Origin: Sulfobacillus benefaciens
GTDB lineage: Bacteria > Bacillota > Sulfobacillia > Sulfobacillales > Sulfobacillaceae
Length of the DNA: 64,000 nt
Direction of reading: 5' to 3'
NCBI GenBank assembly: GCA_003023725.1
Contig: PXYT01000011.1
Span: 27,041 to 91,040, forward strand
Numbering within the stretch: the stretch's first letter is position 1; every line of letters begins with the position of its first letter. The translations under genes and the position numbers were made by a program. Of the stretch, positions 1 to 64,000 are shown piece after piece. The notes beneath the pieces were generated by a model. That model was given only the letters and a program-made list of their open reading frames with translations. It ran no database searches and was not told where the DNA came from.

Positions 1-1076
1 GACCCGCGAGGCGATCCACAATTTTTTGATTTAGCATGGTCCCCGAATCCGTCCGATGACTTAACAAAACCGGAGAGATTACCCGATTTCTTTTTAAGCA
101 TTGGCACCAATATGGACGAAAATCTCTTCGGACAGACCGCGGCCATCCGTGCTTATAAAGCAGGTGCGACGACCGATCATCCTCCGTGGGTTCACACTCA
201 TAACTAAACGAATCGGGTATTCTCCTTTCTCCAACCCGTCAGAGCAAAAGGGGATGTGTAAGTTTTTTGGTAACAGTGTAGTCGCCATGTATAGCAGGCA
301 GCCCTCAACATATATAGAGGTGTAAGAGATCCTGCGGTATATTAGATCCTCAACTTTCGGTGCTCCAAGATAAGCTGATCGTTTCGAGTCGGTGCAATTC
401 CGGCCTCCGTAAGGATCGGCTTTTCGCGGAGAATCGAGTTTTGGGTCCGAGGCCGGGAGCTCTGGGACACAGCGTAAACAGAGTGATGTCCAGACCATAA
501 CCCTCCGGGGTAAAGCGATTGAGCTTTGTTAGAGTATAGTCCGAGGGCCGACCGGGTCGAAATTCTGGGAAGGCAACAAGTAGGGGCACGTTCACGGCGA
601 GTGTCCCGGAGACATCGGCGGAGTCGTAGAGCATGGCATGGCAGAACACGAAACGAGCCAAAACTTGGGAGAAGCTCCGGGCGTCGCGCAACCCACGTAC
701 CTGCGCCTGATAGGTGAGATCCGAAGGGTCGGGGAATACCCACCGGAGCACTCGGAGAACGCCCGTGTACTCCGAATACGGGAAAGCCGTATCCTTGAGG
801 AAGGGTGTTCCGATTACTAGACGTCTAGCGGACACATGGTCCGACACCAGAGAGGATCAACCCGGTCACCCTCAATAGACGACATGGCCTATCGCGCAAA
901 AGACCACCCACATGCTCGCTTCACGGCAACGGCGCATCACCCCTGACGGCCGAATTCCCAGACGGAACCGTGGCAACATCTGGATCAACATGGCGCCCCG
1001 GGCATGTCAGGTGAAACCATGGCCGGATATCACAGCCTCCGCGGCCCACGGATTCAAGCCTGAGTAGACACGCTCA
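1..1076. other. No convincing protein gene; possibly the RNA part of a decayed group II intron
   Basis: No reading frame here carries a recognisable domain or a well-placed Shine-Dalgarno site. The plus strand is rich in short inverted repeats, including a long imperfect hairpin at 757-810. It lies directly upstream of a group II intron reverse-transcriptase remnant on the same strand, about where intron domains I-III would sit. A GTGCGAC at 164-170 resembles the conserved 5' end of such introns. The intron assignment is an inference from position and base-pairing; no domain V was identified. A 165-codon open frame on the minus strand (350-847) is probably antisense to this structured region. 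Confidence 0.35.
757..810 (+). other. Long imperfect hairpin
   Basis: An outer stem GAACGCCC (757-764) pairs with GGGTGTTC (803-810), allowing one G-U. An inner stem ATACGG pairs with CCGTAT across a GAAAG loop, and a CTC/GAG pair lies between. The nested pairing looks like folded RNA rather than a coding sequence. No T-run follows, so it is not a simple terminator. Confidence 0.45.
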
Positions 1077-1320
1077 AGGCACACTCGTACCGCGTGCCCC
1101 CATTCGCCAGTCTGCATTCCGAAATCGGGGCAGCTGTGGAAAAGCAGGCCACTCGGTGTTCCTGAAGTGGAGGATCGCCTCCTGCAGGCGGCTGTGAAAC
1201 GTCTCTTGCAATCCATCTATAAGGCGGATTTTTGTGAGGAAACCTATGGATGCCACCCTAGACGGAGTCCCCCGTGATGCCTTGGCTGACCTCTCTATCG
1301 TCATGATGACACGGCCTCTG
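1077..1320 (+). pseudogene. Group II intron reverse transcriptase/maturase remnant
   Basis: In the frame containing 1140-1277 the translation reads VCIPKSG, then RPLGVPEVEDRLLQAAV, then IYKADF and YGCHPRRSP. This matches the RT2-RT3 region of group II intron-encoded proteins (usual form: IPK, RPLGIPxVEDRxxQxAV, YGFRPxRS). The frame ends at a TGA at 1275. The expected continuation (RDALADLSIVMM) is found in the next frame, so there is a one-base frameshift near 1270. The YADD catalytic motif, the maturase and the endonuclease domains are absent. Only about 65-80 codons of a roughly 400-600 residue protein remain. The fragment runs without a clear boundary into an IS630 remnant, so this is a dead mobile element. 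Confidence 0.75.
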
Positions 1321-1353
1321 CTGCGGCCCCACCCTATTTGGCGCCGTCGCGCC

Positions 1354-1784
1354 CGCGACGGCATGTCCAAGGCGGAACAATCGAGCACCGAGACCTTTAT
1401 GGAATTCCTGGAGGCGGTTCGTGAGACGTTTGCCGGTAAGCATCTCCATCTGATTGTGGACAGCGCCAAATCCTCCATGCCAAAGCCCGTCAGCCCCATA
1501 TGGAGGAGCACCCGAAACTCCAATGGCATGTTCTACCGCCCTGCTCCCCGAATCTAAACAATACCGAACGGCTGTGGAAGTGGTTGAAGGACACCGTGAT
1601 CTTAAATCAATATCTACCCGGCCTCGAGGCGATTCAACAAGCCATTGACGACTTTATCGCCTGGTTGCCGACCGTCCCCGATGCCATTGAATCGCGGCTT
1701 TGGTCGGTTACCGGGCTGATACGGAATAGTCATGGCGTACTTCTATACATAACGGAATACCGCGCTCCCGTTCAACATCATTAA
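1354..1784 (+). pseudogene. IS630-family transposase remnant, frameshifted
   Basis: The C-terminal DDE core of an IS630/Tc1-type transposase is split over two frames. The first piece includes HLHLIVDSAK, which corresponds to the second catalytic Asp in the usual LxLDNAxxH motif. The second piece starts near 1490 and reads EEHPKLQWHVLPPCSPNLN followed by NTERLWKWLKD, matching the family signature LPPYSPxLNPIERLWxxLK with its catalytic Glu. The N-terminal helix-turn-helix half is missing, and a frameshift near 1485-1500 breaks what remains. The usual His after the second Asp and the Pro in LNPIE are also changed. No terminal inverted repeats were found. The element cannot be active. Confidence 0.8.
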
Positions 1785-1992
1785 AAGATCTGACAGGATC
1801 ACAGGGCTCCAGGATTCCTGGCCAGCTTTCGTGCTTCGAGCCCAGGCTGCGGGAGAGTGCCGGGGGACTTCGAGGCGAAGTCGGGTCACCATTTTCGCCG
1901 GCACACAACGCAACCTGCTGCTCCTCCGTCATACCCATTGAGCGGTGGACATAGCATGAAGAGAAATGAGACTGGTAGACGAGGTGGCGGGA

Positions 1993-3249
1993 ATGGATCA
2001 GGAACCGAAGCGGGTCGCTACGGCCATAACGGGTTTTACCATGTTACTCTTAACCATAGCATTGGTTGTGTTTTCGGAACACGGCTATCACGCCACAGTG
2101 GATGCCCTGAAACTTTTTTTTGCGGTTGTGTTTCCGTCCCTTCTTCCGTTTTTCATTTTGTCGGACGTATTGCTAGCCACGGGGATGGTGCATTATGTGG
2201 GAGTGTACCTCGAGCCCTTGATGCGTCCTCTCTTTAACGTCCCTGGCGTGGGATCGTTTGTGTTCTCCATGGGACTCGCGGCCGGCTACCCCATGGACGC
2301 GGTGCTGACCGCGAAATTTCGCCGTCAGGGGCTTTGTACGAAAGTAGAAGGTGAACGGCTTTTAGCCTTCAGCAATAGTGCTGATCCGTTATTTATTTTC
2401 GGAGCGGTTGCTGTGGGGTTGTTCGGGCAACCGGCTCTGGGGGCGGTCTTGGCGTTGGCGCACTATACATCGGTTCTCATGGTTGGTATAACTTTCCGGT
2501 TTTATGGCCGCCGGCAGGATCCCCCACCCCAAGAAGACCGCTCCGGGTTCAAAAGTCTGCCCACACGGGCTATGGAGGCGATGATGCGGGGACGGAAAGA
2601 AGACGGCCGGCCCTATGGTCAGGTGGTTAATGAAGCCATAAGCGATTCCATGGGCACTCTCTTTATGATAATGAGTTTCATGGTACTGTTTGCCGTGGGG
2701 TTGCGTGTGCTGTCGCGCAGCGGACTTATCGTGGCGCTTGCGTTGCCGTTTCAGGCTGTATTCCGTTTTGTGGGACTGTCTGCCAACTTGGTGCCTGCCG
2801 CTGTTCAAGGATTCTTTGAAATCGATTTGGGGGCCGCCGCTGCCGCACACGCCCAGGCGCCACTGTTACAGCAGTTGATCGTGGTTTCCGCGATTATTGC
2901 CTGGTCCGGACTGTCGGTTCACGGGCAGGTGGCTTCCGTCTTGGCTGACACGGATATTTCCATGAAGCCCTATTTCCTGGCGCGGTTTCTGCATGCGGTT
3001 TACGCCGGGGTGATGACCTTAGTGTTCTTTGAGCCGGTGGAAACCGTGCTGGGCAGCACGTTCACTCTGCCAGCCATGGCCTCCCGGGACTTTGTGTCCC
3101 CGACGCCCATGGTTCCGACTATGATGAATGCGTTCCACGTGGCCGTCGTGCTGATGGCTCTGTCCATTATGCTCCTGACGTTGGCTGTTGTCATGGTGGC
3201 AAGCTGGCGACATCTGCGGTTCGCGGCGGGGTTTCAGCGCTGGCGATAA
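1993..3249 (+). CDS. ylbJ: YlbJ-like sporulation integral membrane protein (Gate domain)
   Basis: A polytopic membrane protein of about 418 residues with at least eight hydrophobic segments. It carries the nucleoside-recognition/Gate-type pattern seen in YlbJ and SpoIIIA-era spore proteins: a PSLLPFFILSDVLL segment near the N terminus, the SMGLAAGYPMDA motif and the FSNSADPLFIFGAV motif. In Bacillus, YlbJ is made under sporulation control and is needed for heat-resistant spores; its substrate is not established. A start at 1993 is preferred because GAGGTGG lies at 1981-1987; an in-frame ATG at 1966 is possible but has a poorer ribosome site. The gene stands downstream of mobile-element debris. 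A small membrane protein follows about 60 bases later. Confidence 0.85.
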   Translation: MDQEPKRVATAITGFTMLLLTIALVVFSEHGYHATVDALKLFFAVVFPSLLPFFILSDVLLATGMVHYVGVYLEPLMRPLFNVPGVGSFVFSMGLAAGYPMDAVLTAKFRRQGLCTKVEGERLLAFSNSADPLFIFGAVAVGLFGQPALGAVLALAHYTSVLMVGITFRFYGRRQDPPPQEDRSGFKSLPTRAMEAMMRGRKEDGRPYGQVVNEAISDSMGTLFMIMSFMVLFAVGLRVLSRSGLIVALALPFQAVFRFVGLSANLVPAAVQGFFEIDLGAAAAAHAQAPLLQQLIVVSAIIAWSGLSVHGQVASVLADTDISMKPYFLARFLHAVYAGVMTLVFFEPVETVLGSTFTLPAMASRDFVSPTPMVPTMMNAFHVAVVLMALSIMLLTLAVVMVASWRHLRFAAGFQRWR

Positions 3250-3309
3250 TGACCCTCTCACACCTCTTTGTAGCCTGCGAATACTGTATGACCAAGGCAA
3301 AGGAGGTGC

Positions 3310-3609
3310 ATGGAGGTGGTCACAGAAATTGGCATAACCATCTCGGCATTGGCGATATTCGCCATCAGTCTGGACTTGCGCGGACAGCCCTTAGGCCCCG
3401 GACCCCAGTGCCGCCTCATGGCATTGGTGGGGGAAATCTTGTACTTTACCGGTGTCATGCCAACCGCGGGGGATGTTTTCTTTCTGACGGGAGCGGTAAT
3501 GACGGTAGTGTTGTGGTTTCACCCCCCTGATCCCCGGCCCTCTCAAAAATCCTTGATTGACGTGAGTGAGCTGGTAGCCTGGGTGTGGATGGCCTTAACT
3601 GTCCGTTGA
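3310..3609 (+). CDS. Small membrane protein, unknown function
   Basis: A 99-residue protein behind a near-perfect Shine-Dalgarno site (AAAGGAGGTG just upstream of the ATG). It has three hydrophobic stretches (about residues 5-20, 38-68 and 84-97), with a Pro-rich turn HPPDPRP between the last two. No known family was recognised. It lies 60 bases after the ylbJ-like gene on the same strand and may be co-transcribed with it. The strong ribosome site and clean membrane topology make a real gene likely. Confidence 0.6.
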   Translation: MEVVTEIGITISALAIFAISLDLRGQPLGPGPQCRLMALVGEILYFTGVMPTAGDVFFLTGAVMTVVLWFHPPDPRPSQKSLIDVSELVAWVWMALTVR

Positions 3610-3683
3610 ATGTTGCGAAATGTCAGCGTGGCCAAATTTTTGCTATCATAACGGCAAGTGATGAGCGAGGAGGGTAGCAACAT

Positions 3684-4439
3684 ATGGTGGATTTAACAAC
3701 ACATTTAGGCATTCCATTTTCCTGGACCGGTCATCTGGACGATCCCCTCTACCCCTTGATCGACGCCGGATATGACCATCATGTTGCGCGAAGCCTCGAA
3801 GAACTGCGGCCTTTTCTGGAAGATCCGGATGCGACAGGCCCCATGTATGTTTACCATGTCTATGAGGGGGTCCACCTTAAAAGTGAAAAGGATCAAATTC
3901 ACCGATCCGGGTTGAGCATCGATCTGACCATGTTATGGCCGGGCTGCCTCACTCGGGAGTGGACCAAAACGGCAGGACACAGTCATACCGGGGCCCGGCG
4001 GTCGGTGATTTTTGGAGAATTGGTGGAAGTGGTTAACGGGCAGGGAGTATTTGTGTTGCAGTCCTTGAAGAACGACAGAATCGAGGAAATCTTACTTGTG
4101 TCCGCGACAGCAGGGGACTGGGTCATGATTCCCCCGGGATACGAACATGTGACCCTAAATACCGGTCAAGACGTATTAGCCTTGACCTTTTTGCATGCTC
4201 AAGACATTTACTTGGACTATGAGGGCATGGCTCGTCACCGGGGTGCGGGGTTGTGGATTGGGCCTGAGGGGTACAGAGTCAATCCTAGCTATGCGGATAT
4301 TGGCACTATTCGTCAGCTTAGTGGCCGGGACCTCTTAAAAAATCCGGCGCCGGATATGCCCTTGTATCAACTGGTGGCACAATATCCTGGTCGCTTTCAG
4401 TTTCTTATCGATTCGACACAGCCAGCGCCGTGGGCTTGA
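3684..4439 (+). CDS. Cupin-type glucose-6-phosphate isomerase
   Basis: A 251-residue single-cupin protein that should interconvert glucose 6-phosphate and fructose 6-phosphate in the cytosol. The metal-binding cupin motifs are visible: TKTAGHSH (His near 98 and 100), a Glu in GELVEVVNGQG (near 112) and the His in IPPGYEHVTLNTG (near 154). This pattern matches the archaeal-type phosphoglucose isomerase family (PF06560), unrelated in fold to the usual bacterial Pgi. The family core is about 190 residues; here there are about 40 extra residues at the C terminus. The start follows GAGGAGGGT with good spacing. The 3' end overlaps the convergent gene at 4405-4779 by 35 bases. Confidence 0.8.
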   Translation: MVDLTTHLGIPFSWTGHLDDPLYPLIDAGYDHHVARSLEELRPFLEDPDATGPMYVYHVYEGVHLKSEKDQIHRSGLSIDLTMLWPGCLTREWTKTAGHSHTGARRSVIFGELVEVVNGQGVFVLQSLKNDRIEEILLVSATAGDWVMIPPGYEHVTLNTGQDVLALTFLHAQDIYLDYEGMARHRGAGLWIGPEGYRVNPSYADIGTIRQLSGRDLLKNPAPDMPLYQLVAQYPGRFQFLIDSTQPAPWA

Positions 4440-4779
4440 TCTGTCCCGGAGTCGGAACCAGCTTAAGGTCGTGGAACGGGTACGATCGTAATTTGTCATA
4501 GTCGTTAGATTCCTCCATATCGACGCAGACAACAATGCCTCCTTTGGCAATGACGCGAGCATACTTTTCAGCCCAGGGACGGGCAAGACCCAAAAGACGG
4601 ATGTGATGAGGCAAATCAAGAAAAGGGTAAGTGCTGAAATTATGGACTATCGGACCAACGACTACGACACTGTCGTTGGATTCGCGTAATAACAGGGACA
4701 CCATTCCTCTATTCCGGATTTTGTCAAGACACGATAACAGGGTTTTAGTATTATTGAACCATCCAAATATCCGTGCCAT
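4405..4779 (-). CDS. Small conserved-looking protein, unknown function
   Basis: A 124-residue soluble protein with an alternating beta/alpha pattern: a hydrophobic strand SVVVVGPIV, then KGGIVVCVDME near residues 80-92. It somewhat resembles small general-stress proteins with an N-terminal alpha/beta fold, but no motif allows a firm call. The start is supported by GAGAGGTGA about seven bases upstream. Its 3' end overlaps the convergent isomerase gene by 35 bases. Its coding status rests on the ribosome site and the regular secondary-structure pattern. Confidence 0.55.
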   Translation of the reverse strand: MARIFGWFNNTKTLLSCLDKIRNRGMVSLLLRESNDSVVVVGPIVHNFSTYPFLDLPHHIRLLGLARPWAEKYARVIAKGGIVVCVDMEESNDYDKLRSYPFHDLKLVPTPGQIKPTALAVSNR

Positions 4780-4931
4780 TCAAATCACCTCTCTACCGAT
4801 AGTATCCCGGCTCCGGCAGAATCCATGATGGTAATTGAGTCCATTTCGAGATTGGCCGGGTCGGCTGCGTAAAGGTTGCTAAACTTTGGGAAATCACGGA
4901 TTGGTACTCTGGGGCACAATGGTGGCAGGGT

Positions 4932-6122
4932 TTACATGTGAACCCGAAACCAGCGATTCACTCGATGGATTTGATTCCAAAACCATCCGGTAAAATTGAG
5001 CCACAATTGTTGCCAAAAGCTCAAAGGAACGCCGTGGACTTTGTGGGAAACCGTTGTGGGAGCCAGAATCGGCCGGACTTTGGTCTTTGTAGGGTGTTTT
5101 CTCACAAAAGGCGGTTTTAGTGGACTGGCGGGAACCTCTTTTTGAAAATGGTACTGGTACAGAATACGAATTTGATTTGTGGCTTGTTGGGTCGACAATG
5201 CGGCGGGGTTATAACTCCAGTTGACTGTGATATCCTTGCGGATACCGTCATAAAGACCAATATGCCAATGGTCTTGAAGTTGGGCAAAATATCCGTTTCC
5301 CCAGGTGGGATCGGCGACAACCCAACCGACTCGGGGTAAATAAAATTCGGTCCATTGGTGGAATCCTCCTTGTCCGCTGCCGTTGCTGGTGACATAGCCT
5401 CCTACAAACCTGGCCGGAATTTTAGCGGTACGCAAAAGTCCGATATACAGATCCGCGAAGTCACTGCAAATACCCAAATGGGACAGAGCGGTGGCCACAG
5501 CACTTCCCGATGCTTGCAGAGAGTAATTATATCGGATGTTGTGAACAATCCATTGATAAATCGCGTGCGCCTTTTGCTCCGGATTTTCTCCGGGTCTTAC
5601 CACAGACTGATCTATGCGTTCGAGCACCGGTGAATCCGTGTTAACTTGCGCCGCTTCCAGGTGTGGATTGGTATAAAATTGATAGACTGAAGAATGCACG
5701 TTGTAGGGCGGATACGACGCCGGCAATTGATAGGTGACATCGGACGAAGTGGCCTGATAACTCAGGGTCAAAGAGACGGAGCGGTGTGCCGGAATTTCTG
5801 GCCACGTGAATGTGCCGATTAAATTTCCATACTGGTCATGGTGAGAGCTCTGCGGTGGCATGCTTTCGTGTACCAATTTTACCTGGGAATAGCTGGTTTC
5901 AGGCGCAAGCAAAACGACTGACGCCGTGACATTGTAGGCTGGCGCCGCAGAAGTATTTGAAAAGGTGATGGATTGGGTATAGCTATACTGTGCAGGTAAA
6001 GACGGATCGGCAGCGGACGAAGCAATGCTCAAATTGCTCACAGCTGCCCAAGCCTCGGCGCCAGAGAAAGTGATCGCACAAATCACGGCGATCACGGTGA
6101 TCGCGAGAGGTTTCATTGGCAT
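4932..6122 (-). CDS. Secreted transglutaminase-like domain protein
   Basis: A 396-residue exported protein. Residues 1-27 form a signal peptide ending near AWA. Residues 30-170 look like a beta-rich, Ig-like region. The C-terminal half is a transglutaminase-like (papain-fold) domain with the catalytic triad in order: Cys in GICSDFADLY (near 219), His in GGFHQWTEFYLP (near 256) and Asp in VADPTWG (near 270). Such proteins act as cysteine peptidases or in cross-linking on the cell surface; the substrate cannot be told from sequence. A basic C-terminal tail rich in Lys, Pro and Trp follows. A good SigA-like promoter lies upstream at 6150-6179. Confidence 0.85.
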   Translation of the reverse strand: MPMKPLAITVIAVICAITFSGAEAWAAVSNLSIASSAADPSLPAQYSYTQSITFSNTSAAPAYNVTASVVLLAPETSYSQVKLVHESMPPQSSHHDQYGNLIGTFTWPEIPAHRSVSLTLSYQATSSDVTYQLPASYPPYNVHSSVYQFYTNPHLEAAQVNTDSPVLERIDQSVVRPGENPEQKAHAIYQWIVHNIRYNYSLQASGSAVATALSHLGICSDFADLYIGLLRTAKIPARFVGGYVTSNGSGQGGFHQWTEFYLPRVGWVVADPTWGNGYFAQLQDHWHIGLYDGIRKDITVNWSYNPAALSTQQATNQIRILYQYHFQKEVPASPLKPPFVRKHPTKTKVRPILAPTTVSHKVHGVPLSFWQQLWLNFTGWFWNQIHRVNRWFRVHM

Positions 6123-6149
6123 GCTGATCCCCCTTAACTTCTGTCATTA

Positions 6150-6179
6150 ATTATAGTCGCTGCCCGATGCTTTGGCCAA
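6150..6179 (-). promoter_or_regulatory. SigA-type promoter for the transglutaminase-like gene
   Basis: On the minus strand TTGGCC (6174-6179) and a perfect TATAAT (6150-6155) are separated by 18 bases. The start codon lies 28 bases further on. Confidence 0.6.
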
Positions 6180-6239
6180 TGAATCTCTATAAACGCCGGC
6201 AAAACCGCTATATGATGGGGATCGCCCCAGAACAAACAC

Positions 6240-6278
6240 AAAAAGGCCCCAGTTCACTACGGGAGGCAGTGGACTGGG
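6240..6278 (-). terminator. Intrinsic terminator after the NYN gene
   Basis: A ten-base-pair stem with one G-U (arms at 6248-6257 and 6269-6278) is followed on the minus strand by GG, CC and TTTTT. It lies 18 bases past the stop codon of the gene ending at 6296. Confidence 0.7.
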
Positions 6279-6295
6279 ACTGAATCCAACACACA

Positions 6296-6811
6296 TTAGC
6301 GGATCTTTTCCACCTCGGACCGGATATCCTCCAGTTTGACGTAGCGGTCGCAGGCATTTTCGAGCTCGGATGAAATCATTCCCCGAGTGCCCACGCCGAC
6401 GATTTCCTTTCCGCGCGATCGAATTAATTCCACCGCCCGTTCGAAGTCGCCGTCACCGGACATTAGCACAGCAACGTCGTAACGATTTACCGTACTAAAC
6501 ATATCTATAACAATCTCAATGTCAAGGTTGGCCCGCCGAATGACTGAGCTGGAACTTTGATCTAATGTTTCTTTTATGGACTTTTCCCGTATAGTGAAAC
6601 CCAGATGACGCAGTGCGGTGAGAAAATCCCGCTGGCTGTTATCGGGAGGCACCTGCACCCCGGTGTAGTAGAACGCATTATAGATTTCCCGTCCGCGCGT
6701 GAAATACTCAATGACCCGCGCGAAATCCAAATGCCATCCTAACACCCTTTGGGCGTAGAACATGTTGGCGCCATCAACAAATATGGCCACCCGTTCATTA
6801 CTATAATCCAC
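6296..6811 (-). CDS. NYN-domain protein, LabA/DUF88 family
   Basis: A 171-residue PIN-like NYN domain protein, the size of a free-standing LabA-type protein. The family motifs are present: FVDGANMFYA near residue 12 (Asp and Asn), a middle Asp in DIEIVIDM, and MSGDGDFERAV near residue 120, followed by KEIVGVG. These acidic residues form the metal-binding site expected of a Mg-dependent RNase, though activity is unproven for most members. The start is GTG, preceded by AAGGAGGAAAAC. The gene is monocistronic, with its own terminator at 6240-6278. Confidence 0.85.
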   Translation of the reverse strand: MDYSNERVAIFVDGANMFYAQRVLGWHLDFARVIEYFTRGREIYNAFYYTGVQVPPDNSQRDFLTALRHLGFTIREKSIKETLDQSSSSVIRRANLDIEIVIDMFSTVNRYDVAVLMSGDGDFERAVELIRSRGKEIVGVGTRGMISSELENACDRYVKLEDIRSEVEKIR

Positions 6812-6975
6812 GTTTTCCTCCTTAAGAAACCTTCGCTATTTTCTATTACACCTACATAATTCGAATTTAGGCTCTGCGTTTAGGGCATGAGACTATAATC
6901 CACCTTTATCATACTTAATCCTGCACCGAACATGACATATTTATCACAAGTGGCTCAAGAAATTTGTCCCAGAAC

Positions 6976-7005
6976 TTGCCGGATGGGTTATGATCGTTGT
7001 AAATA
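6976..7005 (+). promoter_or_regulatory. Possible promoter of the GH4-kinase operon
   Basis: TTGCCG (6976-6981) and TAAATA (7000-7005) are 18 bases apart, 44 bases before the start codon at 7049. The match is moderate. Confidence 0.35.
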
Positions 7006-7048
7006 GGGTTGGCTCGTATTGCCTGCCGGGCCGAGAGAAGGGTTGAAC

Positions 7049-8368
7049 ATGAAGTCGGGAATAAAGATTGCCGTGGTCGGTGGAGGGAGTTCCTACACAC
7101 CGGAACTTATTAGCGGACTCGTTGGTGTAAATGATTTGGCCATCGAGCGAGTCACCCTGGTGGACGTTCCTGAGGGGACGAAAAAAATGGAAAGCGTCCG
7201 GTCCTTTTGTCAGCGTCTTATTGATCATAGTGCCAGGGAATTTCACTTGGAGGCTACTCTCGACTTGCGCCAGGCGCTCTCCGGAGCCGATTTTGTGCTG
7301 AGCCAATTCCGTGTCGGAGGAATGGAGGCAAGAGCCCGGGATGAAAGAATTCCCCTTCAATATGGAGCCATTGGCCAAGAAACGGTGGGGGCGGGCGGAT
7401 TCGCCAATGCCTTGAGGACCATCCCGGTGGCTTTGGACATAGCCCGGGAACTGGAGCGGGTCAGTCCCCGAGCCCGCCTCATAAACTTCACCAATCCTTC
7501 CGGGATAATCACCGAAGCTCTTTTGCGCTACAGTTCTGTGGATGCCATTGGTCTTTGCAACGTGCCGATTACCATTGAAAGAACAATTGCTCAGGCACTC
7601 CACGTGCCTTGGGACACTGTCAGATTGGACATCTTTGGCTTGAATCACTTGTCTTTTGTTCGCCACGTCTATGTTCACGGCCAGGATATCATGCCCGAGG
7701 TCTTGGAGTATTTGAAGGGGGAGTACGGCAAAGAGCAAAGTTTTATGGCCAATATTCCTGAAGAGAACTGGCAGCCTTATATGCTGGAAGCATTTCCGAT
7801 GATTCCTAACCCGTATTTGCAATATTACTGGAATTCGGACATCATGCGGAAAAAACAAGTGACTGAGTGGGAACAGGGACGCGGAACGCGTGCAACTCAG
7901 GTCATGAAGATTGAACAAGACCTGTTCAAGCTTTACGACGATCCTTCTCAACATCAGGTCCCTGATCTCTTAATGCGACGGGGAGGGGCTTACTATAGCA
8001 CGGTGGCGGTTATGTTGATCGAATCTCTGGCCCTTAACCGGACGCGTGAGATGGTGGTTAATGTGAGAAACGGATGGGCTCTGGCGGAATTGCCCCCGAA
8101 CAGTGTCGTCGAGGTGCCGGCTGTCATTGATGGCCGCGGCGCCCGTCCCCTCACGCTCGGGGCGTTGCCTCAGGAAGTGAAAGGGTTGATTCAACAAGTG
8201 AAAGCTTACGAGGAGTTAACTATCGAAGCCGCGATCGAAGGCGACCGAAATAAGGCGTTGGCGGCTCTTGTCACGAATCCTCTGGTTCCTTCCGGTGATG
8301 TGGCATATAGGATTCTGAATGATATCCTGCAGGAGAACCGTGAATATTTGGGGCGGTTTGCGTTATGA
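7049..8368 (+). CDS. GH4 family 6-phospho-beta-glucosidase
   Basis: A 439-residue NAD- and Mn-dependent glycosidase of family GH4, which cleaves 6-phospho-glycosides by an oxidation-elimination mechanism in the cytosol. An N-terminal Rossmann motif VVGGGSSYTPEL binds NAD. NFTNPSG, the metal Cys in GLCNVPI (near 170) and the His in GLNHLSFVR (near 199) follow in the usual order and spacing. The start at 7049 is chosen because GAGAAGGG precedes it; a TTG at 7019 would add ten poorly conserved residues. Its stop overlaps the next gene's ATG, giving a two-gene operon with a BadF-type kinase. No PTS gene is nearby. The exact substrate (6-phospho-beta-glucoside or a related sugar) is uncertain. Confidence 0.9.
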   Translation: MKSGIKIAVVGGGSSYTPELISGLVGVNDLAIERVTLVDVPEGTKKMESVRSFCQRLIDHSAREFHLEATLDLRQALSGADFVLSQFRVGGMEARARDERIPLQYGAIGQETVGAGGFANALRTIPVALDIARELERVSPRARLINFTNPSGIITEALLRYSSVDAIGLCNVPITIERTIAQALHVPWDTVRLDIFGLNHLSFVRHVYVHGQDIMPEVLEYLKGEYGKEQSFMANIPEENWQPYMLEAFPMIPNPYLQYYWNSDIMRKKQVTEWEQGRGTRATQVMKIEQDLFKLYDDPSQHQVPDLLMRRGGAYYSTVAVMLIESLALNRTREMVVNVRNGWALAELPPNSVVEVPAVIDGRGARPLTLGALPQEVKGLIQQVKAYEELTIEAAIEGDRNKALAALVTNPLVPSGDVAYRILNDILQENREYLGRFAL

Positions 8369-9345
8369 GTTTCTATATGGGAGTGGATGGAGGGGCCAGC
8401 AAAACAGAAGTCGTCCTGGCCCAAGACGGACAAATCTTGAAGGTTGTGCGGGGAGGTCCTTCGAATCCCCAGGGACCCATGGGCTTGGAAGGAGCCATGG
8501 ATCAACTCGCACAGTGCCTTCGTGACGCCATCCAAGGCTATGATGCCACTCATCTGCGTCCGGCGGTTCTGGGGCTGGCGGGGGCTGATTTCCCGGAAGA
8601 TATTGAAGCCATGTCACAACAACTTGCACGGCTAGTGCCCTGGTTACGCTATGCCATCGTCAACGACACGGAAATTGCTCTTTTGGGAGGATCTCGCACA
8701 GGATACGGTATTGTCGGAATTTGTGGCACGTCCACGAACGTGCTGGGAATTCATCCAAGTGGAAGAAGATGCCAAATTGGAGGGCTGGGATATGAATTCG
8801 GCGATTTTGGCGGAGGAGCCGATTTGGCTAGGGAAGTCTTGCATGCCGCCTTCCGCAGTCACGAAGGGCGCGGCCCTAAGACGCTTCTGGAATCAGGCGT
8901 ACTGGAACGAATGGGGCAGAAGAGTTACGAGGGATTAAAGCGGGCTATGTATTTTCACACGATACATCCCTTGGCGTTTTTGGCGTTGGTTCCTTTATGC
9001 TTTGAAGCCTCCCTAAAGGGAGATGCCGTCTCTTCCCGACTTTTGGAAAGAATGGCGGAATCCCTAGCCCAAACAGTCATTGCAACAGCTAATCAGTTGC
9101 ACTGGGAGGACGGCGCTTTTGAAGTGATTTTAGCGGGTTCCTTGTGGGAGGGAGTATCGCCAGTCCTGCAAGATCACTTTCGCCGCCTGGTCCGTCAAGT
9201 CTATCCTCAGTGCGACATTCATCTTCCCGAACTGGCGCCGGTCATGGGAGCGCTTTTGAAAGCCGTGGAAGATGACGATCAGGCGTCCTCTACACAATGG
9301 CGCCGCAAACTTCGGGAGCACAAAGACCAGGCACAGGGAGTCTAA
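8365..9345 (+). CDS. BadF/BadG-family sugar kinase (N-acetylglucosamine-kinase-like)
   Basis: A 326-residue ASKHA-fold ATPase of the BadF/BadG/BcrA family, in which small members are N-acetylhexosamine or glycoside kinases. Visible motifs are the phosphate-1 loop YMGVDGGASKTEVVL at the N terminus, GLAGADFPED near residue 70, VNDTEIALLGG near 95 and GICGTSTNVLG near 117. It overlaps the GH4 gene by four bases (ATGA), implying translational coupling. The likely role is to phosphorylate the sugar or glycoside whose phosphate form the GH4 enzyme cleaves, or to phosphorylate a product. It ends nine bases from the convergent antiporter gene, with no terminator hairpin seen between them. Confidence 0.8.
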   Translation: MSFYMGVDGGASKTEVVLAQDGQILKVVRGGPSNPQGPMGLEGAMDQLAQCLRDAIQGYDATHLRPAVLGLAGADFPEDIEAMSQQLARLVPWLRYAIVNDTEIALLGGSRTGYGIVGICGTSTNVLGIHPSGRRCQIGGLGYEFGDFGGGADLAREVLHAAFRSHEGRGPKTLLESGVLERMGQKSYEGLKRAMYFHTIHPLAFLALVPLCFEASLKGDAVSSRLLERMAESLAQTVIATANQLHWEDGAFEVILAGSLWEGVSPVLQDHFRRLVRQVYPQCDIHLPELAPVMGALLKAVEDDDQASSTQWRRKLREHKDQAQGV

Positions 9346-9354
9346 ATAGTCTGC

Positions 9355-11124
9355 CTAGAACGCAGATCGTTCGAATAGCTGGCGAATCTCCCGGCGCCTG
9401 GGTCGCGGGCAGACCACCGTGATGATATCTCCCGTGCGAAGAACTGTAGAGCCACGGGGAATAAGGTGCTCACGCCGGCGCGTGATCCCGATGATCAGGG
9501 TGTCCTCAGGCAGTTGCAAGTCCTTCAGCGCAACATTTGCGGCGCGGGGACTCGTGACTTCCAATTCGATCATGGATGCCCACATGTCCCGATCAGACAG
9601 CCCCGACACCGGTGAGAGGATCAACATCTCCAACAGTTGCATGGAGGCAATAGGGGCCACGAAAGGAATGAATCCTTGGCTCTCCGCCAGTTCTCTGGCT
9701 TCCGTGGGGACATCGACGATAACATAATCCGGGTTTAAGACCTCGCGCAGGTGCTGAGCCCATTCGATGTGCTGCTTCCACTGCGCTGATCCCAAAATAG
9801 CCACCACTCTGACGCTTTGAGCATGAATGGCAGCGCTTGCCAATGCTTGGTTCCCATCCTCATAGCTCAGAACCGGATAATCCTGGGCGGCCAGGTGGCC
9901 GGCAATGGGTTTGACCCAGTGGCTGGGACCCAAAAGCATAATTTGTAGCTTGGGACGCGGTTTCGCGGGGCTGAAGCGATGAAAAATGGGAGGGAAGACA
10001 AACGCCGACAGGACCGAAGTGAGCACCATGGCTAGATATACGGATTGGGAAATTATATGGGCCTGGAACAAGATCAGGGACCCGGCCACAGTCACCGACA
10101 AGCGGGTGGCCAAGAGGGTGGCCATGGCAATCGTCTCGCGGCGGGGGAACAACTGGCCGAGGATAAAGGAAACCCCAAGGCTGATGAGGGTGATAGCGAC
10201 CAGAAACGATGCCGTCAAAATCCATATCTGATAAGAGTGTATGACAGGTTGCAGGTTTAAATTGCTGCCAACTGTGACAAAGAAGAACGGAATGAAATAG
10301 CCGAATCCTAACGCGTCCAGTTTATCTTGCAGGATCTCACGGTCCTTGCCGACCACCATGGAAACAACGACACCCGCCAAAAATGCTCCGAGAACCGTAA
10401 TGGTGCCCAGCGTTTCGGCTAAAGCGATGAAGAGAGTGATGATCATCATCACACCGCGGATGCCGATTTGACTGGTCACAGAGTCCTGACCATTGCCGAA
10501 CCAGGCACGATGTAAAAATCGGGAGGTGGTTTTGGCAATGACTAGCGGTACAAACATCAAAACCACAAGGAATATCCGTAATATTGCTCCGTGATGATCC
10601 AAAGCGGCTAAAGCGGTAACACCCATGAGGGCTGTGAAGTCGACCAATAACCCGATGCTCAGGATCCACTGTCCAAAGTTGGTGTCAACCAAACTCCGTT
10701 CCTTTAATGTTGGAAGAAGTACGGTCGGGGCGCTTGACGCCAGCAGCAGGGAAATAGGTACGATCTTGGGAATGATATGGAATGCAAAGAGCACGTAGCC
10801 TTCCCCAAACCCCAGAAGCATCCACAGCGCGATAACAGGCCAAAGCCAACGTCCATGCTGAAGTCCTGGCTGGTCTGGGTTGATCCATGCGTCCAAGTTG
10901 GTTTCCAGTCCATAGAGAAACATGATATAGGCGAGGCCAAACAGTGACAAAAAACTGATCGGAGCCGAAGGTCGAATCCACCCCAGCCCGCTTTTGCCGA
11001 AGACCATCCCAAGGAGGATTTCGACGGCTGCAATGGGAATTTTGGTGCTGGTGCGCAATAAGATCCATGGAGCCATCAAGGCCACAACGGATACGACTAA
11101 TATGGATAGAATGATGTTTGACAT
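9355..11124 (-). CDS. CPA2-family cation/proton antiporter with TrkA-C domain
   Basis: A membrane protein of about 589 residues. About twelve hydrophobic segments in the first 400 residues form a Na/H-exchanger fold of the CPA2 (KefB-like) type, with conserved stretches such as GLAYIMFLYGLE and LGAFLAGVVVS. The cytoplasmic tail has a Rossmann-like segment (about 410-500) and a C-terminal RCK_C/TrkA-C domain (about 515-589) with the typical EDTLIIGITRR strand. It should exchange K+ or Na+ for protons, relevant to pH homeostasis in an acidophile. The ATG at 11124 is preferred (GGAGG just upstream, though only three to four bases away); the open frame extends to 11202. Confidence 0.85.
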   Translation of the reverse strand: MSNIILSILVVSVVALMAPWILLRTSTKIPIAAVEILLGMVFGKSGLGWIRPSAPISFLSLFGLAYIMFLYGLETNLDAWINPDQPGLQHGRWLWPVIALWMLLGFGEGYVLFAFHIIPKIVPISLLLASSAPTVLLPTLKERSLVDTNFGQWILSIGLLVDFTALMGVTALAALDHHGAILRIFLVVLMFVPLVIAKTTSRFLHRAWFGNGQDSVTSQIGIRGVMMIITLFIALAETLGTITVLGAFLAGVVVSMVVGKDREILQDKLDALGFGYFIPFFFVTVGSNLNLQPVIHSYQIWILTASFLVAITLISLGVSFILGQLFPRRETIAMATLLATRLSVTVAGSLILFQAHIISQSVYLAMVLTSVLSAFVFPPIFHRFSPAKPRPKLQIMLLGPSHWVKPIAGHLAAQDYPVLSYEDGNQALASAAIHAQSVRVVAILGSAQWKQHIEWAQHLREVLNPDYVIVDVPTEARELAESQGFIPFVAPIASMQLLEMLILSPVSGLSDRDMWASMIELEVTSPRAANVALKDLQLPEDTLIIGITRRREHLIPRGSTVLRTGDIITVVCPRPRRREIRQLFERSAF

Positions 11125-11246
11125 AGACCTCCAGATGATGGGCGGGTTGTCGGACAATCGGCTCAACACCCTGATCCGAATACTACCCATGATACACGAC
11201 ACGTACGGGATGCGTGTATGTTTTAGCGTACAAAACGCTGCAAAGA

Positions 11247-11275
11247 TTGCTCACGGACTGTAAACACGATACGAT
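11247..11275 (+). promoter_or_regulatory. Promoter giving a probably leaderless mRNA
   Basis: TTGCTC (11247-11252) and TACGAT (11270-11275) are 17 bases apart. The ATG starts at 11282, six bases after the -10 element, which is where transcription would begin. Confidence 0.45.
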
Positions 11276-11281
11276 AGAAAC

Positions 11282-12373
11282 ATGAAACATTACTGGTATG
11301 CATTCATGATAACCGGGGGGGCTCTGGTGCTTGCGGGATGTGGCTTTTCCCGCCCCTCGGCCATTACTCATAATTCAAAACCCCGGACGGCTGCCAACGA
11401 AATTCTGGCTCGCATGTCATCATGGAAGACAATTCGGGCCGCTGTTCAGGAAACTCAAGGGCCGGGCAATTATCATGGCAAAACGCTGGATTATGAGATT
11501 ACCAGCAATTTGTCAAATGGTCAATATGTGATACATCTAAAGGGAAGCCATCCGGTTTCGGTGTACGTCAATACCCATGAAACCATCTGGTACCTCGATC
11601 ATGCAAGTCACTATTCCGTGCTGGCCAAACTGCCAAGCGCCGACATGCCTTGGGCTGTAGCGGGTGAACTGCCGGCCTTGATTAGGCGGGCCCAGATTGG
11701 GTCGGTACGGGTGCAAGGGAACCTCGTGACGCTCGACATGAGTGTTCCGCTGCCTTCGTCGAAGGATGATACCCGCGCGGTGTTTGTTTTTAACACGACA
11801 TCGGATATGCCGCAGTCTTTTTCGCTGCAACTCGGCAAGAATGATGTTGTTAAGGAAGTTTTCAGCCATTTTCAGGTTAATCCTGCGTTGCCTTCTGGAA
11901 CATTCACGTTTACCCCCCCTCGCGGGGTTACTCCTGCCATCTCCCTGACCCAAACCGGAACGGCGTTAAGTCTGGCCAAGAGTCAGCTGAATTTCCCCAT
12001 AGTACTTCCTCCTCAGGCGGCCGGAATGACGTTGGATGCCATCAACACCGGAACCAATTCGAAGGGGCGGCGTTTCGTGATTCTCACATTTACCGCCCGG
12101 GACTCCAGTTCAGTCTTAATCACCGAAACCTTAAAGCAAGGATCCGGAGTGGTTTTGCCTTCGGGGGTGACTTCGACTGTCGAAACCGTAGGCCCACTTA
12201 GTGTCGCCATGGCTAATCTGCCTAACAATATGGCTGAGGCTGGTTTCGTCGATCACAAAACCCAAGTGGTCGTGGAGGGAAACGTGTCCACCGTGGACAG
12301 TCTCTTGAATGAGTGGGGGAGTCTTCCATCCCTGAGCGCTACTTCGTCGTCTGCGCCAACTCCCTCCCCTTGA
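11282..12373 (+). CDS. LolA/DUF4367-like lipoprotein
   Basis: A 363-residue exported lipoprotein: a charged start, a hydrophobic core and the lipobox LAGC with Cys near residue 20. Residues 40-210 show the beta-rich pattern of LolA-like lipoprotein-carrier folds seen in Firmicute sporulation or outer-surface lipoproteins (MSSWKTIRA start, then repeated short beta strands). Residues 220-350 resemble a DUF4367-type second domain. Its role is unknown; such proteins are often linked to sigma-factor or spore-envelope functions. There is no Shine-Dalgarno site before the ATG, and a promoter-like -10 sits only six bases upstream, so translation may be leaderless. A GHMP kinase follows 48 bases later. 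Confidence 0.7.
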   Translation: MKHYWYAFMITGGALVLAGCGFSRPSAITHNSKPRTAANEILARMSSWKTIRAAVQETQGPGNYHGKTLDYEITSNLSNGQYVIHLKGSHPVSVYVNTHETIWYLDHASHYSVLAKLPSADMPWAVAGELPALIRRAQIGSVRVQGNLVTLDMSVPLPSSKDDTRAVFVFNTTSDMPQSFSLQLGKNDVVKEVFSHFQVNPALPSGTFTFTPPRGVTPAISLTQTGTALSLAKSQLNFPIVLPPQAAGMTLDAINTGTNSKGRRFVILTFTARDSSSVLITETLKQGSGVVLPSGVTSTVETVGPLSVAMANLPNNMAEAGFVDHKTQVVVEGNVSTVDSLLNEWGSLPSLSATSSSAPTPSP

Positions 12374-12421
12374 CGGGTTTTGGCGTGGTACAATGAGAAC
12401 AAGTGTCAAGGAGGGGGCCCT

Positions 12422-13345
12422 ATGAAGCATGGCGGATGGGGATTCTCTTCCGGAACATTTGGCGAACTCGTTCAAGGGGTAATTAACGACACTCCGTTTC
12501 TGGTGACAATACCGATCCGGTGGGGGACCCGGGCCAAATTTATTCCGGGGGATAATCAAGAAGTAGTGGTGTATCCCACACACCGTAAAAAGGCGCAAAT
12601 GGCCGCGATGCTGGCATGCCATACGCTAAAAAAACCGGGAGGCACCTTAAGCATATCGTCGGTCATTCCCATCGGTAAAGGTATGGCATCGAGTTCGGCG
12701 GATATTGTGGCGTCGATTCGTGCGGTGGCGGCGGCATATGGACGGACCCTTCCGCCCTCGGTGATTGCCCGCCTGGCGGCTCAAGTGGAACCGTCCGACG
12801 GAGTGATGTACCCGCAAATGGTGGTCTTTGAGCCGGTTAAAGGCATTCTTTTGGAAAAATGGCCTCGGGCTCCCCATGCCGTTATTGTGGGTCTGGTCGG
12901 TCACGGACGGGTCAATACGGCTTTGCATCACCAATCCCGGGCCCCTTACAACCGCCTCCATCAAACCCGTCTCCAAGAAGCCTTGAAGATCGCCCGGGAG
13001 GCAGCGTATTCCCATGATGTTCGGGGAATGGGGCAGGCGGGCTTGATTTCAGCGGAAGTTGAGTGGGAACGTAATCGTCATGACCGGATTCTAGGCCAGG
13101 TTATCGAAGAAGCTCATGAGCATCATTGGGGAGTAGTGACAGCCCACAGCGGAACCGCGCGGGGATACTTATTTTCGCCTCAGGACTTTTCGAGCCATGA
13201 AATTTCCCAAGCCGATCGGTTTTTACGCACACTACATAACGGGCCTGTGTTTCGGATGTGGACGCTGACCCGAACGGTGGAAACGCAAGGACAATTTGAT
13301 GTTGATTTCCCCGAACCCGGGCACGAGGATCGTCACGAAGCCTGA
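12422..13345 (+). CDS. PduX-like GHMP kinase (L-threonine kinase type)
   Basis: A 307-residue GHMP-superfamily kinase. GTFGELVQG near residue 10 is close to the GTCGELVQG signature of PduX L-threonine kinase, and the ATP loop appears as PIGKGMASSSADI near residue 80. PduX makes L-threonine O-3-phosphate for the aminopropanol arm of cobalamin. No other cobalamin gene is in the window, so the substrate is inferred only from family resemblance. The start at 12422 follows AAGGAGGGGG. The 3' end lies 22 bases from a convergent membrane-protein gene. Confidence 0.7.
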   Translation: MKHGGWGFSSGTFGELVQGVINDTPFLVTIPIRWGTRAKFIPGDNQEVVVYPTHRKKAQMAAMLACHTLKKPGGTLSISSVIPIGKGMASSSADIVASIRAVAAAYGRTLPPSVIARLAAQVEPSDGVMYPQMVVFEPVKGILLEKWPRAPHAVIVGLVGHGRVNTALHHQSRAPYNRLHQTRLQEALKIAREAAYSHDVRGMGQAGLISAEVEWERNRHDRILGQVIEEAHEHHWGVVTAHSGTARGYLFSPQDFSSHEISQADRFLRTLHNGPVFRMWTLTRTVETQGQFDVDFPEPGHEDRHEA

Positions 13346-13367
13346 AGGGGAGGAAATCTTTAGTATT

Positions 13368-13859
13368 TTAAGCAGGATTTTTCCCCCAGCGATCGTCGAG
13401 GTAGCTAAGTGGCAGAGTGAAACCCCACAGGGCGGCAAGAAAAATAAGAGCAGTGGGTTGGCCAAAATTTCTGGCAAATAACCCCGGTGCCAGCATCAGA
13501 CCGTTATTCACTAGAGGACTGATGTGATCGAACACGGGAAGGCCGAATATCATCACCCCACCCCATAACACGACACCAAAAAAGAGCCCTTTTTGCCAGT
13601 AAGGACCTTGCAAATGCGTTGTGATCCAATTGTGATAAAGGTAGGCGAGTATCGTTCCGAAGGCGATTTCGATGACCAATCCGGTGATGGTGGCAAATTT
13701 GAGATTGAGAGTCAGGAAACTACCGTCCCACAGGGCTACATTGATGACTGGGGCGCCAAACATAGGCGCGGCAGTCATCAGAACTTCAAAGGCCATGGTG
13801 CCGACGAAACCCGCGGCAATGAACTGCGCAAAACGTGGCGGAAATTTAGGTTTGAACAC
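13368..13859 (-). CDS. Conserved-looking membrane protein, unknown function
   Basis: A 163-residue protein with four predicted membrane helices (about residues 10-35, 55-78, 88-108 and 130-150). It begins with GTG, preceded by AGGAGGGAGATTT. The pattern of Gly-rich helices with PVFDHISPLV in a loop resembles small uncharacterised bacterial membrane proteins of the DUF6789 kind, but this is only a resemblance. It is transcribed alone, converging on the GHMP kinase gene. Confidence 0.6.
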   Translation of the reverse strand: MFKPKFPPRFAQFIAAGFVGTMAFEVLMTAAPMFGAPVINVALWDGSFLTLNLKFATITGLVIEIAFGTILAYLYHNWITTHLQGPYWQKGLFFGVVLWGGVMIFGLPVFDHISPLVNNGLMLAPGLFARNFGQPTALIFLAALWGFTLPLSYLDDRWGKNPA

Positions 13860-14372
13860 AAATCTCCCTCCTGAGATGAATGTAAATAGGTCGGCTTATT
13901 ACTCAACATCCGTTCGAAAGAATGTACGCGGACAGGGCTATAGCCATGAGTGGTAATATTCGTTAAGAAGGGAAGCGCCTGGGAACAAGCATATGCGCCG
14001 GCGAGGGATTTCCCGGCGGGTCCGTCTCCGGTGTTTCCGCCTGTTCTGGGTTCTGTTATTGACGGAACCGGAAATTTTATCTGGGTTTGGGGGTCTCTGA
14101 CCATGATTACCGGGCGGGTGAGCCTCGTGGCCTTTTATGCCGTTTAAAGTGTCGGCTTCTTTCCCGGATCCCTGCGGCAAGATGTCCATCCGACCGGCAG
14201 AGCCTGAGGAATTGAAAGATCTTATATTGCCTGATGTGGAAATGATCTGTGATTAGGCGAGGTGAATTTGCTTTACAGTATTGTATGCTGGGATGGACGC
14301 ACTAAGATTGTGAAAAGCCAGGCTGAGATGCCGATTATGGCACGGAGATACCATTGACGAGGAGGCAGAGTT
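13860..14372. other. Intergenic stretch, no supported gene
   Basis: About 510 bases with no frame that has both a ribosome site and a recognisable product. A 65-codon plus-strand frame at 13950-14147 lacks a Shine-Dalgarno site and known motifs. Divergent promoters for the flanking genes are expected here, but none could be fixed with confidence. Confidence 0.5.
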
Positions 14373-15374
14373 GTGGACACGGTTCGGTGGGGAATTCTGG
14401 GAACAGCAGGAATTGCGCATGGCGCGTTTTTGCCCGCACTGCGGGAGGTTCAGGGGGGCGTGGCCTGGCGTGTCGGCAGCCGGGATCTTGGACGGGCGCA
14501 AGTATTCGCAAGAGAAAACGGGGTTCTTCACGCCAGCGGGAGCTATCAGAGCGTGTTGGACGATGATCAGGTTGATGCATTCTACATACCCTTGCCCAAT
14601 CATCTGCATTATGAATGGGCAATGGCGGCCATGAATACGGGAAAGCCCATTTTGTGCGAAAAACCCTTGACGGGGTCGTTAGAGCGCACCCGGGACATTG
14701 TTCGTGGTGCCCGAGAGCGGGGTGCACTCTTGTGGGAAGCCTATGCCTTTCAGTTCCAGCCTCAGTGGCAACGGGTACGGCAGTTGATTACAGAGGGTGC
14801 CATTGGCGAATTGGAGGAAATCCACGGCACATTTAACACCCAGCTCCACGGGGAGCAAGACGTTCGGTGGGTGAAAGCGTATGATGGCGGTGCCTTCAAT
14901 GATTTGGGGTGCTACCCGGTTCACGTCACACAACTGCTGATGAAATCCCTTCCCGACCACGTTGTGGCCCGTGCCCAAATGCGGGAGGAAGTGGATGAAG
15001 CCGTCTGGGCTGCTTTGACCTACCCGGGTGATGCCACGATGCAGCTTTTAATGAATGTCTCTTTTTGCCGCCGTTATGACACCTTTACCCGCTTTGTGGG
15101 CACCGAAGGAGAAATTCGTGTGGATAAGATGTATCATCCCGGCGTACGCGATTGTGTGGAATTGTTGCAAAAAGACCGTGTCATCCGCGAATTTACGATG
15201 AAAGGACAACTGTCTTTCACTGATATGATTTCTCATATTCATCAGGTGATGCGACACGAGGCGGAACCTACACAGTTGGTGACGGAAGTAGGTTTAGCCA
15301 CGGCAGAAGCCATGGAGCTCGTGCGTAGTCAGTGGACAGTAGCGGACTCTGCCAGATCGGATGGAGGTACTTAA
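14373..15374 (+). CDS. Gfo/Idh/MocA-family oxidoreductase
   Basis: A 333-residue NAD(P)-dependent sugar oxidoreductase. The N-terminal Rossmann motif is WGILGTAGIAHGAFLPAL, and the family's EKP motif (CEKPLTGS near residue 96) contains the catalytic Lys. The C-terminal domain has GGAFNDLGCYPVH near residue 172, typical of trans-dihydrodiol/xylose-dehydrogenase-like members of the family. The substrate is probably a sugar or polyol but cannot be named. The start is GTG after GAGGAGGCAGAGTT. It stands alone between a long intergenic stretch and a convergent glycosyltransferase block. Confidence 0.8.
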   Translation: MDTVRWGILGTAGIAHGAFLPALREVQGGVAWRVGSRDLGRAQVFARENGVLHASGSYQSVLDDDQVDAFYIPLPNHLHYEWAMAAMNTGKPILCEKPLTGSLERTRDIVRGARERGALLWEAYAFQFQPQWQRVRQLITEGAIGELEEIHGTFNTQLHGEQDVRWVKAYDGGAFNDLGCYPVHVTQLLMKSLPDHVVARAQMREEVDEAVWAALTYPGDATMQLLMNVSFCRRYDTFTRFVGTEGEIRVDKMYHPGVRDCVELLQKDRVIREFTMKGQLSFTDMISHIHQVMRHEAEPTQLVTEVGLATAEAMELVRSQWTVADSARSDGGT

Positions 15375-15508
15375 GTCTCGGGTTGGCTGCTGGTGCCATT
15401 TTTGACGCGGGCGGCGGGATTTCTGAATGCGCTTTTTTGAATGGGTTGTCGGTCGTAAGGGTTCTCCGGCCGAGGCATCAATGGATTTGGGGGCCAAATA
15501 AAGGCCCG

Positions 15509-15548
15509 TCCTTAACGGACGACGTTTTCGCCCTCCTGGCGTTAAGGA
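15509..15548. repeat. Perfect nine-base inverted repeat
   Basis: TCCTTAACG (15509-15517) and CGTTAAGGA (15540-15548) flank a 22-base spacer. It lies between two convergent genes and could act as a bidirectional transcription barrier, but no T-run follows on either strand. Confidence 0.45.
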
Positions 15549-15615
15549 GAATGTGGGCGATTTACCTTCACCTTATGGGTAGAGTCCAGTCTCACGATAC
15601 CATGTGGCTAAAAAG

Positions 15616-16527
15616 TCAGGATAAAGATCCCGGGCTCCTCTGGCGGCTTCGTTCCTGTTTGGCGTCCAGGTAGCCTTGCTGAAAGGCCTGGTGACGCTGG
15701 GCGAATTGCCCTTGCCGCAGGCCGGCTTTGATAACGCGGGAAGCATACAGGCGGAGAATCCATAGCCATTGGTGCGGCCCGGAGAGGTTGAAAAGAGCGA
15801 ATCGCCAGTCGTTGAGCATCAAATCGGAATCGACCCGGATAGAATCGTCGCGTGTGCCGCCTGTAGAGGCCGAAAGGTGATAGAGCCAGGCCTCATGGTT
15901 GAACCAGATGTCATAGCCGGTCCGTCTAAGCCGGAAGGAAATATCGGTATCCTCGCGAAAGGCGGAATGGGTATAGCGCTCGTCAAACCCCCCAACAGCG
16001 AATAGGGCTGTTTTGCGAAAAGCCATATTGCACCCTCTCACACTGTAGGCCCGCGTAGAAAAATCCGATCCAAAGCCTGGTTCCCTCATCCCCGAATATC
16101 CCATCCAGCCCACCCGACGTCGAACCTTCAGGGGTTTCTTGTCAGGATCGAGAACCCGTCCAGCCGAAGCCCCCAGGGCGGGTTTGTCGAGAAAGGGCTG
16201 AACATGGTTGTAAAGAAATCGGGATTCAGGGATACGAACATCGTCATCCACGAAAACGATGATGTCACCGCGGCTTTCCCTTATGCCGATATTTCGCGCC
16301 CGAGTGAGGCCGGGATGAGGCGTTTTTATCCAGTAAATTGCACGCTTTTCATGCCAATCTTGCAATAAAGTCCCGGTTGCACTGTCATGGGCAACATCCT
16401 GATCTACCACCAGAATCTCGTAATCCGGATAGTCCTGGGCCAGGAGATCACGCAAGGTATTGGCAAGACTCTTGTCTCGGTGGTAGGTGGCTACAATAAC
16501 GGATATGGACGGTAAGGATTTCGTCAA
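15616..16527 (-). CDS. Family 2 glycosyltransferase
   Basis: A 303-residue GT-A glycosyltransferase. It has the N-terminal SVIVATYHRDKSLANTL strand-turn, a DQDVAHDS loop, the nucleotide-sugar DxD-type motif VFVDDDVRIPE near residue 90, and EDTDISFRLRRTGYDIWF near 190, the GT2 acceptor-side ED motif. It should add one sugar to a lipid-linked or surface glycan at the cytoplasmic face of the membrane. The start is a TTG behind AGGTGTGAAAA. It is the last gene of a minus-strand trio of glycosyltransferases but is separated from the next one by about 240 bases with no gene. Confidence 0.85.
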   Translation of the reverse strand: MTKSLPSISVIVATYHRDKSLANTLRDLLAQDYPDYEILVVDQDVAHDSATGTLLQDWHEKRAIYWIKTPHPGLTRARNIGIRESRGDIIVFVDDDVRIPESRFLYNHVQPFLDKPALGASAGRVLDPDKKPLKVRRRVGWMGYSGMREPGFGSDFSTRAYSVRGCNMAFRKTALFAVGGFDERYTHSAFREDTDISFRLRRTGYDIWFNHEAWLYHLSASTGGTRDDSIRVDSDLMLNDWRFALFNLSGPHQWLWILRLYASRVIKAGLRQGQFAQRHQAFQQGYLDAKQERSRQRSPGSLS

Positions 16528-16765
16528 TGGGTTTTCACACCTTGTTCTGTCAGTCTCTTGTTGTCTTATTTTCTAATGATGATCAGGCACGGCGTGATGC
16601 TTGGCGGCCTGCCCATCCTTAACCGGAAGTATCCTCCGTACTGTTGTATGGCCCGAAACCTGGAACAAAGTCCCTTTATCATCTAGTATACGTAAACCCG
16701 GTTTGGGTTTGCGGTTTTGTCTTTAAGGGCCAATTGACCTACGATGGGAGCCGGCGATCTATCAT

Positions 16766-17659
16766 CTAAACGATTCCCTGGCGTTTGTGGCGACGACGAA
16801 ATAGCCTGGCTTGGTTGAGGGCGTGCGGATCCGTCAACAGGAAACGCAGCCCGGTGAACAACCGGCTCAGGTTCTTGGTGCGGATTCCTTCGACAATATG
16901 ATCCCAGCCAACCCGTCCCCGGTAGAGCCGTTGGTCCCACACGCTGAACTTCAGTAACGGAAAATATTGCTGGACAATGTATTCCTCGCTCCATGTCATA
17001 GCTTTTACATCATGATGGGCTCCCTGTTCATGATCGTAATAATCGACCAAAATGCTGTCGGTATAAGTGGCTTCATACCCCTGAGACAATATACTCAACC
17101 AAAACAGCCAGTCATCGGCTCCGGAGTACGGGAGCGTAGCGTTGTGATATCTTAGAGCATCCAAGGCTTGGCGTCTGATTAACACCTGACTGGGTGAGAT
17201 GAGTTGGTTAGCGACCTTGAGATCCTCAAGCAAGAGACTGGGACGTCTTGTCTCATAAAGAATATGCCCAGTTTTCCCTTGATGGTCCTCAATGATGTAG
17301 GCGTTGCAAGCTGCAAATCCGGCGCGGTCGTTACTCTCCAGCACTCGGCTGAGCGTACTCAGGAAATCAGGGCGCCATGCGTCGTCCTGGTCGAGAAATG
17401 CGCAGTACTTCACATCCCGAGGGATTTGACTGAGGCCAAAGAGACGGGTATGGAATACTCCTTGGTTTTCTTCCATGCGGTAATAGCGGACGGGATAAGC
17501 GGCAACCAGATCCGCTACGCTTTCATGAACGGGAGTCCCGTCATCAATGACAAACACGAACATGGGATCAGTGATGTCTGTCTGAGCGAAGATGCTGTCT
17601 AACGCACGCCGTACGAATGATCGACCATAGTATACCGGAACAACAATGCCATAGCTCAT
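16766..17659 (-). CDS. Family 2 glycosyltransferase
   Basis: A 297-residue GT-A enzyme. It starts MSYGIVVPVYYGRSFV, has VIDDGTPVHES near residue 37 and the metal-binding motif FLDQDDAWRPDF near 87, and a conserved SGADDWLFWLSIL region near 178. These define GT2 enzymes of polysaccharide assembly; donor and acceptor are unknown. The start at 17659 is chosen because its ATG overlaps the stop of the upstream glycosyltransferase gene (ATGA), which marks translational coupling; a longer frame to 17713 lies inside that gene. Confidence 0.85.
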   Translation of the reverse strand: MSYGIVVPVYYGRSFVRRALDSIFAQTDITDPMFVFVIDDGTPVHESVADLVAAYPVRYYRMEENQGVFHTRLFGLSQIPRDVKYCAFLDQDDAWRPDFLSTLSRVLESNDRAGFAACNAYIIEDHQGKTGHILYETRRPSLLLEDLKVANQLISPSQVLIRRQALDALRYHNATLPYSGADDWLFWLSILSQGYEATYTDSILVDYYDHEQGAHHDVKAMTWSEEYIVQQYFPLLKFSVWDQRLYRGRVGWDHIVEGIRTKNLSRLFTGLRFLLTDPHALNQARLFRRRHKRQGIV

Positions 17660-18747
17660 GTGCTGATCACCGGAGCGATAATCTTGTCCATTTTGGAGGC
17701 TACCTTGGACCACTTATAGTCTTGGGCATGCCGGAAGGCTATTTGACTCATCTCCCAGGTCTCGTCCGTCCGCATCAAGAGGCCGACCATGGCGTCGGTT
17801 AATTTCTTCACGTTATAAGCCGGAGGCAAATATCCGCTTCCCTCAACAATGAATTCCGGCATGGCCATATGATTAGTGCCAATAACCGGTAAGCCCATGG
17901 ACATGGCTTCCAAAAATGCGATGCCGTAAGGTTCCCAAAGCGAAGGAATGACAAGACCGGTGCTGGACCGCATTTGTTGGATCAGATCGTTTACGGCGAG
18001 AGGGCCTAGAACCTGAACCGATGGGTAATCGTTTGGCACCGTCGTTGGGTCCGGGCCGATGATCTTGAGTTTTGCCAAGGGTACGGAGCGAAGAACTTGA
18101 GGCCAGGCTTCCAGCAAAACTTCGCCGCCCTTGCGAACAAAATCCCGTCCGACAAAAACCAGGGTGCGGGCCTCCAGGTTTCTCGGGGAATAGGGATTGG
18201 AATCAAAGCTGACAGGAAGGTTGGGGGCGGAATGTACGGTATGAACCCGGTTTTCGGCGATGACTCCCGTTCCCGCAATGCTGCGCCGAACCCACTCACT
18301 CATGGTGAAGACAGCTTGCGCGCGCTCATACTCCCACAGTTGCCTGTCATACATTTTTTGTAGCAGGGACATGGGAACATCGTCGTACATAAACGTTCGC
18401 TTCCCGTTCAACCGATCACGGATGATGCTTCCCACATCCAAGTCTTGGTAAAAAAAGTGAGGACCCGATCCCATAATATGACTCCCCATGACAATCATCA
18501 CCGGCAATCCCTCCAGGTCCAAAGGCAAATGAACCTGGCGTTTGGTCCAGGGATGAATAGAGGAAAATGCTCTAACTTTTCCGTTCACAACGTGAAATGA
18601 AGCCACCATGGCCGGAATCCGGCGGAGGCGGGAAATTTCCATTGAGAACGGGATGAGGTCATACTGGTATTCCTTTGTCATGACAAGGCCCAGGTTTTCT
18701 GTGGTACGGTTAAGATGCCGCCCGAAGGCCCAAACCAGTTTTTTCAC
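17656..18747 (-). CDS. Family 4 glycosyltransferase (GT-B fold)
   Basis: A 363-residue GT-B enzyme. The C-terminal half carries the GT4 donor-site features: VFVGRDFVRKGGEVLLEA, then a strand-turn KLKIIGPDP, and IPSLWEPYGIAFLEAMSMGLPVI with the EPYGIAFLE form of the E-x7-E motif. The N-terminal domain is unusual in having a SMEISRLRRIPAMV stretch rather than the typical Gly-rich loop. The start is GTG at 18747 behind AGGAGGT; an ATG at 18777 has no ribosome site. It heads the minus-strand glycosyltransferase trio and is coupled to the next gene by an ATGA overlap. Confidence 0.85.
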   Translation of the reverse strand: MKKLVWAFGRHLNRTTENLGLVMTKEYQYDLIPFSMEISRLRRIPAMVASFHVVNGKVRAFSSIHPWTKRQVHLPLDLEGLPVMIVMGSHIMGSGPHFFYQDLDVGSIIRDRLNGKRTFMYDDVPMSLLQKMYDRQLWEYERAQAVFTMSEWVRRSIAGTGVIAENRVHTVHSAPNLPVSFDSNPYSPRNLEARTLVFVGRDFVRKGGEVLLEAWPQVLRSVPLAKLKIIGPDPTTVPNDYPSVQVLGPLAVNDLIQQMRSSTGLVIPSLWEPYGIAFLEAMSMGLPVIGTNHMAMPEFIVEGSGYLPPAYNVKKLTDAMVGLLMRTDETWEMSQIAFRHAQDYKWSKVASKMDKIIAPVIST

Positions 18748-19205
18748 GCTGACCTCCTGAAATGCTCTGGGAATCATTATTTCTCAGTTCCGGGCAGATC
18801 GTCAATGTTTGTAGGCAAAGGATTCTGTGGCAGCGGTCCGGATGACTGCGGACAGGAAAACTCACTGGCATACTTGGCACCTGCTCAGTGCGTTCGGCAT
18901 TGCCCAATGAGGGGGCCTGTTGACAGGATATGCGTAAGCACCCCATAAGCTTATGATGCGGCAGTCACAATTGGGCCGGCTTAAGAGGAAACAAAGTGAG
19001 TCCATGGGGAACTCACGGGAGGTAGATGTGTGGACAGTTCTTTGAGCTGGGAACCCGGAAACGCGGGGAAATTTTGACAGAATTCGGAGCCGTCAGTGAA
19101 GATAAAGCAGAAAAAAACACAACTTGTGGCAACCCGGCAGGAAAAAAAGAAAACACCCCGAATATATTATGACAGAGCAGAACGTATTCACAACGAAAAG
19201 GTAAA
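18748..19205. other. Divergent intergenic region with hairpins
   Basis: About 460 bases between divergent genes hold no supported protein gene. The half near the transglycosylase gene contains a GTGAGT/ACTCAC stem (about 18993-19013) and a CCCG/CGGG stem in the GGGAACCCGG stretch near 19050-19067. A perfect TTGACA lies at 19074-19079 but has no good -10 partner. It may be a structured 5' leader. The sequence does not match the c-di-AMP (ydaO) consensus well enough to call it one, although that riboswitch often precedes cell-wall lytic genes. Confidence 0.35.
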
Positions 19206-19238
19206 ATGATTCGGATTTTTGGCGAAATTCAACCATGA
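19206..19238 (+). CDS. Ten-codon upstream ORF coupled to the transglycosylase gene
   Basis: ATG at 19206 opens a ten-residue frame (MIRIFGEIQP) behind AAAAGGT. Its TGA overlaps the ATG of the transglycosylase gene as ATGA. The main gene's own ATG has no Shine-Dalgarno site, so ribosomes finishing this short frame probably reinitiate there. The peptide itself need not be functional. Confidence 0.45.
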   Translation: MIRIFGEIQP

Positions 19239-20575
19239 GAGGGGTTCTTGGACGCATGCGCGGCAAAATCGCCTTAGCGTTGACTGGATCAGGTCTTCTG
19301 GTGTTAGCAGGTCCCGTAGCCATGACTTACGGGGCATCCCTGCAGCAGTTGCAGCAGCAAGAATCGCAGGCGCAGGCTCAGCTAGCGGCGGAACAAAGTC
19401 AATATCAACAAACCCAGATGGCTATTAATCAGGCACAGCAACAGATTCAGAGTCTTAATCATAAGCTTGCCCAAGATCAGGCTTTGGCAGTATCGGCGAA
19501 TCAACAGGTTTCGACCACACAAGCCCAAATGCAAAAGACGCAAGCCCTGTTGAGCAGCACGCAATCGCAATTGACCGCAACCCAAAACGAGCTGAGTGCG
19601 ACCCAGGCCAATTACGAAAAAACAAAGGCTTTACTCCAAAGGACGCACAACAGTTTGATTAATGAGAGCCATTTGCTCCAGGGACAGTTGCAGTTAATCG
19701 AAGAGCGCGGCTCCATTGGGTATTTGGATGTCTTGCTGGGGGCCCATTCATTCAGCGATTTTATGAGCCGTCTCTCCCTTCTCGGCCGGGTTGCCGGACA
19801 GGCGGCATCTGAAGTAAACATCATCAAACAGGAAGAAATCCAGCAAGCAAAGGAAAAGGCCAGTCTGAAGGCGGAAGCAGCGCTACTTTCGCAGACGAGG
19901 GCATCTCTGGCGGCCCATCAGGCGCTGTTGCAACGGGAACGCAATATGCTGTCTCAGGAAGAAAGTCAGGCTATGGCTTTGCGAAACCAGGCGGTGACCG
20001 CGGCGCAAAATGCCCAGTCAACCCTCGCTCAAAAAAAGCAGGCGGTCATTAGCTTGCAAAACCAGCAGGCGCAGGTTCATCAGAATATGATGCAATTAGG
20101 GGCAAAGATTAGTCAGATTGCGTCACAAATTCAATCCCTGCTTAGTCAGTTCAACCAGGGAGGCCTTTCCCGGCATGCACTCTATACGGCGATGCTGCCT
20201 TTGGTGACTCCGATTGCCCAACAGGACAATTTGCCGCCGGCTCTTGTCATTGCGGTGATTACGGAGGAATCGGGAGGCAATGCCAGCGTCGTAAGTTCGG
20301 CTGGCGCCATTGGTCTTATGCAATTAGAACCTGGTACTGCTCAGATTTTGGGCATACCAGCTAGTCAATTGTCCGATCCCAGGGAAAATCTTATTGCCGG
20401 GTGTCTATACTTGCGAGACATGCTTAACCTGTTCGGGGGTAATCTGTCTCTGGCGCTATCCGCCTACAATGCAGGTCCCGGAGCAGTTCAGGCAAACGGT
20501 GACCAGGTGGTTCCGGGAACCCAGGGGTATGTCAATAACGTTGAGGCACTTTACGCACTGTATAGCCAGTGGTAG
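19235..20575 (+). CDS. Secreted coiled-coil lytic transglycosylase (SLT domain)
   Basis: A 446-residue exported peptidoglycan-cleaving enzyme. Residues 1-33 are a signal peptide ending near YGAS. Residues 35-310 form a Gln/Ala-rich coiled coil of the PcsB N-terminal type, with QIEERGSIGYLDVLLGAHSF-like hinge features near 155-175. The SLT domain follows: the catalytic Glu in AVITEESGGN (near 345), then SSAGAIGLMQLEPGTA, and the closing LSAYNAGPGAV. It should cut glycan strands to 1,6-anhydro-muropeptides outside the membrane. The start at 19235 is translationally coupled to a short upstream ORF; an internal ATG at 19256 after GAGAGGGG is an alternative. A strong terminator follows. Confidence 0.85.
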   Translation: MRGVLGRMRGKIALALTGSGLLVLAGPVAMTYGASLQQLQQQESQAQAQLAAEQSQYQQTQMAINQAQQQIQSLNHKLAQDQALAVSANQQVSTTQAQMQKTQALLSSTQSQLTATQNELSATQANYEKTKALLQRTHNSLINESHLLQGQLQLIEERGSIGYLDVLLGAHSFSDFMSRLSLLGRVAGQAASEVNIIKQEEIQQAKEKASLKAEAALLSQTRASLAAHQALLQRERNMLSQEESQAMALRNQAVTAAQNAQSTLAQKKQAVISLQNQQAQVHQNMMQLGAKISQIASQIQSLLSQFNQGGLSRHALYTAMLPLVTPIAQQDNLPPALVIAVITEESGGNASVVSSAGAIGLMQLEPGTAQILGIPASQLSDPRENLIAGCLYLRDMLNLFGGNLSLALSAYNAGPGAVQANGDQVVPGTQGYVNNVEALYALYSQW

Positions 20576-20600
20576 CAAACTCTCCCCCAACTCTGCTAGT

Positions 20601-20638
20601 GCGAAAATCCCGCATTTAGCGGGGTTTTTCGCTTTTTT
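20601..20638 (+). terminator. Intrinsic terminator after the transglycosylase
   Basis: A strong hairpin (GCGAAAAnCCCGC / GCGGGnTTTTCGC type, 20601-20632) is followed by six T. It overlaps the 3' end of the convergent membrane-protein gene, and the A-rich left arm may make it work in both directions. Confidence 0.8.
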
Positions 20639-21143
20639 GAGTTTCTGCCGGCAATCGTCTCCACCGCCAAATTTTGCCTGCTAGCATTAGGGCCATGACA
20701 TAAGCCCACCAGGGACTGCCCCAAAATGCACTGATCATACCAATGGCGGCAATGACGGAAACCCACGAACCCGGACGCACGTTTTTTTGCGTTACGGCGA
20801 AAATAAAAAGAAGCAGCACCGTTACGGCACCCGAAAAGCGGAACCACAAACTTTCCGCATGTTGTCCCAAATGAGTGGAAAAGATAACGATGTCCGCTAA
20901 AATATAAACAGATGATAGTGTTGTTAAAGTCCACGGAAGCCAGGATTTTTTTGCAAACATCCGGCCCAACGTGATGTAGAGGAGAGCAACCACCAGGGGG
21001 GGTATCCAGACGCTCCATCCTTGGGGTAAGGTAACAAAAACAGGGAAAAGCGGAATGGCTGAGGACAAGTATGAATGAAAGAGGGCAGACTCAAGCCAGA
21101 GGGCGGCGAGGAGAAGCCAAGGCAGACGGTCTTTCCAGGACAC
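20616..21143 (-). CDS. Membrane protein, unknown function
   Basis: A 175-residue protein with about five hydrophobic helices (near residues 8-35, 44-60, 70-90, 103-118 and 128-155) and a basic C terminus. The start is GTG behind AGGAGGATTCCC. No family was recognised. Its stop lies inside the terminator shared with the convergent transglycosylase gene. It is divergent from ftsH. Confidence 0.6.
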   Translation of the reverse strand: MSWKDRLPWLLLAALWLESALFHSYLSSAIPLFPVFVTLPQGWSVWIPPLVVALLYITLGRMFAKKSWLPWTLTTLSSVYILADIVIFSTHLGQHAESLWFRFSGAVTVLLLFIFAVTQKNVRPGSWVSVIAAIGMISAFWGSPWWAYVMALMLAGKIWRWRRLPAETQKSEKPR

Positions 21144-21258
21144 GGGAATCCTCCTTATCCATTGCTGATTGGTTATTGTCCATTGTTACTGTTATCATTC
21201 TGCCCATTCGGACGGAAAGTTAGACCCGGATGAAGAAGCTGTACCCTATAGCGCAGTC

Positions 21259-21288
21259 TTGACGAAAAGTGCTATTGTATTGTATCGG
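21259..21288 (+). promoter_or_regulatory. Possible ftsH promoter
   Basis: TTGACG (21259-21264) and TATCGG (21283-21288) are 18 bases apart, about 58 bases before the ftsH start. The -35 is good and the -10 is weak. Confidence 0.35.
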
Positions 21289-21345
21289 GCAAAAATTTTT
21301 CATTTTTATTTATGGGAGCATTAGCTTCAGGCGGAGGGGATCCGA

Positions 21346-23148
21346 TTGCAAAACCGGTGGTTTCGAGGCGTAATCACAATTGTTCTGGTCGTGTTGTTTA
21401 TCTCGACGTTGATGGATATTCTCAACGCCCGGACAACGCACGTTCAATCACTCCCTTACAGTACCCTAATTACGGAGAGTGCCAAACATCAGATTAAAAG
21501 CGCCGACGTGAATCCGTCTCAGCATGTGGTGAGCTGGACCAACAGCAAGGGTCAGCACGTTCAGACCGTGTATGCGCCTGGCGAAACCAATGCACTCAGC
21601 GCGCAGCTGAATAAAGGAGGAGCTAATGTCACGGTTCAGAAGCCGTCCACTTCTTATGTGTGGATTGGGCTGATTGGTGATTTCCTTCCTGTGTTGCTGG
21701 TTATTGGGTTTGTGTTTTTCTTCTTCAGACAGAGCCAGGGTGGAAACCGCATGATGTCATTTGGCAAAAGCCAGGCTCATTTGCAAGCCGACAATCTGCC
21801 TAAAGTGACGTTTGCCGATGTCGCTGGGGTCGACGAAGAAAAACAAGAACTCGAAGAAATTGTGGATTTCCTGAAAAGTCCCAAACGCTATATGGAGATG
21901 GGAGCACGCATCCCCAAGGGTGTGATGTTGTTTGGGAGTCCTGGAACAGGTAAAACTCTTTTAGCGCGAGCCGTGGCGGGGGAAGCCGGGGTGCCCTTCT
22001 TTTCGGAAAGCGGATCGGGATTTGTGGAAATGTTTGTCGGTGTCGGAGCGTCGCGGGTTCGCGACCTCTTTGAACAAGCCAAGAAGAGTGCCCCCTGCAT
22101 TTTGTTTATCGACGAGCTTGATGCGGTCGGAAGAATGCGCGGAGCCGGTTATGGCGGAGGCAACGATGAAAGGGAGCAAACCCTGAACCAGTTACTGGTT
22201 GAAATGGACGGATTTGGGGTCAATGAAGGCGTGATTGTCATGGCTGCAACCAACCGCCCCGACGTGTTGGATCCCGCGTTGTTGCGTCCTGGCCGGTTTG
22301 ACCGGCAAATTATGGTACCAAGACCGGATCAGGCAGGCCGCAAGAAGATTTTAGAGGTGCATATCGCGAATAAGCCGCTGGATCCTGACGTTGACTTAGA
22401 GATTATTGCGCGCCGAACACCGGGATTTACGGGGGCGGATTTGGCGAACTTGGCCAACGAAGCCGCCCTGTTAGCGGCACGCGAACGTCGCAAGACTATT
22501 TCTATGAAGAATTTTGAAGAAGCTTCCGAACGGGTTATGGCCGGACCGCAAAAGAAGACACGGGTGTTGTCGACCTTTGAGAAGCGTGTCGTGGCCTTCC
22601 ATGAAGGGGGGCATACGCTGGTTGGATTGCTGGTGTCCCATGGTGACCCGATCAATAAGGTGACCATTATTCCGCGAGGAATGGCAATGGGGTACACGAT
22701 GCCGCTGCCGGAAGAAGACCGTTATTTGGTGACCAAGGAACAGATTCTCGATAAAGTGGCGATGTCCCTGGGAGGACGGGCTGCCGAGCAAATTGTCTTT
22801 GGAGAGATTTCGACGGGAGCGTCGGACGATCTCGAAAAATCGACCAAAATGGTCAAACAGATGATTACCGAATACGGAATGTCGGAGGAATTGGGTCCCA
22901 TGACATATGGAACCCGGCAGGATCAAGTGTTTTTAGGCCGGGATTTGATGAGGCAGCGCAATTACTCGGAAGAAGTGGCGTCAAAGATTGATCAGGCGGT
23001 TCGCCATATCATCCTACAGCAATATGAACGAGCTAAAAATATTTTGCTACAGCATCGGGCGAGCTTAAACCGGATTGCTTTGGAACTCATTGAGCGCGAA
23101 ACACTGGACCGGAAAGAGTTGCAGGAAATTCTGCGAGCTACAACCTAG
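21346..23148 (+). CDS. ftsH: ATP-dependent zinc metalloprotease FtsH
   Basis: A 600-residue membrane-anchored AAA+ protease that degrades misfolded membrane proteins and selected regulators. Two N-terminal membrane helices (about residues 5-22 and 108-128) flank an extracytoplasmic domain. The AAA module has Walker A GSPGTGKT (near 196), Walker [12 protein letters not shown], and the second region of homology [20 protein letters not shown]. The protease domain has the zinc site HEGGH (near 418) and the third ligand in [10 protein letters not shown]. The pore loop [10 protein letters not shown] is intact, but the preceding GSD common in FtsH is GSG here. The start is TTG after GGCGGAGGGG. A 12-bp hairpin follows the gene. 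Confidence 0.95.
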
Positions 23149-23155
23149 GCATGTG

Positions 23156-23188
23156 CCAACGGGACGCAGGCATTAGGCGTCCCGTTGG
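23156..23188 (+). terminator. Hairpin terminator after ftsH
   Basis: A perfect 12-base-pair stem (CCAACGGGACGC / GCGTCCCGTTGG) with a nine-base loop starts eight bases after the ftsH stop. The following tract is GTTATGTT, a poor U-run, so termination may be partial. Confidence 0.55.
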
Positions 23189-23200
23189 GTTATGTTACGC

Positions 23201-23530
23201 TTATTTTGGCCATACCAGTTCTAGGTTGTGAGGAGTAATAACACGCTCTCCTTCATTTCCGTTAGGGACGGGCATGCGCTTGACAGCACGCCTGGCTATG
23301 AGATCCAAAAGAAGCTCCGGGGGACGGGGATCCTCCTCCATTATAGAATTCAGCACGTCACGGTCGATTTGCACACGATGTTGTTTTGAAGGTGCTCTGT
23401 CGTCACGTACGGGCACGCTAAGCCACTTGGGCCCGCTGGAACCGTCAGAGCCGTCAATTCTCAATGCCACACCAATCCCCCATCCCGAATATACCGTTGC
23501 CAACTGTAATCGGACAGGCAACGGACTCAA
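23201..23530 (-). CDS. Small protein, unknown function
   Basis: A 109-residue soluble protein. It reads as beta strands (RLQLATVYSGW, GVALRIDGSDG) followed by a helix with DVLNSIMEEDPRPPELLLDLIARRAVKR. The start is TTG behind GGAAGGAA. No family was recognised. The gene is alone, convergent with ftsH and divergent from the large polysaccharide operon. Confidence 0.5.
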   Translation of the reverse strand: MSPLPVRLQLATVYSGWGIGVALRIDGSDGSSGPKWLSVPVRDDRAPSKQHRVQIDRDVLNSIMEEDPRPPELLLDLIARRAVKRMPVPNGNEGERVITPHNLELVWPK

Positions 23531-23701
23531 TCATTTTTTGTTCCTTCCATAATATTAAACGCTAAAGACCTTGCCTGCGTTACTATAGAGAACGAAAATG
23601 ATTTTGTCTAGTAAATTCCGTCGAATATTCGGGTAGCGTTTTTAAATTTTACCCCAAAACAGCGGGGCTAACCGCTACTGTCGTCGGACGATCGGGAAAC
23701 A

Positions 23702-23710
23702 TGGTATAAT
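23702..23710 (+). promoter_or_regulatory. Extended -10 promoter of the nucleotide-sugar operon
   Basis: TGGTATAAT at 23702-23710 is a perfect TATAAT with the extended TGn element. No clear -35 lies at the right distance, as expected for extended -10 promoters. It sits 46 bases before the first gene of the operon. Confidence 0.55.
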
Positions 23711-23756
23711 GCTGGCGCTTGGAGGTTTCATTCCCAGCGGCCGGGTGTGGTAATGA

Positions 23757-25676
23757 ATGAAAGAGGGGAATGGATTGAAAAGACGGGTTCGTCTTTATTT
23801 GAAAATTGTATTTGCCATGTTGGTGGATGCGGTGATGATTAATGCATCAGTTTACATGGCGTTGTATCTTCGTTTTGACGTACCTTACATCCCCGGAGAA
23901 TATTTGTACCCCTATCAACAGATTGCCGTCTATTTTACCCTTACGACTCTGCTCTTGATGTGGTTTACGCGGGTTTACCACCGGATGTGGCAGTACGCCG
24001 GGCCAAAAGATGCTCAAGTTCTGATTGGGTCCATCTTGGGCAGTGCGGTGTTTCTGGATCTGTACTTGCTCCTGGAAGGAGCGGCGCATTACCCGCGCGG
24101 AGTCTATCTGCTCTACGTGCTGTTTGCCATGGCGCTGGTGGGAGGATGGCGATTTCTGATCCGCTCCTATTATGATTTCAACTGGGTTCCAAGGAGCAAG
24201 ATGGCACCTCGGGTGCTAGTGGTGGGGGCGGGCAAAGCAGGGCAGTTAGTGGCCCAGGAATTGGGACGTCATCCCGAAGTCGGCGTTGCGGTGGGGTTTC
24301 TCGATGACGATATTGCCAAACATGGGATGCAAATTGGATCATTGCGGGTGCTGGGAACAACCAATGCGTTGGCGCACGTTGTTCGGGATTACCACGTGGA
24401 CCAGGTTTTGTTCGCTATCCCTTCTGCATCCGGAAAGATTTTGCGGCCTTTAGTCGACCAATGTCGGGATCTCAACGTCAAAACGCGCATGCTGCCGGCT
24501 CTAAATCAGATGATAGGCGGGCAGGTTCTAGTGAATCAAATCCGCGACGTCCAAATCGAAGATTTGTTGCAAAGGGAGCCAGCCATTGTGGACCTTGGCG
24601 AAATTGCCAGCTACCTGACGAATCGAACGATCATGGTCACAGGAGCAGGAGGGACCATTGGTTCAGAATTGTGCCGCCAGATGGCACAATTCTCCCCGCG
24701 TTCTTTGATCCTTTTAGGATTGGATGAAACCTCGATTTTTGACATCGAACAGGAAATGCGCAACAAGTTTCCTAACCTGCACGTGATTCCCGTGGTCGCG
24801 GACTTACGGGACACGGATCGAATGCGGCAAGTCATGGAACAGACGCGCCCTCAAGTCGTCTTTCATGCGGCGGCGCATAAGCATGTGCCCCTCATGGAAA
24901 TCCAGCCTCCGGAAGCCATTCGCAATAACGTACAAGGATTGTGGGGATTCCTCGACATAGCCCAAAAGGTGCGGGTGGAGCGCTTTGTGTTTATTTCGAC
25001 AGACAAGGCTGTAAATCCAACCAGCGTATACGGTACGACCAAGCGTATCGGGGAAATTCTGGGAAGCTATTATGCTGAACGTTATGGCATGCGCTTTGTC
25101 ACTGTGCGTTTCGGCAACGTGCTGGGTTCAAGGGGCAGTGTTCTTCCCACCTTTCAAAAACAAATTGCGCAAGGTGGCCCTTTAACTATTACTCATCCCG
25201 ACATGGTCCGGTATTTCATGACCGTTGCAGAGGCTTGCCAGCTTGTTATTCAGGCTGGGGCGATGGGACAGGGCGGTGATACCTTTGTGCTGGACATGGG
25301 CGAACCATTGCGGATTATGGACTTGGCCACAAATTTGATCCGGCTATCGGGATTGCGACCTGGTGCCGACATCGACATTGTGTTTACAGGTCTCAGACCC
25401 GGAGAAAAGCTTTATGAAGAGCTTCTAACGCCGCAGGATCAGACTAAAGCAACCAAGAATTCACGAATTTTCATGCATGTTGGAGAGACCCCAGAGTTGG
25501 CACGAACGCTTCCCTTGCTGGAAGAGCTCGTGGAAGCCGGAAGAATGGCGGACGATGCCCGTATCCGGCGGTTATTGAAGACGATTGTTCCGGAGTACCA
25601 ACCCCAGACGGACACAGTTTATTCGTTTTCTTCGCCGGAAATGCTCACAACAGGAGGAAAGGCACGTGCTCACTAA
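23757..25676 (+). CDS. Membrane-bound nucleoside-diphosphate-sugar 4,6-dehydratase (CapD/PglF/WbpM type)
   Basis: A 639-residue two-part enzyme. Residues 1-130 contain four membrane helices. Residues 150-260 form a first Rossmann fold (VLVVGAGKAGQLV). Residues 285-600 form the SDR catalytic domain with VTGAGGTIGSELCRQ, VFHAAAHKHVPLME and FISTDKAVNPTSVYGTTKR. It should remove water from UDP-N-acetylglucosamine to give a 4-keto-6-deoxy sugar at the membrane. Large relatives such as WbpM and PglF have Met where this protein has Tyr (near 423). A TTG six codons in, after GAGGGG, is an alternative start. It is the first gene of a plus-strand operon to 32.8 kb; the second aminotransferase there may use its product. 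Confidence 0.85.
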   Translation: MKEGNGLKRRVRLYLKIVFAMLVDAVMINASVYMALYLRFDVPYIPGEYLYPYQQIAVYFTLTTLLLMWFTRVYHRMWQYAGPKDAQVLIGSILGSAVFLDLYLLLEGAAHYPRGVYLLYVLFAMALVGGWRFLIRSYYDFNWVPRSKMAPRVLVVGAGKAGQLVAQELGRHPEVGVAVGFLDDDIAKHGMQIGSLRVLGTTNALAHVVRDYHVDQVLFAIPSASGKILRPLVDQCRDLNVKTRMLPALNQMIGGQVLVNQIRDVQIEDLLQREPAIVDLGEIASYLTNRTIMVTGAGGTIGSELCRQMAQFSPRSLILLGLDETSIFDIEQEMRNKFPNLHVIPVVADLRDTDRMRQVMEQTRPQVVFHAAAHKHVPLMEIQPPEAIRNNVQGLWGFLDIAQKVRVERFVFISTDKAVNPTSVYGTTKRIGEILGSYYAERYGMRFVTVRFGNVLGSRGSVLPTFQKQIAQGGPLTITHPDMVRYFMTVAEACQLVIQAGAMGQGGDTFVLDMGEPLRIMDLATNLIRLSGLRPGADIDIVFTGLRPGEKLYEELLTPQDQTKATKNSRIFMHVGETPELARTLPLLEELVEAGRMADDARIRRLLKTIVPEYQPQTDTVYSFSSPEMLTTGGKARAH

Positions 25677-27006
25677 CCAGACTACAACAACATATTTTGA
25701 CCATTTAATGAAACGACTGAGCAGCCGCACGGCGCTGATTGGAGTAGTGGGTCTGGGTTATGTGGGATTGCCTTTGGCGGTGGAACATGCATCGGCAGGG
25801 TTTGACGTGATAGGGCTTGATGACAATCTAAGCAAGGTTGACAAGGTGAACCGTGGAGAAAATTATATCCCTGACGTCGACAGCAATCTCCTCAAGGAAC
25901 TAACCCAAGAGGGCCGCTTGCGCGGCGTGCGTGATTATCAAGCCTTGACGGAGGCGGACGTGATTATCATTTGTGTGCCCACGCCATTAACCACCAACAA
26001 AGAGCCGGATCTATCCTACATTTTGGCGGTGGCGGACAAAGTCAGAAAAATTATGCGTCCCGGACAGCTTATTGCATTGGAAAGCACGACTTATCCCGGT
26101 ACAACCGAGGAAGTGTTACAGCCTATTTTGGAAACCAGCGGTTTGAAAATTGGGGTGGAGTTCTTTCTGGCCTTTTCTCCCGAACGGGTGAATCCCGGAG
26201 ATCCCGTGTATAAGACTCATAATACTCCTAAGTTGGTCGGGGGGGTGACAGCACAATGCCGACAGGCGGCTGAGGTTCTTTATCAACAGTCTATTACCCG
26301 GGTGATTCCGGTAAGTTCTCCACGTGTTGCCGAATTATCCAAAGTGTTTGAGAATACATATCGAGCCGTCAATATTGCACTGGTCAATGAACTTGCCCTA
26401 TTGTGTGACCGAATGCAGCTTGATGTGTGGGAAGTTTTGGAAGCGGCGGGAACCAAGCCCTTCGGCATTCAAATTTTCCAGCCGGGGCCCGGAGTGGGGG
26501 GACACTGCATACCGCTGGATCCTTTCTATCTGAGTTGGAAAGCTCGCGAATATGATTTCCCCACCCGGTTTATCGAACTGGCCGGGGAGATTAATTTGCG
26601 AATGCCTTATTTCGTAGTGGATAAGGTGAGCCGTGCTATGAACAGGCGGCGGAAAGCCGTTAACGGTTCCCGGGTTTTGTTATTGGGTGTCGCGTATAAA
26701 AAGGACATCGATGACGAACGGGAGTCTCCTGCCTTGAAAGTTTTTGAACTGCTGGAACAACAAGGCGCACACGTTCAGTTCCATGATCCTTATGTTCCGG
26801 TTGTTAAGCCCCACACGTTTTTCTCCAGACAAATCCGCTCCGTGGCATTAACTGAAGAACTTGTGGAATCTCAAGACTGTGTAGTGATAACTACTGACCA
26901 TTCCTGCATTGATTACGAATGGGTAGTTAATCACAGCGCCTTGGTTGTGGATTCGCGCAATGCGACAAAAGAGCTGGCCCAAAGGGAAAACGTGGTCCGC
27001 TTGTAA
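25666..27006 (+). CDS. wbpA: UDP-N-acetylglucosamine 6-dehydrogenase (WbpA type)
   Basis: A nucleotide-sugar dehydrogenase of about 446 residues that oxidises the C6 hydroxyl to a carboxylate with two NAD. It has the N-terminal GVVGLGYVGLPLAVE dinucleotide fold, CVPTPLTTNKEPDLSYI, STTYPGTTEEV, the central SPERVNPGD, and the catalytic Cys in GPGVGGHCIPLDP. The VPTPL and SPERVNPG forms are those of the UDP-N-acetyl-hexosamine dehydrogenases rather than UDP-glucose dehydrogenases. The start is GTG at 25666 behind CAGGAGGAAAGGCAC, overlapping the end of the dehydratase gene by 11 bases. In the WbpA-B-D-E-I set it makes UDP-GlcNAcA, the first intermediate. Confidence 0.85.
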   Translation: MLTNQTTTTYFDHLMKRLSSRTALIGVVGLGYVGLPLAVEHASAGFDVIGLDDNLSKVDKVNRGENYIPDVDSNLLKELTQEGRLRGVRDYQALTEADVIIICVPTPLTTNKEPDLSYILAVADKVRKIMRPGQLIALESTTYPGTTEEVLQPILETSGLKIGVEFFLAFSPERVNPGDPVYKTHNTPKLVGGVTAQCRQAAEVLYQQSITRVIPVSSPRVAELSKVFENTYRAVNIALVNELALLCDRMQLDVWEVLEAAGTKPFGIQIFQPGPGVGGHCIPLDPFYLSWKAREYDFPTRFIELAGEINLRMPYFVVDKVSRAMNRRRKAVNGSRVLLLGVAYKKDIDDERESPALKVFELLEQQGAHVQFHDPYVPVVKPHTFFSRQIRSVALTEELVESQDCVVITTDHSCIDYEWVVNHSALVVDSRNATKELAQRENVVRL

Positions 27007-27081
27007 GCTCTTGCGGGCATTGGTTGCCGTGAACGTTGCGGAACCCCTGAATTTTTACCTAAGGAAGGATGACAATCATCT

Positions 27082-28116
27082 ATGGCAATACGGGCCGCTC
27101 TGATAGGGTGTGGCAAAATTGGTCAACGCCATCTTCAAGCTTTGGTGCACCAGAATGCGATTGATTTGGTAGCGACGGTGGACACCAGCCAAGAACGAGC
27201 CGAAGCCGCAGCGGTGGCGTTTGATGCCGACGCCTTTACCGAAATGGATGTCATGCTGGATAAGGCGAATATTGATGCGGCCATTATCGCAACTCCGTCT
27301 GGTCTGCACCGGGATCTGGCATTTCAGGTGATAGGACGAGGAAAGCACGTGATTGTGGAAAAACCGCTTGCTCTCACGTACCGCGATGCCAAGGCCATTG
27401 TCGATCTGGCAAAAGAACGCAACGTGTTCGCGGTGGTTACCCAATTTAACCGGATGCTGCCTACTGTTGAGCAACTGCTTCAAGCGCACCAAGATGGGCG
27501 TCTGGGACGCATTGTCAATGGGGGCGTGGCTGTGAGGTGGTCGCGCCCGCAGTCCTATTATGATGAGGCACCGTGGCGGGGAACGTTCGCCATGGATGGC
27601 GGTGTGTTGTTTAACCAAGCCATTCATGCCATTGATGTATTGTTACAGCTAATGGGGCCTGTAGCCGAAGTCTTTGCTTACACTGCCACTCTCACTCATC
27701 AAATTGAGGCGGAAGACAGCGTCGCCGGAACCTTACGGTTTCAATCCGGTGCGCTGGCCACCGTGGCCGCTACGACCTGTGTTCCCAAAACCAATCTGGA
27801 AGAACGGCTTACGGTGGTGGGGGAAAATGGTGTGGTAGTGATAGGACCCACAGTGAATCAGGTCGATACCTGGCGTGTGGGAGACGACGACGAGGACGAG
27901 GTGCGGCAGGCACTGCTGGATTTGCCTTCCCGTCCTAGTTGGCAAAGCCATCAAGATGCTCTGAAAGACTTCGCGGATGCCATTGAAGAGGGGAGAAGGC
28001 CCCGTCTGGATGCCGCGAGCGCACTGGCCGGGATTGCGGTCATAGAGGGTCTTATGCAGTCGGGGCGGGAAGGCCGGGTTGTCACGATGTCGGAAATCAC
28101 AGGGGAAAGCGTATGA
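27082..28116 (+). CDS. wbpB: UDP-GlcNAcA 3-dehydrogenase (WbpB/WlbA type)
   Basis: A 344-residue Gfo/Idh/MocA oxidoreductase. The N-terminal motif is AALIGCGKIGQRH. The EKPLALT motif near residue 92 carries the catalytic Lys. The segment RWSRPQSYYDEAPWRGTF followed by DGGVLFNQAIHAIDVL (His near 183) is characteristic of the WlbA/WbpB branch, which oxidises C3 of UDP-GlcNAcA. It is followed with a four-base overlap by the acetyltransferase and then the aminotransferase of the same pathway. The call rests on this motif and on the gene order. Confidence 0.8.
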   Translation: MAIRAALIGCGKIGQRHLQALVHQNAIDLVATVDTSQERAEAAAVAFDADAFTEMDVMLDKANIDAAIIATPSGLHRDLAFQVIGRGKHVIVEKPLALTYRDAKAIVDLAKERNVFAVVTQFNRMLPTVEQLLQAHQDGRLGRIVNGGVAVRWSRPQSYYDEAPWRGTFAMDGGVLFNQAIHAIDVLLQLMGPVAEVFAYTATLTHQIEAEDSVAGTLRFQSGALATVAATTCVPKTNLEERLTVVGENGVVVIGPTVNQVDTWRVGDDDEDEVRQALLDLPSRPSWQSHQDALKDFADAIEEGRRPRLDAASALAGIAVIEGLMQSGREGRVVTMSEITGESV

Positions 28117-28838
28117 GCCCGAACGAGCAGGGAATGCACTGCGTTATTGCCGAAGATGCGGAAATTGGCCGCAACGTGGTGATCGGTCATCATGTCGTCA
28201 TTCACTCCCAGGTCATCATTGAAGATGACGTGGTAATCGGAGACGGAGTGGTGTTGGGAAAAAATCCGTCCAAAAGCAAGACAAGCCGGTTGGTAACCAG
28301 CGACCTGGCACCTCTGCGAATTGGCCATGGCACAGTAGTAGGCGCCTGCGCAATATTGTACCGCGGGTCCAGCATTGGGCCGGAATGCTTTATTGCCGAT
28401 CAAGCCGTGGTCAGAGAACGCTGTCGGCTTGGGGTCAGAGTGGTAATTGGTCAGCGCTCTACAGTCGAAAACGACTGTCAAATCGGGGACTATACCAAAT
28501 TGCAGACGGCTGTCTATTTAACCGCAACATCCACGGTAGAGGAGAATGTCTTCATTGCACCTATGGTCACCACCACCAATGACCCGTACGTGGCCCGGGC
28601 AAAATCGAGTCATGAGACCATGCAGGGACCCGTTATTCATAAGGCAGCCCGTATTGGTGGCGGAGCCGTGTTGCTGCCGGGCGTTCACATCGGGCAAGAG
28701 GCATTGGTTGCTGCCGGGGCCGTCGTCACCCGCGATGTCCCTCCTTATCGATTGGTGATGGGGGTTCCTGCACGGGTGGTGCGCCAGGTTCCGGAAGATC
28801 AGTGGTTATTTTTACCCGATGGAGTGAGAAGGGAATGA
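28113..28838 (+). CDS. wbpD: Left-handed beta-helix N-acetyltransferase (WbpD/WlbB type)
   Basis: A 241-residue hexapeptide-repeat acyltransferase. Repeated I/V-G-x4 units run from residue 10 to about 215 (for example AEIGRNVVIGHHVVI and ARIGGGAVLLPGVHIG), ending with GAVVTRDVPPYRLVMGVPARVV, typical of nucleotide-sugar N-acetyltransferases. It should transfer acetyl from acetyl-CoA to the 3-amino group of UDP-GlcNAc3NA. Its ATG overlaps the previous stop (ATGA), and the next gene overlaps its own stop in the same way, so translation of wbpB-D-E is probably coupled. Confidence 0.8.
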   Translation: MSPNEQGMHCVIAEDAEIGRNVVIGHHVVIHSQVIIEDDVVIGDGVVLGKNPSKSKTSRLVTSDLAPLRIGHGTVVGACAILYRGSSIGPECFIADQAVVRERCRLGVRVVIGQRSTVENDCQIGDYTKLQTAVYLTATSTVEENVFIAPMVTTTNDPYVARAKSSHETMQGPVIHKAARIGGGAVLLPGVHIGQEALVAAGAVVTRDVPPYRLVMGVPARVVRQVPEDQWLFLPDGVRRE

Positions 28839-29959
28839 ATGCACGCATGGAGGTTCCAAGTTTCACATTACGACGCCAAATTGCCGATATCGGTAAGGAA
28901 TTGTCTCAAACCATGGAAACTGTTTTGGAAACGGGTCAGTTTGTTCTCGGGCCGGCCGTAAGACAGTTTGAAGAGCAAATTGCCCAGTATACGCATTCAC
29001 GCTATGCTGTGGGGGTGGGAAACGGGTCGGACGCATTGTATTTGGCACTGCGGGCTTTAAATATCGGTCCGGGAGACGAGGTGCTAACCACTCCTTTTAC
29101 ATTTTTTGCTACTGTCGGAAGTATTTTGCGTACAGGGGCCAAACCGGTCTTTACCGACATTCAAGTGGATACTTTTAATATGGACCCGGAGCAAATACGG
29201 ACCCGGATAACCCCCCGGACCCGGGCCGTGCTTCCGGTCCATCTATTTGGCCTAATGGCCGACATTGAAACCATTAGGCGCAATGCGAAACTGTTCATTA
29301 TCGAAGATGCGGCCCAAGCAATTGGGGCGGACCTCAGGGGCACGATGGCCGGGAGCGCCGGGGATCTTGCCGCATTCAGTTTCTTTCCGACAAAAAATTT
29401 GGGAGCCTTAGGCGATGGGGGCATGGTGACAGCTCAGGCGGAAGAACTGGCGGAGAGTTTGAGGGCACTTAGGGCTCACGGATCGCGAAAGAAATACTAC
29501 CACGAAGTGTTAGGAATCAATTCGCGTCTGGATGCCTTGCAAGCGGCTGTGCTATCCATAAAGTTGGCCTATCTGCCGGTATGGACCGCCAAGCGGCAGC
29601 GCCTTGCAAAACGGTATGACGATGGTCTAAGTGCCCTGGGATTGGATGATGTTAGGACTCCCGTTGTTCCTCCGGGATTTACACATGTGTTTCATCAATA
29701 CACAATTCGCTCGGGGCGCCGGGATCAGTTGCAATCTTATTTGAAAAATCGGGGAGTGGGTTCCACCGTTTATTATCCCCTGTCTGTGCATCTACAGCCG
29801 GTTCTGCAGGACTTGGGATACCGAAAGGGGGCTTTTCCTGTCAGTGAACGCGCGCAGGAGGAAGTCTTGTCCCTGCCTATGTTTCCGGAATTGTCCGATC
29901 AGGAAGTCGACTATGTCATTGGTGCCATCGGAGAATTTTATGGCCGGCGGGCAGGTTAA
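28835..29959 (+). CDS. wbpE: DegT/DnrJ/EryC1 sugar aminotransferase (WbpE/WlbC type)
   Basis: A 374-residue PLP enzyme. Features are GNGSDALYLALRAL near residue 68, TTPFTFFATVGSI, VLPVHLFGLMADI, EDAAQAIGA and the PLP Lys in SFFPTKNLGALGDGG (near 188). The FGLMADI and SFFPTKNLG forms fit the WbpE/WlbC group, which aminates the 3-keto group of the UDP-sugar acid. The start at 28835 overlaps the acetyltransferase stop. A UDP-sugar 2-epimerase gene follows after two bases. Confidence 0.85.
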   Translation: MNARMEVPSFTLRRQIADIGKELSQTMETVLETGQFVLGPAVRQFEEQIAQYTHSRYAVGVGNGSDALYLALRALNIGPGDEVLTTPFTFFATVGSILRTGAKPVFTDIQVDTFNMDPEQIRTRITPRTRAVLPVHLFGLMADIETIRRNAKLFIIEDAAQAIGADLRGTMAGSAGDLAAFSFFPTKNLGALGDGGMVTAQAEELAESLRALRAHGSRKKYYHEVLGINSRLDALQAAVLSIKLAYLPVWTAKRQRLAKRYDDGLSALGLDDVRTPVVPPGFTHVFHQYTIRSGRRDQLQSYLKNRGVGSTVYYPLSVHLQPVLQDLGYRKGAFPVSERAQEEVLSLPMFPELSDQEVDYVIGAIGEFYGRRAG

Positions 29960-29961
29960 GC

Positions 29962-31011
29962 ATGAAGATCATCACGGTGATCGGAGCCCGTCCTCAATAT
30001 ATTAAAGCGGCTGTCCTGTCTCCTGCGCTTCGCGCCTTCGCCCAAGAAGTTTTAATTGACACAGGACAACATTATGACGAATCCTTGTCCCGAGTTTTCT
30101 ACGAGGACTTACAGCTTCCCCCGCCCGACTATCATTTGCACGTGGGCTCGGCGAGTCACGGCATCCAAACCGCAAACATGCTGGCAGCCCTCGATCCCAT
30201 CCTGCAAGAGGAACGCCCAGACTGGGTGATCGTTTACGGGGACACCAATTCGACTTTAGCCGGAGCGCTCGCCGCCAGCAAATTGACCATTCCGGTAGCC
30301 CACATTGAGGCCGGACTGAGAAGCTTTAACCGCCAAATGCCGGAGGAAATTAACCGGATTGTCGCCGACCATTTGGCTTCGAGACTCTACTGTCCCACCG
30401 AGCAGGCTGTGGCCAACCTGGCCCGGGAAGGTATTACCCGGGGTGTTCGCCTCTCGGGAGATTTGATGGATGTTTTGATCGACAAGACGCCGGATGATCC
30501 CGGGGTGTTGTCCCGGCTGGGACTGTCCCCCGGGCAATATGCCCTGGCGACTGTGCACCGCGCCCAGACAACGGACGACAAAGAGTCACTGGAAGGCGTG
30601 CTGCAAGCCTTAAGCGATTTGCCCTGGCGAGTAGTGCTTCCCCTCCACCCGAGAACCCGGGACCGTATTGCGCAATTTGGGCTGGAGTCGTGGTTGTTGC
30701 ATGAACGTATCCACATACTGGATCCGGTAGGGTATCGGGAGATGATCACATTGGAACGGCATGCTCAGGCGGTTTTGACGGATTCGGGCGGGGTGCAGCG
30801 GGAAGCATGCCGTTTGGGTGTCCCGACCTACATTCTGCGCAACGAAACCGAATGGACGGAACTTGTGGAAAAGGGGCAGGCCATCCTCTCGGGTGTACGG
30901 TATGATGAAATTATGGCGGCAATTCGTCGGGCAAGTTTTGTCCGGCCTATGCGTCGAGAAGTGTTTGATCCCGTGGATTGTATCGTTAAGGATTTGCAAA
31001 GGAGAAGTTAG
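29962..31011 (+). CDS. wbpI: UDP-sugar 2-epimerase, non-hydrolysing (WbpI/WecB type)
   Basis: A 349-residue GT-B-like epimerase. It has the N-terminal VIGARPQYIKAA, TGQHYDESLS, VYGDTNSTLAGALAA, HIEAGLRSFNRQMPEEINR and LTDSGGVQREACRLGVP motifs in order. WecB enzymes have RPE(A/I) in the first motif; here it is RPQ, as in the WbpI group that epimerises UDP-GlcNAc3NAcA to the manno form. The gene starts two bases after the aminotransferase stop and completes the pathway to UDP-ManNAc3NAcA. Confidence 0.85.
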   Translation: MKIITVIGARPQYIKAAVLSPALRAFAQEVLIDTGQHYDESLSRVFYEDLQLPPPDYHLHVGSASHGIQTANMLAALDPILQEERPDWVIVYGDTNSTLAGALAASKLTIPVAHIEAGLRSFNRQMPEEINRIVADHLASRLYCPTEQAVANLAREGITRGVRLSGDLMDVLIDKTPDDPGVLSRLGLSPGQYALATVHRAQTTDDKESLEGVLQALSDLPWRVVLPLHPRTRDRIAQFGLESWLLHERIHILDPVGYREMITLERHAQAVLTDSGGVQREACRLGVPTYILRNETEWTELVEKGQAILSGVRYDEIMAAIRRASFVRPMRREVFDPVDCIVKDLQRRS

Positions 31012-31012
31012 C

Positions 31013-32170
31013 ATGCGCCAGGAATTTTTGCCCTATAATTTGCCTGATTTGGGAGCGGAAGAAGAAGAAGCGGTCATTCAAGTCTTGAGGAGCGGTTGGA
31101 TCAGCCGAGGCCCGTTAACGCAGCAATTTGAAATGGCTTTGTCCCGGGAACTTGAGGGCAAAGCGGTTCTCGCTTTGTCTTCTTGTACCGCTGGCATGCA
31201 TTTGGCCTTATTGGCCCAAGGTATTGGGCCAGGGGATGAGGTGATTACCACGCCGCTGACATTTGCCGCGTCGGTCAACGTCATTATCCACGTCGGGGCC
31301 ACTCCGGTGCTGGTGGATGTGGAAGAGGATACCGGGAACATCGACTTTGCGCAGGTTGAACAAGCTATTACGGAGAAAACGAAGGCGATTCTTCCCGTTC
31401 ATTATGCCGGCCACGCCGTCGACATGGAACATCTCAACCGTCTTCGCGACCGCTATCACCTCATAATTGTGGAGGATGCCGCCCACGCCATCGCCTCCGT
31501 GTACCGGGGCCGAAGGATTGGCACCTTTGGTAACGTGACATCGTTTTCGTTTTATGCGACGAAGAATCTGACGACCGGTGAGGGTGGGGCCGTGGTTGTT
31601 CCGGACCCGGACTTGGCAGAAAAGATCCGTGTGCTGTCCCTTCACGGTATGTCCGCTCATGCCTGGAATCGTTACGGGGAAAAAGGATCTTGGGGCTATA
31701 CGATCGAGGCGCCGGGATTTAAATATAATATGACTGATTTGCAAGCCGCTTTGGGTTTGGTACAACTCCGAAAACTGGAACGCATGCAGGAACGGCGCCG
31801 TCAAATTGCCCGACAATTTGCGCAGGCATTTGGGGACTTGCCCGTAATCTTGCCGGTGGAACGGGAATATGCTCAACATGCTTGGCATCTCTACCCGCTA
31901 AGGCTTCAGACCGAATACTTAACCATAAGCCGCGAGGAATTTATAGACCAGTTAACACTGCGGAATATCGGGGCTTCGGTTCACTTCATACCCATTTCAC
32001 ATCACCCCTATTTTCAACAGCGTTACGGCTGGAAACGGGGACAGTTTCCCAAGACGGAACGGTTTTTTGGTCAAGAAGTGTCATTGCCGCTTTATCCGTC
32101 TATGACAGACCAGGATGTTCACGACGTGGTGGCAAACGTTCGTGAGATCGTTTTGTCACATCTTGCATGA
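31013..32170 (+). CDS. Second DegT/DnrJ/EryC1 sugar aminotransferase
   Basis: A 385-residue PLP enzyme of the same fold as the gene at 28835 but clearly divergent. It begins with FLPYNLPDLGAEEEEAVIQVL and SGWISRGPLTQQFE, has SCTAGMHLALLAQGIGPGDEVITTPLTF, EDAAHAIAS and the PLP Lys in SFYATKNLTTGEGG (near 184). The SGWIxxGP opening and TKNLTTGEGG form are typical of 4-aminotransferases acting on 4-keto-6-deoxy sugars (PglE/ArnB/PseC-like). It could therefore use the product of the dehydratase at 23757. The start at 31013 follows AAGGAGAAG. Confidence 0.85.
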   Translation: MRQEFLPYNLPDLGAEEEEAVIQVLRSGWISRGPLTQQFEMALSRELEGKAVLALSSCTAGMHLALLAQGIGPGDEVITTPLTFAASVNVIIHVGATPVLVDVEEDTGNIDFAQVEQAITEKTKAILPVHYAGHAVDMEHLNRLRDRYHLIIVEDAAHAIASVYRGRRIGTFGNVTSFSFYATKNLTTGEGGAVVVPDPDLAEKIRVLSLHGMSAHAWNRYGEKGSWGYTIEAPGFKYNMTDLQAALGLVQLRKLERMQERRRQIARQFAQAFGDLPVILPVEREYAQHAWHLYPLRLQTEYLTISREEFIDQLTLRNIGASVHFIPISHHPYFQQRYGWKRGQFPKTERFFGQEVSLPLYPSMTDQDVHDVVANVREIVLSHLA

Positions 32171-32182
32171 CGTGTTGATGAC

Positions 32183-32776
32183 ATGTTGATATTAAAGCGC
32201 TTGTTTGATGTGACGGCTTCTTTGCTGCTAATGGCACTCTTCAGCTGGCTGTTTATCCTCATTGCCCTGATGATTCGCTTGGATTCCAAGGGCCCCGTGT
32301 TTTTTGTGCAAATCCGTGTCGGCCGGCATGGCAAGTCTTTTCCCATGCTGAAATTCAGGACCATGTACGACGGAACAGAACGAAAGTGGCAGGCTCCCTC
32401 AAAGGAGGGCGCTCTGAGCTACAAGTTTCAAGATCAGGGAGATGACCGCATTACGCCCTTAGGACGCATTTTACGCCGCTCGTCACTGGATGAGTTGCCC
32501 CAGCTTTGGAACGTTTTGCGGGGACAAATGTCTCTGGTCGGACCCCGTCCCGAAATTCCGGAAATGGTCGCTTTGTATCCCGACTATGCTCATGCTCGCC
32601 ACCGGATGCGTCCAGGCATAACCGGGTTGGCACAAGTCATGGGACGGGGAGACTTGACTTTGGCCGAGACTTTGCGCTGGGATATGGAATATTGCAAGAA
32701 CTGGACGATTGGCCTTGATTTCAAAATTATCTGGAAAACCCTGAGTGCTGTCCTTCGCCGCCGTGGCGCCTACTGA
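32183..32776 (+). CDS. Small monotopic phosphoglycosyltransferase (PglC type)
   Basis: A 197-residue polyprenol-phosphate sugar-phosphate transferase. A single N-terminal re-entrant hydrophobic helix (about 12-32) precedes the catalytic core: FFVQIRVGRHGKSF, LKFRTMYDGTE, RITPLGRILRRSSLDELPQLWNVL with the Asp-Glu dyad, MSLVGPRPEIPE and RPGITGLAQVMGR. The small size matches PglC, which loads a phospho-sugar onto undecaprenyl phosphate to start a glycan. It is the last gene of the operon. A larger polytopic enzyme of the same family is at 56362, so the window has two priming enzymes. Confidence 0.9.
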   Translation: MLILKRLFDVTASLLLMALFSWLFILIALMIRLDSKGPVFFVQIRVGRHGKSFPMLKFRTMYDGTERKWQAPSKEGALSYKFQDQGDDRITPLGRILRRSSLDELPQLWNVLRGQMSLVGPRPEIPEMVALYPDYAHARHRMRPGITGLAQVMGRGDLTLAETLRWDMEYCKNWTIGLDFKIIWKTLSAVLRRRGAY

Positions 32777-32892
32777 CCTAAGAAGATTCTGCGTAAAGGT
32801 GAGAAGATTGCCAAGCAGGAATTTTGCGTTTTTTTATCGAATAGCGTAATAAAATACTCGACAGAAGATCGAACTGTCGACTTAAAGAAAGG

Positions 32893-34032
32893 ATGAATGG
32901 TGTGGGACGTCCACGGACCACCTCAACCCCTTCTTGGTCGGTAATGACCCTTTCCCAGGTTACGGGATTGCCGGTTTCGGTAATTTGGTCGGATTTGAAG
33001 AACGGCATGTTGTCTGGGGTAAGTGTTCAAGGCAAAACCATCATACGCCTGGAAGATCTCTCGTCGGCAAAGCGGGATCAGTACCGTAATGTCGCGGGCA
33101 ACTTAGGGTACCTATCCCGTGAGCGTGAACCGGGGGAGAATTCGAGAGTCGATCCGGGAATTCGCCCGCCTTTTTCAACCTCGTGGAGAAGCCAGCATGC
33201 TCATGTCTACCGCGGCGAAACTGTCAAGATCTTAGCCAGTGACTTGACCCGTCCGGATCGGCTGCTTTCCCGCATCACCGCCCCCTCTTTGTCTCCGGGA
33301 ATTATTGCTCTGAGCGGGTTTTCCGGCCCCAAAGGAGCCTGGCCGGTTTTTGTGATTGGGCCTCAGGCGGAACTGGGTCAAGATCTCATCTCCATTCGCC
33401 TACTGCCCCAAATTGTGTTTGCCTACCCCGTCGCCTTGCAGTCGGCCAGGCGTATTCTTCTGGAAATACAGGAAAGCCCGAGCTACTTGAGTAATATCGT
33501 GGCGCAGTTAATATTGGATTATGGGACGGCAGTTATTGCGGAACTCGCTAAGGAGGCCTGGTTTCTCTACCGCAACCGCTCAGGAAAAGTCAAGACGTCA
33601 CTTGTTTTCTGCCAAGATGGGAGGCCTCGTACGGTTGGGGGGGTGTTCTTTAGCTTGATTAAGGCCAAAGGTTACTGGAATCCGCAGACGGGCAGTGGGT
33701 CGTCGGAGGCAGTCATGAAAGGTGATGTCCGCCCAATATCCTCACAAATGCCTGAGTGGGTGGAGAATAACCGTGAGCACGATGATTATCCGGGTCACGG
33801 CGTCAAGATGGAGGTGCCCCTCGACCAGATTTTCGTTCCCGCGGTCTTTGAGATGCATCCGCCCCGTCCGGAAAAGATCCGTAAAGCCTTGGAAAAGCAT
33901 TCGCAATGGCCGCTTTTGGTTAAACAGACAGACTGTGATGACAAAAGACCCTATCTTCTTTTGGACGGATATACTCGGTACCTGGCGGCGAAGCAGAATA
34001 ACCAGGAAAGTGTCTGGATTCACATCATTTAG
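32893..34032 (+). CDS. Putative PHAX-type RNA-binding plus ParB-like domain protein
   Basis: A 379-residue protein of unusual make-up. Residues 18-70 may be a small helix-turn-helix or excisionase-like module (LSQVTGLPVSVIWSDLKNG). Residues 192-262 contain a helical segment ending in GRPRTVGGVFFSLIKA, close to the RRTPGGVFF(Y/F)L signature of the PHAX RNA-binding domain. Residues 305-375 contain IFVPAVFEMHPPRPEKI and LLLDGYTRYLAAK, which resemble the ParB/sulfiredoxin-like fold (LLDGxxR). A regulatory RNA- or DNA-binding role is likely, but none is shown. GTG at 32902 is better spaced from AAAGGA and may be the true start. It lies after the sugar operon and before a chromate transporter gene. 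Confidence 0.55.
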   Translation: MNGVGRPRTTSTPSWSVMTLSQVTGLPVSVIWSDLKNGMLSGVSVQGKTIIRLEDLSSAKRDQYRNVAGNLGYLSREREPGENSRVDPGIRPPFSTSWRSQHAHVYRGETVKILASDLTRPDRLLSRITAPSLSPGIIALSGFSGPKGAWPVFVIGPQAELGQDLISIRLLPQIVFAYPVALQSARRILLEIQESPSYLSNIVAQLILDYGTAVIAELAKEAWFLYRNRSGKVKTSLVFCQDGRPRTVGGVFFSLIKAKGYWNPQTGSGSSEAVMKGDVRPISSQMPEWVENNREHDDYPGHGVKMEVPLDQIFVPAVFEMHPPRPEKIRKALEKHSQWPLLVKQTDCDDKRPYLLLDGYTRYLAAKQNNQESVWIHII

Positions 34033-34061
34033 CATTGCCACTTTGGTGAGGGGGACAGAGT

Positions 34062-34595
34062 TTGGCTAAGTGGCTACACTTGTTTTGGGGATTCTTCAAA
34101 GTTGGCATCTTAGGTTACGGGGGAGGGCCCGGGTCCATCTCTTTGATTCAATCCATTTCGGTCAATGGCTACCATTGGATGGACAACACGAAATTTGCGG
34201 AACTGCTGGCAATTGGCAACGCCTTACCCGGCCCCATTGCTACAAAACTCGCGGCAGCCATAGGGTGGCAGGTGGGGGGAGTCATAGGAGTTGTAAGCGC
34301 TGTGTTGGGCGTTGTGCTTCCTTCCCTGGTGTTAATGCTGGGTTTGTATCAACTTCTTTTGGCGCACCAATCAAATCCGTATGTGATAGGTCTCATTCGC
34401 GGCGTAAAACCGATTGTGGTGGTGTTGCTGGTATTGTTGGTTATTGACTTTATTCCTGGCGCCTTTCCCGCGAATCGCTACGTCGTGCCGCTCATCATTT
34501 TTGTTATGGGCCTGGTCGCTATTAAAGGTTTCAGGATTTCTCCGCTTTGGGTGATTATTGGCTCAATGATTTCAGGCGCCCTCTTTCTCCGGTGA
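34062..34595 (+). CDS. Half-size chromate transporter (ChrA/CHR family)
   Basis: A 177-residue membrane protein with one CHR domain of about five to six helices. The family motifs are visible: FFKVGILGYGGGPGSISLI near residue 10, and LLAIGNALPGPIATKLAAAIGWQVGG near 48, which contains the GNxLPGP(I/V)A(T/S)K signature. The start is TTG after GAGGGGG. Half-size CHR proteins usually come in adjacent pairs that work as heterodimers; no partner frame is present on either side. Chromate efflux is the family's best known role, but the substrate here is unknown. Confidence 0.8.
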   Translation: MAKWLHLFWGFFKVGILGYGGGPGSISLIQSISVNGYHWMDNTKFAELLAIGNALPGPIATKLAAAIGWQVGGVIGVVSAVLGVVLPSLVLMLGLYQLLLAHQSNPYVIGLIRGVKPIVVVLLVLLVIDFIPGAFPANRYVVPLIIFVMGLVAIKGFRISPLWVIIGSMISGALFLR

Positions 34596-35190
34596 CGAGG
34601 CGCAAGCCGAACCCAATGCCGGGAGCGTTGCGGCTGCCGGTTTTCCGGACTGGTCCCCCGGGACGCCTGGTTGCCGCTGATTTCTTTGACAAAGCGCTGC
34701 CTTGTGTGACAAGTTCTCCCGCGTGGAAAATTATGATAGTCATCCCGCCTTCCCATATTGGATTATTATGCATTTCGACGAATGTTGAAACCAGAGGGAC
34801 ATTGGCAGGGAGTCTTTGCATGATCCGTGGAAGACGTCCGGAAAGGACATGCTCCATCTTGCGGTTCCCGCCATTTTGCATTTTGATGAGAAATGATTTA
34901 GGGTGTAATATGAGGAGTAAGAGTCGGGGGGCGGATCCCAACTGAAAGTGGTACGGCTGTGTGAATGAACAGTGGTATGTGTCGATGAAATTGTAGGGCG
35001 TAACATCTTCATTAGTGCATAAAATTATCAAACATTTGGTTGCCAGGCTAATATCGGATGATTCTGGCTGTCGGAATAATCGAGAGTATGATATACTACA
35101 CTCAACCCGAAAGCACCTTTCCTTCGAAATTCTCCTATCCACTTATCTCTGCCGGTCTCTGTTTTCGTTCCCATGAACGGAGGGATGACC
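34596..35190. other. Intergenic stretch without a supported gene
   Basis: Nearly 600 bases lie between the chromate transporter and yhbH. A 195-codon open frame on the minus strand (34555-35142) has no ribosome site and no recognisable motif, and it overlaps the transporter gene. The end near yhbH is A/T-rich and contains TATACTA at 35092-35098, which matches six of seven bases of a SigF/SigG -10 (CATACTA). Sporulation-sigma control of the following operon would be expected from its family, but this single element is weak evidence. Confidence 0.4.
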
Positions 35191-36231
35191 ATGGATCTCT
35201 ATGACCACAAAGGTGAACTGGACCGCCAGTGGTATTTGAGGAAATTAAGCCAAGCCATCAAGGCCAGATTGCCAGAGTTGATTACACAGGAAGCTGTGAT
35301 GGGAAGCGCACCGGATAAACGTATCCGGATAGCGGTCCGAAAGTTGGAAGAACCCGATTTTCGTTATCAACCTCAAGGCTACCAGGGTCAGGGTAGTGGC
35401 TCCGGTCCAGGGCAGGATGGCGAGGACGATGTTGTCTGGATAGAAATGACAACAGAAGAAATCATGGATTTGCTGCTCGAAGATCTGAAGCTGCCCAGAC
35501 TCGATGACAAGCCCCGGGGTGTATTGCACGGAGAAGAGGACCGTTACGACGATGTCGCCACCAATGGGCCGTGGGCCAATATCGACAAACGGCGGAGTTT
35601 GTACCAGGCGGCAAAAGAAGGCCGCGACTATTTAAAGGAAGACGATTTGCGCTACCGTACTTGGCGCACTTACCCTAAGCCGGTCACGGCGGCCGTGATT
35701 ACACTGGTTCGTGACGCCTCCGGGTCGATGGACGAATCAAAGCGCTACCTGTCAAAGTCGGCAGCCTGGTGGCTGGTGCAATGGATTCGCCGTCAGTACC
35801 GTTATGCCGAAATCCGTTATTTTCTGCACACAACTGTCCCGGTAGAAGTGGACGAAAAGGACTTTTTCAACCGGGAAATTACCGGCGGAACAGCTATTTT
35901 GTCGACCTATCAAACGATTTTGCAACTATGGGATCACGATTTTCCTCATGACGACTGGAATCGCTATTTATTGCACTTCTCCGACGGAGACATCTGGTCA
36001 GACTACGGTCGGGAACTGATAGAAATTATACGAACACTCTTGTCGACGTCATCCTTGCTTGGGTATTTTGAAGTCGAGGGTCATAAAGGAGTTTCGCCTC
36101 TTTGGTCTCTCTTTCGAAAAAGCGCGGAAGTGAATGGTCATTTCCACCCGGCCATGCGTATGGCAAAAATTGACAGCAAGGAGCATATTCTTCCGGCTAT
36201 TCGCACTGTGATCGACGGTCACGATATGTAA
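35191..36231 (+). CDS. yhbH: YhbH/YeaH-type DUF444 protein
   Basis: A 346-residue DUF444 protein. The N-terminal third is charged, with a Gly/Gln-rich linker (residues 65-85). The C-terminal part is a von Willebrand A-like domain with a MIDAS motif DASGSM near residue 175 and HFSDGDIW near 262. In Bacillus, YhbH is made under SigE and is needed for sporulation; its partner genes are prkA and spoVR, exactly as here. The start at 35191 follows GGAGGGATGACC. The next gene begins 37 bases after its stop. Confidence 0.9.
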   Translation: MDLYDHKGELDRQWYLRKLSQAIKARLPELITQEAVMGSAPDKRIRIAVRKLEEPDFRYQPQGYQGQGSGSGPGQDGEDDVVWIEMTTEEIMDLLLEDLKLPRLDDKPRGVLHGEEDRYDDVATNGPWANIDKRRSLYQAAKEGRDYLKEDDLRYRTWRTYPKPVTAAVITLVRDASGSMDESKRYLSKSAAWWLVQWIRRQYRYAEIRYFLHTTVPVEVDEKDFFNREITGGTAILSTYQTILQLWDHDFPHDDWNRYLLHFSDGDIWSDYGRELIEIIRTLLSTSSLLGYFEVEGHKGVSPLWSLFRKSAEVNGHFHPAMRMAKIDSKEHILPAIRTVIDGHDM

Positions 36232-36268
36232 GCTTGTCCGTTATGGCAAGGACCTGGAGGTGATATCA

Positions 36269-37618
36269 ATGGTCCACGGAACGTTAGACGACTGGGTTCA
36301 CGAAATGGATCAATTAGTGCATGCTCATGGACTAATTCCCCTGCCCACCGAGTTCCATCTGGTGTCGGACGAAGATATCTATACGTTATCTTCGTATTTT
36401 GTACCCGGTCGGTACCGTCACTGGACGCATGGAGAACGGTATTGGATGGCCAAGCAACGGGATGAGCAGGGAATGGGACGAATTTATGAGCTTGTCGTCA
36501 ATGGCGATCCGGCCCTAGCTTATCTTTTGGATAAGAATGCGGATGCTTACAACGTGTTGGTCATAGGCCACGTTCTTGGCCATACGGATTTTTTCGCCCG
36601 TAACCAGTATCTTAGTGCCGTTAGGCGCGCTAACGTCGGAATGTGGTTTAGGGAGCATGCCCAGTGGATAGAAGATTTGCACCGGCAACGCAGTTTTTCC
36701 CGGGTGGAAAAGCTGATTGATGCCGCTCATACCCTGGCTCAACTCGTGGATCCTTACTACCGGGCTCCCGAGTTCTTACAAGTGCCGTATAAACAACAAA
36801 ACCCGCGGCAAGAAAAGTCGTTTGACTGGGTTAGGGATTTGTACGAGTCGAAGCCGCTGGATTCGGAAGATGACGCAAGTTATGTGCCGTCTTTCAAGAT
36901 CTGGCCTTACACCCAGGATGTCTTGGCTTTGGTGGCCGATTTTGGGCACCTGGCCGAGGAAGAACGCATGGCCCTGAGAATGTTGCGGGAAGAAATGTTG
37001 TATTTTCTGCCTCAGGCTCGGACGAAATTCATGAATGAAGGATGGGCGACCTTCTGGCATGTTCGTCTCATCCGGGAATTTTCCCAGTGGGACGATCAGG
37101 ATCATATTGAAGCCATGCGCATGCATGCGTTGGTCACCCAGAGTCGAAACTTTTTTAATCCGTACTATTTCGGATGGACCTTATGGGAGTTGCTTTATGA
37201 GTTGCACGGTCTCGAAACCTGTTTTCAGATCGTGGCGGATCAAACGGACCTTCAATGGATTAACCAGTGGATCACCCCGAATCTGGTCAAGCTGGCCCAG
37301 AACAAGAATGTGTGGCCTTTGGAACGGCCTGTGGATCCCGACGATCCGAGTAAAGGGACAGAGTATTATCCTGTCGAGGATCTTATGCACGATGTCCAGC
37401 GGGTTTTTCAGCCGGACACACCGGAGATATTTGTGGAACAAATTGATGCCCAAAGCCATAGGCTGGATTTGATCTATCATGGCGACAGGCCCCTTCATAA
37501 GGACTATACGCAGGATGTTTTGAATGCGATTGCATATTTGTGGGGCGGAGATGTGATGCTGACCAGCGCACACAAAATCTGGTATGGGAACGAAGCCGAC
37601 TGGAGAAGGAGGGCTTAA
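36269..37618 (+). CDS. spoVR: SpoVR-family protein
   Basis: A 449-residue soluble SpoVR-family protein. Typical motifs include PTEFHLVSDEDIYTLSSY near the N terminus, YNVLVIGHVLGHTDFFARN near residue 93, KFMNEGWATFWHVRLIRE near 253, and NPYYFGWTLWELL near 293. SpoVR affects spore cortex formation in Bacillus; its biochemistry is unsettled. The ATG at 36269 is chosen over a GTG at 36260 because GGAGGTGAT is then well spaced. The prkA ATG lies one base after its TAA. Confidence 0.9.
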   Translation: MVHGTLDDWVHEMDQLVHAHGLIPLPTEFHLVSDEDIYTLSSYFVPGRYRHWTHGERYWMAKQRDEQGMGRIYELVVNGDPALAYLLDKNADAYNVLVIGHVLGHTDFFARNQYLSAVRRANVGMWFREHAQWIEDLHRQRSFSRVEKLIDAAHTLAQLVDPYYRAPEFLQVPYKQQNPRQEKSFDWVRDLYESKPLDSEDDASYVPSFKIWPYTQDVLALVADFGHLAEEERMALRMLREEMLYFLPQARTKFMNEGWATFWHVRLIREFSQWDDQDHIEAMRMHALVTQSRNFFNPYYFGWTLWELLYELHGLETCFQIVADQTDLQWINQWITPNLVKLAQNKNVWPLERPVDPDDPSKGTEYYPVEDLMHDVQRVFQPDTPEIFVEQIDAQSHRLDLIYHGDRPLHKDYTQDVLNAIAYLWGGDVMLTSAHKIWYGNEADWRRRA

Positions 37619-37619
37619 A

Positions 37620-39521
37620 ATGGCACGATTCGATACAGATTGGTTAAGCAAGCATCAACCTCCCCAAGGAGCGTGGAATTGGGAGGGAACGCTTGCGGAT
37701 TACCTCATAAAAGTCCAGCAAACGCCATCGATTGCCGACTTAGCCCATGCCCGTATCTACCGGATGATTATGTCGCATGGGATTGAACGGCTTGAGACGC
37801 AGGATGTTCCACGTTATAACTTCTTTAGTAAGGATATTTTTGGTATCGATGAGACGATTAATGAAATTGTGGAGTATTTCGCGGCTGCGGCTCGGGGGAT
37901 GGACATCAGGCGCCGGATTCTTCTGATGATGGGAAGCCCCGGAACCGGAAAATCGACAATCACCTCGATTTTGAAAAAGGGATTGGAGGAATACTCACGA
38001 ACTGATGAAGGGGCTCTGTACGCCATAGGCTTCTGTCCTCAGCAGGAAGAACCGCTTCACTTGCTGCCGGAAGCGGCTCGACGTGAATTTATGCAGGAAA
38101 CGGGGGCCACTATTGAAGGAGATTTGTGTCCCTATTGCCAGTGGGTGGTTGATCACGAATACCAGGGGCGCTTGCAAGAAGTGCCGGTGAAACGGGTCCT
38201 GGTTTCGGAATCCCGCCGGATTGGAATCGGCACCTTCGCTCCGTCGGACAGCAAAGTACAGGACATCAGCGAACTGGTGGGGTCGATGGATTTGTCGACG
38301 ATTTCCCGCTACGGTTCGGAATCGGATCCCAGAGCATACCGGTTTGATGGTGCGTTTAACGCGGCTAACCGGGGCATTATGGAATTCATTGAGATGTTAA
38401 AGGCGCAGCCGGACTTTTTACACGGGCTGTTAACCTTGGCTCAGGAAAGAAAAATCAAGGTGGGCCGTTTCGGACTGTTTGACGCCGATGAAGCCATCAT
38501 CGCGCATACCAATGAAAATGAATTTGAACGTTTCGTCAGCAACAAAGCTTACGAGGCCCTGCACAACCGTGTGCTATTGATTAAAGTCCCCTATAACCTG
38601 ACCGTAACGCAAGAAATACGGACCTATGAAAAGATGATGAATCTTGGCGGCCAGACATTAGGGAAACACATTGCCCCTAATACACTGAAGGTGGCGGCTA
38701 TGTTTGGTGTGGGCACAAGACTGGTGCGTGACGCCAAGTTCTCGATCAAGGAGAAGCTGACGTTATACGACGGCAAAGAACTGCCGGATGTTCAACAACG
38801 GGAAATCAACCGCGTCAGGGAACTTGCCCGCAAACAGGGGGAGGGTTTTCAGGGAATCTCCCCGCGTCATATTCTCGATGCTCTGTCTTATGCCATGGCC
38901 AGCGACAAAGAACCTTGCGTAACGCCGACAGCCATGCTTCGCGCCATTCGGGAGAGTTTTGAACAGCATATCACCCAGGTCAAGAACCAGGACCTGCTGG
39001 AAGCCTTGAAAGCTACTCATGAACTGTACGATGAGGCAGCGAAGAATGAAATCCAAAGAGCCTTTGTGGATTCGTTCCAGGATGCCGCGCAGTTACTGTA
39101 CGACAATTATCTGGAACATGCTGAAGCCCGGATTATGCACGCGACGGTGAAAGACCCGGTCACCGGCGAGGAAGTCGAACCCAACGAAAAGATTTTGCAG
39201 GATCTGGAAAAAGCCTTGGGGATTAGCGACGCGGCCGCCACGGCATTTCGTCAAGAGATGGTTAACAAGTCCGGAGCCATGGCCAGACGCGGACAGACCC
39301 TTGGCTGGGATGCCCATCCCAAAATGAAGGAAGCCATTGAGAAGAAGTTGTTTGCGGACGTGGCGAATTTGGTCAAGGTTACCACATCCACCAAAGTCTT
39401 GAATGATCAGCAGAAGAACCGAGTGATGGAAGTGAAGCGGCGGCTTATCGATGATATGGGTTATTGCGAGCATTGCAGCCAGGAACTTCTGGACTATGTT
39501 GGATACTTGTTAACCAAATAA
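37620..39521 (+). CDS. prkA: PrkA serine protein kinase / AAA protein
   Basis: A 633-residue PrkA protein. An AAA domain in the N-terminal half has Walker A GSPGTGKST near residue 104, then a treble of Cys in LCPYCQWVV near 171 typical of the family, and ends with FGVGTRLV. The C-terminal third is the PrkA kinase-like domain. In Bacillus PrkA is a SigE-controlled protein that supports sporulation, described both as a kinase and as an AAA protease. The start at 37620 follows GGAGGG. It closes the operon. A very strong terminator lies 94 bases downstream. Confidence 0.92.
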   Translation: MARFDTDWLSKHQPPQGAWNWEGTLADYLIKVQQTPSIADLAHARIYRMIMSHGIERLETQDVPRYNFFSKDIFGIDETINEIVEYFAAAARGMDIRRRILLMMGSPGTGKSTITSILKKGLEEYSRTDEGALYAIGFCPQQEEPLHLLPEAARREFMQETGATIEGDLCPYCQWVVDHEYQGRLQEVPVKRVLVSESRRIGIGTFAPSDSKVQDISELVGSMDLSTISRYGSESDPRAYRFDGAFNAANRGIMEFIEMLKAQPDFLHGLLTLAQERKIKVGRFGLFDADEAIIAHTNENEFERFVSNKAYEALHNRVLLIKVPYNLTVTQEIRTYEKMMNLGGQTLGKHIAPNTLKVAAMFGVGTRLVRDAKFSIKEKLTLYDGKELPDVQQREINRVRELARKQGEGFQGISPRHILDALSYAMASDKEPCVTPTAMLRAIRESFEQHITQVKNQDLLEALKATHELYDEAAKNEIQRAFVDSFQDAAQLLYDNYLEHAEARIMHATVKDPVTGEEVEPNEKILQDLEKALGISDAAATAFRQEMVNKSGAMARRGQTLGWDAHPKMKEAIEKKLFADVANLVKVTTSTKVLNDQQKNRVMEVKRRLIDDMGYCEHCSQELLDYVGYLLTK

Positions 39522-39614
39522 CGCACAAGATGCAAATAACTCGTTTCCCTGGCTCCGGTGGGTCATCAGAGCAATGGCCCTCATTCTTCACTTGCATTCT
39601 GTATGGGTTACATC

Positions 39615-39671
39615 AAACCAAAGGATAGCCGGCAAACGCATGTCTTGGGCAGCTATCCTTTGGTTTTTTTT
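39615..39671 (+). terminator. Strong intrinsic terminator after prkA
   Basis: A perfect 15-base-pair stem (39615-39629 with 39652-39666) has a 22-base loop, and the T-run continues to 39671. This is the strongest terminator in the window. It ends the sporulation operon. Confidence 0.85.
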
Positions 39672-39888
39672 CCCTGTCCGCCAAGATTGATTCTGAAACC
39701 CATCCCGAGTCATGGTAAGATGAGACGTAGCATACGGTACTACTGGGCTGAAACTGGTGTACGGCTTCAAGCGCAGGAGTTCTCACAGACTTGTGATGCA
39801 ATAATACTCTAATGGAATCCGCATGCATTATATTATGATTTGTTGTCCACGTGCGACAATAGAGCTATCAGGGGAGAATGACGAGTCT

Positions 39889-41142
39889 ATGCCGTCAAGG
39901 CCGCTTAATTTTATATTTTTAACTCAATATTATCCGCCCGAGCCCGGAGCCGCATCCTTGCGCCTGGAAGCGATGGCTCAAGAACTGACCCGAAGAGGAC
40001 ACCATGTGACGGTGGTCACAGCCATGCCGCATCATTTAGGGGCCCGTAGCAAAGAAAAGTCAAAATTACCATTACAATGGATGGTTACAGAGGAAATCCG
40101 GGGCATAACCGTCATTCGCACCTGGATTTGGAGAGTGGCTCCGCACCGAAGATTCTGGTGGCGCCTTTTGAATTATTTTTCTTTCGTGCTCACAAGTGCG
40201 ATCGCACTCAAACAACTCCAAAGGCCCGATTATCTCCTCATTGAATCGCCGCCCTTGTTTTTGGGAATAACCGGAAAATGGTACTCCAGGAAATACCATG
40301 TGCCCTATATCCTGTCAGTGTCGGATTTATGGCCGGAATCTGCGGTTGCGCTGGGCCTCGTCAAAAATCGCCTGCTCATTGCCTTGACCAAGCGTCTGGA
40401 ACTTTCTCTATATGCTGGGGCTTGTTATGTGTCCACCGTGACCCAGGGAATTCGTCAAGCGGTCATTGAGAGCGGCATCACTTTGCCGCAGCGTGTCCTC
40501 TTCTTTCCGAATGGCGTGGATTTGGATCAGTTTCCACAAGTGAGTCCTCAGGAGACTCTACGCCGCAAATACGGAGGAAGCGAGAAAAAAATTTTTCTCT
40601 ACCCCGGCACCATGGGATATGCTCAAGGGCTGGAGGTCATCATTCAGGCGGCCAGGGAACTCGCCGACTCCCCGGATGTTGTCTTCCTTTTGGTCGGGGA
40701 CGGTCCGGTAAAACAGTCGCTTATGGACCGGGTCCGCGACGAGGGAACGACTAATGTGTTTTTTGAGGATCTGCAACCGGTCGAAAAGATTCCCGAATAC
40801 TTTGCAATTTCCTGCGCTGTTGTGGTTCCCCTGCGCAAACACCCGCTGTTTCGCGGAGCCCGTCCTTCCAAAGTATTTCCGGCATGGTCAGCTAAAGTGC
40901 CCATCATCTATGTGGGAGAAGGGGAAATGGCCGATTTGGTGATCCGTTCCGGAGGCGGACTCGTGGTTCCTCCCGAGGACGGGAGGGCGCTAGCCCATGC
41001 TGTCATGCGCTTGGCGCGCATGGATCAGGGGGAATGGCGGCAAATGGGCCAGCGAGGATGGGCATTTACCCGTGATTATTACACCTGGCAACATATCGCG
41101 GATGAGTGGCTCAAGGGAATCGACCCAGACGTGGGCCTATGA
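39889..41142 (+). CDS. Family 4 glycosyltransferase (WbuB-like)
   Basis: A 417-residue GT-B enzyme. It starts with NFIFLTQYYPPEPGAASLR, the WbuB-type opening, followed by ELTRRGHHVTVVTAMPHH. The donor domain has NGVDLDQF, FLYPGTMGYAQGLEVII and LVGDGPVKQ. The usual E-x7-E region is RPSKVFPAWSAKVPIIYVGEGE, with a Lys-Val-Phe form found in WbuB relatives. It should add an N-acetylated sugar early in glycan assembly. The start at 39889 follows GGGGAGA. The next gene overlaps its stop (ATGA). Confidence 0.85.
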   Translation: MPSRPLNFIFLTQYYPPEPGAASLRLEAMAQELTRRGHHVTVVTAMPHHLGARSKEKSKLPLQWMVTEEIRGITVIRTWIWRVAPHRRFWWRLLNYFSFVLTSAIALKQLQRPDYLLIESPPLFLGITGKWYSRKYHVPYILSVSDLWPESAVALGLVKNRLLIALTKRLELSLYAGACYVSTVTQGIRQAVIESGITLPQRVLFFPNGVDLDQFPQVSPQETLRRKYGGSEKKIFLYPGTMGYAQGLEVIIQAARELADSPDVVFLLVGDGPVKQSLMDRVRDEGTTNVFFEDLQPVEKIPEYFAISCAVVVPLRKHPLFRGARPSKVFPAWSAKVPIIYVGEGEMADLVIRSGGGLVVPPEDGRALAHAVMRLARMDQGEWRQMGQRGWAFTRDYYTWQHIADEWLKGIDPDVGL

Positions 41143-42245
41143 GATATCCCCGTTTTCTGCTTGTGGGTTTTTATCCTTTGGACCGTTTAGACCGGGCGCC
41201 CAAAGTGCGTATCATGCGTATGGCCGAATCTCTGAGCCGTATCACGTCGCTTCGGGTCATTGTCGGATCCCGCAGGGAACGGGCCCGTCGGATTCACCAG
41301 GCCTGGGCCCGCAATGTGCTGGCAGACATCGATGCCGTCTATGTTGAAAGTGCCAGTTCTTTTGCCACACCGGTCGACATTTTGTTTCTCTGGCAGGTGA
41401 AAAGACGGCAGATTCCTTTGGCCATCTATGTTCGCGACTATTACCAGCATTTTCCGGAATTGTATCCTCCGAAAAATTTCCGGGAACATGTCATGACCTG
41501 GCTTTACGTGCTCACCCTGTATTTTTACCGCAGACTTGCTACTATCATTTATGTTCCGTCCAGAGAACTGGGCCGGTTGGTAGGCGGATCCGATGTCCGG
41601 GTTCTGCCGCCGGGGGGACAAAGAGAGATCGTCACACCCGCCGTGAAGGCAGGGAGCGGGCCGGAGCAATGGGTATTGTATGTAGGGGCCCAGGGCCCCT
41701 ACGATGGTGTGAATCTGTTGATTGAGGCCGTCCACCGCTTGCATCACCGGATGCCCCAACTGCGTCTGGCCCTGGTAATGAGACGAAAGGAATGGCCTCA
41801 AATAAGCCCGGTTCCCTATGTGAACATGGTGGAAGCCCAGGGGAACGAACTCGACCTCTGGTACCGTCGAGCTTCTCTTGCCGTTATTCCCCGTCTAAAC
41901 ACGGCATACACCAAAATGGCCTGGCCGGTGAAGCTGATGGATTACTTGTCGCATGGACTGGGCGTGGTTGTGACCGACAACTCCGAAGCTGCACGCTTTG
42001 TTGAGCGCTATCAGGTTGGACAACGGTGCCAACCTGATAGCGAGTCTCTGGCCGAAACCCTGGAAAACTGCCTTCAGTCGCCATGGCTTCTTGACCAGTA
42101 CCGGAAAAATGCCTTGCGCGTCATAGCTCAAGAACACAGCTGGGATCACCGGGCCGCTACAGTGGTCTCAGATCTGTTGCCTCGGATGCAGCAGTCAAAT
42201 GGCACCTCAAGGACTAAAGGCAGCTCCCGAACTGGTGGGTGTTGA
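41139..42245 (+). CDS. GT-B glycosyltransferase
   Basis: A 368-residue protein with a GT-B glycosyltransferase pattern. The N-terminal domain is RFLLVGFYPLDRLDRAPKVR and RMAESLSRITSLRVIVG. The donor domain has WVLYVGAQGPYDGVNLLIEAV, then VEAQGNELDLWYRRASLAVIPR, and KLMDYLSHGLGVVVTDNSE. The E-x7-E motif is replaced by a KLMDYLSHG form, common in GT4-like glycan-forming enzymes. It is coupled to the previous gene by an ATGA overlap. Its last 39 bases overlap the convergent lipoprotein gene. Confidence 0.8.
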   Translation: MRYPRFLLVGFYPLDRLDRAPKVRIMRMAESLSRITSLRVIVGSRRERARRIHQAWARNVLADIDAVYVESASSFATPVDILFLWQVKRRQIPLAIYVRDYYQHFPELYPPKNFREHVMTWLYVLTLYFYRRLATIIYVPSRELGRLVGGSDVRVLPPGGQREIVTPAVKAGSGPEQWVLYVGAQGPYDGVNLLIEAVHRLHHRMPQLRLALVMRRKEWPQISPVPYVNMVEAQGNELDLWYRRASLAVIPRLNTAYTKMAWPVKLMDYLSHGLGVVVTDNSEAARFVERYQVGQRCQPDSESLAETLENCLQSPWLLDQYRKNALRVIAQEHSWDHRAATVVSDLLPRMQQSNGTSRTKGSSRTGGC

Positions 42246-42878
42246 AGTACCGTTGAACACGAGTTGGTATTGGGACGCGCTGGGAACCTGGACGGTGATG
42301 TCACCGGTTAAGGGTCTGCCCGGCAAAATTTGGGTCACGTCGCCGTCGGGATCCTTTGGTGTGGGCGGATACCCGAACAGCGAATTGCTTTTGGTGAGTC
42401 CCGTTAGGGAAAAGTCGTTCCAGCTGTACAGTCTGTGATTCGCTTGCACGCTCACATCGTCCAACGCCAGGCCAATCATACCGGATGTCGGGTTTTCCAC
42501 TTTCAAGGTCAGAAGATAGATATTCAGGCGTTGACCATTCACCATGCGGGTGCCCTCTGGCTGCGCATGTTGCACAAAGATGCGCAACTCCCGGTAAGAT
42601 CCGGCCCCCGGGGGCGGTGGAGGAGTCTGGGACGGTGAGGGAGATGTCTTTGATTGAGAGGTAGTAGGAGACGAGGAACTCGGAGTGACACTGGGTGAGG
42701 AACTGGGTTGGGTACTCGGTGAAGGAGAGGGAGCGGTCGACGGCGACACGGACGAGGACGAGCGCAAGACATGCGGCTTATGATGGGCGGGAGATGCGCT
42801 ATGAAAGCCGCACCCCGCCAATACCGCCACTAAGGGCAAAGCCATCAGCCGATAAGTCTTATGCGAAACTGGGTTCAT
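42207..42878 (-). CDS. Ser/Pro-rich surface lipoprotein
   Basis: A 223-residue lipoprotein. The signal peptide ends at the lipobox LAGC with Cys near residue 23. Residues 35-95 are almost entirely Ser, Pro and Thr, a cell-wall-spanning or glycosylated linker. Residues 95-220 form a beta-rich domain of DUF4352/telokin-like character (YLLTLKVENPTSGMIGLALDDVSV). The start at 42878 follows AAGGTGT; an upstream in-frame ATG at 42965 would lie inside the next gene. Function unknown. The 3' end overlaps the convergent glycosyltransferase gene by 39 bases. Confidence 0.75.
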   Translation of the reverse strand: MNPVSHKTYRLMALPLVAVLAGCGFHSASPAHHKPHVLRSSSSVSPSTAPSPSPSTQPSSSPSVTPSSSSPTTSQSKTSPSPSQTPPPPPGAGSYRELRIFVQHAQPEGTRMVNGQRLNIYLLTLKVENPTSGMIGLALDDVSVQANHRLYSWNDFSLTGLTKSNSLFGYPPTPKDPDGDVTQILPGRPLTGDITVQVPSASQYQLVFNGTSTPTSSGAAFSP

Positions 42879-42961
42879 ATTATGACACCTTTCTCTTATG
42901 ATGCTGTCTGAATTTCTTGGAAAAATATGCTCATGGGTTCGATCATACCATGAATGTCGAA

Positions 42962-45900
42962 TCATGACTGGCCATTATGATAAATTGAGGTCAGCTGCGA
43001 AAGATCCGTCCAGTAGTTATTGGTTTCAAACGGCAAGCGCCAGGCTGCGATACCGCCCAAATGATTGTTTAAGGCCAGCTGGACTCGGTCTTGAATCGAC
43101 CTTGAGGTCTCAGTCCAATAAATGTTTTCACCGATATTCCACTGATTGATGACCTGCTGCAAGGCTGTCGCCGTGTTGGGACCGTAAACGCCCGGGGTCG
43201 TGGGGTTTACGGAGAAATCCTGTTGAAAGGCTTCGAGGGCATTTTGGGTGGCGCTGTCAAAATAGCCGTTAGCCCACAACCAGGGTCTGGGACTTTGACC
43301 ATTTTTTAAGGCATATTGGAGCAACACCAGATTCAAAATATTCTGCAGGTTGGCTACCCTGTGGGAAAACGCGGTGTTTTGCGTAGACAGCGTGCCAGAC
43401 GGGGCCTGAGCCAAAGGCCCGGTGGTGAAGACCATTTCTTTTTCCATGGAGTCCCACATGGGCTGAATGTTTTGCTGTTGAATGAGGGTCTGAATCTGAC
43501 GGTAGCTGACAGCCCCTTGTCCGGTGATACCGCTATTGGTGACAGTCCACTCATGACCATAGGGGGCCACTCCCAAAATAATCTGACTCGGATTGACTCC
43601 TTGGGACAGGGCTTGCTGAACCAGATAGCTGACCCAGGGGTAACCGGCGGTGGGACCAGGCCAGGTGCTGGAGTTGTGTTCGGGATAAGCCATCATGTTG
43701 ATAAAATTCACATAGGGCGCGAGCGCTTGGTAGTTATAGATGGTATTCGGATAGCTGGACGGGTAGACGGCTACCATTAACAATTTATTGTCTTGATGAA
43801 GCGCTGTGCCCAACTGCTGAATGAAGTTTGTGTATTGCTGCGAGGCCTTGCTTAATCCCAGCCCTGTTGTGCCATTGTTCTCAAAATCAATCGTAATGCC
43901 GTCAAAATTGTACTGGTTGACCAAAGACACAATCTGCTGCACCATCGATGTGACGTCTTGAGAGGTGGTGATGGGTCCGTTGGCTGGTGAATAGTAATTG
44001 CCGATGGACGGAAGCACCAAAACGCCTTCCTGGTGGGCCTCGCTGGTGACATATTGCACATTGTTCAGCCCATTCACGGTGGGAGCCGCATAGGATCCTT
44101 GCGTGGACCAGCTGGTGATGGCCCAGTTGCCGCTCGAGTTCTGGGAGAGATTAAACCAGGCCGGATTAATCACCGACAGCTGGCTTCCATGCTGTAACAG
44201 ATCTTCGTAAGATGAATTATTGACCCCATTGGGGAAATTATCGACAAAAAAGCCGTAGCCCATGGACAAAAATCCGTTGAATTGCTGAGTGGGGGTCGGA
44301 GTGGCCGACGACGCCGCTAAGGGAGAGTCTACGACGCTGACGGCACCCGACGGGACCGTAAGCGAGGGACCGTCACCGAAAGTGTAGACCTGTCCTTGGG
44401 CGGTAATCACGTCATACCCTTGTTGGTCGACACTGGGAACGAGTTCCGTGGCTTGCGAGATCTGGGACGGTTCTCCGTAATTTTTCGCATCGCCAAATGG
44501 TGTCACAGTGCCGTCAGACTGGAGAATCCAGTACCCTTGGCCGTCTAACGTGGGAACCATGTCGACGGCGGGAGAAGTGGGGGGAGTGGAAGGATTCGAG
44601 GGATCCGGCGCCGAAGAGGCCTGTCCCGGGATCGCCGTGCTCTCGAGAGATGTGCCCATTTTTAGACCCGAGAGAACCTGTGATGAAGGCACTTGAATCA
44701 CATTGCTAAATTGGTATCCGAGATTTACGAGAGCCCCGGGACTGGTTATATGGCGCAAGACGCCATTTTGATCCAGATAAACGGCACTGTTTCCTTGAAC
44801 CTGTACCAGGGTCCCAGTGGGGAATGCACGCTGGGGCTGGGTTAAAGACGGGCCAATGGGGAGATTAGGCAGGGTTGCGATTTTTTGGACCTGGCTCCAG
44901 TGATACCCCATCTCCGAAAATACACTGCCTGAGACAATATGTTGCAAAACCCCCTGGTTTACCATGTATATTTTGGGCGAACCCTGAGGATGCAACAAAG
45001 TGCCGGAGGGATAATAGGTGAGCGGGGAATTCAAGGCGGGCCCGGTCGGCCAATTGGAACCGAGTTGACTGAGATGGACGATAGGTTGGCCGCTGAGCCC
45101 CATGTTAACAAACGTCGACCAGTTGCCAATGTGATGCAGAACCCCTTGCATGACCAAATAAATGGCTTGGTGCCCCGAGACCTGGAGCAAGGTCCCGGAC
45201 GGATACGGGGTGACCAGAGGCAAACCCAAAGACAGTCCGGAAAGGGAGGAGACTTGTTGCACTTGATTCCATTGAAATCCCATGGAGAGGAACATGGCGG
45301 CGCTAGGTATGTGGTGCAGCGTGCCGTTTTCGACGACCCATACGGGAGAGGTGCTCTTTTGCTGAACCAAGGTCCCATTTGAATACGAAACACTGGTCGT
45401 TTGATTGGTGGTGGCGGAGGTGCCGGAAGACGACGAGGCGCTTAATGAACCGAAGTTCTTGGCATCGCCGAAAGCCATGACGTCTCCCGATTTCGTGACT
45501 ATCCAGTATCCTTGTCCATCTGTCGTAGAAGCAATGCTAACCACTTGATGCCCTGAAGCATTGCCATAATTGCTGGCCTGTCCTACTGCATGAACATTTC
45601 CGCTCTTAGTGAGGACAAAGGCCCCCTGGCCTGAGGGCGTGACGGCCATAGACACCGCCGGTTGGGTGCCCGAAGGCAGAGAAGGCAGGGACTGAGCGTC
45701 GCCGAACGCGTAGATATGGCCGTCCTGGGTTAAAATCCAATATCCGCGGTAGTCCTGTGTGGGCACTAATTGAATGGCCGGCGATGAGGTGGAGGCGTGG
45801 ATTGTCGACAAATCTCCGTAAAAAGGCACATTGCCATGGATCGTGACTTGACCGGTAGAGGATAGGGTATAGTATCCGCGGCTGACTCCCTGAAAAGTGA

Positions 45901-46258
45901 TGCTGTTAGACGTGACGTCTGCGGCAGTCTTCACGGTGATGGGACCCGGATCTACCGAGGCGGGAAGGTTGACGGTAATCGCGGAATTCGACCACGAGAC
46001 GACGGAAAGGGACTGGCCGTCAATCGTTACCGTGGCCGGGGTAGTGCCGAATCCTTGCCCGTCGACGGTTAATTGCGTACCATTTTGGGAAAGGGTATAG
46101 CCGTTGATTGTCGCGGAGCTCTGGGCAAACGCCCCGGCTGCCGCTACCTGGCTCAGGATTAAAACGGATGAAATGAGCGCCATCTTTGGCCCGATTTTGC
46201 GCGGAACGTCCTTGCGAAGCCAGGAACGATGATGGCGCCTAACCCGAGTTTGTCTCAT
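42962..46258 (-). CDS. Giant secreted GH18-domain mosaic protein
   Basis: A 1098-residue exported protein. Domains in order: signal peptide (to about 46, AFAQ); a TIG/IPT Ig-like domain (47-124); propeller-like repeats with GYWI and FGDA motifs (125-290); four roughly 70-residue repeats with a GVLxHI core (290-550); a further short propeller set (560-650); and a GH18 hydrolase domain (656-1098). The GH18 signature FDGITIDFENNG, with catalytic Glu, is near 790. A peptidoglycan-binding domain (about 980-1036, FDSATQNALEAFQQDF) is inserted within the GH18 domain. Such proteins act on N-acetylglucosamine glycans, often in the spore or cell wall. The ribosome site is AGGAGG. Confidence 0.85.
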   Translation of the reverse strand: MRQTRVRRHHRSWLRKDVPRKIGPKMALISSVLILSQVAAAGAFAQSSATINGYTLSQNGTQLTVDGQGFGTTPATVTIDGQSLSVVSWSNSAITVNLPASVDPGPITVKTAADVTSNSITFQGVSRGYYTLSSTGQVTIHGNVPFYGDLSTIHASTSSPAIQLVPTQDYRGYWILTQDGHIYAFGDAQSLPSLPSGTQPAVSMAVTPSGQGAFVLTKSGNVHAVGQASNYGNASGHQVVSIASTTDGQGYWIVTKSGDVMAFGDAKNFGSLSASSSSGTSATTNQTTSVSYSNGTLVQQKSTSPVWVVENGTLHHIPSAAMFLSMGFQWNQVQQVSSLSGLSLGLPLVTPYPSGTLLQVSGHQAIYLVMQGVLHHIGNWSTFVNMGLSGQPIVHLSQLGSNWPTGPALNSPLTYYPSGTLLHPQGSPKIYMVNQGVLQHIVSGSVFSEMGYHWSQVQKIATLPNLPIGPSLTQPQRAFPTGTLVQVQGNSAVYLDQNGVLRHITSPGALVNLGYQFSNVIQVPSSQVLSGLKMGTSLESTAIPGQASSAPDPSNPSTPPTSPAVDMVPTLDGQGYWILQSDGTVTPFGDAKNYGEPSQISQATELVPSVDQQGYDVITAQGQVYTFGDGPSLTVPSGAVSVVDSPLAASSATPTPTQQFNGFLSMGYGFFVDNFPNGVNNSSYEDLLQHGSQLSVINPAWFNLSQNSSGNWAITSWSTQGSYAAPTVNGLNNVQYVTSEAHQEGVLVLPSIGNYYSPANGPITTSQDVTSMVQQIVSLVNQYNFDGITIDFENNGTTGLGLSKASQQYTNFIQQLGTALHQDNKLLMVAVYPSSYPNTIYNYQALAPYVNFINMMAYPEHNSSTWPGPTAGYPWVSYLVQQALSQGVNPSQIILGVAPYGHEWTVTNSGITGQGAVSYRQIQTLIQQQNIQPMWDSMEKEMVFTTGPLAQAPSGTLSTQNTAFSHRVANLQNILNLVLLQYALKNGQSPRPWLWANGYFDSATQNALEAFQQDFSVNPTTPGVYGPNTATALQQVINQWNIGENIYWTETSRSIQDRVQLALNNHLGGIAAWRLPFETNNYWTDLSQLTSIYHNGQS
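44650..45390 (-). repeat. Four tandem protein repeats inside the GH18 protein
   Basis: The encoded protein has four copies, each about 70 residues, of a unit built on PSGTLLQ, a Val/Tyr pair, NGVLxHI, a helix ending MGFQW or similar, and a closing PxGPxL. The units differ enough that DNA-level recombination is unlikely. This unit recurs in exported proteins of several bacterial phyla, usually in many copies. Confidence 0.65.
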
Positions 46259-46526
46259 ATCTTGGGAATCCTCCTACGTGTGCTCAGCAAAAACTGTGCC
46301 TAAAACCGACAATTTTTGGCAATATCAATAAACTAGCAATAAACGTATACGGGATTAGGGGCGAGAATTCCTCTTTTTGCGACACGATTTCTGGAGGGGC
46401 GGTAGCAGTGTGCCGGGAAGGATTCGCGGCGGGGCAAAACCCGAATCCAGGTTTAAGACAATTTTAATAGGAGTGTCGTATGATACAGTGTGAGGACAGC
46501 TATCATTTCGGGTAGGGGGAGTATGT

Positions 46527-47636
46527 CTGCGGATTGTCATGGACGGGTTGCTCTATCATCCTAAATCAGCCGGAATCGGGCGGTATATAGAGTCTTTGGC
46601 ACGGGCTTATGACGGGAAATACCGGGATATCGACGAATTGCGGGTGATTGGGTTGAGTGGGCAGAGCATTCCCGGGGTGAATATGATTCATCTTTCCCGC
46701 TCATTGGAGAAAAGCCGCAACCGAATTTTTTATGAGCAATGGCAATTCCGGTCCCGATTAGACCGTATGCCTTATGATGTGGTGCACTTTCCCGATTATC
46801 AGGTTCCCGTCGTTCGGAGGGTGCATCATGCCGTGATGACCGTTCACGACATGGTGGCGTTTAAATATCCGTCCTTGTTTCCCAAAGTTCAAACCCTGGT
46901 GAAACAGGGGCTCATGGCGCGCTCCGTGAAGGTGGCCCGGCGTGTGATTGTTCCTAGTCGGGCGACGGCCGATGATTTGCAGGAAATCCTGAAAGTTCCT
47001 GCGGACCGTATTTCCGTCATACCCCACGGAGTAGATCCTCTGGAGATAGATGTGAAAGTGCCCCATATGACAGAGAAAGAACGAGAGCGTCCCTATTTTC
47101 TGGCGGTGGGAACGATTGAACCCCGAAAGAATTTTGAAGGGCTGATTCACGCTTTTTCGCAGTTTATCCATGAAAACCATTTGAATGGGCAGACGGATTT
47201 GTTGATCGCAGGCAAAAAGGGGTGGTTATATGAATCGGTGCTTGAAGCTCCTGGCAAGTGGAATGTCGGGGAACGTGTCTTTTTGCTAGACTATGTGTCT
47301 AAAGCTGATTTGCATGAGCTATACCGTAACGCCCTGGCATTAGTCTACCCGAGCTTTTATGAAGGGTTCGGATTGCCGGTTCTGGAGGCGATGGCATGCG
47401 GCACACCTGTAATTTCCTCTAATAAGGGTGCCCTAAAGGAAGTGTGCGGGGATGCAGCCTTATTGGCCGATCCTTCCGATATCGACCGGCTCAGTCAATA
47501 CATGAAGCAGATATGGGAAGACCGGGATCTAAGGATTTCCTTGGGGCAAAGGGGCCGGGAGCGCGCGGCCCGTTATACGTGGGCCGTGGCAGCAGAAATG
47601 ACACGTGAGGTTTATTTGCAGGTGGCGGATCAATAA
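46527..47636 (+). CDS. Family 4 glycosyltransferase, probable CTG start
   Basis: A GT-B enzyme of about 369 residues. The donor half has VIPHGVDPL, FLAVGTIEPRKNFEGLI, LLDYVSKADLHELYRNA, and PSFYEGFGLPVLEAMACGTPVISS with a classic E-x7-E. The first ATG in frame (46539) gives MDGLLYHPKSAGIGRY and lacks the usual three or four residues before the Asp. Adding CTG CGG ATT GTC gives the expected MRIVMDG opening, and AGGGGGAG lies five bases before that CTG. CTG at 46527 is therefore the likely start. A membrane polymerase-like gene follows 24 bases later. Confidence 0.85.
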   Translation: MRIVMDGLLYHPKSAGIGRYIESLARAYDGKYRDIDELRVIGLSGQSIPGVNMIHLSRSLEKSRNRIFYEQWQFRSRLDRMPYDVVHFPDYQVPVVRRVHHAVMTVHDMVAFKYPSLFPKVQTLVKQGLMARSVKVARRVIVPSRATADDLQEILKVPADRISVIPHGVDPLEIDVKVPHMTEKERERPYFLAVGTIEPRKNFEGLIHAFSQFIHENHLNGQTDLLIAGKKGWLYESVLEAPGKWNVGERVFLLDYVSKADLHELYRNALALVYPSFYEGFGLPVLEAMACGTPVISSNKGALKEVCGDAALLADPSDIDRLSQYMKQIWEDRDLRISLGQRGRERAARYTWAVAAEMTREVYLQVADQ

Positions 47637-47660
47637 ATTGCCAGGTGGGAGGCATGATAA

Positions 47661-49121
47661 ATGCAGGCTGAAGTCAACAAATTTCCTGGGCAAATCTTTC
47701 CGAAAAGCATGTGGATTCCGCTAGTGATTGCGGCTGTGGGGGCGATCATTGGTATTCGTGTGGGAGTTCTAGGCACGGCTGTATTTTTTGTCGGATTCAT
47801 CTGGTTAGCCGTGGTGGCGTTTCCGCTCGCGGCTGCGCTCTATATTCTGGCGGCGCCTTTTCCCATTGGTTTGATACTGTTGCATCATAAGTTTTACGTG
47901 GCGGATTTTATGGCCATAGTATTAGCGTTCAAATTGTTTTTCGCCAATGTGCACCGTGGGTTGAAAGCATTGATAGACACATTTTTACCTCAGCCCTTCC
48001 GCTGGCCCTTGTTGTTTATTTTGGTGCTCTCGGTGCTGTCTTTGGCCGACAGTTTAAGCCGCGTGGGTACCGTCATCAAAATTTTGGAGTATATTGAATT
48101 CTTTGTGGTCATGGTCGCGGTTTTTCGCACCGCCGGAAAGGACGAAAAGATCTGGAACGGATATTTCACGGCTTTGTTTGTGGTGGTGGGTGCCGTGGCT
48201 CTCTATGGGCTCTATCAATTTCTGTTTCAACTGGGACCGGTGTACAACATTGTGGATGGGCACCATGTGAGAGCTACCGGATTTTTTGGTCAGCCCAACC
48301 CCTTCGGAGCATTTAATGAAGAAACTTTTCCTTTGGCGGTTGCCTTGCTGACTTTAGGCCCAACTTACCTCAAGCGGGGATGGCTGGTTGTGGCCACGAC
48401 ACTGGCTGCCTTAGGAGCGGTAGTTTCGTACTCGCGGGGAAGTTGGGTAGCCGATGCTGCAGCTGTGTTCTTTATGCTGGTGGTCATTATTGTAACCAAA
48501 CCACAGCTGGCCAAGAAATTTGCCTGGTACAGTATTGGAATTCCCATTGCCATGTTTGCCGTGATATTTCTTCTGGGAAAAACCAATTTGAGTCACACGG
48601 CCCTTGCCATCGGTGCTCACAAGAATACCGCGGAAAGGCTGAAGAGCACCGTCACCGCCATTATTCATCCTCAGGGACACTTTGACACTAATCAGCGCCT
48701 GTTAATCTGGAAATCGGCGGTTCAGGCGATTCGCGAACATCCCATACTGGGGGTGGGTCTCGGAAATTTTCATTTGTTTATTCAGCATCATCCCCCCAAA
48801 GGACTCGCGGCCATACCGCCTATGGCACACAATCTTTACCTCGAATGGGGTGCGGATTTGGGTGTGGGCGGCATCATCGCCGCTCTGTGGTTCGAATGGA
48901 GTTGGATCAAGAGCGTTCTGACCGTCATCCGCCGACAGACCGCGGTTTTGCCGGATTACTGGTATGCGGCTTTAGTCGGGGCATTCGGGTCTACCGTCGC
49001 CTTTATTGTCCACAACTGGGTAGACTTCCTGATTGATCAGGGAGTCATCGTGCCTCTTCTCGTTGCCTTGGCCCTCATCGCGACGGCTTATAATCTTTAT
49101 AGGACCAGGTCGGTCGCGTAA
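47661..49121 (+). CDS. O-antigen ligase/polymerase-type membrane protein (Wzy_C)
   Basis: A 486-residue membrane protein with about eleven to twelve hydrophobic helices and a long extracytoplasmic loop. The Wzy_C/WaaL features are visible: GFFGQPNPFGAFNE near residue 213, YSRGSWVADAAAV near 258, and RLLIWKSAVQAIREHPILGVGLGNFH near 347 followed by AHNLYLEWGADLGVGG. Proteins of this family polymerise repeat units or ligate glycans on the outer face of the membrane. It is the only polymerase/ligase candidate in the window. Its TAA overlaps the ATG of the next gene by one base. Confidence 0.85.
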   Translation: MQAEVNKFPGQIFPKSMWIPLVIAAVGAIIGIRVGVLGTAVFFVGFIWLAVVAFPLAAALYILAAPFPIGLILLHHKFYVADFMAIVLAFKLFFANVHRGLKALIDTFLPQPFRWPLLFILVLSVLSLADSLSRVGTVIKILEYIEFFVVMVAVFRTAGKDEKIWNGYFTALFVVVGAVALYGLYQFLFQLGPVYNIVDGHHVRATGFFGQPNPFGAFNEETFPLAVALLTLGPTYLKRGWLVVATTLAALGAVVSYSRGSWVADAAAVFFMLVVIIVTKPQLAKKFAWYSIGIPIAMFAVIFLLGKTNLSHTALAIGAHKNTAERLKSTVTAIIHPQGHFDTNQRLLIWKSAVQAIREHPILGVGLGNFHLFIQHHPPKGLAAIPPMAHNLYLEWGADLGVGGIIAALWFEWSWIKSVLTVIRRQTAVLPDYWYAALVGAFGSTVAFIVHNWVDFLIDQGVIVPLLVALALIATAYNLYRTRSVA

Positions 49122-50224
49122 TGCGTGTGGCGCTGGTTCACGACTGGCTGGTGACATCGGGGGGAGCCGAACGTGTGCTGGAGACACTTACCGAGATGTT
49201 TCCGGACGCCCCTATCTTCACCGGTGTGGTGGACCGGAGACAACTGTCCCCGCGACTCCAATCGAGGAAAATTGTCCCTTCTTTTGTACAGAAAATGCCG
49301 CGGTCGAGAAGGTGGTACAATCGGTATTTGCCTTTTCTGATGTACGCCTTTGAACAGTTTGATCTGTCCTCGTATGACTTGGTGATTTCTTCGTCCGCGG
49401 CTGTGGCCAAAGGCGTCCTCACGTCTCCGGAGACAGTTCACGTCGCGTATATTCATACTCCCATGCGTTATGCCTGGGATATGTACCATGAATACCGGAA
49501 CCAGGAAGCCCACGGTATGACAAAGATTCTCATGGGACCGATATTTCACTATGTGCGAATGTGGGATCGGCTGTCCGCCGACCGAGCTGACGTTTTGGTC
49601 GCTAACTCGCACTTTGTTCAGAAAAGAATCTGGAAACACTATCGGCGTCCTTCGGAAGTGGTCTACCCGCCGGTTTCGGTGGAGCGATTCCGTTTGAGTG
49701 TGAATCCGGGGTCCTATTATCTGGTTCTTTCTCGCCTGGTTGCGTATAAACGCATAGATTTGGCGGTTCTGGCCGCGAAGCGCATGGGAATCAAACTGCT
49801 GGTGGCGGGCGACGGTCCCGAACGTGTCAATTTGAGACAGCTGGCCGGGCCAGGAGTGGAATTCGTCGGGGCGGTGACGGACGACACGGCCAGGGATCTC
49901 ATTGAAAACGCCCGCGGGTTAATCTTTCCCGGCCAGGAAGACTTCGGCATTGTACCGGTGGAAATGCAGGCGGCTGGCCATCCTGTTGTCGCCTATGGAC
50001 GGGGTGGCGTGCTGGATACCGTTATCGATGGGAAGACCGGGGTGCTTTTTGATTGTCAGGACGTGGATGCAGTGATTGGTGCGATTCGCCGTGCCGAAGA
50101 CATTTCCTGGAATCCGCAATCCATCCGACATCACGCCTACGGTTTTCGCCCCGAGGTTTTTGAGACGAACATGAGCCGAATCATTGACCGTGCGATCCAC
50201 TCTTCCAATGTTCCAGCCGAGTAA
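49121..50224 (+). CDS. Family 4 glycosyltransferase (WbaZ-like)
   Basis: A 367-residue GT-B enzyme. It opens with MRVALVHDWLVTSGGAERVLETL, the Gly-Gly-Ala-Glu-Arg loop of mannosyl-type GT4 enzymes. It continues with YDLVISSSAAVAKGV, HTPMRYAWDMYHEY, and the donor half FLVAYKRIDLAV-like segment (LSRLVAYKRIDLAV), VAGDGPE and PGQEDFGIVPVEMQAAGHPVVAY with the E-x7-E motif. WbaZ relatives transfer mannose or related sugars. The start codon overlaps the preceding polymerase stop. Confidence 0.87.
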   Translation: MRVALVHDWLVTSGGAERVLETLTEMFPDAPIFTGVVDRRQLSPRLQSRKIVPSFVQKMPRSRRWYNRYLPFLMYAFEQFDLSSYDLVISSSAAVAKGVLTSPETVHVAYIHTPMRYAWDMYHEYRNQEAHGMTKILMGPIFHYVRMWDRLSADRADVLVANSHFVQKRIWKHYRRPSEVVYPPVSVERFRLSVNPGSYYLVLSRLVAYKRIDLAVLAAKRMGIKLLVAGDGPERVNLRQLAGPGVEFVGAVTDDTARDLIENARGLIFPGQEDFGIVPVEMQAAGHPVVAYGRGGVLDTVIDGKTGVLFDCQDVDAVIGAIRRAEDISWNPQSIRHHAYGFRPEVFETNMSRIIDRAIHSSNVPAE

Positions 50225-50625
50225 TTAGAGGTGCGAAAAGTCGGTGATTCAGGATAAATAAACCGAAAGCCATTCCTATTTTCGCACAGGCGCCGTCCTC
50301 TCCGGTGCCTGATCTTTGGCTCAGACCTGAGACACAGCAGACATCTTCCGATTTCTGCGCGATTGGCATCGGAACCGGGACTGAGGCAGCTTGATTCTGT
50401 GTTCGCTTATCATCTCTAATACCCATCATGCCGGATGTTGGCGAATACGGCTAGAGGACTTAAGGAGATCACCGAGGGAGTCTATCCGGGAACCTCGCAC
50501 CGGCAAAAGACCGCCGGGAACGGGAATGTTCCATCTCATCCTAATACATTATGATAGTATGATACATTAAGACATAGTGGATTCAAGAGCCCATATGACG
50601 TTTAGAGGGGACCATTTGAGTTTTC
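50225..50625. other. Structured intergenic region
   Basis: This 400-base gap has no supported protein gene but several strong base-pairing possibilities. A perfect 9-bp stem pairs GTGCGAAAA (50231-50239) with TTTTCGCAC (50279-50287). A second hairpin, CAGGCGCC with GGTGCCTG (about 50287-50311), follows directly. A/T-rich repeats of TATGATA lie at about 50550-50570, just before the next gene, and may hold its promoter. It could be a terminator/leader region or an untranslated RNA gene. Confidence 0.4.
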
Positions 50626-51729
50626 ATGAAGATTGCTATGGATATTTCCATCATGGGAAATTGCCGTACCGGTACAGAGGAATACACAGAAGGCTTGGTG
50701 TGGGGGCTTAATCGCGTCGGCATCCAGGTTTTGGGCGTCGGGAGAAAAAATCAGGCTATCTTGCCCGACCGTGCGTGTCTGGGACTTGAAGCGCGACCTA
50801 AACGGTCTCTATGGGAAAAGTGGTGGTGGGAAAACATTGGAATTTTGTCCAGCGTTAAAGACGTCTCGTTGGTTCATATTCCTTATATGATGCATCCTCC
50901 CAGGAATTTGTCCGTGCCGACCGTCGTCACGGTTCATGATTTGATTCCATATCGCTTACAGGCTTATCACGGGAGATTGCGTGAACGCGTTTATTTTTCC
51001 CAGATTAGAAGATATCTCCCCAATGCTACCCAAATCGTTGCTATTTCGCAGTCCACATACCGCGACATCGCGGATTTCTTCCCGCAGCTGGCGCAAAAAG
51101 TTACGGTCATAGCCAATGGCGTCCACCCCGATTACTTTCATCCGGTGGCTGTGGAACAAATGGAACGGCTTACGGCAAGTTACGGACTGGCCAAACGCCC
51201 TCGCCTTTTATATGTTGGCGGATACGATGCGAGGAAGAATGTCCACACAATATTACAGGCGTGCCAAAAAATTTTTTCCCGTATGAAAGACGGGGAACTG
51301 GTGCTCGTGGGAGCATTACACCATGAGCCGACACTCAGGGCCGTAAAAGAATTGGGACTCGAGGATCGTGTCATTTTTACTCCGTATCTGTTGCGCAACC
51401 AAGTTGTCGGTTTATATCAAGCCGCCGATTTGTTTGTCTATCCGTCAATGTATGAGGGATTCGGGCTTCCCCCCGCTCAGGCTTTGGCTATGGGAGTTCC
51501 CGTCATCGCCGGCGATATTCCGGCGGTTTCTGAAGTCGTTGGCGACTCGGGCCTTTTGGTGTCTCCCCATAACGTTGACGAATGGGTGGAAACCATTTCA
51601 CGTGTGATTCAAACACCTGCGTTGGCTCAAAAAATGGCGGCCAGAGGGAGGGCCCGCGCCGAAGACTTTAACTGGGAAAATATTGCTGAACAATATCAAA
51701 AACTCTACCGGCGTTTGGTTCGTGACTGA
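50626..51729 (+). CDS. Family 4 glycosyltransferase
   Basis: A 367-residue GT-B enzyme. The N terminus is MKIAMDISIMGNCRTGTEEYTEGLVWGL; the middle has TVVTVHDLIPYRL, ISQSTYRDI and VIANGVHPDYF. The donor domain has LLYVGGYDARKNVHTIL, VFTPYLLRNQVVGLYQAADLFVYPSMYEGFGLPPAQALAMGVPVIAG-type segments with E-x7-E intact apart from Gln in the second position. It resembles mannosyl- or rhamnosyl-transferases of exopolysaccharide clusters. Preceded by AGAGGGGACC. An epimerase gene follows 67 bases later. Confidence 0.87.
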   Translation: MKIAMDISIMGNCRTGTEEYTEGLVWGLNRVGIQVLGVGRKNQAILPDRACLGLEARPKRSLWEKWWWENIGILSSVKDVSLVHIPYMMHPPRNLSVPTVVTVHDLIPYRLQAYHGRLRERVYFSQIRRYLPNATQIVAISQSTYRDIADFFPQLAQKVTVIANGVHPDYFHPVAVEQMERLTASYGLAKRPRLLYVGGYDARKNVHTILQACQKIFSRMKDGELVLVGALHHEPTLRAVKELGLEDRVIFTPYLLRNQVVGLYQAADLFVYPSMYEGFGLPPAQALAMGVPVIAGDIPAVSEVVGDSGLLVSPHNVDEWVETISRVIQTPALAQKMAARGRARAEDFNWENIAEQYQKLYRRLVRD

Positions 51730-51796
51730 TATTTCAGTCACTGTGGAGTCAGGGTGTTATCATCTTTAATCATGTCTCTGAGATAAGGAGTCCATT

Positions 51797-52723
51797 ATGC
51801 ATTTGTTAATTACAGGAGGAGCAGGATTCATAGGATCTCATATCTCCCCCTTAGCCCTTGAACAAGGTCACAGGGTCACGGTGGTCGATAACTTGAGTCA
51901 GGGACTGCGCGAAAATATTCCGCAAGGGGCGCGATTTGTCTACGGGGATATTTTGCGGCCCCAAAGCTGGGCCCCAAAAGTTGGGCCGGTTGACGTGGTC
52001 ATTCATCTGGCGGCTCAGATTAGCGTGCCCGCTTCGGAGAGTGATCCGCTGGAAGACCTCCGGCTCAATACGGAGGGAACTTTGAGAATGCTTCTGACCG
52101 CCAAGGATTTGGGGGCCAGGCAATTCCGCATGGCATCCTCCGCCGCCGTGTACGGCGATGAGTCGTGCCTGCCGCTTAAAGAAGACGGACCGGTGAGACC
52201 GATTGCGTTTTATGGATGGTCGAAATATACGGCTGAGCGATATGTGTTCCATTTTGCCGAACTTGAGGGTCTTGAAGCGATTGTGTTTCGCTTGGCTAAT
52301 GTTTATGGACCGAGACAAAGAACTGAGGGGGAAGGGGGAGTGATTGCTGTGTTTTGTGAGGCACTGGCCCAAAACCGGTTCCCCATAATCCACGGAGACG
52401 GATCGCAAACCCGTGACTTTGTTTACGCCAAAGATGTGGCGCGGGCCTTTTTGCATCGCCTAGCAAGTCCGGGCCCGGCGACTGTTTATAACATTAGTAC
52501 CGAAACCCGTACGTCAGTGCGAGAACTCTTTTCCATGCTGGCCCGCGTGGCCGGGAAGAGACAGGACGCCTTTCGATCGGCGCCTAGCCGTCCCGGTGAT
52601 ATCCATGACAGTGTTCTGTCCCGGCAGAAGGCGAAAAACTGGGGATTTACTGCTGAGACGCCTTTGGCGGACGGCTTGGCCTTGACCTGGAAATATTTCT
52701 TAGACCGGGAGTCTGAGGCTTAA
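51797..52723 (+). CDS. NAD-dependent sugar epimerase (GalE-like, SDR)
   Basis: A 308-residue extended SDR. The NAD motif is ITGGAGFIGSHI, then VVDNLSQG, VIHLAAQISVPAS with the family Ser, SSAAVYGDES, and the catalytic YGWSK (near 133). The pattern is that of UDP-glucose/UDP-N-acetylglucosamine 4-epimerases. It should supply UDP-galactose, UDP-GalNAc or a uronic-acid epimer for the glycan. Preceded by AAGGAG. Its TAA overlaps the next gene's ATG by one base. Confidence 0.85.
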   Translation: MHLLITGGAGFIGSHISPLALEQGHRVTVVDNLSQGLRENIPQGARFVYGDILRPQSWAPKVGPVDVVIHLAAQISVPASESDPLEDLRLNTEGTLRMLLTAKDLGARQFRMASSAAVYGDESCLPLKEDGPVRPIAFYGWSKYTAERYVFHFAELEGLEAIVFRLANVYGPRQRTEGEGGVIAVFCEALAQNRFPIIHGDGSQTRDFVYAKDVARAFLHRLASPGPATVYNISTETRTSVRELFSMLARVAGKRQDAFRSAPSRPGDIHDSVLSRQKAKNWGFTAETPLADGLALTWKYFLDRESEA

Positions 52724-53823
52724 TGCGCTTATTGTGGGTGCTTTCTTCGCTGGAGGGGAAAGTGGGGACGATTGTGGCTCAAATGGCGTCCTCCGTTCTT
52801 CTCGAACACGGATGGGAAATCGACATTTTACCTCTGAACCCCTTGAATCCGCAGGTGGTGTCCTATCCGTTCCCCCCGGGTGTAGAGATATTATCAAGGC
52901 CCCAAATGAGCCATTTTGGGGTCAAAATTGGGACCAAAGGATTGTTTCGGCGGTTGTACACGTACTACGATCGCATTGTCGTGGACCAAAACTTGGATTT
53001 TTCGCTGAAGGCGATTATGGCCATTGGCAAACATGCGACGGATTCGCATACGATTCTGATTTGCGGGCAGGTGGCATCGGAACTCCTGGCTTCGCATGGC
53101 GATCAGGCGCCGCGACTGAAAAAGTTGATGCTGGACTGGTACCCGGGAGCCTCTAGAATTATTGCCTTATCCAACCGCATTTATGACGACTTGGTTGCGA
53201 ACTTCGGTGTCTCTCCCCGGCAAATTACCCGTTTGTTTTTGCCTGTTCCGCTCTATGTTCAACAGGTTCAACCTCCCCAGGATCCGCCTCTCCCTTCACC
53301 TCGGGCGGAAGTCGTTGTGTTTGGCGAGCTAGACCCCTTGAAAGGTCTGGAAGGTTTTCTGTTGATGGCGAAAGCCCTCTACGACCAGGGGATCTTGTTT
53401 CGAATTGCCGTACTCGGAGACGGTCCATCGCGTAGAGACGCACAAAAATTGGCCCGATCCTTGAACATAAATTGTGTTTTTGCGGGATGGCCGCTCAATC
53501 CCTTTGAGTGGTTCCGGTCGGCCGAGGTCTTGGTCGCGCCCCAATACCTGGATGGATGCGCTCTGGATGCGCAGCTGGCGATGTTTAGCGGAATCCCGGT
53601 ACTCGGTTACCGGGCGGCATCCGCCCTCGGTGAATTGATGTCGGAATACGGTATAGGAGAACTCGTCGACACCAACGGCCCTCTGGCCTTGTCGGACCGT
53701 CTAGCCCAATGGCTAAACCACTCACGGGATAAGATGGGTTACCGCCCCCTTCCCGAGACCATCAAAGAGCGTCTTTTCGGTTCTGCCGGCCACGATGCCT
53801 GGATGAAGGCATTAACGGGCTAG
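52723..53823 (+). CDS. GT-B glycosyltransferase
   Basis: A 366-residue protein with the weak but consistent signs of a family 4 glycosyltransferase: LLWVLSSLEGKVGTIVAQMA at the N terminus, IIALSNRIYDDL, EVVVFGELDPLKGLEGFLLMA in the donor fold, VLGDGPSRRDAQ, and LVAPQYLDGCALDAQLAMFSGIPVLGY in place of the E-x7-E region (both Glu positions changed). Loss of these acids may mean a different donor or a structural role. It is coupled to the epimerase gene. Its 3' end overlaps the convergent flavoprotein gene by 12 bases. Confidence 0.75.
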   Translation: MRLLWVLSSLEGKVGTIVAQMASSVLLEHGWEIDILPLNPLNPQVVSYPFPPGVEILSRPQMSHFGVKIGTKGLFRRLYTYYDRIVVDQNLDFSLKAIMAIGKHATDSHTILICGQVASELLASHGDQAPRLKKLMLDWYPGASRIIALSNRIYDDLVANFGVSPRQITRLFLPVPLYVQQVQPPQDPPLPSPRAEVVVFGELDPLKGLEGFLLMAKALYDQGILFRIAVLGDGPSRRDAQKLARSLNINCVFAGWPLNPFEWFRSAEVLVAPQYLDGCALDAQLAMFSGIPVLGYRAASALGELMSEYGIGELVDTNGPLALSDRLAQWLNHSRDKMGYRPLPETIKERLFGSAGHDAWMKALTG

Positions 53824-54939
53824 AGAACGAAAATGCAATTGACTGAGCAGGGTATTCTGCGTTTTGGCAAGGAGTCGGTCATAAGTGGAATCCCCTTGGG
53901 TAAGGGCCAAATACTCCTCAAGCAGTTGGGTGTGTTTCAGAAACCAGTCAGCCCAAAAGCCGGCCAAAGGATAGAAGAGGCGCGACATTTTCAAAGCCGG
54001 TTTCAACTGGCTCCATAAACGCTCCCGGATGAGCGTATTGTACGGATCTGTGCTCGTTTTGTTCTCGCATGCGGCGTTAATGACTTCCGCAGCGACATGG
54101 GCGCTGTAAAGAGCCGAGTAAATGCCTTCTGCGGAAAAGCCGTCCATGAGGCCGGCAGCATCGCCGATAAGGAGGCCGTGATGAATTGCCAGGGGACTGA
54201 AATGTGTACGGTAGGGCAAGGGATGGGCTAAAATTGGCGCCGTGCCCAATCCCGGCACGGCCCTTTTCATGTAATCCTGAAGGAGGTGTTTCAGAGAGGG
54301 CAGTTTGCCGGCCTTAAATGAACCGATACCAATATTCGCCGTAGAACCATGAGGAATAACCCAGGCATAACCCCAAGGGTAACGGGAAACATCGATTTCC
54401 ACGCGATTCATATCGTCTTTGGCTAAGGCCAAGGGAATTTCGGTTTCGAGGGCAGCGCCGTTATGGGCGCGGCTGAGGCCGAAGTATTTGGCGCTGATGC
54501 CTTTGGCGCCGTCCGCGCCAATGAGATAACGGCTGCGGTAATAGCCTTGTGATGTCTTTACCAAATATTCTTCCCCGTCAAAGGCAAAGGCGGTTACCGT
54601 CGTGCCGAAGACTATCTTGGCCCCGGAACGCTCGGCTTCCACAGCCAGCCAGGCGTCAAAATTCGTCCTGTCCACGGTATAACAAAACGGGCGGGAGGTG
54701 GGAATGGTTCTGGCTCCCTTTCGCCCCCGAAAGGTCCAAAAGACCGGCGCCGACAACACATGATTTTGGAATGATTGGGGCAAAAGTGGCAACGCGCGCG
54801 ACGTGATGGCGCCGCCGCAGGGTTTCTTGCGAGGAAAGGCTGATTTCTCCAGAACGCGAACATGCTTGCCTCTTTGGGAGAGCAGTCTCGCTGCGGTAGA
54901 ACCCGCTGGCCCCGCACCGATGATAATGACATCGTCCAT
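53812..54939 (-). CDS. Geranylgeranyl-reductase-family flavoprotein
   Basis: A 375-residue FAD-dependent oxidoreductase. It has the N-terminal IIIGAGPAGSTAARLLS dinucleotide motif, EKSAFPRKKPCGG (the KPCGG mark of the family), YLIGADGAKG, and the FAD-binding GDAAGLMDGFSAEGIYSA near residue 263. The family reduces double bonds of isoprenoid chains, including geranylgeranyl groups and menaquinone side chains. In a Sulfobacillus-like cell a quinone or lipid substrate is plausible. The gene is transcribed alone, convergent with the glycosyltransferase gene and divergent from the YerB-type gene. Confidence 0.85.
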   Translation of the reverse strand: MDDVIIIGAGPAGSTAARLLSQRGKHVRVLEKSAFPRKKPCGGAITSRALPLLPQSFQNHVLSAPVFWTFRGRKGARTIPTSRPFCYTVDRTNFDAWLAVEAERSGAKIVFGTTVTAFAFDGEEYLVKTSQGYYRSRYLIGADGAKGISAKYFGLSRAHNGAALETEIPLALAKDDMNRVEIDVSRYPWGYAWVIPHGSTANIGIGSFKAGKLPSLKHLLQDYMKRAVPGLGTAPILAHPLPYRTHFSPLAIHHGLLIGDAAGLMDGFSAEGIYSALYSAHVAAEVINAACENKTSTDPYNTLIRERLWSQLKPALKMSRLFYPLAGFWADWFLKHTQLLEEYLALTQGDSTYDRLLAKTQNTLLSQLHFRSLAR

Positions 54940-55142
54940 GCTATGACCTCCTGGTTGGTGGTTGAAGTGATTTCCATTATTACCAACGCTTGATTTCGTG
55001 ACCCATTTCCGTTTTAGTGTAACATGAGATCCCTTTTTAGGAATTTTAGAGACGAATCGATCCTCGGCAAGGGGCGATTATCCCCACAATAGCCCCCTTC
55101 GGTGTAGAGGATGGGCAAGATTGTCTAAACAGATAGGAGATT

Positions 55143-56228
55143 ATGATAATGCACAAAACGTACCCCGGTTTACTGATTCTGACGACGGCACTTTTTCTGG
55201 CCGGTTGCGGTTCTTCACATCCTGTGTCCCGTGCTCATTCATCTTCCAAAACCTCTCATCCCGTGAGCTCATCACCTTTACTCTCGCGGCAGAAGAATCT
55301 TGATCCCTTAACGGGATTGCCTTCGCCGGTTCACGGTCCCTTGCTGGCGGTCATGGTGGAGAACAGTGAATATGGTCGTCCGCAGTATGGTCTGCGATCG
55401 GCAGATGTGGTTTATGAGGCTTATACCGAATTCTTTTATTATTCTCGATTTATGCTGTTATTTTACGGAAAAGAACCCGCTCAAGTGGGCCCGGTCCGAT
55501 CGGCCCGTCCCTATTTCGTCAGTTGGGTCCACGGTTGGCCCAATGCCGCCTATGTGCACGCTGGGGCGTCAAACCCGGGATATGTGAGCATTAACCGAGA
55601 TCATATTCATAATTTGGATGTGGATGCCAATGCTTTTGGCCTGGCTTATCGCGTATCCTCTCGTCCCGCGCCTCACAACTTGTTTATGAGCGTACCTAAG
55701 GCAGCTGCTTTAGCGAAACGTTATTGGGGAAATCCCGGTATCACCCCGCATTGGCGTTTTGGACCGAAAGCGGGGAGTACACCACCCAAGTATCAAACAA
55801 TAACGTTAACCTGGAATACGCATAACACCGTTGAACAGTGGCGGTGGGATGCGGCGGCCAGAGGGTGGACACGCTGGGTATTATGTCCAGAATGTCCCAA
55901 CAATCAATATCAGCAGGTCATGGGACTTAACAGTCATAAACCGGTGGTGGCTTCGAATATTGTCATTCAGTATACGACGGAACAGTACTTGCCGGATCCT
56001 GCGGGTACAGGGTGGATTCAAATTCAGACGCATGGTCAGGGAAAAGCTCTCTTAATATTGGGAAACCACATTTATAAAGGCACCTGGAGCAATTCCGGGC
56101 CCGGCCAGCCCACTAAATTTTTCCTCGCCAACGGCAAATCAGCCTTGTTCACGCCCGGGCAGACATGGATTGAAGTCGTGCCGAACAATCATTCGGCTGC
56201 CAATCCGTTTAAATTGCAATTACAATAG
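55143..56228 (+). CDS. YerB-type DUF3048 lipoprotein
   Basis: A 361-residue lipoprotein with a lipobox LAGC (Cys near residue 22) and a Ser-rich linker to about 48. The body is the DUF3048/YerB fold: LDPLTGLP near 53, VMVENSEYGRPQYGLRSADVVYE near 70, QVGPVRSARPYFVSW near 115, and YTTEQYLPDP plus a Gly-rich strand near the C terminus. YerB-type proteins are membrane-attached and of unknown function. The ATG at 55149 is better spaced from GGAGA and may be the true start. A perfect hairpin follows the gene. Confidence 0.85.
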   Translation: MIMHKTYPGLLILTTALFLAGCGSSHPVSRAHSSSKTSHPVSSSPLLSRQKNLDPLTGLPSPVHGPLLAVMVENSEYGRPQYGLRSADVVYEAYTEFFYYSRFMLLFYGKEPAQVGPVRSARPYFVSWVHGWPNAAYVHAGASNPGYVSINRDHIHNLDVDANAFGLAYRVSSRPAPHNLFMSVPKAAALAKRYWGNPGITPHWRFGPKAGSTPPKYQTITLTWNTHNTVEQWRWDAAARGWTRWVLCPECPNNQYQQVMGLNSHKPVVASNIVIQYTTEQYLPDPAGTGWIQIQTHGQGKALLILGNHIYKGTWSNSGPGQPTKFFLANGKSALFTPGQTWIEVVPNNHSAANPFKLQLQ

Positions 56229-56256
56229 TCAGTGGCCGTAATGAACCCTAACATCT

Positions 56257-56290
56257 CCTCTCACCCTTGATTCACCCCAAGGGTGAGAGG
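56257..56290 (+). terminator. Hairpin after the YerB-type gene
   Basis: A perfect 12-base-pair stem (CCTCTCACCCTT with AAGGGTGAGAGG) and a ten-base loop lie 28 bases past the stop. The T-rich tract is delayed (GTTGCATTTT), so it may end transcription only partly. Confidence 0.6.
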
Positions 56291-56361
56291 TGTGCGTTGC
56301 ATTTTCATCGTTGATGTTGACCCGAAGACTGATATAATTGGGCTGAAACTGAGGTGATAGG

Positions 56362-57765
56362 GTGTTTAAACACTGGACCAACAGGTGGGATGAGTTGGCG
56401 GTCCTCATTGATACGGGATCCGCTTATTTAGCTTATCTTATTGCGGTGCACGTGTACTTGACATGGATTAATCCTCATGTTGCCACCATGGAATTGGTTA
56501 CTTTTTATTTTTCGTTTTCGCCGGTGTTATTGGCTCTGAGTTGGATTGTTTTGAAATTCAATTTCAAAGGGTATTCAAGACGATGGAACCAATTGCCTGC
56601 GGAAGTCCGGATGCTTTTGTTGGCGAATATGGAAAGCACGCTGGCGTTGGCGCTGCTTATTTTTTTGGTGAAAGCCACCTGGTTTTCCCGTTTAATCTTC
56701 GTCATTCTTCCCCTGATTTCCATGGTCTTGCAACTCACTGTCCATGTTCTAACCAAGATCGGTGTCAATCGGATCCGGTTGGGCAAACGGGATGTGAAGC
56801 GCCTCATTATTATTGGGTATCCCAAGCGAGTCAGGATTTTTTCCAGAACCGTAGAACAGGTTCCCTCTGCAGGGATGGATGTGGTTGACCGTATGGAGAT
56901 TCCACTAGGCTCGGTTGAAATCGGGCACCAGGCCATAAATACTCTGCGCCAGCTATTGCATACCACGGTGATCGATACCGTAGTGCTGGCATTGCCCATG
57001 GCTGACGACGTCATGATGAGCGCGATTCAAATGGCGCACCAGCAAGGCAAGGAGGTGCGCATGGTGCTGGATGAGGTGGGGGCTCTCGCGTACAAGTCGG
57101 TTCTTTATGATTTCTACGGGAATTCGGTACTGGTGGTGAATTCCAGCCGAGGCCAGCAGTCTGCCCGTCAGGCGATTAAACGGGCCATGGACATGGTTTT
57201 CGCCTTGTTTATACTGCTTGTTACCCTTCCGGTGATGGCTCTGATTGCCTTGTTAATCAAATGGGACAGCCCGGAGGGTTCGGTATTTTTTGTTCAGGAC
57301 CGGGTTGGCCTCAATGGTCGAATCTTTCCGTGCTTCAAGTTCCGCACCATGGTGCCCAACGCGGAAAGCTTGAAAGCGGAATTCGCACACCTGAACGTGA
57401 TGAGCGGCCCGGTGTTCAAAATTCCGGACGATCCGCGAACGACCCGACTGGGCAAGCTGCTTCGCCGGACCAGTCTAGACGAATTACCGCAGCTTGTTAA
57501 CGTTCTTTTGGGGCATATGAGTCTCGTAGGGCCTAGACCGGCTCTGCCTTCTGAAGTCGAGCATTATGGGGAAGACTACCGTAAGCGGTTGTCGGTTCGT
57601 CCCGGCATCACCTGTCTGTGGCAGATTTCCGGGCGCAATGACATTGATTTTGAGCACTGGATGCAGCTAGATATGGAGTACATTGATTCCTGGTCGCTGA
57701 TTTTGGATCTTAAGATTCTTTTGAAGACTATTCCCGCCGTGATTCAGCAAAAAGGCGCCCATTAG
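56362..57765 (+). CDS. Large polytopic phosphoglycosyltransferase (WcaJ/WbaP type)
   Basis: A 467-residue polyprenol-phosphate sugar-phosphate transferase. Four N-terminal membrane helices (about 15-140) and a Rossmann-like cytosolic region (150-250) precede a membrane helix near 280-300 and the catalytic core: FFVQDRVGLNGRIF, CFKFRTMVPNAE, RTSLDELPQLVNVL, MSLVGPRPALP and RPGITCLWQISGR. It should transfer glucose- or galactose-1-phosphate onto undecaprenyl phosphate as the first step of an exopolysaccharide. The start is GTG after GAGGTGATA. It stands alone. The smaller member at 32183 is of the same superfamily. Confidence 0.9.
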   Translation: MFKHWTNRWDELAVLIDTGSAYLAYLIAVHVYLTWINPHVATMELVTFYFSFSPVLLALSWIVLKFNFKGYSRRWNQLPAEVRMLLLANMESTLALALLIFLVKATWFSRLIFVILPLISMVLQLTVHVLTKIGVNRIRLGKRDVKRLIIIGYPKRVRIFSRTVEQVPSAGMDVVDRMEIPLGSVEIGHQAINTLRQLLHTTVIDTVVLALPMADDVMMSAIQMAHQQGKEVRMVLDEVGALAYKSVLYDFYGNSVLVVNSSRGQQSARQAIKRAMDMVFALFILLVTLPVMALIALLIKWDSPEGSVFFVQDRVGLNGRIFPCFKFRTMVPNAESLKAEFAHLNVMSGPVFKIPDDPRTTRLGKLLRRTSLDELPQLVNVLLGHMSLVGPRPALPSEVEHYGEDYRKRLSVRPGITCLWQISGRNDIDFEHWMQLDMEYIDSWSLILDLKILLKTIPAVIQQKGAH

Positions 57766-57880
57766 TTCTGACTGAGACAAAAATTCGTGCTCTCTTAGAG
57801 ATATTCCCGCTTCCGGGCTTTGCATCCCTCCCGGCCCTCATCTAAAATAGAAAAAAATATTGCCGTGCAGGAGGTCGATG

Positions 57881-58357
57881 ATGCCCGAACAAGATGCCCA
57901 GCTTTTGCACGTGATTGGAGATGCCCCGGAAGGTCCCTGGAGTGTTTTTTCCGTTCCGCTGGGCGACGGCACGGGAATGGCGTCGGTTATTTTTCCGCGG
58001 TCTTTGTGGATTGAAATCAGTCGACGCGATCCCTTTTCCTCTGATATTTCAATTATGGAACGAATTGGTCGCCAAGCTATTTCCCGTCGCCTCGAGCGCC
58101 ACGAGTCTGTGTATACCGTTATCGTCCAAGCCGAAGACATTCCAGATATCCGGACTGAGTCTCACGAACCTTGGTACATGACGTTAAGACGGTGTGGGAA
58201 GTGCCAGCAGACGGTTCCCCATGGTGAGGTTTTGGAAGGCCTGTCCAATGCGTTGCCGCCCGATTCCCGTGGGCAGATAACCGTGGAGGTTTTGTGCCCT
58301 TCGTGCATGGTGCAAACTCGGCACAGACTGAATCCATGGGGAGTTCTCACTGATTAA
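57881..58357 (+). CDS. Small protein with Cys-pair (Zn-ribbon-like) tail
   Basis: A 158-residue soluble protein. Residues 1-95 look like a mixed alpha/beta domain (VFSVPLGDGTGMASVIFPRSLW). The tail has two CxxC pairs, CGKC near 105 and CPSC near 142, suggesting a Zn-ribbon. No family was recognised. The start follows CAGGAGGTCGATG. It lies 28 bases before the S53 peptidase on the same strand and is probably in the same transcript. Confidence 0.6.
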   Translation: MPEQDAQLLHVIGDAPEGPWSVFSVPLGDGTGMASVIFPRSLWIEISRRDPFSSDISIMERIGRQAISRRLERHESVYTVIVQAEDIPDIRTESHEPWYMTLRRCGKCQQTVPHGEVLEGLSNALPPDSRGQITVEVLCPSCMVQTRHRLNPWGVLTD

Positions 58358-58385
58358 GCAGAGGGGTGGCGAGGAGGGAGAGAAT

Positions 58386-59963
58386 ATGACCGAAGAACTT
58401 GTCAAGATACCAGGGCATCTTTTGCCCCGGGAACCGGCACAGGCTTACCTGCCACCGAAAGACAAGGAGCGGGTTATCAAGTGGACCTGTGTGTTTCAGC
58501 CTCGACAAGAAGACGAACTGGAACAGAGGCTTCTTCGGCAGGAGGCACCGCTGACGCGAGAGGAACTGCACCGAACTTTCGGGCCGGATCCCGATTTGGT
58601 CAGACGTGCCGAAAACTGGCTGACGCGTCTCGGTGTTCAATCGTTGGGGTATGATGGCTTTGTTTTAAAGCTCAAGGGTACGATGCAACAAATTGAAGAG
58701 ACGCTGGGAATTACTTGGGGTGAGAAAGACGGGTTTTTCATGCCGCTGACAGACCCCATGGTGCCTGAGTGGCTTAAGCCAGCGATTATTGGTTTTGTCG
58801 GACTGGAAAATGTCTCCCGCCTCCATCCCCGTTTTCGCTCTCCGAGCCGTCGCGAACAACTGGCGAATAACGGGCAGGGGTTTTTCCCTCAAGACATTCA
58901 AACCGCCTACCAATTTCCCGGACAGTGGGACGGATCGGGGATGACCATTGGATTGCTGGAATTTTCCAATGGGTATAACCCTCACGATGTCACCACTTTC
59001 TGGAGCCAATTCGGCATTCCGGCTCCCTCTTTGATTTTCGTTTCGGTAGACGGCACTCCTAACGACAATGGCGTGCATGGCTATGATATGGAAGCGACCT
59101 TGGACGTGGAGTGGTCGGGGGCCATGGCGCCCGGGGCCAACCTGGTGGTTTACGAATCCAGCGCCGGAACCAGTGACACCTCCTTTGCGTTGTCGGTTCT
59201 GCACGCTCTGCACTACGCTTATCAAGATACACTCAATCATCCCAATGTGTTGTCGATTAGCTATGGAGACGGGGAAACCCGTTTCCCGGTAGTGACGATG
59301 CGGGCGTGGGATCAAATGGCGCGAAACGCGGCGGCTGTCGGGATTACCATATTTGTGGCATCAGGTGATGAAGGAGCCTATGGGCTGCACGGACCGGGAC
59401 GAAAGATTTGTCATGTTGATGCTCCCGCCAACTGTCCCCATATGGTCGCGGCCGGCGGAACCCATCTGGTTCTCGACACTCAAGGACATATTGCCATTGA
59501 GACGGGCTGGACGGATACCAATCATAACGGGGCCTCTGGTGGCGGGATCAGTCAGGTCTTTTCCGTACCTGTCTATCAGGAGGCGATTACGTTGCCGGTA
59601 AAACCGGGATTCCACCCGGGGCGGGGTGTCCCCGATGTGGCTTTAAATGCCGACCCGGACACGGGTTACGCGATTTTCTTCCAGGGAGCATGGACCGTTG
59701 TTGGCGGAACTTCAGCTGCGTCCCCCATTTGGGCTGCGTTAATGGCGATTATCAACCAGGTGCGGGCACAACAAAGAAAGCCGGTTCAAGGATATTTGAA
59801 TCCGGCGCTTTATGGGCTGGACCACGCATCCACGTTTCACGCTATTACCGTGGGCAATAATTCTTACGACGGTGTCATTGGCTACCAATGCACGCCGGGG
59901 TGGAATGCGGTGACAGGATGGGGATCACCGGTGGCGCGTGCCCTGGCGAACAGTTTGTCCTAA
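58386..59963 (+). CDS. S53-family (kumamolisin/sedolisin) acid serine peptidase
   Basis: A 525-residue peptidase. The N-terminal 170 residues form the pro-kumamolisin domain, which folds the enzyme and is cut off. The catalytic domain shows the S53 triad in order: Glu in YDMEATLDVEW (near 236, with Asp at 240), Asp in ASGDEGAYG (near 328), and Ser in GGTSAASP (near 441). Ca-binding residues near the C terminus include the Asp in NSYDGVIGY. S53 enzymes are active at acid pH and suit extracellular nutrition in an acidophile. No N-terminal signal peptide is visible, as in kumamolisin itself. Preceded by AGGAGGGAGA. Confidence 0.93.
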   Translation: MTEELVKIPGHLLPREPAQAYLPPKDKERVIKWTCVFQPRQEDELEQRLLRQEAPLTREELHRTFGPDPDLVRRAENWLTRLGVQSLGYDGFVLKLKGTMQQIEETLGITWGEKDGFFMPLTDPMVPEWLKPAIIGFVGLENVSRLHPRFRSPSRREQLANNGQGFFPQDIQTAYQFPGQWDGSGMTIGLLEFSNGYNPHDVTTFWSQFGIPAPSLIFVSVDGTPNDNGVHGYDMEATLDVEWSGAMAPGANLVVYESSAGTSDTSFALSVLHALHYAYQDTLNHPNVLSISYGDGETRFPVVTMRAWDQMARNAAAVGITIFVASGDEGAYGLHGPGRKICHVDAPANCPHMVAAGGTHLVLDTQGHIAIETGWTDTNHNGASGGGISQVFSVPVYQEAITLPVKPGFHPGRGVPDVALNADPDTGYAIFFQGAWTVVGGTSAASPIWAALMAIINQVRAQQRKPVQGYLNPALYGLDHASTFHAITVGNNSYDGVIGYQCTPGWNAVTGWGSPVARALANSLS

Positions 59964-60372
59964 ACATTCTTCCCAATCAACAATTAGCGGCAAAGTTCTT
60001 AATTTTCGGCATTGTCCCGATCCCGAAATCCCTGGATGCCGTCGTCTTAAGCCGGGCCACACACCGGTAGGTCGGAAATTCCAGGGATCCCGGGTTTTGT
60101 CTCTTCTCAGGACTGTCGCACTGATTCCTCCTGTGTATCAATCTTGGATTGCCTTTGACCGTTGCGGGTGCGGGGCAACCGGAACTGTTGAAAGAAAAAG
60201 GGTAGGGGATTTTGTGATGAGCCAACGGATTTTGATCATGAATGCCGCCATGACGGTTCGGGTTGATCGGAATCACTTTTCTCGATAGGGCCAATCGATT
60301 AGAATGGGTGGCTGCGAAGGATCTGTTGCGGTACGAATACTTCCGGTAGGTCAATATGGTGATGGAGGCGCG
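59964..60372. other. Intergenic stretch with an inverted repeat
   Basis: About 400 bases with no supported gene. An 8-bp inverted repeat ATCCCTGG (60028-60035) with CCAGGGAT (60081-60088) is followed by CCCGGGTTTT, which could act as a weak terminator for the S53 peptidase. The rest shows no recognisable product in any frame. Confidence 0.4.
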
Positions 60373-60570
60373 CTACCTCGTGATGTAGACCATCACGCCG
60401 ATAAACACCAAGAAGCCAACCCAAAGGGCTATCCCCCCAGGGCGGGCTACGTTGACGTTGAATCCTCCCCAGCGCGGCACAAAGGTGCGCGGGTCGTCCT
60501 TGTTGTAATAGAGGATATAAGACCACCAAACCCGCTTGTCATGATGCTGTTCGTCTTTGCTCAATTCCAA
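60373..60570 (-). CDS. Small DUF5808-like membrane protein
   Basis: A 65-residue protein. The core YYNKDDPRTFVPRWGGFNVNVARPG matches in pattern the DUF5808 signature (FYYNPDDPRxFVPKRxGxGWxxNFARP), followed by one membrane helix (about residues 45-63). Function unknown; members usually occur as small membrane or transport-associated proteins. The start is TTG; a second TTG six bases on is better spaced from AAGGAG. Confidence 0.65.
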   Translation of the reverse strand: MELSKDEQHHDKRVWWSYILYYNKDDPRTFVPRWGGFNVNVARPGGIALWVGFLVFIGVMVYITR

Positions 60571-61224
60571 GATCTCCTTGCATTCGCCACTTTCATTTTG
60601 GCATCATCTTCACCGTCCCGTTTCCTCGAACAAGAGCCGGGGTGTCAGAACCTAAAGATCCACACGTCAGTTTTCTCCTCAGTGCATAGAGTTCTTTACG
60701 GACAGCTGCTGGACCGTTATGCCACCAAGAGTGCATGGTTGGGCTCTTAAGTATTTGGAACGGGGTCAATCTCATGAGGGGGTTTGACGACGATTCCGTA
60801 CGCCATGGTGGCATATCAGAGATAGGCAGCAAACCCGAGAGCGGCAGGATCCCCTAATTTACACCACTCGATTGGACATTAACCAATATTCCCGACCGTG
60901 TCAACGGCTTAATACGGTCTTAACAGAACGATCATGCGGTGTTAATCACTCTCTTCTACACTACAAGCGATTGTGGCTAAAAAAGCATGAGGAAAATGCC
61001 TGCAATAGCCCCAAAGACGGACCCTTTGCTGCTTCGTCCTTGGGGCTCGCGGGGAGTCGGGAAAAAGTCCTGATATTCCGGGGACAATGTCTAGGGATAC
61101 ACTTATCCGCTGTCGCGATCGAACTCGACTGTCACCCGGTATCTTTGGGAGTACGGCTACGGCGTCTCATGTGCATGAGCTGACATCTTCAGGAATAATA
61201 GGATGAAGAGGGAGAGGGTTTAGC
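60571..61224. other. Intergenic stretch, nothing recognised
   Basis: About 650 bases. Frames of 79 codons (minus, 60593-60832) and 103 codons (plus, 60872-61183) have neither ribosome sites nor domain motifs. The base composition is A/T-richer than the neighbouring genes. The promoter of the flavoprotein at 61225 should lie at the right-hand end. Confidence 0.5.
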
Positions 61225-62598
61225 GTGTCAACTCTTGTCGTCATTGGAGGCAGTGACGCGGGTATTATGGCCGGCTTGCGGGCCAAGGAGAAAGATCCGC
61301 ACATGGGGGTGTCGATGTTGGTAGCCGACGCCTTTGTTAATTTTAGTATTTGCGGATTGCCTTTCTATTTAAGCGGTGAAGTCCCGGATTGGCGCCGTTT
61401 GGCCCATCGATCTCTTGACGAAATTCAGGCCAGCGGCATTGATGTTCATTTAAATACGCGGGCCGTGGCAATCGACCCTGTCCAGCATAAGGTTCTGGGA
61501 CGGCAAGAGGACGGAACAGACAAGGAGTGGGCCTATGACAGACTGGTGATTGCCACGGGTTCCGAAAGTGTCCGCCCCGGGATAGGGGGTCTAGAATTGC
61601 CGGGCGTGTTTACACTGCATACCATGGCGGACGGTTTTCACGTGGCGCAATTCATGGAGCGTCACAAACCGGCCCGCGCCTTGATTATTGGGGCCGGGTA
61701 TATTGGACTCGAAATGGCTGAAGCGTTAAACCGGCGGGGAGTAGAGGTCATTATGGTCGAACAGTTGCCGGCTATTTTACCCACCATCGACGAGGGGTTG
61801 GCACATCACTTGCGGGTCTATCTCGAAGGTAAACACGTGAACGTTCACACCGGCGTGCGCGTCGAGAAGATTGAAAGGACGGCAGAAGGATTGATAGTGT
61901 ATGGCGATGGCGGTTTTCTGCGGGAAGTGGATATGGTTCTCGTCGTGGTTGGGGTAAAACCCGTGACCGGGTTGGCCGTCAATGCCGGCATCACTCTGGG
62001 GGCGGGAAGAGCCATCCACGTCGACCGATTCATGGCCACCAATCAAGAGGACATTTTTGCTGCGGGGGATTGTGCCGAGACTTACCACCGGTTGTTAGAG
62101 ACCGAGAGCTATCTTCCACTGGGAACCACGGCCCACAAGCAAGGACGGGTTGCCGGGGAAAACGCGGCCGGCGGCCATCTTGAGTTCGAAGGCTCTTTGG
62201 GAACGCAGGTGGTGAAAGTTTTTGATTGGGTCGTCGCCCGGACCGGGATTCGGGACGAGGATGCCACAGTGAGTGGGTATGATCCTCTCAGCACACAGAT
62301 AACCGGGTGGGATCATAAAGTATACTACCCGGGCGCCCAGGAAATCACCATACGCATTACCGGTGACAAGAAAACCGGCCAACTGCTCGGAGCCAGCCTT
62401 CTGGGACACCGCGACGCTGCCGTGGCGAAGAGGGTGGACATTTTCGCGATGGCCCTGTACAACCGGATGAGAGTGGAGGATCTGCTGCACGTGGATTTGA
62501 GTTATACCCCACCATTAGGCAGCCCCTGGGATGTCATCCAGATGGCGGCCGCAGACTGGCTAAAGCATGCTGCCGGGAACCGGACCGGGGGAGACTGA
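61225..62598 (+). CDS. CoA-disulfide reductase-like FAD/NAD(P) oxidoreductase
   Basis: A 457-residue flavoprotein of the pyridine-nucleotide-disulfide family. The N terminus is LVVIGGSDAGIMAGLRAKE; the redox Cys is residue 43 in NFSICGLPFYLSG, as in CoA-disulfide reductases and NADH oxidases with a single active-site Cys. IIGAGYIGLEMAEAL near 153 binds NAD(P)H, and DIFAAGDCAE near 278 closes the FAD site. The C-terminal domain contains YNRMRVEDLLHVDLSYTPPLGSPWD. It keeps CoA or other thiols reduced. The start is GTG after GAGGGAGAGGG. It lies just upstream of arsR and may take part in arsenic or oxidative stress response. Confidence 0.82.
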   Translation: MSTLVVIGGSDAGIMAGLRAKEKDPHMGVSMLVADAFVNFSICGLPFYLSGEVPDWRRLAHRSLDEIQASGIDVHLNTRAVAIDPVQHKVLGRQEDGTDKEWAYDRLVIATGSESVRPGIGGLELPGVFTLHTMADGFHVAQFMERHKPARALIIGAGYIGLEMAEALNRRGVEVIMVEQLPAILPTIDEGLAHHLRVYLEGKHVNVHTGVRVEKIERTAEGLIVYGDGGFLREVDMVLVVVGVKPVTGLAVNAGITLGAGRAIHVDRFMATNQEDIFAAGDCAETYHRLLETESYLPLGTTAHKQGRVAGENAAGGHLEFEGSLGTQVVKVFDWVVARTGIRDEDATVSGYDPLSTQITGWDHKVYYPGAQEITIRITGDKKTGQLLGASLLGHRDAAVAKRVDIFAMALYNRMRVEDLLHVDLSYTPPLGSPWDVIQMAAADWLKHAAGNRTGGD

Positions 62599-62753
62599 GG
62601 GCGGCTTATGGCCCCTGGGAATGCCGGTTGGTGTTCCTTATGTTGATTTTTGACGGGCATACAGCTCCCGAAAAGCCGTGCGTACCTCCGTAAACGGCAT
62701 CTTCTGCGTGCCAGGGCCGGAAGATGTTGCCCTGGATGAGTTAATCAGAGGGT

Positions 62754-62782
62754 TTAAATACCCGGGCACATAAGGATATAAT
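62754..62782 (+). promoter_or_regulatory. Probable promoter/operator of the ars operon
   Basis: TTAAAT (62754-62759) and TATAAT (62777-62782) are 17 bases apart. The -10 lies in an A/T-rich palindromic patch (ATAATTAT), a typical ArsR-family operator position. The arsR start is 47 bases further on. Confidence 0.5.
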
Positions 62783-62829
62783 TATAAACAGATGTGATAA
62801 CCAGATGACGTGGAAAGAAGGTGCGAGCA

Positions 62830-63168
62830 ATGACAACGGAAGAAACCAGCGCGTTGTTTAAAGCGCTGGGTGATCAGACCCGGCTGCGCATTTTGGCGCT
62901 TTTGTCTTTGCGTGAACATTGCAACTGTGAACTGGTTTCGATTTTTGGGATTTCACAACCGGCTGTTTCCCGTCATATTGCGCGTCTCAAAGAGTCCCGG
63001 TTAATCCATGAAAGGCGGCAGGGACAGTGGGTCTATTATTCTCTCAACCGTGCTTTGTGGGAACAATTGCCTTCTTTTCCGCATATGGTCGAGGATTTGG
63101 TTGCACATGATCCTCTTGTGCGACACGCCAAGACTACGGTTGCCCAATGTTCGCTTCCGGGCGAATAG
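62830..63168 (+). CDS. arsR: ArsR-family metalloregulator
   Basis: A 112-residue winged-helix repressor. The recognition helix is in ISQPAVSRHIARLKESRLIHERRQGQWVYYSL. The metal-sensing motif is HCNCELV, with Cys at 31 and 33, in the position of the ELCVC(D/E)L motif of ArsR proteins that bind As(III) or Sb(III). The start at 62830 follows GAAGGTG. An arsB-like gene follows 54 bases later, and the protein is expected to repress that operon until arsenite binds. Confidence 0.88.
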   Translation: MTTEETSALFKALGDQTRLRILALLSLREHCNCELVSIFGISQPAVSRHIARLKESRLIHERRQGQWVYYSLNRALWEQLPSFPHMVEDLVAHDPLVRHAKTTVAQCSLPGE

Positions 63169-63222
63169 ATAGCGAATGACCCGCCTTATCGTGTCAAAAT
63201 ATTCATAAAGGGGAACAGGACG

Positions 63223-64000
63223 TTGCTGGCCGTCATCTTATTTGTGGTGGTACTGGTTCTTGTAATTGTGCAGCCAAAAGGGCTATCGATCGGATGGAGT
63301 GCTGCAGGAGGGGCCATCATTGCTCTTTTGCTGGGATTGGTGTCACTGGCCAATGTTGTGGAAGTTGTGGATATCGTTTGGGATGCGACCCTGACTTTTG
63401 TCGCCTTGATTCTCATCTCGATGGTGCTGGACCGGATTGGATTTTTCGAATGGGCGGCACTGGGAATGAGTCGTCTAGCCAAAGACAACGGGTATAAGAT
63501 GTTTTTGTGGATCGGATTGCTGGGGGCACTGGTGGCCATGTTTTTTGCCAATGACGGAGCGGCTCTGATTTTGACTCCTTTGGTCTATGAGCAGACCAGA
63601 ATCTTGAAGCTGTCGCCTAAGGCCACACTGGCGCTCATCATGACCAGTGGGTTTATCGCTGACACGACGTCCTTGCCTCTGGTAATTTCCAATCTGGTGA
63701 ATATCATTTCCGCCGACTACTTTCATCTTGGCTTTTTGTCCTATATGATCCATATGCTTCCGGTGGATGTGATTGGCGCCGGCGCCAGTTTAACGGCTCT
63801 CTTTCTCTATTACCACAGAAGCCTTCCGGTTCATATCGATACAAGGGCCTTGCCCGAGCCCAAAAGCCGGATTAAAGATCCGCGGGTTTTTCGCCTCGCC
63901 TGGATTATCCTCCCGCTTTTGTTGCTGGGTTATTTTCTCAGTCAGTTTCTGCATTGGCCTGTTTCCATTTTTACTATGACAGCCGCCGGAGCGTTACTGG
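63223..64000 (+). CDS. arsB: ArsB-type arsenite efflux permease (partial, runs off the end)
   Basis: The first 259 codons of a membrane transporter of the ArsB/NhaD ion-transporter superfamily. Hydrophobic segments alternate as in ArsB. Marker regions are LISMVLDRIGFFEWAAL near residue 67, AMFFANDGAALILTPLVYEQTR near 106, and ADTTSLPLVISNLVNIISADYF near 148, which match the ArsB pattern (FFANDGAALILTPIV, SNLVNIV). The start is TTG after AAGGGGAACAG. The end lies outside the window. It expels arsenite or antimonite and follows arsR in the usual order. Confidence 0.88.
   Translation, partial: MLAVILFVVVLVLVIVQPKGLSIGWSAAGGAIIALLLGLVSLANVVEVVDIVWDATLTFVALILISMVLDRIGFFEWAALGMSRLAKDNGYKMFLWIGLLGALVAMFFANDGAALILTPLVYEQTRILKLSPKATLALIMTSGFIADTTSLPLVISNLVNIISADYFHLGFLSYMIHMLPVDVIGAGASLTALFLYYHRSLPVHIDTRALPEPKSRIKDPRVFRLAWIILPLLLLGYFLSQFLHWPVSIFTMTAAGALL

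Follow-up and report, generated by a model that had tools for sequence, protein, structure and literature searches.

The window analysed here, a stretch of 64,000 nucleotides from Sulfobacillus benefaciens, contains a gene whose product appears to join a PHAX-type RNA-binding domain to a sulfiredoxin/ParB-like domain. The gene and its features are as follows.

32893..34032, plus strand: PHAX/ParB-like fusion gene, 379 amino acids from ATG 32893 or 376 from GTG 32902
32887..32892, plus strand: predicted ribosome-binding site GAAAGG, called from the sequence, best pairing with the GTG at 32902
32893..33132, plus strand: residues 1-80, the most conserved stretch (ortholog alignment A1), putatively like a MerR/excisionase-type helix-turn-helix by eye
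33133..33417, plus strand: residues 81-175, middle region with conserved SPGxIALSGF and RLLPQIV (ortholog alignment A1)
33418..33687, plus strand: predicted PHAX-type RNA-binding domain of four helices, residues ~176-265 (hhalign against 39 bacterial PHAX domains; match to 2w4s_A)
33616..33675, plus strand: PHAX signature DGRPRTVGGVFFSLIKAKGY, residues 242-261 (Pfam PF10258 match at 240-261; conserved in all orthologs)
33802..34029, plus strand: predicted sulfiredoxin/ParB-N-like domain with a DGYxRYL motif, residues 304-379, ending the protein (Foldseek, VIA-align, hhalign to paralogs)

Upstream lie genes for a UDP-GlcNAc 2-epimerase, a DegT aminotransferase and a sugar transferase; downstream are a half-size chromate transporter (34062-34595), which has no adjacent second half in this genome, and then yhbH (DUF444), spoVR and prkA. 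The yhbH-spoVR-prkA cluster (window 35173-39521) is 88-96% identical within the genus. An Rfam scan placed no known structured RNA near the fusion gene, and no convincing promoter or terminator was seen around it. Elsewhere in the window, positions 395-633 match a group II intron domain (RF02005, E 2e-29).

The open reading frame at 32893-34032 is a genuine gene and evolves under purifying selection. Searches of 61 genomes recovered four full-length orthologs, all from other members of the same genus and 59-72% identical, and codon comparison of these orthologs, read only where dS is unsaturated, gave dN/dS of about 0.09-0.12. When 398 genomes of the phylum were searched with a profile, no further full-length relatives emerged, and full-protein matches were found neither in plasmids or phages nor, by peptide patterns, in genome contigs. 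GAAAGG directly adjoins ATG 32893 (spacing 0) and stands 9 bases from GTG 32902. Because of this spacing, and because the GTG is invariant in the orthologs, GTG 32902 (376 amino acids), not the ATG, may be the true start. The Glu-Arg codons 5' of the ATG are also kept in the orthologs.

Gene order is preserved in all four ortholog-bearing genomes, with neighbours that are mostly more conserved than the fusion gene itself. In two congeners (G001 and G005), chrA directly follows the sugar transferase, with about 85-120 bases between the two ORFs and the fusion gene absent. Since it is missing between the same neighbours, the fusion gene is a dispensable accessory that was acquired or lost in one piece and lies outside both the sugar operon and the chromate transporter, and the neighbours are no guide to its function. 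The initial annotation was right to remark that the context suggests no clear role.

That annotation had also proposed a PHAX domain, on the strength of DGRPRTVGGVFFSLIKA, which begins at residue 242 of the fusion protein. The RRTxGGVFF-type signature is present in the fusion protein and all orthologs as RT[VI]GG[VI]FFxL[IV]K, with an invariant core of R246, T247, G249, G250, F252, F253, L255 and K257. PF10258 was the only finding of Pfam in the fusion protein (residues 240-261, E 0.0021), and at 18.4 bits it falls below the cut-off of 25; Viperin, PLD_C, DRAT and Gp34 matches lay far under their cut-offs and were set aside. The same PHAX model matches all five orthologs when the window protein is counted among them (best E 1.4e-4). 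In the 398 genomes of the phylum, PF10258 at E<=0.001 matched the fusion gene and one other ORF only (G345/L013), which sits in a phage-tail-like cluster, carries an internal stop and was judged a chance match.

Comparison of profiles gave a clearer answer than the single sequence. The bacterial PHAX set was reached from a human PHAX sequence, confirmed by a PDB match, by way of Cryptosporidium PHAX in the PDB and a Herpetosiphon plasmid protein (Pfam PHAX E 6e-13), which led to 42 bacterial loci. A profile of 39 bacterial PHAX domains, run against 3,427 ORFs from the window and related loci, reported nothing beyond the fusion gene and its orthologs (the strongest ortholog at E 2.1e-6, the window protein at 0.0011). 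In hhalign, residues 186-260 aligned to positions 2-70 of these domains with a score of 50.9 (E 7e-8); 100 column shuffles reached no more than 19.2, and the reversed profile 16.8. An LQE/IQE start and a mid-domain Gly are common to the window protein, the Herpetosiphon protein and eukaryotic PHAX. The region carries no more than a mild positive charge (net +5).

The predicted fold points the same way. An AlphaFold2 model built from the five orthologs alone, with no PHAX rows in the alignment, places helices at residues 172-191, 196-210, 212-227 and 248-258, with pLDDT of about 54-76 in ten-residue blocks across 180-260 and a whole-model mean of 44.5. VIA-align superposed residues 178-270 on Cryptosporidium PHAX 2w4s_A at Z 8.7 (rmsd 2.6, 80 of 86 residues aligned), compared with Z of 5.2 or less for the next, unrelated helical domains; the tool cautions that matches between helical bundles may lack specificity when Z is under about 13. 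As VIA-align was run only on the chains supplied by Foldseek, the absence of human PHAX 2xc7 from the list is uninformative, and the best 50 Foldseek matches listed were nearly all to the C-terminal domain. Enriching the alignment to model the window protein a second time was abandoned after MAFFT put ParB-like fragments in the PHAX region. Structure prediction, at moderate pLDDT, returned the PHAX-like helical fold, and together with the profile-profile result it bears out the proposed domain, for which the Pfam score of the single sequence would have been insufficient. These data support residues ~176-265 as a divergent PHAX RNA-binding domain, like PF10258 (human 2xc7, Cryptosporidium 2w4s) in predicted fold, signature, LQE start and mid-domain Gly, and unlike it in its bacterial host, its sub-threshold score and an insertion of about 7-9 residues before the signature. 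It differs from eukaryotic PHAX in having no NES and no CBC-binding or cap-binding parts.

The 42 bacterial loci with PHAX domains are mostly from Chloroflexota. Pfam detects PHAX in Chloroflexota, in Myxococcota and in one Acidobacteria genome, several matches lying far above the cut-off, and its PHAX model matched all 34 of the bacterial PHAX proteins scanned, with RRM_1 in 8 of the 34 and a cold-shock domain (CSD) in 2. A C-terminal domain encoded at about 20 of the 42 loci shares homology (hhalign E 1.9e-10) with the one at the N terminus of a second family, the A2 paralogs. That N-terminal domain is predicted, in a high-confidence model, to adopt an OB fold like those of SSB and PriB, with Z up to 10.2, and in the paralogs of the window genome and of related genomes it is followed by the same ParB-like domain as in the fusion protein. 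The pairwise combinations are thus PHAX-OB in Chloroflexota, OB-ParB-like in this bacterial family and PHAX-ParB-like in this genus. The last was seen only in this genus among the 42 loci and the genomes searched, in the window protein and its four syntenic orthologs. The other bacterial PHAX proteins showed no ParB-like domain, and one unrelated ORF in their loci reached E 0.01. The Chloroflexota PHAX proteins (for example Haur_5073 on pHAU01; L015-L056) resemble the fusion protein in carrying a PHAX-type domain in a modular protein, and differ in their partners, which are an OB-like domain, RRM or CSD. To the extent of these searches, PHAX joined to a ParB/sulfiredoxin-like domain is a new architecture.

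Several further arrangements were noted in these sets. An N-terminal RRM-like region precedes the PHAX domain in L029, L031, L032, L036, L038, L043-L045, L048, L049 and L055, all from Chloroflexota. Loci L008-L012 and L071-L074 encode two-domain proteins in which an SSB/PriB-type OB domain, with no Pfam match, is followed by a sulfiredoxin/ParB-like domain. A relative's 268-residue ORF (L093) has a ParB-like DGYxxYL motif and then what looks by eye like an HNH-nuclease region. A 141-kb viral contig encodes a PHAX domain in a 175-residue protein (L097:4944-5471; bacterial PHAX profile E ~8e-21). A few genes downstream of the Herpetosiphon plasmid PHAX gene (L014:5917-6912) comes a CRISPR-cas operon (Cst1, DevR, Cas5).

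The C-terminal assignment of the initial annotation, a ParB/sulfiredoxin-like fold near LLLDGYTRYLAAK, which begins at about residue 355, is strongly supported. The predicted domain matches sulfiredoxin 6ky4 at Z 10.9 and ParB/Noc at Z 9.8-10.2 in VIA-align, and its fold also matches KorB, SerK and SbnI, with ParB, Noc, SerK and SbnI at Z 7-10 (Foldseek, VIA-align). Its profile aligns with that of the A2 paralogs at E 7e-13 (hhalign), and these paralogs match Pfam ParB_N at E 2e-7. The paralogs (L010 and others) share this C-terminal domain and carry the OB domain instead of PHAX. Within the domain, D358, G359, Y360, R362, Y363 and L364 are invariant in the fusion protein and its four orthologs.

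On balance, we infer that the fusion protein is a non-enzymatic, single-stranded-RNA-binding accessory regulator, an inference that covers RNA binding, loss of catalysis and regulatory role alike. RNA binding is suggested by the homology to PHAX and, indirectly, by the company that the domain keeps, with RRM, CSD and OB partners. By analogy with eukaryotic PHAX, the PHAX-type domain would contact RNA with no strong sequence specificity. The C-terminal domain would have lost the known catalytic residues of its superfamily and would serve as a ligand-sensing or protein-docking module, and the N-terminal region may contribute DNA binding. The protein would be a dispensable accessory in some species of one genus, like the bacterial PHAX-OB, PHAX-RRM and PHAX-CSD proteins.

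An alternative that we regard as unlikely, and still worth serious consideration, is that a repurposed PHAX-like domain binds DNA or protein, the fusion being a DNA-binding transcription regulator with an N-terminal helix-turn-helix and a ParB-like sensor, and no part for RNA. The high conservation and helix-turn-helix-like appearance of residues 1-80 would fit such a regulator, as would the usual occurrence of ParB-like domains in DNA-binding proteins and the SSB/PriB-like OB domain of the paralogs, a type known from single-stranded-DNA binders. However, the helix-turn-helix that had been proposed there was not confirmed: Pfam gave no relevant match for residues 1-80 and the AlphaFold2 pLDDT in that region was below 32. 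Moreover, the PHAX signature is intact, and the RRM and CSD fusions of other bacterial PHAX domains favour RNA. The middle region (residues 81-175) has no Pfam match and an unreliable AlphaFold2 model, and hhalign did not support it as a diverged OB domain.

It is rather improbable that the C-terminal domain works as a nucleotide-dependent enzyme of the ParB/SerK/sulfiredoxin kind (a CTPase, serine kinase or ATP-dependent reductase) brought to RNA by PHAX. The fold matches sulfiredoxin, SerK, SbnI and ParB at Z 7-11, and the DG and Arg of DGYxRY, which are invariant, recur in the DGVHR of SbnI, although the alignment is weak and the fusion protein does not keep the His; with the superfamily (PF02195) it shares the fold and the DGxxR-type motif of SerK/SbnI. 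Against catalysis, DGYxRYL occupies the site of GERRxR in ParB and of GGCHR in sulfiredoxin, and in both the fusion protein and its orthologs LDGYxRY stands in place of GGCHR, so that the catalytic Cys is absent. The ENLQR box, helix-turn-helix and dimer domain of ParB are likewise lacking, as the protein stops at residue 379, ahead of the downstream DNA-binding region of ParB. At the position aligned, weakly, with what we take to be the catalytic Glu of SbnI, the fusion protein and orthologs have A, V, R or K. With no sulfiredoxin Cys, no GERRxR and nothing past the last strand, neither CTP switching of the ParB type nor sulfiredoxin chemistry is likely, and the nucleotide-hydrolysing partner domain suggested earlier is not supported; a ligand-binding role is possible.

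Finally, it is very improbable that the GG motif is convergent and that residues 176-265 form an unrelated helical domain with no functional link to PHAX, for although some 20 residues carry most of the sequence score, and the upstream part without the motif scores a non-significant 15.7 (200 shuffles reached up to 19.2), that part keeps its register (186-221 to 2-37), the shared LQE/IQE start and Gly agree, and a model made without PHAX sequences still matched 2w4s over nearly the whole domain.

In a 2011 comparative study of eukaryotic genomes, PHAX was judged an animal or opisthokont innovation (PMC3032688). Within the human export complex, PHAX binds CBC and CRM1 through parts distinct from its RNA-binding domain, and the cryo-EM structure does not show that domain (PMC12350170). 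Searches of the open-access literature for PHAX with bacteria, prokaryotes, Chloroflexi or ParB found no studies of bacterial PHAX proteins. It is tempting to speculate, though we think it doubtful, that a bacterial PHAX-type family swaps PHAX, SSB-like OB, RRM, CSD and ParB/sulfiredoxin-like modules, that the snRNA-export domain of eukaryotes arose from this pool, and that the ParB-like domain of this genus lets a nucleotide or amino-acid ligand switch RNA binding. Starting from the fusion gene, one reaches bacterial PHAX proteins that have been little described and are assembled from modules of nucleic-acid-binding type. If these proteins bind RNA, they would represent an unstudied bacterial RNA-binding module, and it would become possible to test where a spliceosomal-RNA export factor came from.
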